Positions 1 through 31,688 of a stretch of DNA of 31,688 nucleotides are shown one piece after another. Position numbers and translations under genes: made by a program. How positions within the stretch are numbered: position 1 is the first letter of the stretch; each line of letters begins with the position of its first letter. The notes under the pieces were generated by a model. It had not been told where the DNA came from, did no database searches, and worked only from the letters and a program-made list of their open reading frames with translations. Source of the stretch: a virus. The stretch is from IMG/VR virus record IMGVR_UViG_3300029319_000278, positions 1 through 31,688 of that record; one strand, 5' to 3'.

Positions 1-101
1 GGCTATGAGTTCACCCCTGAATCAAGGGTAGGGCTATGCAACCACGATAATATTGTGGGTTATACTCTGGTAGATGGTGAGGAGATACTTGCTGTTGGTG
101 G
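1..101. repeat. Terminal redundancy, left copy
   Basis: Bases 1-101 match 31588-31688 with a single difference: C at 3, T at 31590. The repeat lies inside one reading frame that continues across the junction, so it marks a circular or circularly permuted genome read past its closing point. The mismatch is synonymous (GGC/GGT, glycine). Whether the redundancy is an assembly overlap or a physical end cannot be told from the sequence. Confidence 0.95.
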
Positions 102-372
102 TGCGCACGTTATGTGGTTTGGGGTTGGTGAGCTTTGGGTTTTGGTGTCTCCAGAGGCAAAGCGCAGGGCTGCGCCATTTGCGCGTTATACAAAAGGTGT
201 AGTTGATACTATATTTGAAGAACACAAACTACGCAGGATGCAAGCAAGCGTTCATGTCAAAGATCATCCAGCTATAAGATTTGCTGAATGGCTTGGCCTA
301 GAGCATGAGGGGATCATGCGTAAATATGGTGTACGCGGTGAGGACTATATTAGAATGGCAAGGGTAACGTAA
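1..372 (+). CDS. gp13-like internal virion protein (GNAT fold), C-terminal part
   Basis: This is the C-terminal part of a gene whose start is at 31537 on the other side of the circle junction; the joined product is 140 aa. The frame is open from base 1 and stops at 370-372. The pattern (ELWVLVSP, then a helix, then VHVKDHPAIRFAEWLGLEHEG, then YIRMARV at the C-terminus) is that of the GNAT acetyltransferase fold, as in the DUF2833/T7 gp13 family found beside internal virion genes. In T7, gp13 is an assembly or internal virion protein and enzymatic activity is not established. Position between tail tubular B and gp14-like genes supports the call. A GTG at 55 is an internal codon rather than the start. 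The next gene overlaps the stop by one base (TAATG). Confidence 0.85.
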   Translation, partial: GYEFTPESRVGLCNHDNIVGYTLVDGEEILAVGGAHVMWFGVGELWVLVSPEAKRRAAPFARYTKGVVDTIFEEHKLRRMQASVHVKDHPAIRFAEWLGLEHEGIMRKYGVRGEDYIRMARVT

Positions 373-899
373 TGTCAGAAGTTGCGGCGGCTGTAAGTGT
401 AGCGCAAGGTGTTTTAGGTTTCAAAGGCAATCGTGCTTTAGCGCGTCAGGCTAAGCAACTTGGTGAGTACCAACAAGCGGTTACTAAAAACGAAGCAGAG
501 GTTTTGGCGCGTCGTCGCACAGATCAAGAGATAGCAGTTAGGTCACAAGCCGAGCGTCTAAAAGGAATACAAAGAGTTGCCACAGCAAAATCTGGTGTGC
601 AGATGTCTGGCAGCGCTTTGCAAGCGTTAGCTGACACATATTTTAGCACAGAACGTGATGCGCAGCGTATCCAGTATGCTGGTTCTCTTGAGCAAACGAT
701 GGCTGCATCTCAAGCTGCTATGGCAAAAATAGAAGGCCAAAGCCGCGCTGCTGCTTTCAACATGCAGGCTGTTAGCAGTCTTCTTTCTGCTGCTGGTGGT
801 TATGCTTCTTCACAACAGCAAAATCAAATACTGGGCCAGCAAAATGCTGCCTTTGAACTTAGACAGCAAGATTACCAGCGTCGGTTGGAGACAGGATAA
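372..899 (+). CDS. Internal virion protein B-like (T7 gp14-like) ejection protein
   Basis: The 175-aa product has a hydrophobic Ala/Gly/Val N-terminus (about residues 3-17), then a long predicted helix rich in Gln, Ala and Arg, and a second small hydrophobic Ala/Ser stretch around 132-146. This size, composition and place between a gp13-like gene and two very large virion genes is typical of T7 gp14-type proteins, which leave the capsid first at infection and form the outer-membrane part of the ejection channel. The start overlaps the upstream stop (TAATG) and the stop overlaps the next ATG in the same way, so translation is probably coupled. Assignment is by gene order and composition, not by a diagnostic motif. 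Confidence 0.75.
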   Translation: MSEVAAAVSVAQGVLGFKGNRALARQAKQLGEYQQAVTKNEAEVLARRRTDQEIAVRSQAERLKGIQRVATAKSGVQMSGSALQALADTYFSTERDAQRIQYAGSLEQTMAASQAAMAKIEGQSRAAAFNMQAVSSLLSAAGGYASSQQQNQILGQQNAAFELRQQDYQRRLETG

Positions 900-3448
900 T
901 GCCAAAGGTACCATTGTATAATCAGGGAGGGGCGTCACCAGTTGAGCTTGCCGCAGGACGTTTGGGGGCTAGACCAAATGAAGCTGCTTTAGCAGCGCCT
1001 GCAAGGGCTTTGACTCAACTAGGAGAGACTATCGGCAGAACTGGCAGATCTGTTTCAGAAGGAGAGATGCGTGTTCAGCAAAGCAAACTGAGATTTGAAG
1101 AGGAAAAGGCAAGGATTGATTTCAACTTTCAAAAAGCAGAGCAAGACCAAGCTGACCGGATTTACCTAAAAACTTTGGATAGAAACACTAGGGAGACTTT
1201 AATCCCGAAGTTGCTTGAAGACACCAGCCCAAATGCAACTGCTGCTAAAAACAAGTTTTCGGCAGAAGGTGTGAAAATCCTAGATAATATTAGGGGGCAG
1301 CAGCTACGACCAAGCCTAGAGGCTGCCGCGTTGCAAACAGCAGAAAACGCCATTCTGTCTGTGTCTCTTCAGGCACAAGAAAAAGGTTTCAAAACACAGC
1401 TTAAAGCAGCGAATGATTCTGATAATGAGTCTCTTGAAATTGCAAAGAATCAGTTGTCTCAGTTTCCTCAAGGCAGCCCAGAACACGACTTAGCCAAGAA
1501 AACAGCAGCAGATATTTTTCAGTCGGCTACTAATGAAAACAGGCTTGGATCACTTAAGTTTAATCCACGCACTTTTGACAATGAAGTTTTTATTGCGTCT
1601 ACAAATTTAAGTATTTCAAAGGCTGAACAAGAAAACGATCTTGCTGCGCTAGATCAAATTTTAGTGGATGTAAAAGAAAATAAAGGTCTTGGTGTAAGCA
1701 AGCAAACAGAAGCTGCAAGTGTTGTAAGGGCCACTAAGAAGCGCGTGCAAACAAGCATCTTTGAAGGCACTAGAGAGACACTAATGGAAGCAAGCCTTTC
1801 GTCCTCAGAGGCTTCACAGATATCAGATTTATTAGACGCTGGTGAGGATGTTGTCTTTGAAAGAGCAACAGGTTCTGAAATTAATTTGCCAATAAATGAT
1901 ATGACAGTTTCAGCGCGTAAGACTCTGCAAGCTGATCTGGAGAGACTTTCTAAAGATGCGCAACAGGGAGTGCGTGATGATCTGTCGGCAGATATTTCAG
2001 ACGCCTTTGGCACTGGTGACTCAGCAGGGGCAGTCGCAAAAATAACATCTCTTGCTGCTGATCCAAGTGTTGAAAACGAAGACCTTGAGGCAGCAATATT
2101 AGCTACAGCGAATGAGCTACTTGCTGAAAGCCAAGCTGCTTTTGATGAAGGTAATTTTGACACCGCAGATTTGCATGCCAACGCAGCACAGAAGTTGGTC
2201 GGCTCTGCCTTTGGTGATATTGGTGAGTTGCGTCAACGCACTGGTGCCGTTGGTAAGCAAGCAAACACAATATTCTCATCGGCAAGTGGCATCAAAGCTA
2301 AAGGCGTGGATGAGCGTGGCGAAGTTGCAGAAGTTGATATTGCTGTGTCTCAGATCGAAGCTGGAATTTTTGATGTTGTAGGCACAGAAACTAAACCCGA
2401 TGTTCAAAAAAAGGCGTTGATTAACGCTCTCTCTGGCAAAACACCTGCGCAACAATTTAAAGTTCTTGCCAACAACAACCTTACTTTTGGCCCTCTCAAA
2501 GGTTCTTTGATTGGCGCAGCTACAGAGGGTTTGAGTGCGACCTACAATGAAGAGACTATTACCAAAGCGCTTGAAACATACAGATTAGCCAAGCCATTTG
2601 GCGATGCGGTAGTAAATAATCACACTGACGAAACGACAAGGGCTTTTTTTGAATCAATCATAGCTTTACAAAATTTTGGCACCGAAACATCTGATGCGAT
2701 TAGACAGGTGAATCTATCTTCACAAACTGAAATAGATGTTAACGCTAGGTACAGCACCGTAAAAGCTGCGGTTGATGGGATACAAGATAAAAGCGTAACA
2801 ACAATTTTTGGTTTTAATTTTTCAGGTCAGCGTGTCGAAAATCGAGTGTATCTGCAAGAAAACATTGAAAGGGTATCTAAAATATACATCGGCTTAGGGA
2901 CTTTGTCGGCAGAGGATGCTGTTGAGAAAGCGGCGGCAGATGTTCTTTCGACGCATTTAAATCTGCGCGGCATCTTGACGCCAAAGTCTCCATCCTTTCC
3001 AAAAGAGATTGAAAAGATGGTTGACCTAGCGGCTGAAGACTTTATCAAACAAAATCCAACTTTTGATTTAGATGAAATATCTCTGTTCCCAGCGCCTGGG
3101 CGTGTTGATGAATACTTTGTTTTGCAGAATGGTGTGGTTGCTACTGGTGCAGAGGTCAATGTTTATACACTCGAGGACTTGCAAGCGCTTCTTGAGCAAG
3201 AAAAAGATGCAGATGATGCAGAGCTTATCGAAGACTTTATGAAAGCAAGGGGTCTTACAGAGCCGCAACAAATCAGAGATGAAATACAAGAATTGAACAG
3301 AGAAGCAAGTGAGCTAACTGGCATAAATCTAAGTCGGATTCGACAAGAGCAAGGCGATGAGGCTGCTGCTTCAGCTATCGCAGAGCGTGTTTCTAAATTA
3401 TCGCGTGCAAAACAGCTACAAGATAAACTTAATGAAATGCAAGAGTAA
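899..3448 (+). CDS. Large internal virion protein C-like (T7 gp15-like)
   Basis: The 849-aa product is almost entirely predicted helix, rich in Ala, Glu, Lys and Gln with coiled-coil stretches, and has no signal peptide or membrane segment. It is the first of two very large proteins following the gp14-like gene, the position of T7 gp15, which forms the periplasmic tube of the DNA ejection machine. T7 gp15 is about 750 aa, so the length is comparable. The C-terminal 80 residues (about 765-849) are strongly charged and coiled-coil-like. The start is the TAATG overlap with the previous gene. I see no enzymatic motif. Function is inferred from order and size. Confidence 0.75.
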   Translation: MPKVPLYNQGGASPVELAAGRLGARPNEAALAAPARALTQLGETIGRTGRSVSEGEMRVQQSKLRFEEEKARIDFNFQKAEQDQADRIYLKTLDRNTRETLIPKLLEDTSPNATAAKNKFSAEGVKILDNIRGQQLRPSLEAAALQTAENAILSVSLQAQEKGFKTQLKAANDSDNESLEIAKNQLSQFPQGSPEHDLAKKTAADIFQSATNENRLGSLKFNPRTFDNEVFIASTNLSISKAEQENDLAALDQILVDVKENKGLGVSKQTEAASVVRATKKRVQTSIFEGTRETLMEASLSSSEASQISDLLDAGEDVVFERATGSEINLPINDMTVSARKTLQADLERLSKDAQQGVRDDLSADISDAFGTGDSAGAVAKITSLAADPSVENEDLEAAILATANELLAESQAAFDEGNFDTADLHANAAQKLVGSAFGDIGELRQRTGAVGKQANTIFSSASGIKAKGVDERGEVAEVDIAVSQIEAGIFDVVGTETKPDVQKKALINALSGKTPAQQFKVLANNNLTFGPLKGSLIGAATEGLSATYNEETITKALETYRLAKPFGDAVVNNHTDETTRAFFESIIALQNFGTETSDAIRQVNLSSQTEIDVNARYSTVKAAVDGIQDKSVTTIFGFNFSGQRVENRVYLQENIERVSKIYIGLGTLSAEDAVEKAAADVLSTHLNLRGILTPKSPSFPKEIEKMVDLAAEDFIKQNPTFDLDEISLFPAPGRVDEYFVLQNGVVATGAEVNVYTLEDLQALLEQEKDADDAELIEDFMKARGLTEPQQIRDEIQELNREASELTGINLSRIRQEQGDEAAASAIAERVSKLSRAKQLQDKLNEMQE

Positions 3449-3450
3449 GA

Positions 3451-6400
3451 ATGGCGCTTGATCCTGACAAAATTCAGATACGCAGACCGTTCAGCCTGCT
3501 GGAACAGCAAGAGGCCGAGCGTTTGTATGAAGAAGACAGGGCAAAAGTTACTTTTGGACAGGCCGTAGACGCTGCTTTCGCAGAAGAAAATACCATGTCT
3601 TGGTTGTTTAATGGCTTGCCAGACTATGAGCCAGACCCAGATTTCCGTTTGACACCTGAAAATCTTGCAGAGCTTACAGAAGGCATCCCTGAAGACCGTC
3701 GCGGGTTCATAACTGAGGCAGTCAGCCTGCCACATGCGCAGAAACTGCGTGAAAGAGCGCTTGCGTCTCTTAAAAATCAAGAAACTTTGACAAAATACGG
3801 CTGGGGTGGCGTTGGTTTGCAGGTTGCGGCTGCAACTTTGGATGTGCCAGCAATTGCTGCAACAGTTTTTACCGAAGGCGCTCTTGCGCCTTTTATATGG
3901 GGTGGCAAGGCAACCAGATTGGCTAGGACATTCCGTGCTGCTGCATCAAGCGGTGCGTCTGCGGCTGCTATTGAGTCCTATCTAGTTTCTCAAAACGCCA
4001 TGAAAGATCCGTATGACATTTTGTACGCTGCTGCTGGTGGTTTTGTACTTGGCGGCGCTACAGACAGCGTGTTTGGCGCAATATCACGCAAGCGATATCG
4101 TGATGCTGGCTTGAAGATAATGAACGACGTTGATAACGCACAGGCAGCAGACGTAAACACAGCAATGATTGATCGCGGCATAGATACTGGCGTTGGCGCT
4201 GCGGAAAACCCTGCTTCTAGGCCTATGCAGGACTTTGATATCCGTCGCGGCACTCAAGAATTGATTGATGAAACAGACGCAGAGCCTATGGCTTTTTTAG
4301 GTTCCATTAGGTTTGATATGGTTGGTCAGTTGAAGAATAGCGGTATTGGGTTAACGCGGCGTGTTGCATCGTTTCTTGGTGAGGATGCTGTTCAACCAGG
4401 AGAAATCACTGCCGATCTAATGAAAACTGTTGGCACTAAGCGTGTCACAAACAAGTTTTATAAAACGTATGATCGCACATATAACGAATGGGCCAAGGGC
4501 AGCGGTATTGGAATCCATAAAAGAACATTTGATTCGAGACGTTCAGAGTTTGGCAGGCTTGTTTCAGATGAAATAGAAGAGCCAGGATCATCGACTAATC
4601 CGCATATTATAGAAGCTGCAAACAATGTCCGCGCTCTTTTCAGAGACATGCTGGAAGAGGCAAAGCGCTCTGGTGTGAAGGGTTTCGACAGCATACCAGA
4701 AAACCCAAAGTATTTTAGTCATCTTTGGGACGGTCACAGATACCTTCAGGCAAAAAAAGACTTTGGCAAAAAACTGCCAGAGCTTTTGAAAAAGTCATTG
4801 CTCACAGCCAATCGCACTCTTGAAGAAGATATGGCAGATGCGATTGCCAACGGCATGGTCAAGAAGATTATCAAACGTGAAATTGGCATGGATGCTGGGC
4901 TGGCAAGAATGTTCAGCACATCAAACAAAGAAGCGTTGCGTGACATTTTGTTGGAAGAGGAGATCGTTACAGAAGCGCAAGCAGACAGGATTATTGACCA
5001 GCTTGACTTTGATAGAGAGGGCGTAAGCCCTAGAGCCAGACGCAGGCTTGAGTTCGATCTTAGCGCTTCTGTAGAGCAAAACGGCAAAACTCTACACATC
5101 AAAGACCTGATGGAACGAGACACTGAGGCTGTCGTAAATGCCTATGTGAATCAAATGCAGGGCAGAATTGCCTTGGCTAAAAAAGGCATAGAGTCAGACG
5201 CTGACTTTGAAAAAATCAAGAAAGACATCATTGCGGCTGGTGAAGAGTTAAATCTTGAGGATCAGGCGGCAAGAGACATTCAAAAGCTAGATGTTTTGTA
5301 TGCGTTGATTGCAGGACGCACATCGCCTCTGATTGCAAACCCAAGCGCAAATGCAAACAGACTGATAAGACTATTGATGGACTACAGCTTCATCAGGGTT
5401 ATGAACCAAGTTGGTTTTGCTCAGATTGCAGAACTTGGCAACGCTGTGTCCATTGATGGCACGACAGCTTTGTTACGGGTTATTCCAGAGTGGAGAGCGA
5501 TGGTCGCAAGAACTGCAAACGGAGAACTTGAAGACAGAGTTTCGCGTGAATTAGAGGCTTTTGTTGCGCCTGGTGTTGATAGAAACATCAACGCGGCACT
5601 CAATAAGTACAGTTATGAAGATATGTATGGCCTAGGCAAGGGTGACACCATCGACAGAGCTATCGGTGTGATGCAGCCCCTCAAGCGTCTTACTGCCGAT
5701 ATTTCAGGTCTAGCTGGTATTACCGCTCTGTTTGAGCGTACCGCAGCAAAAATTGCAGCGCAGTCTTTAGTTGATTTGGCGTCTGGTGTCAGAAAGGCAC
5801 GCATGAAGCGACTTGGCAATAGCACTCTTGACCAAGATATAGCAAGGCGACTCAAGAGTTTTGGTTTAGATGAGGAAATGTGGCCGCGTGTTGTAAACCA
5901 AATCAAAAAACACACGATCACTGTGCCGTCTATGTTCTCTCGTAGGCGCAAGCTCAAGGCCATCAATATGGACGCTTGGGACGATATAGATGCCAGAGAT
6001 GCTTTGACGTATGGCATCGCAAGATGGACTAGGCAATCCATCCAACAGAATGATGTAGGAAATCTTAATATTCATATGACAGGCACGATGGGTAAGGTTT
6101 TGACCCAGTTTAGAGCCTTTATGTTGGTGTCTCATGCCAAACAGTTTTTGCACAATATTGAACGCCGAGACTTTGCTGCATTTTCGTCTATGATGTGGTC
6201 ACTGTTTTACGGTGGCAACGCATATATTTTGCAGACCCATGTCAACGCACAGGGTAGAGAAGATAAAGAAAAGTTTTTAGAGGAAAGTTTATCAGCAACT
6301 GAGATTGCCAAGGCTGCTTTTGTAAGAAGTTCTTGGGCATCTTTGCTGCCTGGAGCGCTTGACACAGCTTTGTTTGTTGCTGGACAAGACCCCTTCTTTG

Positions 6401-6651
6401 GTTACAAAAGATCAACAGGTCTTGCTTCAAACCTTGTAACAGGCAATCCTGTGTTCGATTTGATAGACACTACACAAAGCGTTGTGCGCGGTGGTTCGCG
6501 TGCTTTGTTCAACGAAGAATATCAATGGTCACGCGGTCAACAACGTGCGTTGAACTCTTTGTTGCCGTTTCAGAATGCTATTGGTATCAAAAATGTTTTG
6601 AATACAATGATGGATGGTTTACCAGAAAGCTCAAGGGTGACTGAACAGTAA
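3451..6651 (+). CDS. Large internal virion protein D-like (T7 gp16-like)
   Basis: The 1066-aa product is the last and largest of the internal virion block, as T7 gp16 is (1318 aa). Small-residue-rich hydrophobic stretches at about 118-150 and 190-212 could insert in the host inner membrane, as gp16 does during DNA ejection. The region around 640-680 is also rather hydrophobic. Unlike T7 gp16, I see no N-terminal lytic transglycosylase motif, so cell-wall opening would need another protein. The C-terminus (about 995-1066) has a short conserved-looking ending before the stop. The gene starts two bases after the previous stop. Function is inferred from order, size and membrane-like stretches. 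Confidence 0.75.
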   Translation: MALDPDKIQIRRPFSLLEQQEAERLYEEDRAKVTFGQAVDAAFAEENTMSWLFNGLPDYEPDPDFRLTPENLAELTEGIPEDRRGFITEAVSLPHAQKLRERALASLKNQETLTKYGWGGVGLQVAAATLDVPAIAATVFTEGALAPFIWGGKATRLARTFRAAASSGASAAAIESYLVSQNAMKDPYDILYAAAGGFVLGGATDSVFGAISRKRYRDAGLKIMNDVDNAQAADVNTAMIDRGIDTGVGAAENPASRPMQDFDIRRGTQELIDETDAEPMAFLGSIRFDMVGQLKNSGIGLTRRVASFLGEDAVQPGEITADLMKTVGTKRVTNKFYKTYDRTYNEWAKGSGIGIHKRTFDSRRSEFGRLVSDEIEEPGSSTNPHIIEAANNVRALFRDMLEEAKRSGVKGFDSIPENPKYFSHLWDGHRYLQAKKDFGKKLPELLKKSLLTANRTLEEDMADAIANGMVKKIIKREIGMDAGLARMFSTSNKEALRDILLEEEIVTEAQADRIIDQLDFDREGVSPRARRRLEFDLSASVEQNGKTLHIKDLMERDTEAVVNAYVNQMQGRIALAKKGIESDADFEKIKKDIIAAGEELNLEDQAARDIQKLDVLYALIAGRTSPLIANPSANANRLIRLLMDYSFIRVMNQVGFAQIAELGNAVSIDGTTALLRVIPEWRAMVARTANGELEDRVSRELEAFVAPGVDRNINAALNKYSYEDMYGLGKGDTIDRAIGVMQPLKRLTADISGLAGITALFERTAAKIAAQSLVDLASGVRKARMKRLGNSTLDQDIARRLKSFGLDEEMWPRVVNQIKKHTITVPSMFSRRRKLKAINMDAWDDIDARDALTYGIARWTRQSIQQNDVGNLNIHMTGTMGKVLTQFRAFMLVSHAKQFLHNIERRDFAAFSSMMWSLFYGGNAYILQTHVNAQGREDKEKFLEESLSATEIAKAAFVRSSWASLLPGALDTALFVAGQDPFFGYKRSTGLASNLVTGNPVFDLIDTTQSVVRGGSRALFNEEYQWSRGQQRALNSLLPFQNAIGIKNVLNTMMDGLPESSRVTEQ

Positions 6652-6652
6652 G

Positions 6653-6676
6653 AATGCGTTATAAAGCATTAAGGAG
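6653..6676 (+). promoter_or_regulatory. Small dyad with TATAAA plus strong RBS before tail fibre gene
   Basis: AATGC (6653-6657) and GCATT (6666-6670) form a perfect 5-bp dyad whose 8-base loop contains TATAAA (6660-6665), a possible -10 box. It is followed at once by AAGGAG (6671-6676), a near-consensus ribosome binding site six bases before the tail fibre ATG at 6683. I find no convincing -35, so promoter activity is only a possibility; the ribosome binding site is firm. Confidence 0.4.
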
Positions 6677-6682
6677 TAAAAA

Positions 6683-9600
6683 ATGACAGTTAGCAGCACA
6701 ACCAAAAGGAACAGCTACACAGGGAATGGTTCTACCACCACCTTTGCTTACTCCTTCAAGATATTTGACGATGACGATATCACTGTCATCCTGCGCACCA
6801 CAGCAACTGGCACAGAGACTGTGCAGACCAAAACAACGCATTACAGCGTGACGGGTGTTGGTAATTCAAGTGGTGGTAATGTGGTGTTTGGCAGTGCGCC
6901 AACATCTGCGCAAACAGTGGTGCTGCTACGCCAGACTGCGCAGACACAGGCCACAGATTACACTCCTAACGATCCGTTCCCTGCCGCCTCACATGAGGAT
7001 GCGCTTGATAAGCTAACCCTCATGACACAAGACCAGCAAGACGAGCTTGACCGCTCCATCAAGCTATCTCGCACAAACACCATGACATCGACTGAGTTTA
7101 CAGTCACTGCCACAAACCGCGCTAACAAGATATTTGCTTTTGATAGCAGCGGAGAGCTATCTGTCACGCAAGAGATTGGTACATTTAGAGGTGATTGGGC
7201 TGCAAGCACATCATACGCAGTGCGTGATTTAGTTAAAGACACTAGCACCAATAACATCTTCATTGTGAACGAGGCACATACTAGCTCTGGATCACAGCCG
7301 CTTACCACTAACGCCAACAGTGCTAAGTATGATTTGATTGTAGACGCTGCGGCGGCTACCACAAGCGCGTCAGCAGCGGCCTCATCTGCCACGGCAGCGG
7401 CATCAAGCGCTTCAACAGCCAGCACACAGGCGTCAAATGCGAGTTCAAGCGCCTCAACGGCCTCAACACAGGCATCAAATGCAGCGTCATCTGCCACGGC
7501 GGCAGCTTCATCTGCTACAGCGGCAGCAGCATCAGCCACCTCTGCTGCAACAGCGCTAGATAATTTCGACGATATTTTCTTAGGCGCAAAATCAAGCGAC
7601 CCAAGCACTGACAATGACGGTGATGCTTTAACCACGGGCGACATCTACTTCAATACAAGCAGCAACACACTACGGGTTTTCAACGGATCTTCTTTCCAAG
7701 ATGCCAGTATCAGCACCACTGCTACAACAGCAGAGTTAAACATAATGGACGGGGATACCTCTGCTTCTTCTACCACCGTGGCAGACGCTGACCGCGTGGT
7801 GTTCAACGATGCTGGTACGATGAAGCAAGTGGCAGTCACGGACCTGGCTGCCTACTTTGATGACGAAATCACAGCAATGCCTAACCTTGTCACAACAGGC
7901 GCACTCAACTCTGGCAGCATCACAAGCGGCTTTGGTGCGATAGACAACGGTTCTAGCAATATTACCACCACTGGCGTTGGAACATTCGGCTCACTGGATA
8001 TCAGCGGAGATATAGATGTCGATGGCACCACTAACCTTGATGTTGTGGACATTGACGGTGCTGTAGATATGGCGTCCACATTGCAAGTTGACGGCGCAAT
8101 CACATCATCTGCTGGTGCAACAATCACCACTGCCGACAACACCGCACAGCTTACTCTAAAATCTACAGATGCAGATGCAGGTGTTGGACCTGTTTTAGAA
8201 TTAGTGAGGGACTCTGGAAGCCCTGCTGACTCTGACCTTCTTGGTACGATTAACTTTATAGCTGATGATGATGCTGGCAACGCATCTACATTTGCCAGCA
8301 TTTCAACTCAAATTGGAGATGCTTCTAACGGAACTGAAAGTTGTGGATTACAAATAAAAGCTATGAGTGGTGGCTCTCTTGTTAGTAGAGCGGACTTTTT
8401 AGTATCAGAGACAATTTTTAACAATGGCAGCATAGACTTAGACTTTCGTGTCGAGTCTAACGGCAACGCCAACATGCTGTTTGTTGATGCAGGAAATGAT
8501 AAGGCTGGTATAGGCACTAACTCCCCATCAACGGCTTTAGATGTTGAAGGCGCAGGAGTGCCTTTCTCGATCAACAGTAACAACAGCAATCAATACAAAA
8601 TTCAATTAGAAGACGCTGGAACTGTTAGATCATATTTGGGTGCAAGTTCTACAGCTTCTTTTGTTGTAGCAGATTCTTCAGTTTCTGAAGCCATGCGAAT
8701 TACAAGCGGCGGTTTGGTGGCTATCGGCAATTCTACACCAGACAGTTTTAACGCTAACGCTAGAAACCTTGTTGTTGGCACTGGTTCTGGCTCTAACGGC
8801 ATCAGTATTTTTGCAGGAAACTCATCAGATAGTGCAATATTCTTTGCTGATAACGGCAGCACAGCCACAGGCCAGATAAATTATAAACACGCAGATAATG
8901 CCTTTACGTTTCATACGAATGGTGGAAATGAGCGTATGCGCATTAGTGATGATGATATCTTGTTTGGAACAACATCTACAAGTTTGAGCGATGCTGGAAT
9001 AAAGTTTGCTAACACGTCTGCCACCCACAAGTATGCAGTGTTTACACATACAGCTAGTAGTGCAAATGAATCCTTACTTTACATCAATAGGCAAAGTTCA
9101 GATGGAACTCTTATAGACTTTAGAAAAGCCAACGCAACGTCTGGAACGATTGGTACAATATCGGGAGATATTTTTATAGCAAATGCCGTAGATGTTGGCC
9201 TTTATCTTGAATCAACCACAACTGACCACATTGCACCGTGTGACGCATCAGGTTCAAAAAGAGATGATGCGATTGACTTAGGCGCATCAAGCGCACGTTT
9301 TGATGACGTATTTGCTACTAACGGCACCATACAAACATCAGACGAAAACGAAAAGCAAAACATTGCAGCGCTTACAAGTGCAGAAATAACTGCTGCAAAA
9401 GCAATAAGCAAATTGTTCAAGACATTTAAATGGAAAAGTAAAGTTACAGCTAAAGAAGAAAAAGGTGAAACAGCCCGCACTCACACAGGCGTAATTGCAC
9501 AAGAGGTGCAGACAGCGATGTCTGACGCTGGATTAGATGCGAGCAAGTATGCGTTTTGGTGTAGCGACACTTGGACAAATGATGATGGAAACCAACAGAC

Positions 9601-9706
9601 AAGAATGGGTGTTCGCTATCCTGAATTGTTGGCATTTGTAGGCGCAGCAACAGAACAACGATTGGCAGATATTGAAAAACGTCTAACGGCGTTAGAATCC
9701 AGCTAA
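6683..9706 (+). CDS. Tail fibre protein with T7-type N-terminus and S74 chaperone
   Basis: The 1007-aa protein begins with a T7 gp17-like virion attachment domain (about 1-150). An Ala/Ser/Thr-rich low-complexity helix follows at about 220-290, then the NFDDIFLGAKSSDP segment often seen in phage fibres, then a beta-rich shaft (about 300-870). The C-terminus is a Peptidase_S74 intramolecular chaperone: the dyad Ser886/Lys891 lies in SDENEK with the family's i,i+5 spacing, and autocleavage before Ser886 would release a 122-aa chaperone after trimerisation. The protein should form the trimeric host-recognition fibre. AAGGAG just upstream supports the start. The repetitive DNA at 7342-7560 is a likely place for length variation. 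Confidence 0.9.
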   Translation: MTVSSTTKRNSYTGNGSTTTFAYSFKIFDDDDITVILRTTATGTETVQTKTTHYSVTGVGNSSGGNVVFGSAPTSAQTVVLLRQTAQTQATDYTPNDPFPAASHEDALDKLTLMTQDQQDELDRSIKLSRTNTMTSTEFTVTATNRANKIFAFDSSGELSVTQEIGTFRGDWAASTSYAVRDLVKDTSTNNIFIVNEAHTSSGSQPLTTNANSAKYDLIVDAAAATTSASAAASSATAAASSASTASTQASNASSSASTASTQASNAASSATAAASSATAAAASATSAATALDNFDDIFLGAKSSDPSTDNDGDALTTGDIYFNTSSNTLRVFNGSSFQDASISTTATTAELNIMDGDTSASSTTVADADRVVFNDAGTMKQVAVTDLAAYFDDEITAMPNLVTTGALNSGSITSGFGAIDNGSSNITTTGVGTFGSLDISGDIDVDGTTNLDVVDIDGAVDMASTLQVDGAITSSAGATITTADNTAQLTLKSTDADAGVGPVLELVRDSGSPADSDLLGTINFIADDDAGNASTFASISTQIGDASNGTESCGLQIKAMSGGSLVSRADFLVSETIFNNGSIDLDFRVESNGNANMLFVDAGNDKAGIGTNSPSTALDVEGAGVPFSINSNNSNQYKIQLEDAGTVRSYLGASSTASFVVADSSVSEAMRITSGGLVAIGNSTPDSFNANARNLVVGTGSGSNGISIFAGNSSDSAIFFADNGSTATGQINYKHADNAFTFHTNGGNERMRISDDDILFGTTSTSLSDAGIKFANTSATHKYAVFTHTASSANESLLYINRQSSDGTLIDFRKANATSGTIGTISGDIFIANAVDVGLYLESTTTDHIAPCDASGSKRDDAIDLGASSARFDDVFATNGTIQTSDENEKQNIAALTSAEITAAKAISKLFKTFKWKSKVTAKEEKGETARTHTGVIAQEVQTAMSDAGLDASKYAFWCSDTWTNDDGNQQTRMGVRYPELLAFVGAATEQRLADIEKRLTALESS

Positions 9707-9718
9707 AAGGAGTAAACG

Positions 9719-10066
9719 ATGGCAACAACTATGACATTTGAATATCCGCAACTAGACCGTGTTGCCAAAGAGGGCGACAAGGTTGATGTGGTTCAGACGA
9801 TACACTGGAGAGTAAAATGTGTCAGTGATAGCGATAAAGATTCTGATGGCAACTTTCTCATGGCAACCCAATACGGCACAGTCGCTACTCCAATGGAGGA
9901 GGGTGCTGAATTTGTAGCATACAACTCAATCACCAAAGATTGGTGTAAGTCAAGGGTCTTGGCTAGTATGGGCAAGACAGAAGAAGAACTGAAGGCCATT
10001 CTTGACGCAGATATTGCAGAACAGAAGACACCATCAATCCTTACTGGCACACCTTCTAGCTGGTAG
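9719..10066 (+). CDS. Conserved phage protein of unknown function after tail fibre
   Basis: The 115-aa acidic product has no membrane segment or signal. It looks like a compact beta-rich domain (a Trp-containing VQTIHWRVKC strand, then TQYGTVAT) followed by a short helix with EEELKAILDADIAEQ and a flexible tail. Proteins like this are common in marine phages next to fibre genes, but I do not know a role. AAAGGAG lies at 9707-9713 before the ATG, and the gene follows the fibre stop by 12 bases. It could be a fibre accessory protein or a chaperone; that is only a guess from position. Confidence 0.75.
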   Translation: MATTMTFEYPQLDRVAKEGDKVDVVQTIHWRVKCVSDSDKDSDGNFLMATQYGTVATPMEEGAEFVAYNSITKDWCKSRVLASMGKTEEELKAILDADIAEQKTPSILTGTPSSW

Positions 10067-10071
10067 GTGAT

Positions 10072-10254
10072 GTGGAAACGATTGTTGCCTTTGCTTTGTA
10101 TGTCTTTGTTGACACAAAACGGATGCCAGAGACAATGCGGTTCCGCGATATAAATGAGTGTGTGTACTTCGCTAAAAAGCTGCACGCGCAAGGGCAGAAG
10201 ATTACAGCGTACTGTGTGCCAGAAGCAGTTAGTAAGGATATGAAGGTGTACTGA
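10072..10254 (+). CDS. Small hypothetical protein (GTG start)
   Basis: This 60-aa product starts at GTG 10072, five bases after the previous stop, and its TGA overlaps the ATG of the next gene (ATGA). It begins with a hydrophobic strand-like segment and continues with FRDINECVYFAKKLHAQGQ and ITAYCVP, a pattern of a small alpha/beta protein with two cysteines. I do not recognise a function. An ATG two bases upstream at 10070 opens a different frame of only 27 codons. The tight spacing on both sides and protein-like composition support this frame. Confidence 0.65.
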   Translation: METIVAFALYVFVDTKRMPETMRFRDINECVYFAKKLHAQGQKITAYCVPEAVSKDMKVY

Positions 10255-10946
10255 TGGACCCCGTTACCGTCATGGCTACTGCCACCGCTGCTTTCAATGC
10301 TGTGAAAAAAGGTGTGCAGATAGGGCGTGATATAGAAAGCATGGCATCTGATCTTGGCAGATGGATGGGCGCACTTAGCGACCTGGACATGCTAGAAAAA
10401 GAGGCCAAGAACCCGCCAATATTTAAGAAACTGTTTGCTGGCAAATCTGTTGAGCAAGAGGCTATGGAAGCCTTTGCTGCAAAGCAGAAAGCGCAACAGG
10501 AAAGAACAGACCTCAAGAACCTCATAGGCATGATGTACGGCAAATCAAAGTGGGATGAGCTTGTTGCCATGGAGGGCAAGATCAGGAAACAGCGTCAGGA
10601 AACTTTGTATATTCAAAGGCAACGCAGACGTAGGTTTGTGGAGATTATTGCTTGGATTGTTATGGGTTTGATTGGCTGCGCTGTATTGGTTGCATTTGTA
10701 ATGTTATTGAAGGCGCACACCGCCAGGGCAGAGCCAGAGCATGTTGTTTGTCGTTTGGTAGGTTGTGAAAAAATTGAAGATCAAAGGTGGTGTGTGTACC
10801 GTGGTGCGTACAATGTTCAAGAAACCATCAATTTTCGCCTAGATGAGTGGTTTCCGCGTGAATTTTTGTGTGATTTTGTGAGGGATGCGCCGCGCCCACC
10901 ATCAATGCGTGAAACCTTGAAAGCGATTAGGGAGAGCCAGAAATGA
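10254..10946 (+). CDS. Single-pass membrane protein with 4-Cys ectodomain
   Basis: The 230-aa product has a soluble, helical, Lys/Gln/Glu-rich N-terminal part (1-120), a basic stop (QRQRRRR, 121-127), one clear membrane helix at about 129-152, and a C-terminal domain of about 78 residues with four cysteines (166, 171, 180, 206). The positive-inside rule places the N-terminus in the cytoplasm and the Cys domain in the periplasm, where two disulfides could form. It sits directly before two holin-like genes, so a role in lysis, for example a spanin-like function, is possible but unproven; the long cytoplasmic part is not typical of spanins. Both ends overlap neighbours (ATGA). Confidence 0.75.
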   Translation: MDPVTVMATATAAFNAVKKGVQIGRDIESMASDLGRWMGALSDLDMLEKEAKNPPIFKKLFAGKSVEQEAMEAFAAKQKAQQERTDLKNLIGMMYGKSKWDELVAMEGKIRKQRQETLYIQRQRRRRFVEIIAWIVMGLIGCAVLVAFVMLLKAHTARAEPEHVVCRLVGCEKIEDQRWCVYRGAYNVQETINFRLDEWFPREFLCDFVRDAPRPPSMRETLKAIRESQK

Positions 10947-11152
10947 CAGTAGAAGATGTTGCAAGAAAGATGCTTGAGCTAAAAATACTGCCACGCTTCT
11001 GTATACTGGTAATGACAGGTGTTTACATCCGGTGCATCGAATGGGCATTGTCACAGCCTGATCTTACCACACAACAGGCTAGTCTCATAAGTGTCGTGAC
11101 TGGTGCAATGACAGGCAGTCTGGCAGTCTGGTTAAACTCGGAGAAGCACTAA
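10943..11152 (+). CDS. Small two-helix membrane protein, holin candidate
   Basis: The 69-aa protein has two predicted membrane helices at about 15-33 and 47-64 with a short loop (LSQPDLTTQQ) between them and a charged C-terminus (NSEKH). This is the architecture of a class II holin, which forms lesions in the inner membrane so that the lysozyme encoded about 1 kb downstream can reach the cell wall. It overlaps both neighbours (ATGA at 10943; TAATG at 11150-11154). The next gene is also holin-like, so one may be holin and the other an antiholin or pinholin. Function is inferred from topology and position. Confidence 0.7.
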   Translation: MTVEDVARKMLELKILPRFCILVMTGVYIRCIEWALSQPDLTTQQASLISVVTGAMTGSLAVWLNSEKH

Positions 11153-11541
11153 TGTTACAGGCTTTACTTGGTCCAATATCTTCACTGGCAGGCACTTGGC
11201 TTGAAGGCAAGGTTGAAACAAAGAAAGCGGAAGCTGCATCAAAAGTTGCAAAGGCAAAGGCTGAAGCGACTATTATGGAAAAAAAGGCCACGGGTGAGAT
11301 CGACTGGGATCTGACTATGGCTGACGCCAGCAAGCATAGCTGGAAAGACGAGTGGCTTACAATTTTGTTCTCGGTGCCTCTTGTGTTAGCCTTTTGTGGA
11401 GAGTGGGGGCGCAACATTGTAGCTGAAGGGTTTACCGCTTTGAACGCTATGCCTGACTATTACAAATATACTTTGGGTATCATTGTAAGTGCTAGCTTTG
11501 GCACAAGGGCAGCGACCAAGTTTTTTGGAGGCAAGAAGTAA
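11152..11541 (+). CDS. Holin-like protein resembling the GTA/3TM holin family
   Basis: The 129-aa product starts with an amphipathic segment, then a charged Ala/Lys/Glu helix (about 20-48), then a W-D-L-T-M-A-D...SWKDEW block followed by hydrophobic helices at about 69-83 and 105-120. The SWKDEW-then-membrane arrangement resembles the family described as holin of 3TMs in gene transfer agents and marine phages. It would act in the inner membrane in lysis timing. Stop and start codons overlap on both sides (TAATG), giving a tightly coupled lysis operon. Membership of the family is from memory of its pattern; a profile search would settle it. Confidence 0.7.
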   Translation: MLQALLGPISSLAGTWLEGKVETKKAEAASKVAKAKAEATIMEKKATGEIDWDLTMADASKHSWKDEWLTILFSVPLVLAFCGEWGRNIVAEGFTALNAMPDYYKYTLGIIVSASFGTRAATKFFGGKK

Positions 11542-11723
11542 TGGCTAGAAAGTTTCCAAAGGTGCCAAAGACAAGGGGCGGTGTACCAAAGAAGTATGTA
11601 CGCGGTGCCAAGAATCCTAAGAAGCGTGAAGAAGAGATCAAACGCACGCGGCGTCTTTACAAACAAGGCAAACTCACCAAAGCTATGATGGACAGAATCA
11701 GCAGGGAGAGGAGTCGCGGATGA
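11541..11723 (+). CDS. Very basic small protein, unknown function
   Basis: This 60-aa protein is dominated by Lys and Arg, with an N-terminal FPKVPKTRGGVPKKYV region and a helical REEEIKRTRRLYKQGKLTKA stretch. Similar short basic proteins are frequent in uncultured marine phage lysis regions; no function is known to me. It overlaps the genes on either side by one to four bases. Nucleic-acid binding or charge neutralisation would fit the composition, but neither is shown. Confidence 0.75.
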   Translation: MARKFPKVPKTRGGVPKKYVRGAKNPKKREEEIKRTRRLYKQGKLTKAMMDRISRERSRG

Positions 11724-11953
11724 GCAAGGCAGCCGTCATTGACAAATATTCCAAGTCTTCTGGCATATCTAAATCAACTCTCAGTAAGGTGTACTCCAGA
11801 GGATTGGGCGCATATTATTCGCAAGGCTCTAGGCCCAAGGTTTCTGCGCATCAGTGGGCCGCTGGCAGGGTACGCAGCTTTGCCACTGGCAAGGGTGGCG
11901 CACGTAAGGCAGATGCAGATTTACTGCGCAAGAAAAAGGCGAAGAAGAAATGA
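11720..11953 (+). CDS. Basic small phage protein (DUF5824/DUF5872-like pattern)
   Basis: The 77-aa product contains a compact core, VYSRGLGAYYSQGSRP followed by HQWAAGRVRSFATGKGG, and ends in a lysine tail. The core resembles the short RG-x-GA...QWA-x-x-RV-x-SF motif of viral DUF5824/DUF5872-type proteins, whose role is unknown. The start overlaps the previous stop (ATGA) and the stop overlaps the following small gene. The frame was preferred over the overlapping +1 frame at 11739-12044 because it ends exactly at the next start and keeps the motif. Confidence 0.75.
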   Translation: MSKAAVIDKYSKSSGISKSTLSKVYSRGLGAYYSQGSRPKVSAHQWAAGRVRSFATGKGGARKADADLLRKKKAKKK

Positions 11954-12081
11954 TGAAAAAAACTGCAAAGGCAAAGGTCAAGAAGGTTGCCAAGAAGCTA
12001 CGCGGTGCATCCAAGGCACACGCAGGACAAGCAAAGATGCTTGAAAGTTTGTTGAAGAAGAACGGCAAAAGGAGAAGGTGA
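11950..12081 (+). CDS. 43-aa Lys-rich microprotein
   Basis: A short frame from ATG 11950 (a second ATG follows at 11953) to TGA 12079-12081 encodes 43 residues beginning MMKKTAKAKVKKVAKKLRG and ending KNGKRRR. It overlaps the stop of the previous gene (ATGATGA) and its own stop overlaps the next ATG (TGATG), which makes it a convincing link in the operon. Almost a third to a half of its residues are Lys or Arg. No fold or function is recognised. Confidence 0.65.
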   Translation: MMKKTAKAKVKKVAKKLRGASKAHAGQAKMLESLLKKNGKRRR

Positions 12082-12209
12082 TGCCAGGTACAAAATACTC
12101 TCCAAAGCAAAAGAAACTTGCAAGGGTAGCCGCACCACGAGACAAGATTACTGCTGCTGACTTTGCAAAACTACGCAAGGGCAAGCGTAAAAAGAAAGCT
12201 CGTGCATGA
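12081..12209 (+). CDS. 42-aa basic microprotein
   Basis: ATG 12081 overlaps the preceding stop, and TGA 12207-12209 overlaps the lysozyme ATG at 12206 (ATGA). The 42-aa product starts MPGTKYSPKQKKLARVAAP, continues with a short acidic turn (ITAADFAKLRK) and ends with a Lys/Arg tail. Comparable microproteins with a KQKKLA...KI-x-x-ADF-x-x-LR pattern occur in many marine phages without a known function. AAAGGAGAAGG lies just upstream as ribosome binding site. Confidence 0.7.
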   Translation: MPGTKYSPKQKKLARVAAPRDKITAADFAKLRKGKRKKKARA

Positions 12210-12658
12210 ACAAGGACCAGCTTAGAGAAGAGCTTGCTGAAGATGAGGGTTGCAAGTACGAGATATATTTAGACCATCTTGGCTTGCCCACGTTCGGCAT
12301 AGGGCATCTCGTTACAGAAAATGACCCTGAGAATGGTCAGCCTGTTGGTACGCCTATTGATGAGGAGCGTGTGCGTCAAGTCTTTTCTCTTGACATTGCT
12401 GTAACCTTGGAGGATTGCAAATCATTGTATGATGACTTTGATGATCTGCCCGAAGAGTGCCAGCTCGTCATTGCAAATATGATGTTTAATATGGGTAGAC
12501 CAAGACTAAGCAAGTTCAAAGGCATGAAGGCTGGTGTCGATGCAAGAGACTGGAACAAGGCTGCTGATGAGATGGTTGACTCTCGTTGGCATGACCAAGT
12601 TCCAAACCGTGCAAAGCGTTTAGTCAAGCGTATGAGAGCTTTGTCTGATGGTAGCTAA
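12206..12658 (+). CDS. Endolysin, T4-type lysozyme (glycoside hydrolase family 24)
   Basis: The 150-aa enzyme should cleave the glycan strands of peptidoglycan at the end of infection. The catalytic triad of T4 lysozyme (Glu11, Asp20, Thr26) is matched by Glu14, Asp23 and Thr29 in the segment EGCKYEIYLDHLGLPTFGIGH, with the family's spacing. The later part has the MMFNMG and WHDQVPNRAKRLV segments typical of the C-terminal helical lobe. No signal peptide or signal-anchor is visible, so it needs a holin, two candidates for which lie upstream. Start overlaps the previous stop (ATGA) and its 3' end overlaps the next gene by 11 bases. Confidence 0.92.
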   Translation: MNKDQLREELAEDEGCKYEIYLDHLGLPTFGIGHLVTENDPENGQPVGTPIDEERVRQVFSLDIAVTLEDCKSLYDDFDDLPEECQLVIANMMFNMGRPRLSKFKGMKAGVDARDWNKAADEMVDSRWHDQVPNRAKRLVKRMRALSDGS

Positions 12659-12941
12659 AAGATTTCAAAACCCAAAAGGTGGCTTGAACCAAAAGGGCAG
12701 AGACTTTTTCAAGAGAACCACGGGCGCAAACTTGAAACGCCCGATAAAGTCTGGTGACAATCCACGCAGGGCTAGTTTCCTAGCACGCATGGGCAACATG
12801 AGGGGACCAGAGTTCAAAGATGGCAAACCAACGCGCTTACTACTGTCACTCCGCGCATGGGGTGCAAGCAGCAAGGCTGACGCAAGGAAGAAGGCGGCAG
12901 CAATTTCCAAACGAAACAAAGCTAAGAAAGGAAAAGCATAA
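12648..12941 (+). CDS. Basic protein, DUF6321-like pattern
   Basis: The 97-aa product carries GGLNQKGRDFFKRTTGANLKRP and RRASFLARMGNM, a pattern resembling the viral DUF6321 family (KGGLTPKG...RR-x-SFCARM), followed by an Arg/Trp segment and a Lys-rich tail. The family has no established function; it is common in phage and giant-virus genomes. The start overlaps the lysozyme 3' end and the stop overlaps the next ATG (TAATG). Identification is by motif memory only. Confidence 0.7.
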   Translation: MVAKRFQNPKGGLNQKGRDFFKRTTGANLKRPIKSGDNPRRASFLARMGNMRGPEFKDGKPTRLLLSLRAWGASSKADARKKAAAISKRNKAKKGKA

Positions 12942-13069
12942 TGCCTGGACATTACGGAAAAGCCAAAGGCGGCATGGGAATGAAGAAGAAGTCTGCCAAG
13001 ATGAAGAAGCAAGCAGCGACAGCTATTGCTATGAAAAAGGCAGGAAAGAAGCCTAAGAGGCGCATGTAA
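12941..13069 (+). CDS. 42-aa basic microprotein, end of late operon
   Basis: ATG 12941 overlaps the previous stop (TAATG). The 42-aa product starts MPGHYGKAKGGMGMKKKSAK and ends KKPKRRM; more than a third of the residues are Lys or Arg and Met is unusually frequent. It is the last gene of the late + strand run and its 3' end overlaps the 3' end of the convergent - strand gene by 17 bases. The MPGHYGK opening occurs in other marine phage microproteins. Function unknown. Confidence 0.65.
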   Translation: MPGHYGKAKGGMGMKKKSAKMKKQAATAIAMKKAGKKPKRRM

Positions 13070-13322
13070 CTGGCTCACCGCCAGCAGCTAAATACTGAGC
13101 CAAACATTCTATAACGTATGGTTCTGTAAGATAGCCACCACTTATCTCACCATGGAGTGGGATAATGTGTTTTGCTTTGTGCGGTTTGAACCCATGCTCT
13201 TCTAGTATTCTATACGGACCCCAACCAATCAATATCAAAGCAGCATAGTAATCAGGTGCTACTATCCGCGCATCTTTCAGACTGCGCGACTCTTGTAGCG
13301 AAACAATTTTTTCCGTAGCCAT
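13053..13322 (-). CDS. Hypothetical protein, last gene of early operon A
   Basis: The 89-aa product is a mixed alpha/beta-looking small protein with an ALILIGWGPYRILEEHGFKP segment and a C-terminal YVIECLAQYLAAGG helix. I do not recognise it. Its start at 13322 lies 71 bases inside the upstream zinc protein gene, in another frame; GAGGGAG about 12 bases upstream could serve as ribosome binding site. Its 3' end overlaps the last late gene, tail to tail. The long same-strand overlap makes the exact start less certain than the frame. Confidence 0.55.
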   Translation of the reverse strand: MATEKIVSLQESRSLKDARIVAPDYYAALILIGWGPYRILEEHGFKPHKAKHIIPLHGEISGGYLTEPYVIECLAQYLAAGGEPVTCAS

Positions 13323-13455
13323 AGCACAAAAGATCTCCCTCTCCGTTTATTACCCACGTTCCAGTCATCAGCCCATGTGTTTCTCCGCAAAGATCACATG
13401 TGACTGTCTGACCAGAAGGCGAGTATCGTCTTTTTGTTTTAGTTTTTCTCGGCAC
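13252..13455 (-). CDS. Small zinc-binding protein candidate (GTG start)
   Basis: The 67-aa product has a basic N-terminus (PRKTKTKRR) and cysteines at 20, 23, 44 and 51 (CDLC and a later C-x6-C) with His27 near the first pair, consistent with one structural zinc site. The GTG start lies 17 bases inside the upstream HTH gene. Small zinc ribbon proteins of phages often bind nucleic acid or host polymerase, but there is no direct sign of which. The 3' part overlaps the next gene by 71 bases. Confidence 0.6.
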   Translation of the reverse strand: MPRKTKTKRRYSPSGQTVTCDLCGETHGLMTGTWVINGEGDLLCYGYGKNCFATRVAQSERCADSST

Positions 13456-13633
13456 TGAGCAGCCTGTCTATCTCTGTTTTGGGTACATAATACATACCGC
13501 CCAGTTTCTTTGCCTCTATATCGCCCCTTTGGATAAGCTCACGCACCCTTTGCACCTTTGGGCGGGTAGCACTACCAAAAATCTCTAAAGCCACCTCTCT
13601 GGGGCTTAAAAGGCGATTAAAACGGGATGTCAT
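13439..13633 (-). CDS. MerR/excisionase-type helix-turn-helix protein
   Basis: The 64-aa protein reads LLSPREVALEIFG...RVRELIQRGDIEAKKLGGMYYVPKTEIDRLL, the compact winged-helix of MerR-type and excisionase-type (helix_turn_helix_17) DNA-binding proteins. Such proteins bend DNA as recombination directionality factors or act as small regulators. No integrase is present, so an accessory or regulatory role is more likely than excision. ATG 13633 was preferred over a TTG two codons upstream because GGGAG lies nine bases before it. The start overlaps the 3' end of the SSB-tail gene by 17 bases. Confidence 0.75.
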   Translation of the reverse strand: MTSRFNRLLSPREVALEIFGSATRPKVQRVRELIQRGDIEAKKLGGMYYVPKTEIDRLLSAEKN

Positions 13634-13949
13634 CGTCAATGTCTCCCTTGTCTGCGTGCTTCATCTGCACAACTTGCCCCACAGGTTTCAATGCTGGTTG
13701 TGAAATATCGTCGGCAATGTTGTCATCTGCTTGGTACTCTATGATCTCTTGGAAGCGTACCGCTCTTGTGCCATCGTCATTCTCAAACAGTTGCACATCA
13801 TACAGCTTGTCTGGAGAAAATGTTACGGTGCCAGGTTGTGCTGGTTTTCCAATGTGCGGCCTAAATTTAGAGTTGCTATGTGTAGCTGAACCATTGCCTG
13901 TGTAGTTAAACAGCTTCACTGTCATTACTTGTTTCCATCGTCTAGCCAT
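13617..13949 (-). CDS. Possible ssDNA-binding protein with SSB-type C-terminal tip
   Basis: The 110-aa product has a beta-rich core (KLFNYTGNG, TVTFSPDKLYDVQLF, RAVRFQEIIEYQ), an acidic linker, and ends in DIDDDIPF. DDDIPF is the conserved tip by which bacterial SSB recruits repair and replication proteins. With the annealing protein gene directly upstream (overlap ATGGCTAG), this suggests a phage SSB substitute that hands ssDNA to host or phage recombination proteins. The core does not match a classical OB-fold SSB that I recognise. Start at ATG 13949 is supported by AAAGGAGC ten bases upstream; the longer open frame to 14021 lacks this. Confidence 0.65.
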   Translation of the reverse strand: MARRWKQVMTVKLFNYTGNGSATHSNSKFRPHIGKPAQPGTVTFSPDKLYDVQLFENDDGTRAVRFQEIIEYQADDNIADDISQPALKPVGQVVQMKHADKGDIDDDIPF

Positions 13950-14625
13950 TTGCCTGCTCCTTTGCTTTTCTCTTTTCTCTTGTTTCGGCAAACAGAGTTT
14001 TGAAATCGTTGTAAGCATCAATGTCTTTTTCTTTAATGCTTTTCATCGTTGCCTTTGTAAAAGGCTTCCTCATAAAGACCTCAAGATCTTTCAATGTGTA
14101 CTGATCTAAGGTTGCCTCGTTGTGTGCAAGCCACTGTGCCTCGTCTTCAGTTAATGGTTTCTTTACAACTGCAACATCTTCTGAATTATTTGAGCCGATA
14201 ACATCTGGCTTTGAGTTTTTGAAATCATCAGCCTCTTCTTCTGAATAAACAAACCCAGACGCACCTATCAGCTTGAGTATTACACGATCTTTGGCACGCT
14301 TCTCTGCCATAGCGTATGGGTAGCTGTTGGTTGTGTTAGATGGCGCAGACTCGCCTATTGACCAAGCTGTTTTATCACCTAACTTGCCAGTCACACAGAT
14401 TACAGCCACTTTTGCTTGTGAGTTTGCTTCCACTATTGTTGGTTCGCTGAACAAAATATTTGTGTGATCTGCGATGCGTTCTAACGCTTTGTGTAAGATT
14501 ACAGGCGTGCCGTGGCAGTTCCACACTGCGCCTTCCTCCATCTTTGCAGACATGCCCACCTCTGCAAGAAGATTACATAGGTTGTCTGGCAAAGCCTTGC
14601 CTTGCCTGTTATTTCTCATCGCCAT
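13942..14625 (-). CDS. Rad52/ERF/DdrA-like single-strand annealing protein
   Basis: The 227-aa protein contains a core at about 71-125, AKVAVICVTGKL..TAWSIGE.. then YPYAMAEKRAKDRVILKLIGASGFVYSEEEAD, a pattern seen in phage Rad52-superfamily annealing proteins (ERF/DdrA type: strand, GEA-like turn, then an A-x-KRA-x-x-R helix). A charged C-terminal region follows (about 150-227). It would anneal complementary ssDNA in phage recombination. Neighbours support this: an SSB-tail protein directly downstream and a PD-(D/E)XK exonuclease-like gene at the start of the same operon. Profile comparison would be needed to choose between annealing families. Confidence 0.65.
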   Translation of the reverse strand: MAMRNNRQGKALPDNLCNLLAEVGMSAKMEEGAVWNCHGTPVILHKALERIADHTNILFSEPTIVEANSQAKVAVICVTGKLGDKTAWSIGESAPSNTTNSYPYAMAEKRAKDRVILKLIGASGFVYSEEEADDFKNSKPDVIGSNNSEDVAVVKKPLTEDEAQWLAHNEATLDQYTLKDLEVFMRKPFTKATMKSIKEKDIDAYNDFKTLFAETREKRKAKEQANG

Positions 14626-14761
14626 TATCTTTCTCCAGTAAACGCTTTACCAATTCTAAATCCCTCGTCACTTGCTGCAACTGGTTAAACAAGTCATCCA
14701 TGCGCAGATCTCTCTCGTTTAAGAGATTATCCACGATTATTCTGATTTGATCCTTGTCCAT
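14609..14761 (-). CDS. 50-aa coiled-coil peptide
   Basis: A frame from ATG 14761 (overlapping the stop of the upstream gene, TGATG) to TAA 14609-14611 encodes 50 residues: MDKDQIRIIVDNLLNERDLR, then DDLFNQLQQVTRDLELVKRLLEKD. The regular spacing of Leu, Ile and Val predicts a single amphipathic helix or coiled coil that would dimerise. It overlaps the start of the annealing protein gene by 17 bases. It could be a small partner of the recombination proteins; nothing in the sequence proves this. Confidence 0.6.
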   Translation of the reverse strand: MDKDQIRIIVDNLLNERDLRMDDLFNQLQQVTRDLELVKRLLEKDNGDEK

Positions 14762-15618
14762 CAGAAGTCCACCATTTCATCTTTGAGGCTGACCGTTACA
14801 TCTGCCTTTGTTGACGCCTTGCCAGCTTTGTAATTGGCATAGGCACGACTAAGCATGATGCTGTACTGGAAGGCTCGTAAATGATACGCGCGGTCTATGC
14901 GCATACGATTGACGTTCTCAAGTAGGAAAGGTATCGGCGATCTTGGCTTATCACCAATGCCCTTGCACATGTCGTCAAAGAACTTAGTTATCTGATCCCT
15001 TTGGCCCTTTTTAACAGCCATGTAGAAAAAGGCACCAATTAGTCCAGTTTGCCACTTTGTAGTTTTGTAAACACGCTTTGCTAGTACCACGGCCTCTTGC
15101 AATAGATCGTGATCAATCTCCTCTAAATACTTGTGCTTGAGCCAATCGTTTGACACGCCATTTTTAGGGCTGTCTGCATAGCCCACCTCGTAAGAGATTA
15201 TCATCCTTATTATAGCTGTTGCCGTCTTGTAATTTGGCACATTCATCATCGCTAAAGTATCAGAGCCATCGCGCTTCTTACCTATGTCGATGTGCTGAAA
15301 TGTGTCAGGGTCGATGCCAAAAACCGCGTGTGTAACGAAAGGTGTTTTAGCTTGAGTGCAAGCAACAAGCCTGTGTTGACCATCTTTCAACAAGCCATCG
15401 TTGCCAAATTTGATGGAGTCACCTGTAATCGACCAGTTATCTTTTTCCATATCATCTGCATATTTACTAACCTTGAGTGCGCTTATAGGTCTATTGCGAT
15501 GGTTAGTTTGTGCTAATGCAAAGTCTGCTAAGTCTGGCCTTATTTGTATTTCAATGCTGCCTTTTGGCGGCGACATAATATACTTTTCAAGCTGTTTTTC
15601 ACTGATTGTTCTAGCCAT
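14761..15618 (-). CDS. ParB/Srx-fold domain protein
   Basis: The 285-aa protein has N-R-P-I-S-x-x-x-V-x-x-Y-A-D-D-M near residue 41, then FGNDGLLKDGQHRLVA (DGQHRL at 79-84) and HIDIGKKR (110-116). This is the ParB/sulfiredoxin-like domain of a large family of phage and actinobacterial proteins; members bind nucleotides or DNA, and a few act as nucleases. The C-terminal 150 residues are helical and unrecognised. The start ATG 15618 overlaps the upstream stop in the same ATGGCTAG arrangement found at 13949. Its place between a winged-helix gene and the annealing protein gene suggests a role in DNA replication or recombination. Confidence 0.75.
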   Translation of the reverse strand: MARTISEKQLEKYIMSPPKGSIEIQIRPDLADFALAQTNHRNRPISALKVSKYADDMEKDNWSITGDSIKFGNDGLLKDGQHRLVACTQAKTPFVTHAVFGIDPDTFQHIDIGKKRDGSDTLAMMNVPNYKTATAIIRMIISYEVGYADSPKNGVSNDWLKHKYLEEIDHDLLQEAVVLAKRVYKTTKWQTGLIGAFFYMAVKKGQRDQITKFFDDMCKGIGDKPRSPIPFLLENVNRMRIDRAYHLRAFQYSIMLSRAYANYKAGKASTKADVTVSLKDEMVDF

Positions 15619-15934
15619 GATTTTCTCCCTTTGGCTCCTGGTAAAACTCTTTGTGCCACATAACCATCTGCCCACGACCTGACTTTGCTTTGCGGCGCGT
15701 GCCGTCTACAATGACGATGCCTTTTTCTTTTAGTGGCTTGAAACGTGGAGTGATGCTGTTATAAGCATGCTGCGGAAGGGCATCGCAGACCTGATCTGCT
15801 ATTGCGCCTTCTGCACGAAAGCCCCAGATCGCGTCAGCTACAATAGACTCCATAGCCGTTGCATCCATTTGTTCTGCCGCGTCGTGGCTAGTGCTTGGGT
15901 CATTCCTGCGCACTAATTTGTATGCTTCAGTCAT
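15611..15934 (-). CDS. Winged-helix phage protein
   Basis: The 107-aa protein contains the NDPSTSHDAAEQMD segment common to a phage family, followed by helices and a wing (FKPLKEKGIVIVDGTRRKAKSGRGQMVMW), the usual form of a winged-helix DNA-binding domain found in early regions of many phages. GAAAGGATCAAAG just before the ATG is the shared early leader. The 3' end overlaps the ParB-like gene by eight bases. A regulatory or replication role is plausible. Confidence 0.75.
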   Translation of the reverse strand: MTEAYKLVRRNDPSTSHDAAEQMDATAMESIVADAIWGFRAEGAIADQVCDALPQHAYNSITPRFKPLKEKGIVIVDGTRRKAKSGRGQMVMWHKEFYQEPKGENHG

Positions 15935-16178
15935 CTTTGATCCTTTCTGCTTTTTCTGGCGTTGCCTTAATAAAATGCAACCCTTTGTCTAAGTAACTTT
16001 TGTTTCGTTTATTGATCCTTTCAACTGCCTTGATCCCTGCTTCTTCTGCGTTCAAAGCGCGAACTTTGTAGGTTTTACGAAAGGTAACAACAACATCCAC
16101 CTGATATGTCTCTGTGTAGTCATAAAGATCATCTGTGTTTTTGTTTCTTTCGAAGCGCTTAGTGATGTTTTCAAACAT
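15927..16178 (-). CDS. Small hypothetical protein
   Basis: The 83-aa product from ATG 16178 has an antiparallel strand pattern (ETYQVDVVVTFRKTYKVRALNAEEAGIKAVERI) that resembles small phage alpha/beta proteins with a strand pair followed by a helix. The start overlaps the stop of the exonuclease-like gene (TAATG), with TTGGAG six bases upstream; an ATG four codons earlier lacks such a site. Function unknown. Confidence 0.65.
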   Translation of the reverse strand: MFENITKRFERNKNTDDLYDYTETYQVDVVVTFRKTYKVRALNAEEAGIKAVERINKRNKSYLDKGLHFIKATPEKAERIKDD

Positions 16179-17032
16179 TAGAAACTCCAAAGTTGTTTAG
16201 CTACGTCTACGATTGATGGCCCATGACGCCTAGCTATCTCATTAAAATCTGGCTGGACCAAACCAGCTAAATTGTTCCAGTTTCCGTTTGCCGCCTTGAG
16301 TAAGTTCTGTGATATGAGCCAACTGCGCACGACTTCTTGGTATGCACGTTCTAAATTTTGCTCTGAAAGCTGTTCACAGTTTTCTGCTGTGGCTATGTGA
16401 TAGCCAGCCGCTGACACATACAGCAACGCTGGCGGCTCACCACTGGCTTTCCAATACACAGACTGTTGTTGAGTCTGAAGCCATGTTGGGGTGATCTCTG
16501 GCTTTGGTACGCGCCAAGTTCTTGTGCCATCTTTTTTGATTGGGTTGCGTAGCGGTGGCTTACACTTCAAGTCTACTTGAAGGCCAGCGCCAAAAAAATC
16601 ACGATACAGCATGATTGGTACGTCTATTTTAGGCTCTTTGTGCCATTCTTGCTTGTTGCCCTCGACTCTGTTTGCCTGTTGGAAAAACTTTTGCAGTGCG
16701 TTTACCGCAAACAATATCATGTCTGGCATGTATTCTTGGAAGGCTTCAAACTCTTCCCTGTCTTTTCCGTCATCCCAATCACGCGGTCTGTAATCTCTGT
16801 ACTTGGTCATGGCCTCTTGTGTAGCTGGTAGAAGCTCTTGACCATCTAAGATAACTTTTGACGCACCATGTTCGACGCAGATACCGCACCAAGGTCTAGC
16901 TGCCATTGGAAAGGACACGCCAAGATGTCTAGCGTACATCTTCAGTACGTATTCCCACTTTTCCTGTGTCCCGCCTGATGCACTGTCATGCTTTGCGCCA
17001 AAAAACTTTCTATACTCTGGTATCTGTGGCAT
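16178..17032 (-). CDS. PD-(D/E)XK exonuclease-like protein
   Basis: The 284-aa protein has a nuclease-like core: IDVPIMLYRDFFGAGLQVDLKC with Asp145 and the D-x-K pair Asp154/Lys156, followed by a helix TQQQSVYWKA (187-196) and strand ALLYVS. This order (acidic residue, D-x-K strand, Q...Y helix) fits the Cas4/RecB/lambda-exo PD-(D/E)XK fold. In this operon it would be the exonuclease making ssDNA for the annealing protein. It is the first gene of operon A, 80 bases from the divergent HTH gene. The N-terminal 130 residues, with RPWCGICVEHG, are not recognised. A structural prediction would test the fold. Confidence 0.65.
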   Translation of the reverse strand: MPQIPEYRKFFGAKHDSASGGTQEKWEYVLKMYARHLGVSFPMAARPWCGICVEHGASKVILDGQELLPATQEAMTKYRDYRPRDWDDGKDREEFEAFQEYMPDMILFAVNALQKFFQQANRVEGNKQEWHKEPKIDVPIMLYRDFFGAGLQVDLKCKPPLRNPIKKDGTRTWRVPKPEITPTWLQTQQQSVYWKASGEPPALLYVSAAGYHIATAENCEQLSEQNLERAYQEVVRSWLISQNLLKAANGNWNNLAGLVQPDFNEIARRHGPSIVDVAKQLWSF

Positions 17033-17112
17033 ATCCTGTTACTCTCTGTGTATCGTCAACATACATAAACCATAGTTGTTGCCAGCGTGTCAACACTGTG
17101 ATACAAGAAAAT
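17033..17112. promoter_or_regulatory. Divergent promoter/operator region between operon A and HTH cassette
   Basis: Eighty bases separate the starts of the exonuclease-like gene (-) and the HTH gene (+). On the - strand, TTGACA (17093-17088) and TTTATG (17069-17064) are 18 bases apart, a weak sigma70-like pair. The sequence ATGGTT...ATGTATGTT following it is nearly repeated at the promoter of operon B. TGTCAACA occurs here, at 18445 and at 21251. On the + strand only a poor TTGTTG / GATACA pair is visible. The HTH protein encoded on one side is the likely repressor. Confidence 0.5.
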
Positions 17113-17316
17113 ATGACCTTGGAAGAATATTTAGAAAAAAATAAGATGAGCCAAGCCAAGTTGGCGCGGCGTGCTGGTATGAGTCGGGCGGCTATCAACC
17201 GTCTGTTATCAGGCAGTAGGCGTCCAAGCCCACAAACTATGGGCAAGATATTTGTGGCTACAGATGGAGAGGTTGCGCCAAATGATTTTTTCAGAGACGA
17301 AATGCAAGACCTGTAA
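17113..17316 (+). CDS. Cro/CI-type (XRE) helix-turn-helix regulator
   Basis: The 67-aa protein is almost only a HTH domain: EYLEKNKMSQAKLARRAGMSRAAINRLLSGSRRPSP, with the classical SQ-x-x-LA-x-x-x-G-(M)S...I-x-x-x-L-x-G core. It should bind operators as a dimer, probably in the 17033-17112 region, controlling its own cassette and operon A. ATG 17113 was chosen because the open frame upstream to 16966 runs over the divergent gene and promoter. The leader is very short. There is no sign of a cleavable C-terminal domain as in CI. Confidence 0.85.
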   Translation: MTLEEYLEKNKMSQAKLARRAGMSRAAINRLLSGSRRPSPQTMGKIFVATDGEVAPNDFFRDEMQDL

Positions 17317-17563
17317 CGGCTCTGGCTGGGTGCGCAGGCATAGCTGGTTTGAGGCTGGTGAGGTTGTGCAAGACCACTGTGATGAATGTCATGGCTTGGG
17401 AAAGGTAAAGTCATACAACATCCAGGCTGGTGACGGTAGGTTTGCACGACTCCAAGCCGCAGACATGTGTGTGTGCTGCAAGACTTTTCTTGATGGCAAG
17501 CTGAAATGTCCAACGTGCAAAATGGTCTACGGTATTCATGAGCAAGAAACGTCAGAAGGATGA
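17282..17563 (+). CDS. DnaJ-type zinc finger protein
   Basis: The 93-aa protein has two DnaJ-like repeats, CKTCNGSG (8-15) and CDECHGLG (33-40), separated by an insert, followed by more cysteines (63, 65, 66) and CPTC (76-79). The CxxCxGxG repeats bind one zinc as in DnaJ; the C-terminal cysteines could bind a second. There is no J domain, so it is not a co-chaperone by itself. Small proteins of this type in phages are mostly uncharacterised. It overlaps the HTH gene by 35 bases and the methyltransferase gene by 26 bases. Confidence 0.7.
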   Translation: MIFSETKCKTCNGSGWVRRHSWFEAGEVVQDHCDECHGLGKVKSYNIQAGDGRFARLQAADMCVCCKTFLDGKLKCPTCKMVYGIHEQETSEG

Positions 17564-18053
17564 TTTCTACCCAACCCCTTTGGTTGCAGTAGAATCTTTG
17601 TTAGATTACGAAAACTTTGAGGGTGATATTTGGGAGCCAGCTTGCGGTGACGGTGCAATATCTCAGCCTGTATCAATGTTTCATAACGTAGTTAGCACTG
17701 ATTTAAATGATTTTGGCTTTGGAAACAGCGGCATTGATTTCCTTATGGAGCAAAAACTTTTGGCCCCAAACATAATTACCAACCCACCATATAAGTTGGC
17801 TCAACAGTTTATACAGAAAGCTATTGATTTGCGTGCAAAAAAGCATTGCTGGTTGTTGCGTCTCTCATTCCTAGAAGGCCAGCATAGGCGTATATCACTG
17901 TTTGACTATCACAAGCCAGCAAGAGTCTTGGTTTTCTCTCAACGACTTACAATATGGCGCGGTGATGAGGAACCAAACGGTAGCGGTGCAACAGCTTATG
18001 CTTGGTTTGTTTGGGATGGCAAAGCAAAACAAACAAAGATTGATTGGCTATGA
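17538..18053 (+). CDS. N6-adenine DNA methyltransferase, phage type
   Basis: The 171-aa enzyme carries DFYPTP (9-14), the SAM-binding motif WEPACGDG (32-39), an acidic TDL (54-56) and the catalytic NPPY (82-85). This is the short phage version of the N6-adenine class. Target recognition cannot be read from the sequence. No cognate large restriction endonuclease is present, although a PD-(D/E)XK nuclease gene follows directly (ATGA overlap at 18050-18053). It may protect phage DNA or regulate expression. Confidence 0.85.
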   Translation: MSKKRQKDDFYPTPLVAVESLLDYENFEGDIWEPACGDGAISQPVSMFHNVVSTDLNDFGFGNSGIDFLMEQKLLAPNIITNPPYKLAQQFIQKAIDLRAKKHCWLLRLSFLEGQHRRISLFDYHKPARVLVFSQRLTIWRGDEEPNGSGATAYAWFVWDGKAKQTKIDWL

Positions 18054-18442
18054 GCAAGAAAAGTAGAGATAAAGGTTCTGCTTTTGAGCGTTGGTGTGTC
18101 AATGAAATCAAAGACCACTTGGGCTATGCAAACGTGCGCCGCAATCTTTCTCAATATCAGACCAAGGGTGGTTGCGATATTTACATTCCGCAATGGTCAG
18201 TAGAGTGTAAACGCTACGCTAGCGGCCCTGTAGGCGGTGCTGATGCGTGGTGGCAGCAAGCGGTAGACTCAGCAGGGGATTTGATGCCAGTGCTGATCTA
18301 CAAGTATGACAGGCAGGATGTGTGGTGCCGCCTCTTTCTCTCTCATGTAAACCCAGAATTTACCGATACAAATGCTACTGTAATCGTTTCTCTGCAAACC
18401 TGGTTTTACATTGTCAGAGAAAAAATTGACACAACAGACTAG
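18050..18442 (+). CDS. PD-(D/E)XK endonuclease / Holliday-junction resolvase-like
   Basis: The 130-aa protein shows the whole active site of the fold: Glu13 in KGSAFERW, Asp43 in GGCDIYIP and the E-x-K pair Glu52/Lys54 in VECKRY, followed by a helix with WWQQAVDSAG and strand PVLIYKYDR. The order and spacing are those of Hjc-like Holliday-junction resolvases and related phage nucleases. ATG 18050 overlaps the methyltransferase stop; a TTG two codons upstream is less likely. Either resolution of branched replication and recombination DNA or restriction-like cleavage in pair with the methyltransferase could be its job. Confidence 0.75.
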   Translation: MSKKSRDKGSAFERWCVNEIKDHLGYANVRRNLSQYQTKGGCDIYIPQWSVECKRYASGPVGGADAWWQQAVDSAGDLMPVLIYKYDRQDVWCRLFLSHVNPEFTDTNATVIVSLQTWFYIVREKIDTTD

Positions 18443-18658
18443 ACTGTCAACAAAATCCATGATATTTGAAACATAGTTTACAGACACACAGTGTTAACAC
18501 ATGTTAGCAAAGTGTAGTGGTAACAACGTAGCATTTAATTATTTTTAAATAAAAAAAGTGTCTACATTGTAAGTGTAGACACTGTGTTATAACATTGTAT
18601 GTAAGTGTAGACATTGTGTTGTAACATTGTGTTTTCATATTCCTCCCTAGAGAAAACT
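18443..18658. other. Repeat-bearing AT-rich intergenic region, candidate replication origin
   Basis: No gene is visible in this stretch between convergent genes. It holds TGTCAACA (18445-18452), a perfect palindrome GTGTTAACAC (18491-18500), an AT-only-like tract (about 18535-18557), a 10-bp inverted repeat AGTGTCTACA / TGTAGACACT with a 7-base spacer (18557-18583), and two 28-base direct repeats. Iteron-like repeats beside an AT-rich tract are the usual make-up of a replication origin. A regulator-binding array is the alternative. Confidence 0.45.
18571..18630. repeat. Two 28-base direct repeats, period 32 (iteron-like)
   Basis: Copy one is 18571-18598 and copy two is 18603-18630; they differ at two positions. 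Each begins AAGTGTAGACA and ends TAACATTGT. The 11-mer TAACATTGTGT at 18622-18632 recurs exactly at 21275-21285 in the control region of operon B. The first copy also forms the right arm of the inverted repeat at 18557-18583. Confidence 0.85.
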
Positions 18659-18659
18659 T

Positions 18660-18686
18660 AGAGAGGCTCACGCCTCTCTCTTTTTT
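18660..18686 (+). terminator. Intrinsic terminator between convergent operons
   Basis: AGAGAGGC (18660-18667) pairs with GCCTCTCT (18672-18679) around the loop TCAC, followed after one C by a run of T (18681-18686). It should end + strand transcription from the HTH-methyltransferase-nuclease cassette. The stop codon of the convergent - strand gene lies in the loop, so the same hairpin may also help end operon B, although the T tract on that side is poor. Confidence 0.75.
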
Positions 18687-19003
18687 GCAATCCGTTCTAC
18701 GTTTGCGGCATATTGATCTACAAATGCTTGCGTCACTGAGTTTACTTTCTGCCTGTCAGTGTCATCCTCTTTGTAAATCTCGTCCTTTTCTAAGCCAAAA
18801 AAGATATTGTTTTCATCTGCAATGGTTTTAAGTCTTGCCATCAGCAGACAAGACGTTGCCCACCCCATAAGTTCATCGACGTTTATGTCGTCCTGAAAGC
18901 CATTTGTTTTGTCCCAGAAGTGGTGCATGCACCATTCTGTAATCAAACTAAACTCTTGCCTCGTTAGCTTAAAAGTAAGCATTTCACTTTTCTTTGCTGG
19001 CAT
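18668..19003 (-). CDS. Hypothetical protein, last gene of early operon B
   Basis: The 111-aa product starts with MPAKKSEMLTFKLTRQEFSLI, resembling the opening of small ribbon- or helix-type phage proteins, then a helix with WATSCLLMARLKTIADENN and a charged C-terminus (AKKREA). No function is recognised. The shared leader GAAAGGATCAG lies four bases before the ATG, and the start overlaps the upstream HTH gene's stop (TAATG). The stop is in the terminator loop. Confidence 0.7.
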   Translation of the reverse strand: MPAKKSEMLTFKLTRQEFSLITEWCMHHFWDKTNGFQDDINVDELMGWATSCLLMARLKTIADENNIFFGLEKDEIYKEDDTDRQKVNSVTQAFVDQYAANVERIAKKREA

Positions 19004-19185
19004 TACTCTGATCCTTTCTCTGCTACCCTTCTCTCTGTTAAAAGCATCTCAACAGGTTTTGGCACCGATCTTTTGCCAGTTTCGTAATACCAGATTGCTT
19101 GCTGGCTAACTCCAATGCTTTGAGCCATAGCCACCATTGTTAAGCCCAGGCGTTTTCTTTCTGCTTTGAACTCTTCTGCCGTCAT
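19003..19185 (-). CDS. Second Cro/CI-type (XRE) HTH regulator
   Basis: The 60-aa protein contains RLGLTMVAMAQSIGVSQQAIWYYETGKRSVPKPVEMLL, a complete XRE-type HTH. It is encoded near the end of operon B and could be the Cro-like partner of the regulator at 17113. ATG 19185 has GAGAGAGGA seven bases upstream. An earlier in-frame ATG (19233) would place two strong hairpins within the coding sequence, so the later start is preferred. An adjoining 92-nt gap holds the tandem hairpins at 19203-19263. Confidence 0.8.
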   Translation of the reverse strand: MTAEEFKAERKRLGLTMVAMAQSIGVSQQAIWYYETGKRSVPKPVEMLLTERRVAEKGSE

Positions 19186-19202
19186 GCTATCCTCTCTCTC
19201 AG

Positions 19203-19267
19203 TGACTGGTTTTGTTGATCCTTCACCAGTCATGGGTCAAGCCGGATGCCCCCGACTTGGCCCTTTC
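19203..19267 (-). ncRNA. Tandem hairpins with hammerhead-like order (possibly degenerate)
   Basis: On the - strand, GAAA (19267-19264) is followed by a 12-position hairpin (19263-19234; one mismatch, one G-U), one A (19233), a perfect 8-bp hairpin UGACUGGU / ACCAGUCA (19232-19203), then CUGAGAGA. This is the same order as the type II hammerhead at 20234-20293, but the UH cleavage dinucleotide and the exact CUGANGA are lost, and no stem II is found. It may be a decayed ribozyme or an unrelated structured leader. Confidence 0.4.
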
Positions 19268-19277
19268 ACTTATTAAT

Positions 19278-19451
19278 CTAATGCACACGCTCGTAATCAA
19301 TCCCCTCTACCCATTCACACCAACCCTCTTCCCAATCTGTTTCATTGTAGTCCTGCCATTCTTCGGAACGATCACGGTTTATTTCTTCAAGAACTCGGTC
19401 TATATCCCATGTATGCGTTAAACCTGTTTCTATGTTGCGAACTAAAATCAT
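19278..19451 (-). CDS. Small acidic hypothetical protein
   Basis: The 57-aa product from ATG 19451 starts MILVRNIETGLTHTWDID and is very rich in Glu, Asp and Trp (EEWQDYNETDWEEGWCEW). Such acidic proteins sometimes mimic DNA or bind host regulators, which is only speculation here. The shared leader GAAAGGATCAA lies four bases before the ATG, which decides the start over a longer frame to 19499 that would run through the structured leader. Confidence 0.7.
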   Translation of the reverse strand: MILVRNIETGLTHTWDIDRVLEEINRDRSEEWQDYNETDWEEGWCEWVEGIDYERVH

Positions 19452-19466
19452 TGTTTTGATCCTTTC

Positions 19467-19534
19467 CTGATATGCCATTGCTGGCGGTTTGAAGCCCACT
19501 GACGGCCTCTTGCCGTCAATGGGTAGGGTATCAG
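19467..19534 (-). ncRNA. Three-way-junction-like structured leader
   Basis: On the - strand, CUGAUA (19534-19529) pairs with UAUCAG (19472-19467) and encloses two hairpins: an 11-position stem with one mismatch (19523-19513 with 19505-19495, 7-base loop) and GCCA-GCAA-UGGC with a GNRA tetraloop (19485-19474). The closing stem contains the upstream gene's UGA stop codon and ends where the GAAAGGAUC ribosome binding site begins. It could control translation or RNA processing. The fold is read by eye and its energy is not computed. Confidence 0.5.
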
Positions 19535-19683
19535 CGCAAGTTTAGTAGTTGCGCGGGTGTGAAGCATTCCGGAGCGGACCAGTCATTGACCATGCCGCAA
19601 CCTGTCATGATGTTGATCACAAGAAACATAACCAACAAATAGAAACTAATTAGAGTTATTGCTCCGAACATAATTTTAAGCAT
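19531..19683 (-). CDS. 50-aa membrane or lipoprotein-like peptide
   Basis: The frame from ATG 19683 (overlapping the upstream stop, TAATG) to TGA 19533-19531 encodes a short Lys-containing N-terminus, a hydrophobic segment (about 5-25, with ITLISFYLLVMFLVINI) and then MTGCG, which could be a poor lipobox with Cys29 as the lipid site, and a polar C-terminus with one more Cys. It is either a small single-pass membrane protein or a lipoprotein. Such early phage proteins can act in superinfection exclusion, but no function is shown here. Confidence 0.6.
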   Translation of the reverse strand: MLKIMFGAITLISFYLLVMFLVINIMTGCGMVNDWSAPECFTPAQLLNLR

Positions 19684-19895
19684 TACCTAATCCCCACTAT
19701 GCGCTGTCTGCCACTCTTGGTTGTTTCTATGTCAACGTCTACGCTTTGTCCTTCCATGCCAGCATGGATGATATATGCGTCTGATATATTGGCTTTTGTG
19801 CGTATGGCTTGCCCACTGGTAAAAGTAATTTCAAAAGCTGGGTTGCCATAAACCGAATTTTTCAATCGCTTGATTGTTTTGATTGTCTTTCTCAT
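19683..19895 (-). CDS. Small hypothetical basic protein
   Basis: The 70-aa product has a Lys/Arg-rich N-terminus (MRKTIKTIKRLKNS) followed by strands (FEITFTSGQAIRTK, SVDVDIETTKSGRQRIVGI), suggesting a small beta-barrel-like fold. Start and stop overlap both neighbours (TAATG), so translation is probably coupled. Function unknown. Confidence 0.65.
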   Translation of the reverse strand: MRKTIKTIKRLKNSVYGNPAFEITFTSGQAIRTKANISDAYIIHAGMEGQSVDVDIETTKSGRQRIVGIR

Positions 19896-20203
19896 TAGTC
19901 TGCCCTCACTTCCATAAGCTCGCGGTGTTCTTTCTCGCAGATGGCTGCAACCTCTAAACGAATTGGAACACTAAACAACTTGTACCATTTGCCATTACCG
20001 CAAAATTCCTTGTGGTATTTCTTGGCGGCATTGATTGCAAAATAGGTCCATAGCTTGACAGCCTTTGCGGTGTCATAGTCACCCTTGTCGAAACGCTTTT
20101 GTAATAAAGCCTCTATGTGTTCGCGTTGCTGGCGGTATAGGTCGCCATCATTCAAAGCAAACAGGTATAGCTCTTGCGCGTCTATACTGAGTCCATTGTC
20201 CAT
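19895..20203 (-). CDS. Hypothetical helical protein behind the hammerhead ribozyme
   Basis: The 102-aa product from ATG 20203 is mostly helical: SIDAQELYLFALNDGDLYRQQREHIEALLQKRFDKGDYDTAKAVKLWTYFAINAAKKY, then GKWYKLFSVPIRLEVAAICEKEHRELM. The KRFDKGDYD...A...W pattern occurs in other small phage proteins of unknown role. AAAGGATCAAAG lies five bases before the ATG and fixes the start; the open frame to 20347 runs through the ribozyme. Its mRNA would start at 20261 after ribozyme cleavage, with a 5'-hydroxyl and a leader of 58 bases. Confidence 0.75.
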   Translation of the reverse strand: MDNGLSIDAQELYLFALNDGDLYRQQREHIEALLQKRFDKGDYDTAKAVKLWTYFAINAAKKYHKEFCGNGKWYKLFSVPIRLEVAAICEKEHRELMEVRAD

Positions 20204-20233
20204 TGTCTTTGATCCTTTTTTATGTTTCTGATG

Positions 20234-20293
20234 GGCCTCATCAGTACCGACACAATCGGTAGACATAGCGCATTGCTGCGCCATGTTTCGGCC
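20234..20293 (-). ncRNA. Type II hammerhead ribozyme
   Basis: Read on the - strand 5' to 3': GGCC (20293-20290), GAAA (20289-20286), stem III CAUGGCGC (20285-20278) with loop AGCAAU and GCGCUAUG (20271-20264), U16.1 and C17 (20263, 20262), stem I UACCGA (20261-20256) with loop UUGUG and UCGGUA (20250-20245), CUGAUGA (20244-20238), GGCC (20237-20234). The core nucleotides CUGAUGA, GAAA and the GUC triplet are all present, with A15.1-U16.1, U1.1-A2.1 and G10.1-C11.1 closing pairs. Stem III has 9 pairs, stem I 6, stem II 4; stem II extends by an A-C mismatch and two A-U pairs to 20296 and 20231. Stem II is the open one, so this is type II. Cleavage is expected between 20262 and 20261. The first G belongs to the upstream gene's UAG stop. 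Confidence 0.93.
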
Positions 20294-20520
20294 TATGAAT
20301 AGCATGGTGTTGATGGCAGCGCATATAGCTTGCAAAATGTTTGACAAGCCTTATCAGTGCCATGCGTCTTGATTGCGCTATTAAATTGCTGCTTGGTAAT
20401 ATTGCGTCCTGTTTTAGTATCGCGTAATTGCACCGGATAGGTTTCATTAGATGACCTGTCAGTGATAACAAGCCATCCCGACCAGTATTCAGCGGTGAAT
20501 GATTTTGTTTCTATAAACAT
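20293..20520 (-). CDS. Hypothetical protein upstream of the ribozyme
   Basis: The 75-aa product begins with strands (MFIETKSFTAEYWSGWLVITDRSS), then TYPVQLRDTKTGRNITKQQFNSAIKTHGTDKACQTFC, a beta-beta-beta-alpha-like order. No family recognised. The shared leader GAAAGGATCAA lies two bases before the ATG. Its TAG stop (20295-20293) is built into stem II of the hammerhead, so a ribosome terminating here would cover the ribozyme's GAAA core. Confidence 0.7.
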   Translation of the reverse strand: MFIETKSFTAEYWSGWLVITDRSSNETYPVQLRDTKTGRNITKQQFNSAIKTHGTDKACQTFCKLYALPSTPCYS

Positions 20521-20542
20521 GTTTGATCCTTTCTTTATGTTG

Positions 20543-20779
20543 CTACTTACATAGAAACTCAGTCACGACTCCATCGCTTATAGATACAAGCGCGTATTCG
20601 TTAGCTTCCAAGTCTTGAATGTCAGACTCAGACATTCTGTAGGGTGAGTGTGAAACTGTAAACTCGACACGCTCGGAAACCTCTTGATGAATCCAATCGT
20701 GGGCCTCGTCTATTGTGTCAAATGTTTTGACCGTTGGGTTAGGGTCCATGATGTCTATTGAGTATGAAACTTTAATCAT
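20543..20779 (-). CDS. Small acidic hypothetical protein
   Basis: The 78-aa product starts MIKVSYSIDIMDPNPTVKTF and continues with a helix (DEAHDWIHQEVSERVEF) and C-terminal strands (ALVSISDGVVTEFL), a small alpha/beta protein. The shared leader GAAAGGATCAA ends three bases before the ATG. No function is recognised. It is in the middle of early operon B, where small host-takeover proteins are usual. Confidence 0.7.
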   Translation of the reverse strand: MIKVSYSIDIMDPNPTVKTFDTIDEAHDWIHQEVSERVEFTVSHSPYRMSESDIQDLEANEYALVSISDGVVTEFLCK

Positions 20780-20802
20780 TGTTTGATCCTTTCTTGGTGT
20801 TG

Positions 20803-20985
20803 CTATTTGCTGTAAATATCTAATCCAGCTTTAAGACGTATTTGCTCACCGGCTGTAATTAAATCCCATAAGCTCTTAGCTTTCTTGTCATAGCCTTGTT
20901 GCTCACAATAGATGGCGCGGCGTTCCAAGCTGTCTAGTCTTTCAACAGTGGGTAACTCAGCAAATGGGAAATAATTGTTTTCCAT
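20803..20985 (-). CDS. Small hypothetical protein
   Basis: The 60-aa product reads FPFAELPTVERLDSLERRAIYCEQQGYDKKAKSLWDLITAGEQIRLK, a helical pair resembling a single TPR-like repeat. It starts two bases after the stop of the preceding gene; GGGG lies nine bases upstream, and the GAAAGGATC leader is absent here, so it is probably translated by coupling. No function known. Confidence 0.65.
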   Translation of the reverse strand: MENNYFPFAELPTVERLDSLERRAIYCEQQGYDKKAKSLWDLITAGEQIRLKAGLDIYSK

Positions 20986-20987
20986 TG

Positions 20988-21197
20988 TTATGCCCCTATC
21001 TTTTCAAATGTGAAGTTCCAGCCATTGATACGAATCATCTCTTGTTCGTCGTGACAGAAAGCAGTAATCACATCATCAAGATCGGCATCTGGTGCTGCTG
21101 AAATATGTATGTCTAGCCAAGGCAAGTCGCACTCGCCAATGTATTCTACCCATCCAGCGTGTTTGCAGTCTGCGGCACATGTCATTACGTTGTTCAT
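20988..21197 (-). CDS. Small hypothetical protein, first gene of early operon B
   Basis: The 69-aa product from ATG 21197 contains CAADCKHAGWVEYIGECDLPWLDIHI and a helix DADLDDVITAFCHDEQEMIRI. It is acidic with several cysteines. The frame stays open to 21230, but the -10 box of the operon promoter lies at 21233-21228, so an upstream start would not be transcribed. The leader GAAAGGATCAA lies three bases before ATG 21197. Function unknown. Confidence 0.7.
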   Translation of the reverse strand: MNNVMTCAADCKHAGWVEYIGECDLPWLDIHISAAPDADLDDVITAFCHDEQEMIRINGWNFTFEKIGA

Positions 21198-21524
21198 TTG
21201 TTGATCCTTTCGTGTGTTGATAACATACATATAACCATTGTTTAGTGTACTGTCAACAGGGAATGTGATATTAATAACATTGTGTCAAACAATGCAGCAC
21301 ATTGTACCAGTGAGCTGGCAATGATTCAGCATTAATTGGTGGTTGTGAGTCGGTGTTTTCAGCACACACTTATCAGACAGCGCGGACAGTTACACGCGGC
21401 AATGTAGCAATGCGCAGCGCTGCAACGTGACCCCACGGGGGGTATAAATTAAAAGCATCGCCCCCGGTACGCGCGGCACCTTTGTATGTACATTAATTAT
21501 CACTTCCGCACACACGGAGAGAAC
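21198..21524. other. Main divergent control region upstream of terminase; packaging-site candidate
   Basis: This 327-base stretch has no gene. Its left part holds the operon B promoter, TGTCAACA (21251), the palindrome at 21278-21294 and TAACATTGTGT (21275-21285). Its right part (21376-21480) is GC-rich with three CGCGG motifs (21381, 21395, 21472), the palindrome GCAGCGCTGC at about 21414-21423, and a stem CGGGGG/CCCCCG (21436-21441, 21461-21466) whose loop has TATAAA (21443-21448). A late + strand promoter and a terminase recognition site would be expected here, but neither is proven. Confidence 0.5.
21228..21256 (-). promoter_or_regulatory. Sigma70-like promoter of early operon B
   Basis: On the - strand, a perfect TTGACA (-35, 21256-21251) is followed after exactly 17 bases by TATATG (-10, 21233-21228). 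Transcription would begin near 21221 and give a leader of about 24 bases before ATG 21197. The palindrome CATTGT-GTCAA-ACAATG (21278-21294) just upstream is a candidate operator. The stretch ATGGTTATATGTATGTT overlapping the -10 is nearly repeated at the operon A promoter. Confidence 0.75.
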
Positions 21525-21902
21525 ATGGCTAAGATACCCAGAGCTAAGATTGACAGGGTAGCATCTGATGTGATGCAGGGTTATACGCTTGTGAAGGCAT
21601 GTGAGCGTAATCGTGTATCTAGGTCTGCTTTGTATACAAGGATGGGCAGTGATCCTGAGATTAGTAATGCTATCAAGACTGCTCAACAGCAGAGTGCTGA
21701 GAAGGCACTAGAGGATGTTGAGGCTATGTATCAGCATCAGTTGAGTGGTGAGAAGAACTATGATCCTAATGTTCTAAGGGATTATGCTTTACATGTACGT
21801 TGGAAGGTGGGCAAGGTTATGCCAGACCAGTATGGTGATAGTAAGAACCGTGCTGGTGTAGAGGTTACTGATGGTGGTGTAAAGATTATGTGGGAGGGGT
21901 GA
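21525..21902 (+). CDS. Terminase small subunit
   Basis: The 125-aa protein has an N-terminal DNA-binding helix-turn-helix, VMQGYTLVKACERNRVSRSALYTRMGSDPEISNAIKTA, followed by an oligomerisation helix (QQQSAEKALEDVEAMYQHQL) and a segment with RDYALHVRWKVGKVMP. This is the domain order of phage small terminases that recognise the packaging site and deliver DNA to the large subunit. ATG 21525 has CGGAGAG upstream; the in-frame ATG at 21486 lacks a ribosome binding site. It is the first gene of the late arm. Confidence 0.85.
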   Translation: MAKIPRAKIDRVASDVMQGYTLVKACERNRVSRSALYTRMGSDPEISNAIKTAQQQSAEKALEDVEAMYQHQLSGEKNYDPNVLRDYALHVRWKVGKVMPDQYGDSKNRAGVEVTDGGVKIMWEG

Positions 21903-22060
21903 TGAAGAAAAAGGCACTTACTAAGCGTCAGACTGATGCTTTGAAGAGACACTCCAAGCATCATACTGCAAAGCATATGGCTAGTATGAAGAAGGATATG
22001 TTAGCTGGTATGTCGTTTGCTGCTTCTCATAAGAAGGCCATGAAGAAACTCGGCAGGTAG
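21902..22060 (+). CDS. 52-aa basic His/Lys/Met-rich microprotein between terminase genes
   Basis: ATG 21902 overlaps the small terminase stop (TGATG), and TAG 22058-22060 directly precedes the large terminase start. The 52-aa product reads LTKRQTDALKRHSKHHTAKHMASMKKDMLAGMSFAASHKKAMKKLG. Similar KRHS-x-HHT-x-KHM proteins sit beside terminase genes in other marine phages; the constant place suggests a packaging accessory, but that is not established. Confidence 0.75.
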   Translation: MKKKALTKRQTDALKRHSKHHTAKHMASMKKDMLAGMSFAASHKKAMKKLGR

Positions 22061-23347
22061 ATGCAAGTCAAGATTCCTTACAAGCCCAGATCCTTACAAG
22101 CAGAAATGCACCAGAATATCAGGCGTTGGAATGTGCTAGTGATGCACAGACGCTTTGGTAAGACAGTCTGGGCAGTCAATCATCTAATAAAGTATGCTTT
22201 GATTTGTGAGCTGCCTAGACCAAGGGTTGCGTTTATCGCACCTACTTTTACGCAGGCCAAGCGTATTGCTTGGGATTATGTAAAGTATTATGCCTCTGTC
22301 ATTCCTGGCGTTAGTTTCAATGAGACTGAGTTACGTGTAGACTTTCCCAATAGTGGCAGACTGATGTTGTTGTCTGCTGAGAATCCAGACAGTCTGAGAG
22401 GTATCTATCTTGATCTATGTGTATTCGATGAGTTTGGCATGCAAAATCCCAGGGTGTGGGGGGAGGTTGTACGTCCTGCCCTGTCTGATAGGGAAGGTGC
22501 GGCTGTATTTCTAGGCACCCCAGCGGGACATAATCATTTTTTTGATCTATTGGAACAGGCCAAGTCAGAAGAGGAGAATGGCTCGGACCAGTGGTATCAC
22601 AAGGTTGTAAAGGCATCTGAGAGTAATCTTGTAAAGGCAGAAGAGCTAGAAGCTGCCAGAGATCAAATGACTCCAGAGCAGTATGAACAGGAGTATGAGT
22701 GTTCTTTCACCGCAGCTATTGTTGGAGCGTATTATGCAAAGCTGTTGGTTGATGCCGATGATAGTGGAAGGGTTACACGGGTTCCATATGACCCTGCATA
22801 TCCTGTGCATACAGCATGGGATCTGGGTATAAATGATTCAACGTCTATCTGGTTTGCGCAGGTTTTCCGTAGTGGTGCAGTAAATATTATTGATTACTAC
22901 GAGAGTTCGGGCGTGGGACTGGATCACTATGCTGACATTCTCAAGCAAAAAGATTATTACTATGGAGATCACCTTGCGCCACATGATATTGAGGTAAGAG
23001 AGTTAGGGTCTGGTAAAAGTAGATTAGAAACTGCATACTCGCTTGGCATACGTTTTCGTGTTATACCGAAAATGAAAGTAGCTGATGGCATCAATGCTGC
23101 GCGTTTATTGATACCTAAATGCCACTTTGATAAGGATAGATGCAGAGATGGCTTGGAAATGCTTAGACAGTACCGCCAAGACTGGGACGATAGGAGAAAG
23201 GTTTTCCGCGACCATCCGCGCCACGACTACACTTCTCATTGTGCGGATTCGTTTAGGTATTTGGCTATTGGGCTGGAGAATAGGGCGAGTGTCGGACGCC
23301 CTTCACAAAAGGTTGCGATCAGTGAATACAATCCTTTCCATGTTTAG
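22061..23347 (+). CDS. Terminase large subunit (ATPase-nuclease packaging motor)
   Basis: The 428-aa protein shows the ATPase domain: Walker A variant HRRFGKT (29-35), Walker B LCVFDE (119-124) and coupling motif GTPAG (152-156). The RNase H-like nuclease follows: WDLG with Asp254, IIDYY with Asp278, and the third acidic residue in HCADSFRYL (Asp396). It cuts concatemers and pumps DNA into the prohead through the portal. The HRRFGKT variant is typical of terminases in short-tailed and related phages (Terminase_6 type). The start follows the preceding stop without a gap. Confidence 0.95.
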   Translation: MQVKIPYKPRSLQAEMHQNIRRWNVLVMHRRFGKTVWAVNHLIKYALICELPRPRVAFIAPTFTQAKRIAWDYVKYYASVIPGVSFNETELRVDFPNSGRLMLLSAENPDSLRGIYLDLCVFDEFGMQNPRVWGEVVRPALSDREGAAVFLGTPAGHNHFFDLLEQAKSEEENGSDQWYHKVVKASESNLVKAEELEAARDQMTPEQYEQEYECSFTAAIVGAYYAKLLVDADDSGRVTRVPYDPAYPVHTAWDLGINDSTSIWFAQVFRSGAVNIIDYYESSGVGLDHYADILKQKDYYYGDHLAPHDIEVRELGSGKSRLETAYSLGIRFRVIPKMKVADGINAARLLIPKCHFDKDRCRDGLEMLRQYRQDWDDRRKVFRDHPRHDYTSHCADSFRYLAIGLENRASVGRPSQKVAISEYNPFHV

Positions 23348-23356
23348 GAGAAGGTA

Positions 23357-23983
23357 ATGGGTGGAGTTGTTGCGCAGGCAGTACAACCAGTAACTGAAGT
23401 TGTTGAAGATGTCACAGATGTTATTGAAGACGTAGCGGCTCCTGTCATTGATGTGACTGGAGATGTTGCTGGAACAGTTACAGAGGTTGCAGAACCAGTA
23501 ACTGACGTTGTGCAAGAGGCGGTAGAGACTGTTGCGCAGACCCCTGAAACAATATTAGATGTAGCTCAACCTGCCCTAGACCTGACTACAACTATTGTTG
23601 AAGGCGTGGGGCAGCCAGTTGCAGAAGTTGGCGGTGACATTTTGGAGGGCGCACAAGAAATAGCAGCAGATATTGTTGAGCCTCTTGAACAGCCTGTGCA
23701 ACAAATCGTGGGGGAGATAGTAGATACTGTTGAGGATATACCCAGTTTGTTGAGCGAGGCCTTTGAAGAGGTTGTTGAAAAGCCAATACAACAAATAGGT
23801 GGAGAGATTGTTGAAACAATTTTTGGCGATCAAACCCCAGAGGTAACACCAGAGATTACACCTGAAGTGGTGCCAGACGACCCAAACGCAGGTCTTGCGC
23901 GTGGTAGAAGAACACCGACACGCTCTAAAAAGCCTGGAGCCGCAGGCACTTTGCTTGAGGGTGGGGGAGTCCTTTATGAATAG
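23357..23983 (+). CDS. Acidic protein of 14 consecutive 11-residue repeats
   Basis: Residues 4-157 of this 208-aa protein divide into fourteen 11-residue units, such as VVEDVTDVIED and VAAPVIDVTGD, with Val or Ile at regular places and acidic residues between. Eleven-residue periodicity gives an amphipathic alpha-helix of the type found in lipid-binding proteins (synuclein, perilipin) or a right-handed coiled coil. A Pro/Glu/Val stretch (158-175) and an Arg/Gly/Ser-rich tail ending GGGVLYE follow. It lies between terminase and portal. No function is known; a virion protein acting in membrane passage or as a head-assembly factor would fit. AGGAGAAGG precedes the ATG. Confidence 0.75.
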   Translation: MGGVVAQAVQPVTEVVEDVTDVIEDVAAPVIDVTGDVAGTVTEVAEPVTDVVQEAVETVAQTPETILDVAQPALDLTTTIVEGVGQPVAEVGGDILEGAQEIAADIVEPLEQPVQQIVGEIVDTVEDIPSLLSEAFEEVVEKPIQQIGGEIVETIFGDQTPEVTPEITPEVVPDDPNAGLARGRRTPTRSKKPGAAGTLLEGGGVLYE

Positions 23984-23992
23984 GAGCAACAT

Positions 23993-24196
23993 ATGAGTTT
24001 TCTAACACCAAAAATGCCAGCACCACCGCCACCGCCACCAGTGCCGCCAAAGCCAGATGTTGGTCGCGCAAGAGCTATGGCTGAAGAGGCGCAACGAGAA
24101 GAGATGGGGCGGCGTCGTGGTCGCGGATCAACAATCGTTGCAGGTGCGCTTGGCCCGAAAAAAACAACTGATGGCACACCAACATTGATGGGTTAG
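23993..24196 (+). CDS. Small Pro-rich protein with RRRGR tail motif
   Basis: The 67-aa protein begins with a proline run (APPPPPPVPPKP), then a helix (RARAMAEEAQREEM) and GRRRGRGSTIV...GTPTLMG. Small proteins with poly-Pro, RRGR-x-STI and a C-terminal TLLG-like end are regular neighbours of portal genes in marine podoviruses; their role is unknown. GGAGC lies before the ATG. Its tail resembles the Arg/Gly-rich ends of the products at 23357 and 26817. Confidence 0.75.
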   Translation: MSFLTPKMPAPPPPPPVPPKPDVGRARAMAEEAQREEMGRRRGRGSTIVAGALGPKKTTDGTPTLMG

Positions 24197-24198
24197 AC

Positions 24199-25788
24199 AT
24201 GGCAAAAGAAGCAGCAGAAATCATCAAGAGATACGATCATCTCAAATACAAGCGAGACAACTGGGACACTCACTACCAAGAACTTGCCGACTACATGCTG
24301 CCTCGCAAGTCTGACGTTGTAAAGAAACGCTCCCGTGGTGAAAAGCGGATGGAGTTGATTTACGACGGCACCGCTTTGCAGTCGATTGATCTGATGGCTG
24401 CTTTCCTTCATGGCATGCTTACAAGTGGTGCATCACCGTGGTTTCATTTGGACATCAAGAACGAAGCTCTCAATCGTGACGATGAGGTGCGCGGCTGGTT
24501 GCAAGACACAAGCATGCGTATGATGCAGGCATTTCAGAGGTCAAACTTTGAAACAGAAGTGCATGAAGCGTATGTTGACCTTGTTGTTTTTGGCACAGCC
24601 TGCATGTTCTGCGAGATGGACAGAGACAAGCTACGTTTTAGTACGCGCCACATATCTGAGTTTTATGTTTCAGAAGATCAGTATGGCATGGTTGACACAG
24701 TGTATCGTCTGTATGAGTCAACCGCAGAGCAAGCAGTAGAGCGTTTTGGTTTAGAAAATGTTGGTGATTTCATCCGTAAGACATTTGAGAAAAAGCCTGA
24801 CGAAGAAGTAGAGATACTTCATGTTGTATCACCACGCACTGACAGAGATGTTACAAAGCCAAACAATCTAAACATGCCGTTCATGTCGGTATATATTTGT
24901 AAAAAATCAGAGATGATAATTAGTGAGGGTGGCTTTGAGGAGCTACCATATGTTGTGCCGCGTTTCCTCAAGGCAACTGGTGAGGTGATGGGCAGGTCGC
25001 CTGCGATGACGGCATTACCAGATGTTAAGATGATAAACTTGATGTCTAAGACCATCATTCAAGCTGCTCAAAAGCAAATAGACCCACCTTTACTTGTGCC
25101 TGATGATGGTTTTATTTTGCCAATACGCACCCAACCAGGCGGCCTAAACTTCTTCCGTGCTGGCACAAGAGAGACAATCACTCCGCTGAACACGGGCGCT
25201 AACATTCCTATTGGCTTGAGCATGGAGGAACAGCGCAGGGCAGCGATACGACAGGCATTCTACATTGACCAGATATTAACGGCAGGCTCTGCGCAGATGA
25301 CAGCAACAGAGGTCATACAGCGTCAGGAAGAGCGCATGCGTGTGATTGGGCCAGTTCTTGGCAGGTTGATGAATGAGTTGTTGCGACCATTGATTGACCG
25401 TGTGTTTGCTTTGATGCTACGCGCTGACATGTTAGCGGTGCCACCTACCTCTCTGCAAGGTATTGATATTGATGTAGAATATGTATCGCCATTGGCTAGG
25501 GCGCAGAAGTCTAGCGGCCTGAACAATACTATGAGGGCGCTTGAAATCTTACTGCCACTTGCAGAAGGGCTGCCTGTCGCAGATCACATTGACCCTGATG
25601 GCTTGGTGCGCCATATCACCGACTCACTAGGGGTGCCAAAGGTCACTTTGAAGACCCAGCGTGAAGTCGATCAAATGCGTCAGCAGAGACAGCAAGCACA
25701 ACAAGAAGCGTTGCAACGTCAGCGAGATCAAGAAGATGTAGCAGCAACAGCACAAGCAGCGCAGGCAGTAAGGATGGTTTCTAAGTGA
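24199..25788 (+). CDS. Portal (head-tail connector) protein, T7 gp8-like
   Basis: The 529-aa protein matches the podovirus head-tail connector family: N-terminal LADYMLPRKSDV and LIYDGTALQSIDLMAAFLHGMLTSGASPWF, middle part VVFGTACMFCEMD, and a Gln-rich, helical C-terminus (about 485-529). As a dodecamer it forms the DNA entry and exit channel, binds the terminase during packaging and the tail tubular A protein later. Length is close to T7 gp8 (536 aa). It starts two bases after the previous stop. Confidence 0.92.
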   Translation: MAKEAAEIIKRYDHLKYKRDNWDTHYQELADYMLPRKSDVVKKRSRGEKRMELIYDGTALQSIDLMAAFLHGMLTSGASPWFHLDIKNEALNRDDEVRGWLQDTSMRMMQAFQRSNFETEVHEAYVDLVVFGTACMFCEMDRDKLRFSTRHISEFYVSEDQYGMVDTVYRLYESTAEQAVERFGLENVGDFIRKTFEKKPDEEVEILHVVSPRTDRDVTKPNNLNMPFMSVYICKKSEMIISEGGFEELPYVVPRFLKATGEVMGRSPAMTALPDVKMINLMSKTIIQAAQKQIDPPLLVPDDGFILPIRTQPGGLNFFRAGTRETITPLNTGANIPIGLSMEEQRRAAIRQAFYIDQILTAGSAQMTATEVIQRQEERMRVIGPVLGRLMNELLRPLIDRVFALMLRADMLAVPPTSLQGIDIDVEYVSPLARAQKSSGLNNTMRALEILLPLAEGLPVADHIDPDGLVRHITDSLGVPKVTLKTQREVDQMRQQRQQAQQEALQRQRDQEDVAATAQAAQAVRMVSK

Positions 25789-25985
25789 AGGAAATAGATG
25801 AGTTAAAGTTTATGTATCGTGAAACTTTTGATACAGAACATGGTCAAAAGGTTTTGCGAGACTTGGAGGCACGTTCAAACTGGCGTGCCTCAAGCTATGT
25901 GGCAGGCGATCCCAATGCCACAGCATTTGAAGAGGGCAAGCGTGCCGTTCTTCTCCATATCCACAACATGATAATTAAGGAGTAA
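25785..25985 (+). CDS. Small head protein, Bbp19-like
   Basis: The 66-aa product, from GTG 25785 overlapping the portal stop, reads FMYRETFDTEHGQKVLRDLEARS..., then GDPNATAFEEGKRAVLLHIHNMI. This pattern (F-x-T-x-x-G-x-x-VL-x-DL ... GDP-x-x-T-x-x-x-EG-R-x-V-x-L) is that of the Bbp19-like family found between portal and scaffold genes in podoviruses. Function unknown. An internal ATG at codon 10 would remove part of the motif. Confidence 0.75.
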   Translation: MKEIDELKFMYRETFDTEHGQKVLRDLEARSNWRASSYVAGDPNATAFEEGKRAVLLHIHNMIIKE

Positions 25986-25987
25986 CC

Positions 25988-26830
25988 ATGTCAGAGGAAG
26001 CTATCGAACAGGTAGCCCAGCCAGAAGCAGCGCCGCTGGAAACACCAGCAGAGATTGCATCAGGCGGGTCTGGTAACGATTTCTTATCAATGATACCAGA
26101 AGACCTAAGAGAACATCCAAGTCTTAATCCTATAAAAGACGTTAGTAATCTTGCTAGATCATATGTAAATGCGCAGCGTTTGATTGGCGCAGACAAACTG
26201 CCGTTCCCAACAAACCCAACAGATGCAGACCTAGATAATATTTATAATAAGTTGGGCAGGCCAGAAAGCGCAGAAGGTTACGAGATAGCGCCAGATGGTG
26301 TTTTGATTTCTGAAGATGGTGCAAAGTCTTATGCAGAAATGGCTCATAGCCTGCGGCTAACACCAGATCAGGCAAATGGAATACTAGAATATTACAGGGG
26401 CATGGCATCCGCAGCTTCTGAAAGCAGCGTTCAAGCAGAAACCCAGCAAAGAAACTCTACTGAAATGGCCTTGCGTCAAGAGTGGGGGGAGGAGTTTGAT
26501 GCAAAACTTACGGATGCTGGGAAGGTTGCAAAACAATTTGGTGGCGGTGAGTTGCTAGATATGAAACTAGCAGACGGCACAAAGGTTGGAAATCATCCTG
26601 ACTTTATTCGCGCCTTTGCAAAAATGGCAGAGTTTCGCAGTAGTGTTACAAGCGAGGATACCGTTTCTGATGCTGCGCAAACCAGTTTGCAGTCTCGTCA
26701 GTCTGCACAGCAAGAAATACAGGCGATCATGCATGGTCCTAATTACATGAACAGAAAAGACCCTGTTGCACGACAGGCAGCGATTGATAGAGTCAATGAG
26801 CTTATGAGTGTATTGCATGGAACAGAATGA
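25988..26830 (+). CDS. Capsid assembly scaffolding protein
   Basis: The 280-aa acidic, helical protein lies between portal and capsid genes. It has the FLSMIPEDLREHPSL...DVSNLARSYVNAQRLIG segment of the T7 gp9-like scaffold family, a coiled-coil-prone middle part, and a C-terminus with MNRKDPVARQAAIDRV. It would guide prohead assembly and then leave. AAGGAG at 25977-25982 precedes the ATG. The 3' end overlaps the next gene by 14 bases. Confidence 0.9.
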   Translation: MSEEAIEQVAQPEAAPLETPAEIASGGSGNDFLSMIPEDLREHPSLNPIKDVSNLARSYVNAQRLIGADKLPFPTNPTDADLDNIYNKLGRPESAEGYEIAPDGVLISEDGAKSYAEMAHSLRLTPDQANGILEYYRGMASAASESSVQAETQQRNSTEMALRQEWGEEFDAKLTDAGKVAKQFGGGELLDMKLADGTKVGNHPDFIRAFAKMAEFRSSVTSEDTVSDAAQTSLQSRQSAQQEIQAIMHGPNYMNRKDPVARQAAIDRVNELMSVLHGTE

Positions 26831-27047
26831 CTTGGTACAAATACGCTTAGAGTGTTTACGTTACGCAATCGAGTTTGGTAGTGCGCGTGACGTTTTGGAA
26901 CCTCACCTACTCGCAGATAAATACTTTGAGTGGGTGATGCAGGGTAGCGGCAAAGAACGTCCTGCTGGCAGTCGGAAAGACGGCAGCGCCACAAGCGCTA
27001 AAAAAGCCAGGAGCGTCCGAAAGGGTAGCGCACCGACATTAGTGTAA
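26817..27047 (+). CDS. Small conserved protein between scaffold and capsid genes
   Basis: The 76-aa product begins MEQNDLVQIRLECLRYAIEF and has a helical body (ADKYFEWVM), followed by a Ser/Lys/Arg-rich disordered tail (SRKDGSATSAKKARSVRKG). The Q-x-R-LE-CLR-x-A and A-x-x-YF-x-WV pattern recurs in marine podoviruses at this place. Function unknown, perhaps in capsid assembly. ATG 26817 lies inside the scaffold gene; an in-frame ATG at 26808 is possible but less likely. Confidence 0.7.
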   Translation: MEQNDLVQIRLECLRYAIEFGSARDVLEPHLLADKYFEWVMQGSGKERPAGSRKDGSATSAKKARSVRKGSAPTLV

Positions 27048-27073
27048 ACGAAACCGTGTGAGAGGAGGACAGC

Positions 27074-27952
27074 ATGTCCACACAAATCACCACGGCGTTT
27101 GTGCAACAGTATTCTGCCAATGTGCAGATGCTATCTCAGCAGATGGGTTCTCGTCTGCGGGATGCGGTGCGCTTGGAAACTGTTGTAGGTAAGAACGCCT
27201 TCATAGACCAGATCGGTAGTGTGACTGCGCAACTGCGTAGCAGCCGCCATGCCGATACACCACAGATCGACACGCCACATCAAAGGCGTCGTCTTTCGAT
27301 TGCATCATACGAATTTGCCGACCTGATTGATGACCAGGATAAGGTGCGTATGTTGATCGACCCGACATCTAGCTATGCGCAAGCTGCTGCCGCAGCGATG
27401 GGACGCGCTATGGATGATGTCATCATCACTGCCGCACTTGGCACTGCCTCTACTGGTGAGACAGGTTCTGGCTCGGCAACCCTAGATGCCACCAACAACA
27501 TGGTTGGCTCTGCATCGTCAAACGATGGTCTGACTATCGCAAAGCTCACTGAAGCTAAGCGTAAGATGGATCTGAACGACGTTGATCCTTCAATCCCACG
27601 CTACATTGCTGTAGGGCCAAAGCAGATCGAAGACTTGCTTGGCACAACGCAGGTAACGTCATCGGACTTCAATACTATCAAGGCACTTGTTCAGGGTGAT
27701 GTGGATACCTTCATGGGCTTCCAGTTCATTATGACAAACCGTCTGGATATTGATTCCAATGACATCAGATCCTGCTTTGCATGGGCTGAAGATGGTATCA
27801 CTCTTGGTATTGGCAAAGATGTACAAGCTAGGATTGATGAGCGAAATGACAAAGGTTATGCGACCCAGGTTTACTACTGCATGGACATTGGTGCTGTGCG
27901 GATGGAAGAAGCCAAGGTTGTCAAAATCTTCTGTGATGAAACCCCAGACTAA
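27074..27952 (+). CDS. Major capsid protein
   Basis: The 292-aa protein lies directly after the scaffold block with a strong ribosome binding site (GAGGAGG, seven bases before ATG). It has QQYSANVQMLSQQMGSRLRDAV at the N-terminus, PHQRRRLSIASYEFADLIDDQDKVRMLIDP, and a C-terminal half with RIDERNDKGYATQVYYCMDIGAVRMEEAKVVKI, all typical of the podovirus capsid family with an HK97-like fold in marine phages. Several hundred copies should form the icosahedral head. Confidence 0.9.
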   Translation: MSTQITTAFVQQYSANVQMLSQQMGSRLRDAVRLETVVGKNAFIDQIGSVTAQLRSSRHADTPQIDTPHQRRRLSIASYEFADLIDDQDKVRMLIDPTSSYAQAAAAAMGRAMDDVIITAALGTASTGETGSGSATLDATNNMVGSASSNDGLTIAKLTEAKRKMDLNDVDPSIPRYIAVGPKQIEDLLGTTQVTSSDFNTIKALVQGDVDTFMGFQFIMTNRLDIDSNDIRSCFAWAEDGITLGIGKDVQARIDERNDKGYATQVYYCMDIGAVRMEEAKVVKIFCDETPD

Positions 27953-27966
27953 GAGAGGAGTAGAAA

Positions 27967-28476
27967 ATGGCTAATGTAAATACGACTCTCGTGTCCAACC
28001 TGCTGGCACTGCCTCAAGTGGCATCTCCAGCTAGGACTTTGCACGGCACAAAGCGTGTTGCAATGGGAACAATCGCACTGGCTGCTGGAGATCTCTCAGC
28101 AACAGACACAGTGATGCTTGCTCCTATCCCTTCAAACGCAGCAATCGTGAGCATCAAACTTTTCAATGATGACCTCGATTCTGGCACAACCAACACTTGC
28201 GATGTTGGCATTTATTCAGAGAGTGACGGTACTTTTACCGCGCTTGACGACGATGCTTACGCATCTGCAATTACAGACCTCCGCGCTGCGGTAGGCGGTG
28301 TTGGCACAGATGTCACTTTTGAGGCGCGTAACATCAACCTGCTCGGTCAGCGAGTGTGGGAGGATGCAGGTCAATCTTCAGACCCAGGTGGATACCTGTT
28401 TATTGGTCTGCTGTTTGACGCAGCGGGTGATACCGCAGGCGACCTCTCATTCGTGATTGAGTACGTTGTAAACTAA
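27967..28476 (+). CDS. Probable capsid decoration or head-associated protein
   Basis: The 169-aa protein follows the capsid gene with GAGAGGAG upstream. It is a beta-rich protein with an N-terminal LHGTKRVAMGTIALAAGDLSATDTVMLAPIP, a strand-rich middle (TCDVGIYSE) and a C-terminal GDLSFVIEYVVN, with Ala, Gly and Asp frequent. Its place directly behind the capsid gene and the strong terminator hairpin after it suggest an abundant virion protein such as a decoration protein. There is no diagnostic motif. Confidence 0.65.
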   Translation: MANVNTTLVSNLLALPQVASPARTLHGTKRVAMGTIALAAGDLSATDTVMLAPIPSNAAIVSIKLFNDDLDSGTTNTCDVGIYSESDGTFTALDDDAYASAITDLRAAVGGVGTDVTFEARNINLLGQRVWEDAGQSSDPGGYLFIGLLFDAAGDTAGDLSFVIEYVVN

Positions 28477-28483
28477 ACTTTGG

Positions 28484-28501
28484 GGGGGCAGCATTGCCCC
28501 C
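28484..28501 (+). terminator. Strong hairpin after capsid block, probable terminator/attenuator
   Basis: GGGGGCA (28484-28490) and TGCCCCC (28495-28501) form a perfect 7-bp GC-rich stem with loop GCAT. Only a short T-containing tail (TCTTACTT) follows, so termination is probably partial and would leave capsid messages in excess over tail genes. It could also protect the 3' end of processed capsid mRNA, as in T7. Confidence 0.6.
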
Positions 28502-28528
28502 TCTTACTTGCAAAGGGGTGATACTGCT

Positions 28529-29125
28529 ATGCCTTCCGTGGTCGATATTTGTAATGAGGCGATGGATTTGTTGGGCGCTGCAACTATCACCGCGCTCACA
28601 GAAAACTCTAAAGAAGCCAGATTGTGTAACCGTCGCTTTGAGACTGTTCGTGACTCTGTTCTACGCGCACACCCTTGGAACGTAGCGATTACACGTGCAG
28701 AGCTTGCTAAAGACTCTGCTGCGCCTGCTTTTGGTTTTACCAGTCAGTTTACTTTACCCACAGATCCTTTTTGTTTGCGTGTTCTGTCGTTCTTCAACAG
28801 CAACGTAGACAGCGACATTGCTGCTTACGATACGCAGGTTATGTTCAAGGTGGAGGGGCGCAAGATACTGAGCGACGAAGATACATGCCAGATTGTGTAT
28901 ATCGCCAGAGTAGAGGACACAGAGTTGTTTGACTCCCTGTTGTCTAGCTCTATTGCACACAAACTTGCATCAGAAACAGCGTATGCAATCACCGGCAGCA
29001 CCAGTGTTGCACAAGGCATGCAACAGCTTTACGAGCTACGCCTGCGTGAAGCTAGATCAATAGATGCTATGGAGGGCATGCCTGATAAGATCATTGCTGA
29101 TGATTTTGTGAATATAAGGTTCTAG
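28529..29125 (+). CDS. Tail tubular protein A (T7 gp11-like adaptor)
   Basis: The 198-aa protein has VDICNEAMDLLGA, LTENSKEARLCNRRFETVRDSVLRAHPWNVAITRAEL and the FTLPTDPFCLRVL block, the pattern of the podovirus gp11-type adaptor. It forms the dodecameric ring between portal and tail nozzle. ATG 28529 with AAAGGGG ten bases upstream is preferred over a TTG seven codons before. The next gene begins one base after its stop. Confidence 0.9.
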   Translation: MPSVVDICNEAMDLLGAATITALTENSKEARLCNRRFETVRDSVLRAHPWNVAITRAELAKDSAAPAFGFTSQFTLPTDPFCLRVLSFFNSNVDSDIAAYDTQVMFKVEGRKILSDEDTCQIVYIARVEDTELFDSLLSSSIAHKLASETAYAITGSTSVAQGMQQLYELRLREARSIDAMEGMPDKIIADDFVNIRF

Positions 29126-29126
29126 G

Positions 29127-31544
29127 ATGGCGCGTGTTTCAACTATCATCACAAACTTTCAGTCTGGGGAGTTTTCTCCGCGCTTGGAAGGGCGCATAGA
29201 TTTACAGAAATATAACTCTGGCGCACAAAAACTAGAGAACATGCTTATCTTTCCTCAAGGGGGAGTTACCCGTCGTCCAGGCACCAAGTTTGCTGGACAG
29301 TCTAAAGATGGCGGCAAAGTGCGTCTTATCAACTTTGAGTTTAGCGATGAGCAGGCATATGTGCTTGAGTTTGGTGCAAACTACATACGTTTTTACAAAG
29401 ACGAAGGAATACTTACTGAGGCAACAAAAACGATTACGGGTGCTACAGCAGCCAACCCCGTTGTCATTACGTCAAACTCTCATGGATTCAGCAACGGAGA
29501 TAGAGTTTTCATTTCTAGTGTTGTTGGTATGGTTGAGCTAAATAACAGAGAGTTTACAGTAGCCAATCAAACAACAAATACTTTTGAATTATCTGGCATC
29601 AACGGCAGTGCGTTTACGGCATACAGCAGTGGTGGCACTGCTGGTAAGATTGTTGAGGTAACAACCACATACTCTGCAACAGAGGTGTTTGAGCTAAATC
29701 ATGTGCAGTCAGCAGATGTTTTGTTCTTGGCGCACAAAGACCATGAGCCAGCAAAGTTAACAAGAACTACGACAACTAGCTTTACGCTAGCTGACATAGA
29801 CTTTATTGATGGGCCTTATGAAGATGAAAACTCAACAACGACAACCATTACAGCAAACGCAAACACTGGCACGGTGACACTTACCGCGTCGGCAGATTTG
29901 TTTGATGCGTCTAAGGATGTCGGCTCTATATTTAGATTTAGAGATGTGATTGAGGTATCTCACGATGAGTGGTCTACAAGCGATAATTACTCACAAGATG
30001 ACATCATTCATTTCAACGGCAACGTCTACAAAAAAACAGATTCAGGAACTAACGAGTCAACTGGCGCACAGGCACCTGTACATCTTTCTGGCTCAGAAGT
30101 TTATGGCAACCACACTTGGCAGTACCAACACAGTGGCACGGGCTTTGTAAAAATTACCGCTGTTACAAATGCAACTACAGCGACTGCAATCGTTCAAAAC
30201 AGCTCAGTTAATAGTGTTATCAATGACTTAGTGCTTCCTGCAAACGCAACAGCAGGAACAACAAACTGGTCGCGTGGTGCGTTTAGTATTCGTAACGGCT
30301 TTCCAAGAGCCATTGCCTTTTTTGAAGAGCGTTTGTTTTTTGCTGGCACTACGGCTCAACCGCAAACAATATTTGGCTCTGTCACGGCTGACTTTGAGAA
30401 CCACACTCCTGGTACTGTGGATGACAATGCAATCAACGTGACGATTGCTTCAGACCAAGTAAACGTCATCAAGCACATGATACAGGGACGCTTTCTGCAA
30501 ATCCTAACGTCAAGCGCAGAGTTTACGATGTCTGGCGGTACAGGCACACAACCTATAACACCAACGAATGTAAATGTACTGCGAGAAACTACTTTCGGAT
30601 CATCGAATGTGCGCCCGATACGTGCTGGAGCAAGCACCATCCTGATCCAGAAAGGACAAGAGAAAGTCAAAGAGGTTACCTTTGACTTAGATACCGATGG
30701 TCTTGTTGGACGTGATTTAACCGTCTTGGCAGAACATCTGGCGCGTGGTGGTCTGACTGATATGATTTGGCAGCAAGAACCAGAGCTAATCTTATGGTTT
30801 GTGCGTAATGATGGTGTTTTGATTGGCCTTTCTTATGACCCACAGAACCAAACAGTTGGGTGGCATAGCCATCCTATTGGTAACAGTGGCGTGGTTGAAA
30901 GCATTACTGCAATACCATCAGGTGAAGAAGACCAGGTTTACTTGTCAGTAAAACGCACAATCAACAGCGCAACTGTACGCCACATTGTGTTCATGGAAAA
31001 GATTGAGTTTGGTACTGATGTATCAGATGCGTTCTTTGTAGACTCTGGTCTGACATACGACAGTAGCGCCACAACCACCATAAGTGGGTTGAACCATCTT
31101 GAGGGGGAGACGGTGCAAATTCTTGCAGATGGATCGGCGCACGCAGACAAAACTGTCTCAGGTGGTGCCATAACACTGGATCGTAGCGCTTCTACGGTGC
31201 ATGTAGGCTACTCTTTCGACTCCAAGGTACAAACCCTGCGGATGGAAGCTGGAGCCAATGACGGCGTCTCTCAGGGCAAGATAAAGCGTATTCATGGCAC
31301 AACAGTGCGGTTCATAGATACAGTGGGTGCAGAGATTGGCCCAGATGAAAGCAATCTTGATCGTTTGCCGTTTCGTGATAGTTCTATGTCGATGGACACA
31401 GCTATTCCGATGTTTGATGGCGACAAAGAAATATCTTTCCCATCTGGCTATGATAATGATGCAAGGGTATTTATTAGGCAGTCTCAGCCGTTGCCCATGA
31501 CCGTCTTAGCAGTGATGAGGAGGTCTAATACATTCGATGCTTAA
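29127..31544 (+). CDS. Tail tubular protein B (T7 gp12-like nozzle)
   Basis: The 805-aa protein starts ITNFQSGEFSPRLEGRIDLQKYNSGAQKLENM and LIFPQGGVTRRPGTKFAG, the conserved beginning of podovirus tail nozzle proteins. It has a beta-rich inserted region (about 95-330), and FFEERLFFAGT plus QPQTIFGS, the recurrent nozzle motif. T7 gp12 has 794 aa. It forms the hexameric nozzle to which fibres attach and through which DNA leaves. The gp13-like gene starts eight bases before its stop. Confidence 0.92.
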   Translation: MARVSTIITNFQSGEFSPRLEGRIDLQKYNSGAQKLENMLIFPQGGVTRRPGTKFAGQSKDGGKVRLINFEFSDEQAYVLEFGANYIRFYKDEGILTEATKTITGATAANPVVITSNSHGFSNGDRVFISSVVGMVELNNREFTVANQTTNTFELSGINGSAFTAYSSGGTAGKIVEVTTTYSATEVFELNHVQSADVLFLAHKDHEPAKLTRTTTTSFTLADIDFIDGPYEDENSTTTTITANANTGTVTLTASADLFDASKDVGSIFRFRDVIEVSHDEWSTSDNYSQDDIIHFNGNVYKKTDSGTNESTGAQAPVHLSGSEVYGNHTWQYQHSGTGFVKITAVTNATTATAIVQNSSVNSVINDLVLPANATAGTTNWSRGAFSIRNGFPRAIAFFEERLFFAGTTAQPQTIFGSVTADFENHTPGTVDDNAINVTIASDQVNVIKHMIQGRFLQILTSSAEFTMSGGTGTQPITPTNVNVLRETTFGSSNVRPIRAGASTILIQKGQEKVKEVTFDLDTDGLVGRDLTVLAEHLARGGLTDMIWQQEPELILWFVRNDGVLIGLSYDPQNQTVGWHSHPIGNSGVVESITAIPSGEEDQVYLSVKRTINSATVRHIVFMEKIEFGTDVSDAFFVDSGLTYDSSATTTISGLNHLEGETVQILADGSAHADKTVSGGAITLDRSASTVHVGYSFDSKVQTLRMEAGANDGVSQGKIKRIHGTTVRFIDTVGAEIGPDESNLDRLPFRDSSMSMDTAIPMFDGDKEISFPSGYDNDARVFIRQSQPLPMTVLAVMRRSNTFDA

Positions 31545-31688
31545 CGTGCGACAGTTTCAAGAAAGTGATGTTCATAACATTGAGTTGGGTTATGAGTTCA
31601 CCCCTGAATCAAGGGTAGGGCTATGCAACCACGATAATATTGTGGGTTATACTCTGGTAGATGGTGAGGAGATACTTGCTGTTGGTGG
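31537..31688 (+). CDS. gp13-like internal virion protein (GNAT fold), N-terminal part
   Basis: ATG 31537, overlapping the end of the nozzle gene, opens MLNVRQFQESDVHNIELGYE and runs out of the window at 31688, where the sequence repeats the first 101 bases. Joined to 102-372 it gives a 140-aa protein. The N-terminal VRQFQESDVHNI and later VGYTLVDGEEILAVGG segments are the first strand-helix and central strands of the GNAT fold, as in the T7 gp13/DUF2833 family. Confidence 0.85.
   Translation, partial: MLNVRQFQESDVHNIELGYEFTPESRVGLCNHDNIVGYTLVDGEEILAVG
31588..31688. repeat. Terminal redundancy, right copy
   Basis: This is the second copy of bases 1-101; the only difference is T at 31590 against C at 3. 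The reading frame of the gp13-like gene continues without a break when the copies are merged. Confidence 0.95.

What the first reader, a model, noticed from the sequence alone, without database searches (positions are those of the whole stretch)
19186..20296. All three long intercistronic gaps of operon B hold compact multi-hairpin RNAs
Most genes of this operon overlap or lie within 25 bases of each other, but three gaps are 79-92 nt long (19186-19277, 19452-19530, 20204-20292). Each begins at the upstream stop codon, contains two adjacent hairpins and ends just before the ribosome binding site of the next gene. One is a hammerhead, one a three-way-junction-like fold, one a hammerhead-like tandem pair. 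Recurring size, place and structure suggest a family of intercistronic RNA elements controlling operon B.
Basis: partly seen in the sequence, partly recalled or inferred. Interest (0 to 1): 0.75.

Follow-up and report, generated by a model that had tools for sequence, protein, structure and literature searches.

The report
Interchangeable RNA cassettes between phage genes
In a group of uncultured marine phages, the few long gaps in one gene cluster hold folded RNA elements, including self-cutting hammerhead ribozymes and at least two conserved RNA shapes not in Rfam, and different shapes replace one another in front of the same gene, which suggests that each gap carries a swappable device for cutting or controlling the shared messenger RNA.

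Summary
All three gaps exist and fold far better than shuffled sequence. Gap 20204-20292 is a type II hammerhead with a complete core; relatives show compensatory changes in all three stems. Gap 19452-19530 is a conserved element absent from Rfam ('C'), found in at least 36 distinct forms. Gap 19186-19277 holds two hairpins with different phylogenetic histories, not a hammerhead. In relatives, type I hammerheads, type II hammerheads and another covarying three-way-junction RNA absent from Rfam ('B') replace one another in front of orthologous genes. In 35 near-complete operons, 16 carry a hammerhead, 8 carry B and none carries both. All 23 distinct type II hammerheads here can form a downstream hairpin that captures the catalytic strand CUGANGA, and its partner base tracks the free core position N7. 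Best reading: the hammerhead cuts the operon mRNA between cistrons, and the downstream product refolds into two stacked 5' hairpins, making cutting irreversible and perhaps protecting the new end. Intercistronic phage hammerheads were already known; the refolding hairpin, the B/hammerhead exchange and families B and C appear new. No activity was measured.

The parts
20234..20293 (-). Type II hammerhead ribozyme: stem II GGCC/GGCC (20290-20293 with 20234-20237), GAAA 20286-20289, stem III hairpin, GUC cleavage triplet with predicted cut between 20262 and 20261, stem I hairpin 20245-20261, core CUGAUGA 20238-20244. The first G is also the last base of the upstream gene's UAG stop.
   Evidence: Rfam RF02276 25.6 bits, E 0.34, below its gathering score of 37; lineage-specific model R3 80.8 bits, E 1.7e-20 (the window is one of the model's seeds); 10 of 20 pairs covary, 99.3% of cells paired
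20228..20244 (-). Refolding ('trap') hairpin CUGAUG-AGGCC-CAUCAG, mutually exclusive with the active core and stem II
   Evidence: Present (5 bp or more) in 23 of 23 distinct type II hammerheads vs 4.5% of shuffled tails; the N7 pair is U-A in 8 and C-G in 7, 0 of 500 shuffles reach it; hammerhead and trap folds close in energy in most members
19474..19528 (-). Element C: CUACCC-AUUGAC..GUCAGU hairpin (19495-19523), conserved GGGCUUYAAAYCGCC, then GCCA-GCAA-UGGC hairpin (19474-19485)
   Evidence: Model R2 65.5 bits over 19475-19528 (window is a seed); 36 distinct homologues, 99.2% of cells paired, 16 double-change cells vs 7.9 in shuffles; no Rfam match to E 1 in the window or in 23 relatives, 15 of which carry B or C
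19234..19263 (-). Element E: hairpin GGGCCAAGUCGGG-GGCA-UCCGGCUUGACCC of gap 1
   Evidence: Conserved in L002 and L060 with three compensated pairs (A-U to G-C, A-U to C-G, G-C to A-U) and an unchanged loop
19203..19232 (-). Element D: hairpin whose loop carries the operon's own ribosome-binding sequence AAGGAUCA but no start codon; always directly upstream of the HTH regulator gene g02
   Evidence: 24 further loci, all before g02 homologues; stem varies with compensation (20 double-change cells vs 6.9 in shuffles) while the 14-nt loop is nearly invariant
19895..20203 (-). Gene g06 (102 aa, no PHROG match), directly downstream of the hammerhead; in relatives preceded by a hammerhead, by B or by neither
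19278..19451 (-). Gene g03 (57 aa), downstream of element C
19003..19185 (-). Gene g02, 60-aa helix-turn-helix regulator, downstream of hairpins E and D
   Evidence: PHROG matches to transcriptional regulators, best E 5e-8

Best explanation
The long gaps of operon B are docking sites for compact RNA cassettes that act on the polycistronic mRNA. In the window, the 20204-20292 gap is a type II hammerhead that cuts the transcript after GUC, directly behind the upstream stop codon. Both new ends are then hairpins: stem III (with a 2',3'-cyclic phosphate) closes the upstream mRNA, and stem I (with a 5'-OH) opens the downstream one. The sequence just behind the ribozyme then pairs with the freed catalytic strand CUGANGA, forming a second hairpin stacked on stem I; this removes stem II and the core, prevents re-ligation and may shield the g06 mRNA. 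Type I hammerheads and element B do an equivalent job at the same sites in relatives. Elements C, E and D are conserved RNAs of undecided mechanism in the other two gaps. Shown by sequence: intact core, covariation, site equivalence, exchange, the covarying trap hairpin. Inferred: cleavage in the cell, end protection, equivalence of B.
For: Intact core CUGAUGA/GAAA/GUC and covariation in all three stems. Hammerheads begin at or within about a dozen nt of the upstream stop and mostly end 30-36 nt before the next start. Trap hairpin in 23 of 23 with N7 covariation; a similar hairpin (UGUC-AUAA-GACA, changing to UGCC-AUAG-GGCA) begins exactly at the cleavage point of type I hammerheads in relatives. 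Ortholog groups preceded by different classes: g06 by type II or B; cluster 2 by type I, type II or B; cluster 4 by type II or B; cluster 5 by B or C. B in L009/L010 lies inside a type II clade of the g06 tree, 90% DNA identity to L006. 16 hammerhead, 8 B, 0 both in 35 operons, Fisher p 0.003. In 20 long viral records hammerheads and B lie only in the operon, on its strand. Precedent: self-cleavage of clustered prophage hammerheads and proposed processing of long phage transcripts (PMC3088659).
Against: No cleavage or transcript data. The Rfam score is below the gathering cut-off in the window. The trap fold can equal or exceed the active fold in the intact RNA (about 1.6 kcal/mol in the window, 6 in L106), so it could be an off-state rather than a product state. 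L002 has g06 at 95% DNA identity without any hammerhead, so the element is dispensable. L083, a fragment, carries a type I hammerhead together with B. The Fisher test ignores shared ancestry.
Confidence: 0.62

Rival explanations
1. The trap hairpin is an off-state: a regulated hammerhead whose core is sequestered until a signal, a translating ribosome or a protein melts it, so the element is a switch rather than a constitutive cutter.
For: The trap is mutually exclusive with the core, conserved and covarying; active and trap folds lie within about 2 kcal/mol in seven of eight members tested.
Against: During transcription the ribozyme is complete before the tail that pairs with it is made. In type I members the competing hairpin starts exactly at the cleavage point, as expected for a product hairpin. 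No conserved ligand-binding domain was seen.
Confidence: 0.2
2. The elements are only mRNA-stabilising or translation-insulating hairpins (or RNase III/E sites); catalysis is incidental.
For: C, D and E show no ribozyme core; 62 of 112 operon gaps are strongly folded, so any stable hairpin may do.
Against: The hammerhead core is invariant while its stems change, which is hard to explain without selection on catalysis.
Confidence: 0.15
3. The gaps are intrinsic terminators or internal promoters.
For: Stable hairpins in an operon; other terminator-like sites exist at about 18557-18681.
Against: No terminator-like site on the operon strand in any of the three gaps, and no promoter-like site there; covariation follows the RNA fold, not a hairpin plus U-run.
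Confidence: 0.03

Closest known systems
Type II hammerhead ribozyme (Rfam RF02276; Perreault et al. 2011, PMC3088659)
   Same: Permutation with open stem II, core CUGANGA/GAAA/GUC, phage context, position between genes
   Different: A conserved downstream hairpin pairs with the catalytic strand and tracks N7; the passages read from that paper describe instead a pseudoknot between loop I and the tail, which I did not find consistently here by eye
Clustered hammerheads flanking prophage genes (PMC3088659)
   Same: Proposed cutting of long phage transcripts into shorter mRNAs; some shown to cleave in vitro and in E. coli
   Different: Here usually one hammerhead per operon, exchanged with non-hammerhead RNAs at orthologous sites
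[quoted passage not shown] PMC4604425, PMC10085705)
   Same: Same logic: an unrelated conserved fold at sites where hammerheads occur
   Different: Element B did not match any of these or any other Rfam family at E 1 or better; no activity test was possible
HTVC010P-type pelagiphages (e.g. Greip EXVC021P)
   Same: TerL about 50% identical; Greip has a comparable small divergent operon next to TerL
   Different: No match to the B model, or to the hammerhead model at E 1 or better, in the three cultured phages scanned; two of these were held only in part

Membership tests
Type II hammerhead ribozyme | Core CUGANGA, GAAA and NUH (GUC) in type II order with stem II open | tested here: met
   20234-20293 (-)
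Type II hammerhead ribozyme | Three helices supported by covariation | tested here: met
   1, 4 and 5 covarying pairs in stems II, III and I; 99.3% of cells paired; 0/500 shuffles
Type II hammerhead ribozyme | Rfam RF02276 gathering score of 37 bits | tested here: not met
   25.6 bits in the window, 35.4 in L018; a database score cut-off, not a structural feature
Type II hammerhead ribozyme | Pseudoknot of loop I with the tail behind stem II (common, not universal) | tested here: inconclusive
   By eye at most 3 bp and not consistent; the tail instead pairs with CUGANG
Type II hammerhead ribozyme | Self-cleavage after H17 | not testable with these tools
   Needs in vitro transcription
Self-cleaving ribozyme (element B) | Occurs at sites otherwise held by known ribozymes | tested here: met
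Self-cleaving ribozyme (element B) | Conserved secondary structure | tested here: met
   26 distinct sequences, 14 of 24 pairs with double changes, 90 cells vs 34.8 in shuffles; alignment fitted to the model, so it leans towards it
Self-cleaving ribozyme (element B) | Catalytic activity | not testable with these tools
   No activity data; few invariant unpaired bases (GAA linker, G-G mismatch in most), which is weak support for an active site
Hammerhead (gap 19186-19277) | CUGANGA core and NUH triplet | tested here: not met
   CUGAGAG and CAU at the positions required; descriptor scans find no hammerhead there; homologues L002 and L060 lack the core too
Intrinsic terminator | GC-rich hairpin followed by a U run | tested here: not met
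   None on the operon strand in the three gaps

The most novel reading that the evidence does not exclude
Element B, and possibly C, is a previously undescribed class of self-cleaving ribozyme that replaces hammerheads at the same intercistronic sites of marine podoviruses, and these phages use interchangeable ribozyme cassettes with a built-in product-refolding hairpin to split one operon mRNA.
Probability: 0.22. Interest if true: 0.88.

Novelty: new variant of a known kind. Interest (0 to 1): 0.66.

Why it matters
The role of bacterial and phage hammerheads is an open question. Here one orthologous site carries type I, type II, a different conserved RNA or nothing in close relatives, including an exact 73-nt presence/absence pair (window against L002), which makes the function testable by simple swaps. 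The covarying refolding hairpin gives a concrete hypothesis for how cutting is made irreversible and the new mRNA end protected. [quoted passage not shown]

Tried and rejected
Hammerhead reading of gap 19186-19277: rejected, core and triplet absent. Three-way junction for 19452-19530: closing stem not conserved in L002 (the same record as L030). Loop/flank pseudoknot for element C: considered by hand; the linker is too short for an 11-bp stem, and no covariation test was made. Alternative 3' hairpin of element B (P3 3' strand with GCC): 83% of cells paired, but covariation not above shuffles (74/500), so not claimed. Terminators and promoters: none in the gaps. Rfam isrG match at 7392-7554: far below its gathering score, treated as chance. 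Host identification: cultured DNA relatives none; one genome hit, a 50%-identical TerL in an Acidimicrobiaceae MAG contig, not informative. RBS-loop hairpin D as a DNA operator: unlikely, because the arms vary and the spacer is conserved, the opposite of what an operator needs.

Full report
Setting. The window is a 31.7-kb viral record whose tail and connector genes match podoviruses. Its terminase is closest, at about 50% identity, to HTVC010P-type pelagiphages; no cultured phage has similar DNA in this region. Operon B runs leftwards on the minus strand from about 21230 to 18668, next to the terminase gene.

Observation. The three gaps are exactly as stated, and the other genes overlap or lie within 23 nt. 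All three fold much better than dinucleotide shuffles (z -4.2 to -4.9, 0 of 200). In a sliding scan of both strands, gap 19452-19530 gives the strongest signal of the window. Across 80 non-redundant relatives, 62 of 112 operon gaps of 50-130 nt have z below -3, against 2 of 112 coding segments of the same length.

Gap 20204-20292. This is a type II hammerhead: GGCC GAAA [stem III] GUC | [stem I] CUGAUGA GGCC. Rfam finds it at 25.6 bits, below the family cut-off of 37, which is why standard annotation would miss it. A descriptor scan found the same motif in many relatives. In 14 distinct sequences 99.3% of pair cells are standard, 10 of 20 pairs change on both sides, and the count of double changes is 26 against 7.0 in shuffles. 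The element begins at or within about a dozen nt of the upstream stop codon, in the window within it (UAG/GCC), and mostly ends 30-36 nt before the next start. Type I hammerheads occur in five further loci.

Refolding hairpin. Folding the whole gap pairs CUGAUG with CAUCAG just behind stem II. This looked like an artefact, but all 23 distinct type II hammerheads keep it, even where the tail moves, against 4.5% of shuffled tails. Position 7 of the core, which hammerheads leave free, is U or C, and its partner is A or G to match: 8 U-A, 7 C-G, 0 of 500 shuffles. Both states occur within several subgroups, so one inherited change does not explain it. Active and trap folds are within about 2 kcal/mol of each other in seven of eight members tested; in L106 the trap is favoured by 6. 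After cleavage the downstream RNA folds as two directly adjacent hairpins. In type I members a hairpin starts at the cleavage point itself and changes in a compensated way in L109. I read it as a product trap; an off-state is the main rival.

Gap 19452-19530. Element C has a hairpin CCAUUGAC..GUCAGUGG followed by the conserved GGnCUUYAAAYCGC. It occurs in 36 distinct forms; pairing is 99.2%, with 16 double-change cells against 7.9, most of them in one apical pair. Its stem is largely invariant in sequence, so covariation support is real but modest. The final GCCA-GCAA-UGGC hairpin and the outer closing stem are not general. It stands before many unrelated genes.

Gap 19186-19277. Two hairpins. 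The first (E) is shared with L002 and L060 with three compensated pairs. The second (D) occurs before the same HTH gene in 24 further loci; its stem is rebuilt by compensation while a 14-nt loop carrying the phage's ribosome-binding sequence AAGGAUCA stays nearly fixed. It is not a hammerhead.

Element B and exchange. Some relatives have, at the hammerhead site, a 60-70-nt RNA with a short closing stem, a GGCAGGG-type hairpin and a long hairpin, directly adjacent. In 26 distinct sequences 90.6% of cells pair, 14 of 24 pairs change on both sides, with 90 cells against 34.8. Rfam has nothing for it. Orthologous genes are preceded by different classes: g06 by type II or B; another group by type I, type II or B; a third by type II or B; a fourth by B or C. 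In the g06 tree the B carriers L009/L010 sit inside a hammerhead clade, with similar sequence in front of the start codon. In 35 near-complete operons 16 have a hammerhead, 8 have B, none both (p = 0.003, uncorrected for ancestry); the fragment L083 has both a type I hammerhead and B. Window and L002 differ by a clean 73-nt hammerhead insertion or deletion flanked by CATA. In 20 long viral records hammerheads and B occur only in this operon and on its strand.

Literature. Perreault et al. (PMC3088659) reported phage hammerheads flanking genes, showed cleavage of clustered ones, and proposed processing of long transcripts. Weinberg and colleagues (PMC10085705; see also PMC4604425) explain that several ribozyme classes share locations and that such locations yielded pistol, hatchet and twister-sister. 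So the hammerhead part is known in kind. The refolding hairpin, the B/hammerhead exchange and elements B and C were not found in Rfam or in the papers read; the paper library is incomplete.

Limits. No biochemical or transcript data. Models R1 and R2 were built from members, so alignments lean to their structures; slid-column controls support them. Gene calls in relatives are from a simple script. Host unknown.

Noticed in passing
window 21209, 20791, 20531, 20217, 19464, 19016, 16020, 15945, 14755 (-): Leftward genes share an unusually uniform ribosome-binding sequence AAGGATCA: 11 copies on the minus strand against 0.6 expected and none on the plus strand. The same sequence sits in the loop of hairpin D.
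   Followed up: partly
L005:8135-8210 (-): Match to the suhB/mmgR sRNA family (34.7 bits, cut-off 41, E 0.002) in a related phage; possible host-derived sRNA and a hint of an alphaproteobacterial host.
   Followed up: no
window 18541-18690: Imperfect repeats (GTGTAGACATTGTGTTGTAACATTG and variants) and terminator-like hairpins between converging genes, strongly folded on the plus strand.
   Followed up: no
window 29731-29850 and 13351-13440 (-): Strong folds (z about -6): the first antisense to the tail gene, the second between converging operons.
   Followed up: no
L016:7083-7193, L024:3703-3798, L026:4952-5053: A further candidate element with three tandem hairpins (GGCAUGGGCCAGCAAUGGCCCUGCC first) in operon gaps of relatives, at most a marginal match to model R1.
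   Followed up: no
operon-B gaps of many relatives, e.g. L005, L083, L106: The word CACUAGCAA often stands between the RNA element and the ribosome-binding site; role unknown.
   Followed up: no
L106, L097 and L074 gaps before g02-like or neighbouring genes: Other GC-rich hairpins flanked by GAGA...CACUAGC take the place of hairpin D where its loop is absent.
   Followed up: no

What the first reader, a model, noticed from the sequence alone, without database searches (positions are those of the whole stretch)
20234..20293. Complete type II hammerhead ribozyme inside a phage early operon
The - strand RNA shows, in order, GGCC-GAAA, an 8-bp plus A15.1-U16.1 stem III, the GUC triplet, a perfect 6-bp stem I, CUGAUGA and GGCC. 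Every core nucleotide and all three closing pairs (G10.1-C11.1, U1.1-A2.1, A15.1-U16.1) are present. The chance of all these elements falling together with paired stems is very small. It lies between two genes of one operon, so it would split the polycistronic early mRNA, leaving a 2',3'-cyclic phosphate upstream and a 5'-OH at 20261. Type II hammerheads are the rarest topology (established knowledge); a site between ordinary phage early genes is little described.
Basis: partly seen in the sequence, partly recalled or inferred. Interest (0 to 1): 0.93.

Follow-up and report, generated by a model that had tools for sequence, protein, structure and literature searches.

The report
Phage hammerhead ribozyme that may refold
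Between two small genes of a marine phage lies an RNA element predicted to cut the phage message between the genes, and its tail can re-pair with the catalytic strand to form a new hairpin at the front of the downstream message, a feature that recurs in about a third of the related phage ribozymes sampled and resembles an engineered gene insulator.

Summary
Window 20293-20234 (-) holds a complete type II hammerhead with cleavage predicted at 20262/20261. A covariance model from 15 relatives, window left out, scores it 85 bits (E 4e-26); Rfam's type II model gives 25.6 bits, below its cut-off of 37. Stems covary among relatives, and near relative L120 lacks exactly this element. Type II hammerheads in phages, and their proposed role in splitting operon transcripts, were published in 2011 (PMC3088659), so the claims of rarity and little-described context are overstated.

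The tail CAUCAG (20233-20228) is complementary to the catalytic strand CUGAUG (20244-20239); this hairpin cannot coexist with the ribozyme fold. In 276 viral type II hammerheads the one free core base (N7) covaries with the tail: U7 with AUCAG 35, U7 with GUCAG 1, C7 with GUCAG 60, C7 with AUCAG 0. On a tree, 9 of 9 supported independent pairs agree.

Best reading: an intercistronic self-cleaving RNA whose downstream product refolds into two 5' hairpins, locking cleavage and insulating the next gene. Cleavage and refolding are predicted, not assayed. An off-switch role is the main rival.

The parts
20293..20520 (-). Upstream gene, 75 aa, no known family; its stop codon TAG (20295-20293) shares its G with stem II
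20290..20293 (-). Stem II, 5' strand GGCC
20286..20289 (-). Core GAAA (G12, A13, A14, A15.1)
20263..20286 (-). Stem III hairpin: A15.1-U16.1 plus 9 bp, loop GCAA
20261..20262 (-). Predicted cleavage site, between C17 (20262) and U1.1 (20261)
   Evidence: not assayed
20245..20261 (-). Stem I hairpin, 6 bp, loop UUGUG
20238..20244 (-). Core strand CUGAUGA (C3-A9); N7 = U20240; CUGAUG also pairs with the tail
20234..20237 (-). Stem II, 3' strand GGCC; in the loop of the alternative hairpin
20228..20233 (-). Tail CAUCAG, complementary to 20244-20239: alternative hairpin CUGAUG-AGGCC-CAUCAG
20213..20217 (-). Probable Shine-Dalgarno AAGGA, predicted unpaired in the 3' product
19895..20203 (-). Downstream gene, 102 aa from ATG 20203, no known family; relatives often carry the same element as leader

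Best explanation
A cis-acting, self-cleaving intercistronic RNA. As the operon is transcribed the type II hammerhead folds and cuts at 20262/20261. The upstream mRNA then ends just after its stop codon in the stem III hairpin. In the downstream product the tail CAUCAG captures the former catalytic strand CUGAUG; this breaks stem II and the core, should hinder re-ligation, and leaves the downstream mRNA with two adjacent 5' hairpins in front of an open ribosome-binding site, much like the engineered insulator RiboJ. The element is the leader module of the downstream gene and sits at junctions where neighbouring genes are exchanged. Shown by sequence: anatomy, conserved pairing of both folds, position between genes, presence/absence. 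Inferred: activity, order of folding, effect on stability and translation.
For: Held-out covariance model 85 bits. In 18 relatives 100% of hammerhead cells pair and 6 pairs change on both sides. 88 of 123 viral type II hammerheads lie between two same-strand ORFs, against 7 of 123 on the other strand and 4.3% of random places. Tail hairpin: N7-tail covariation 35/1 against 0/60, Fisher 2e-25 without correction for relatedness; at least 19 changes on the tree, 9 of 9 supported independent pairs agree, sign test p 0.004; AUCAG tails 35 of 122 against 1.7 expected; single departures are G-U compatible in 6 of 11, which favours RNA over DNA pairing. The predicted 3' product forms both hairpins, pair probability at least 0.976, RBS unpaired. 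The element boundary in L120, and in L124 against L127, includes the tail. The same upstream gene occurs with three different downstream genes across the element. Two relatives (L446, L449) carry a type I-like hammerhead at the homologous spot of another gene family whose 3' product also starts with a hairpin (L449's stem I is weak).
Against: No cleavage data. Nearest-neighbour energies put the alternative fold ahead of the hammerhead already in the uncut RNA (P of stem II 0.06; 99% of 95 cases), so it could equally switch cleavage off; tertiary contacts are not modelled. About two thirds of the sampled hammerheads lack the tail. L120 and many relatives lack the element. In type I hammerheads a 5' self-hairpin is only about two-fold above expectation with Watson-Crick pairs (30 against 14) and near background with G-U allowed.
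Confidence: 0.58

Rival explanations
1. Off-switch: the tail hairpin forms before cleavage and withdraws the catalytic strand, so only part of the transcripts is cut; the ratio depends on transcription speed, translation of the upstream gene, temperature or a factor.
For: The alternative fold is the more stable one in the precursor in 99% of 95 cases (window).
Against: The whole hammerhead is transcribed before the tail; the pairing begins exactly at the edge of stem I, as suits the 3' product; no ligand or factor is in sight.
Confidence: 0.25
2. Plain hammerhead punctuation as proposed in 2011; the tail pairing has no role of its own.
For: Two thirds of sampled type II hammerheads lack the tail; punctuation was proposed in PMC3088659.
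Against: N7-tail covariation with independent switches.
Confidence: 0.08
3. The inverted repeat CTGATG-AGGCC-CATCAG is a DNA site (protein binding, recombination) that happens to overlap the core.
For: A palindrome at the DNA level covaries as well; the element sits at gene-exchange junctions.
Against: Departures are mostly G-U compatible (small numbers); the motif never occurs in A7 or G7 hammerheads; variable spacing in some.
Confidence: 0.06
4. A small mobile element (self-cleaving RNA copied between sites).
For: Near-identical copies beside five downstream gene families; clean 70-bp presence/absence.
Against: One copy in each HTVC010P-like relative with a hit; copies go with the downstream gene, so gene exchange explains them; gain and loss not distinguished.
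Confidence: 0.03

Closest known systems
Type II hammerhead ribozyme, Rfam RF02276 (Perreault et al. 2011, PMC3088659)
   Same: Same topology and complete catalytic core; phage intergenic position; clusters proposed to split phage transcripts
   Different: 4-bp stem II instead of 2 bp in the Rfam model; no enriched loop I-tail pairing in this class; the tail pairs with the core strand instead; below the Rfam gathering score
RiboJ, synthetic insulator (sTRSV ribozyme plus 23-nt hairpin, PMC6206723)
   Different: RiboJ is engineered from a satellite RNA ribozyme with a separate added hairpin; here the hairpin re-uses the catalytic strand
RNase III processing of phage T7 early mRNA (own knowledge)
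   Same: Cuts a polycistronic phage mRNA between genes and leaves hairpin ends
   Different: Needs a host enzyme; here the RNA is predicted to cut itself

Membership tests
Hammerhead ribozyme, type II | Invariant core CUGANGA, GAAA and NUH in type II order, stems I and III closed by loops, stem II open | tested here: met
Hammerhead ribozyme, type II | Three helices kept by compensatory changes in relatives | tested here: met
   100% of cells paired, 6 pairs changed on both sides
Hammerhead ribozyme, type II | Self-cleavage 3' of H17 giving 2',3'-cyclic phosphate and 5'-OH | not testable with these tools
   needs in vitro transcription
Rfam RF02276 model | Score at or above 37 bits | tested here: not met
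   25.6 bits; the model has a 2-bp stem II and another tail; filed as a type II hammerhead variant, not as an RF02276 match
Loop I-tail pseudoknot class of type II hammerheads (PMC3088659) | At least 4 bp between loop I and the tail, above background | tested here: not met
   29% against 31% in re-paired controls for members with the tail hairpin
RiboJ-like insulator | Ribozyme product with a 5' hairpin directly upstream of an open RBS | tested here: met
   as a prediction only:
RiboJ-like insulator | Makes downstream expression independent of upstream sequence | not tested
   needs a reporter assay

The most novel reading that the evidence does not exclude
A widespread class of phage hammerheads is a two-state RNA: the strand that builds the catalytic core is reused, after or instead of cleavage, in a conserved 5' hairpin, so that each exchangeable gene carries its own ribozyme insulator.
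Probability: 0.5. Interest if true: 0.8.

Novelty: new variant of a known kind. Interest (0 to 1): 0.66.

Why it matters
A review calls the role of prokaryotic hammerheads an open question (PMC6155905). A conserved structure that competes with the catalytic core gives a concrete, testable handle: double changes at N7 and the tail should separate cleavage, locking and expression. It would also mean that phages evolved a ribozyme insulator of the kind later built by engineers.

Tried and rejected
Rfam gathering search of the window and of 18 relatives: no hit, so the family model misses this class. Related DNA or the downstream gene in named phage records: none. Loop I-tail pseudoknot: not above background. 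A7 or G7 hammerheads with a matching tail: 0 of 27. Bacterial genomes as an independent set: only 29 true cases, 3 with the tail, all matching but too few. Product hairpins in type I hammerheads in general: weak. Mobile element: presence/absence is clean, but gain and loss cannot be told apart, since the CATA at both ends also occurs in ordinary leaders. The literature search covers open-access papers only; I could not see the supplementary alignments of PMC3088659, so the tail pairing may be noted there. Gene families: nearly all neighbouring genes are without a known family.

Full report
Observation. The - strand of 20293-20234 carries a complete type II hammerhead. Stem II is GGCC/GGCC, stem III has 9 bp with one G-U plus A15.1-U16.1, stem I has 6 bp, the core is CUGAUGA and GAAA, and C17 is base 20262. 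Rfam RF02276 gives 25.6 bits, below its gathering score of 37. A covariance model built from 15 relatives, with the window left out, gives 85 bits and E 4.1e-26 and no other hit in the window. The fold is much more stable than shuffled sequence (z -3.8).

Setting. The window is a fragment of an unnamed virus of the HTVC010P kind: its terminase is about 50% identical to those of Pelagibacter phages of that group. The element lies between two small genes of unknown function on the - strand, 20520-20293 and 20203-19895. The stop codon TAG of the first gene shares its G with stem II.

Relatives. The downstream gene has relatives in 18 viral contigs. L127, L128 and L121-L123 have a hammerhead at the same place; L124 and L125 do not. 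L120, 94% identical in the downstream protein, lacks exactly a 70-bp stretch that holds the element, with both flanking genes conserved. A pattern for the stem III of this subfamily finds 17 contigs. Among 17 distinct members read, counting the window, there are five families of downstream gene and at least eleven of upstream gene, and 15 overlap a TAG stop; one upstream gene occurs with three different downstream genes. In L409 a homologue of the window's upstream gene is followed by another gene, and the hammerhead comes only after that, in front of the homologue of the window's downstream gene. So the element mostly goes with the downstream gene and marks a junction at which genes are exchanged.

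General placing. Among 123 distinct type II hammerheads in viral contigs, 88 lie between two ORFs of the same strand at short distance, against 7 on the opposite strand and 4.3% for random places. One contig has eleven. This agrees with the published idea that hammerheads split phage transcripts (PMC3088659).

The tail. Directly after stem II the window reads CAUCAG, complementary to CUGAUG of the core. In 18 relatives the tail base that faces N7 is A when N7 is U and G when it is C; one member, L012, has its CAUCAG eight bases further on and so counts as mismatched in the alignment. Three pattern scans, together with the loci already held, gave 276 viral type II hammerheads, nearly all selected for a GGCC stem II: U7 goes with AUCAG in 35 and GUCAG in 1, C7 with GUCAG in 60 and AUCAG in 0, while shuffled tails give 1-2 each. 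Single departures from perfect pairing are G-U compatible in 6 of 11 cases, which points to RNA, on small numbers. The published loop I-tail pseudoknot does not explain the tail. N7 is the one free position of the core, so this is the only place where such covariation could show.

Mechanism. The tail hairpin and the hammerhead exclude each other. In the predicted 3' product the tail hairpin forms with a probability of at least 0.976 next to the stem I hairpin, and the ribosome-binding site is open. In the uncut RNA the two folds are close in energy, with the tail hairpin ahead. I favour folding and cleavage during transcription followed by refolding, which would lock the products apart and give the downstream mRNA a hairpin 5' end, as in the engineered RiboJ (PMC6206723). 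The off-switch reading is the main rival. At the homologous place of another gene family two relatives have type I-like hammerheads whose 3' product begins with a hairpin as well, and type I hammerheads show a weak excess of such hairpins; the type I match in L449 is poor in stem I.

Novelty. The hammerhead itself and its place between phage genes are known. A conserved pairing of the tail with the catalytic strand was not found in the papers I could search; I could not read supplementary alignments. Verdict: new variant of a known kind. Shown: sequence, covariation, context. Inferred: catalysis, order of folding, function.

Noticed in passing
L124:4880-4990, L411:660-760, L412:2390-2490, L418:2260-2360: In leaders where relatives carry the hammerhead, a conserved two-hairpin RNA occurs (GGCAGGG-loop-CCCTGCC, then ACCCCTTGA-hairpin-TGAAGGGGT), varying in its stems, with no good Rfam match; possibly another processing RNA.
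   Followed up: partly
L446:2430-2490, L449:2420-2490: Type I-like hammerheads at the spot where relatives have type II, upstream of the same gene family; L446 fits well, L449 has a weak stem I.
   Followed up: partly
L503, four sites: Four type I hammerheads in one contig, three or four of them followed by a product hairpin GTGG-loop-CCAC with different loops.
   Followed up: no
L002 (record G009:2569-7558): Eleven type II hammerheads within 5 kb of one 67-kb phage contig, close to one per gene junction.
   Followed up: partly
L231:9888, L231:11008, L119:9257: Repeated element just upstream of genes: outer stem and internal loop AATCCG/CCCGTGG around a GGCAGGG hairpin; nature unknown.
   Followed up: no
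L410-L459: One 255-aa gene family has a hammerhead leader in some relatives and a promoter-like TTGACA leader in others.
   Followed up: no
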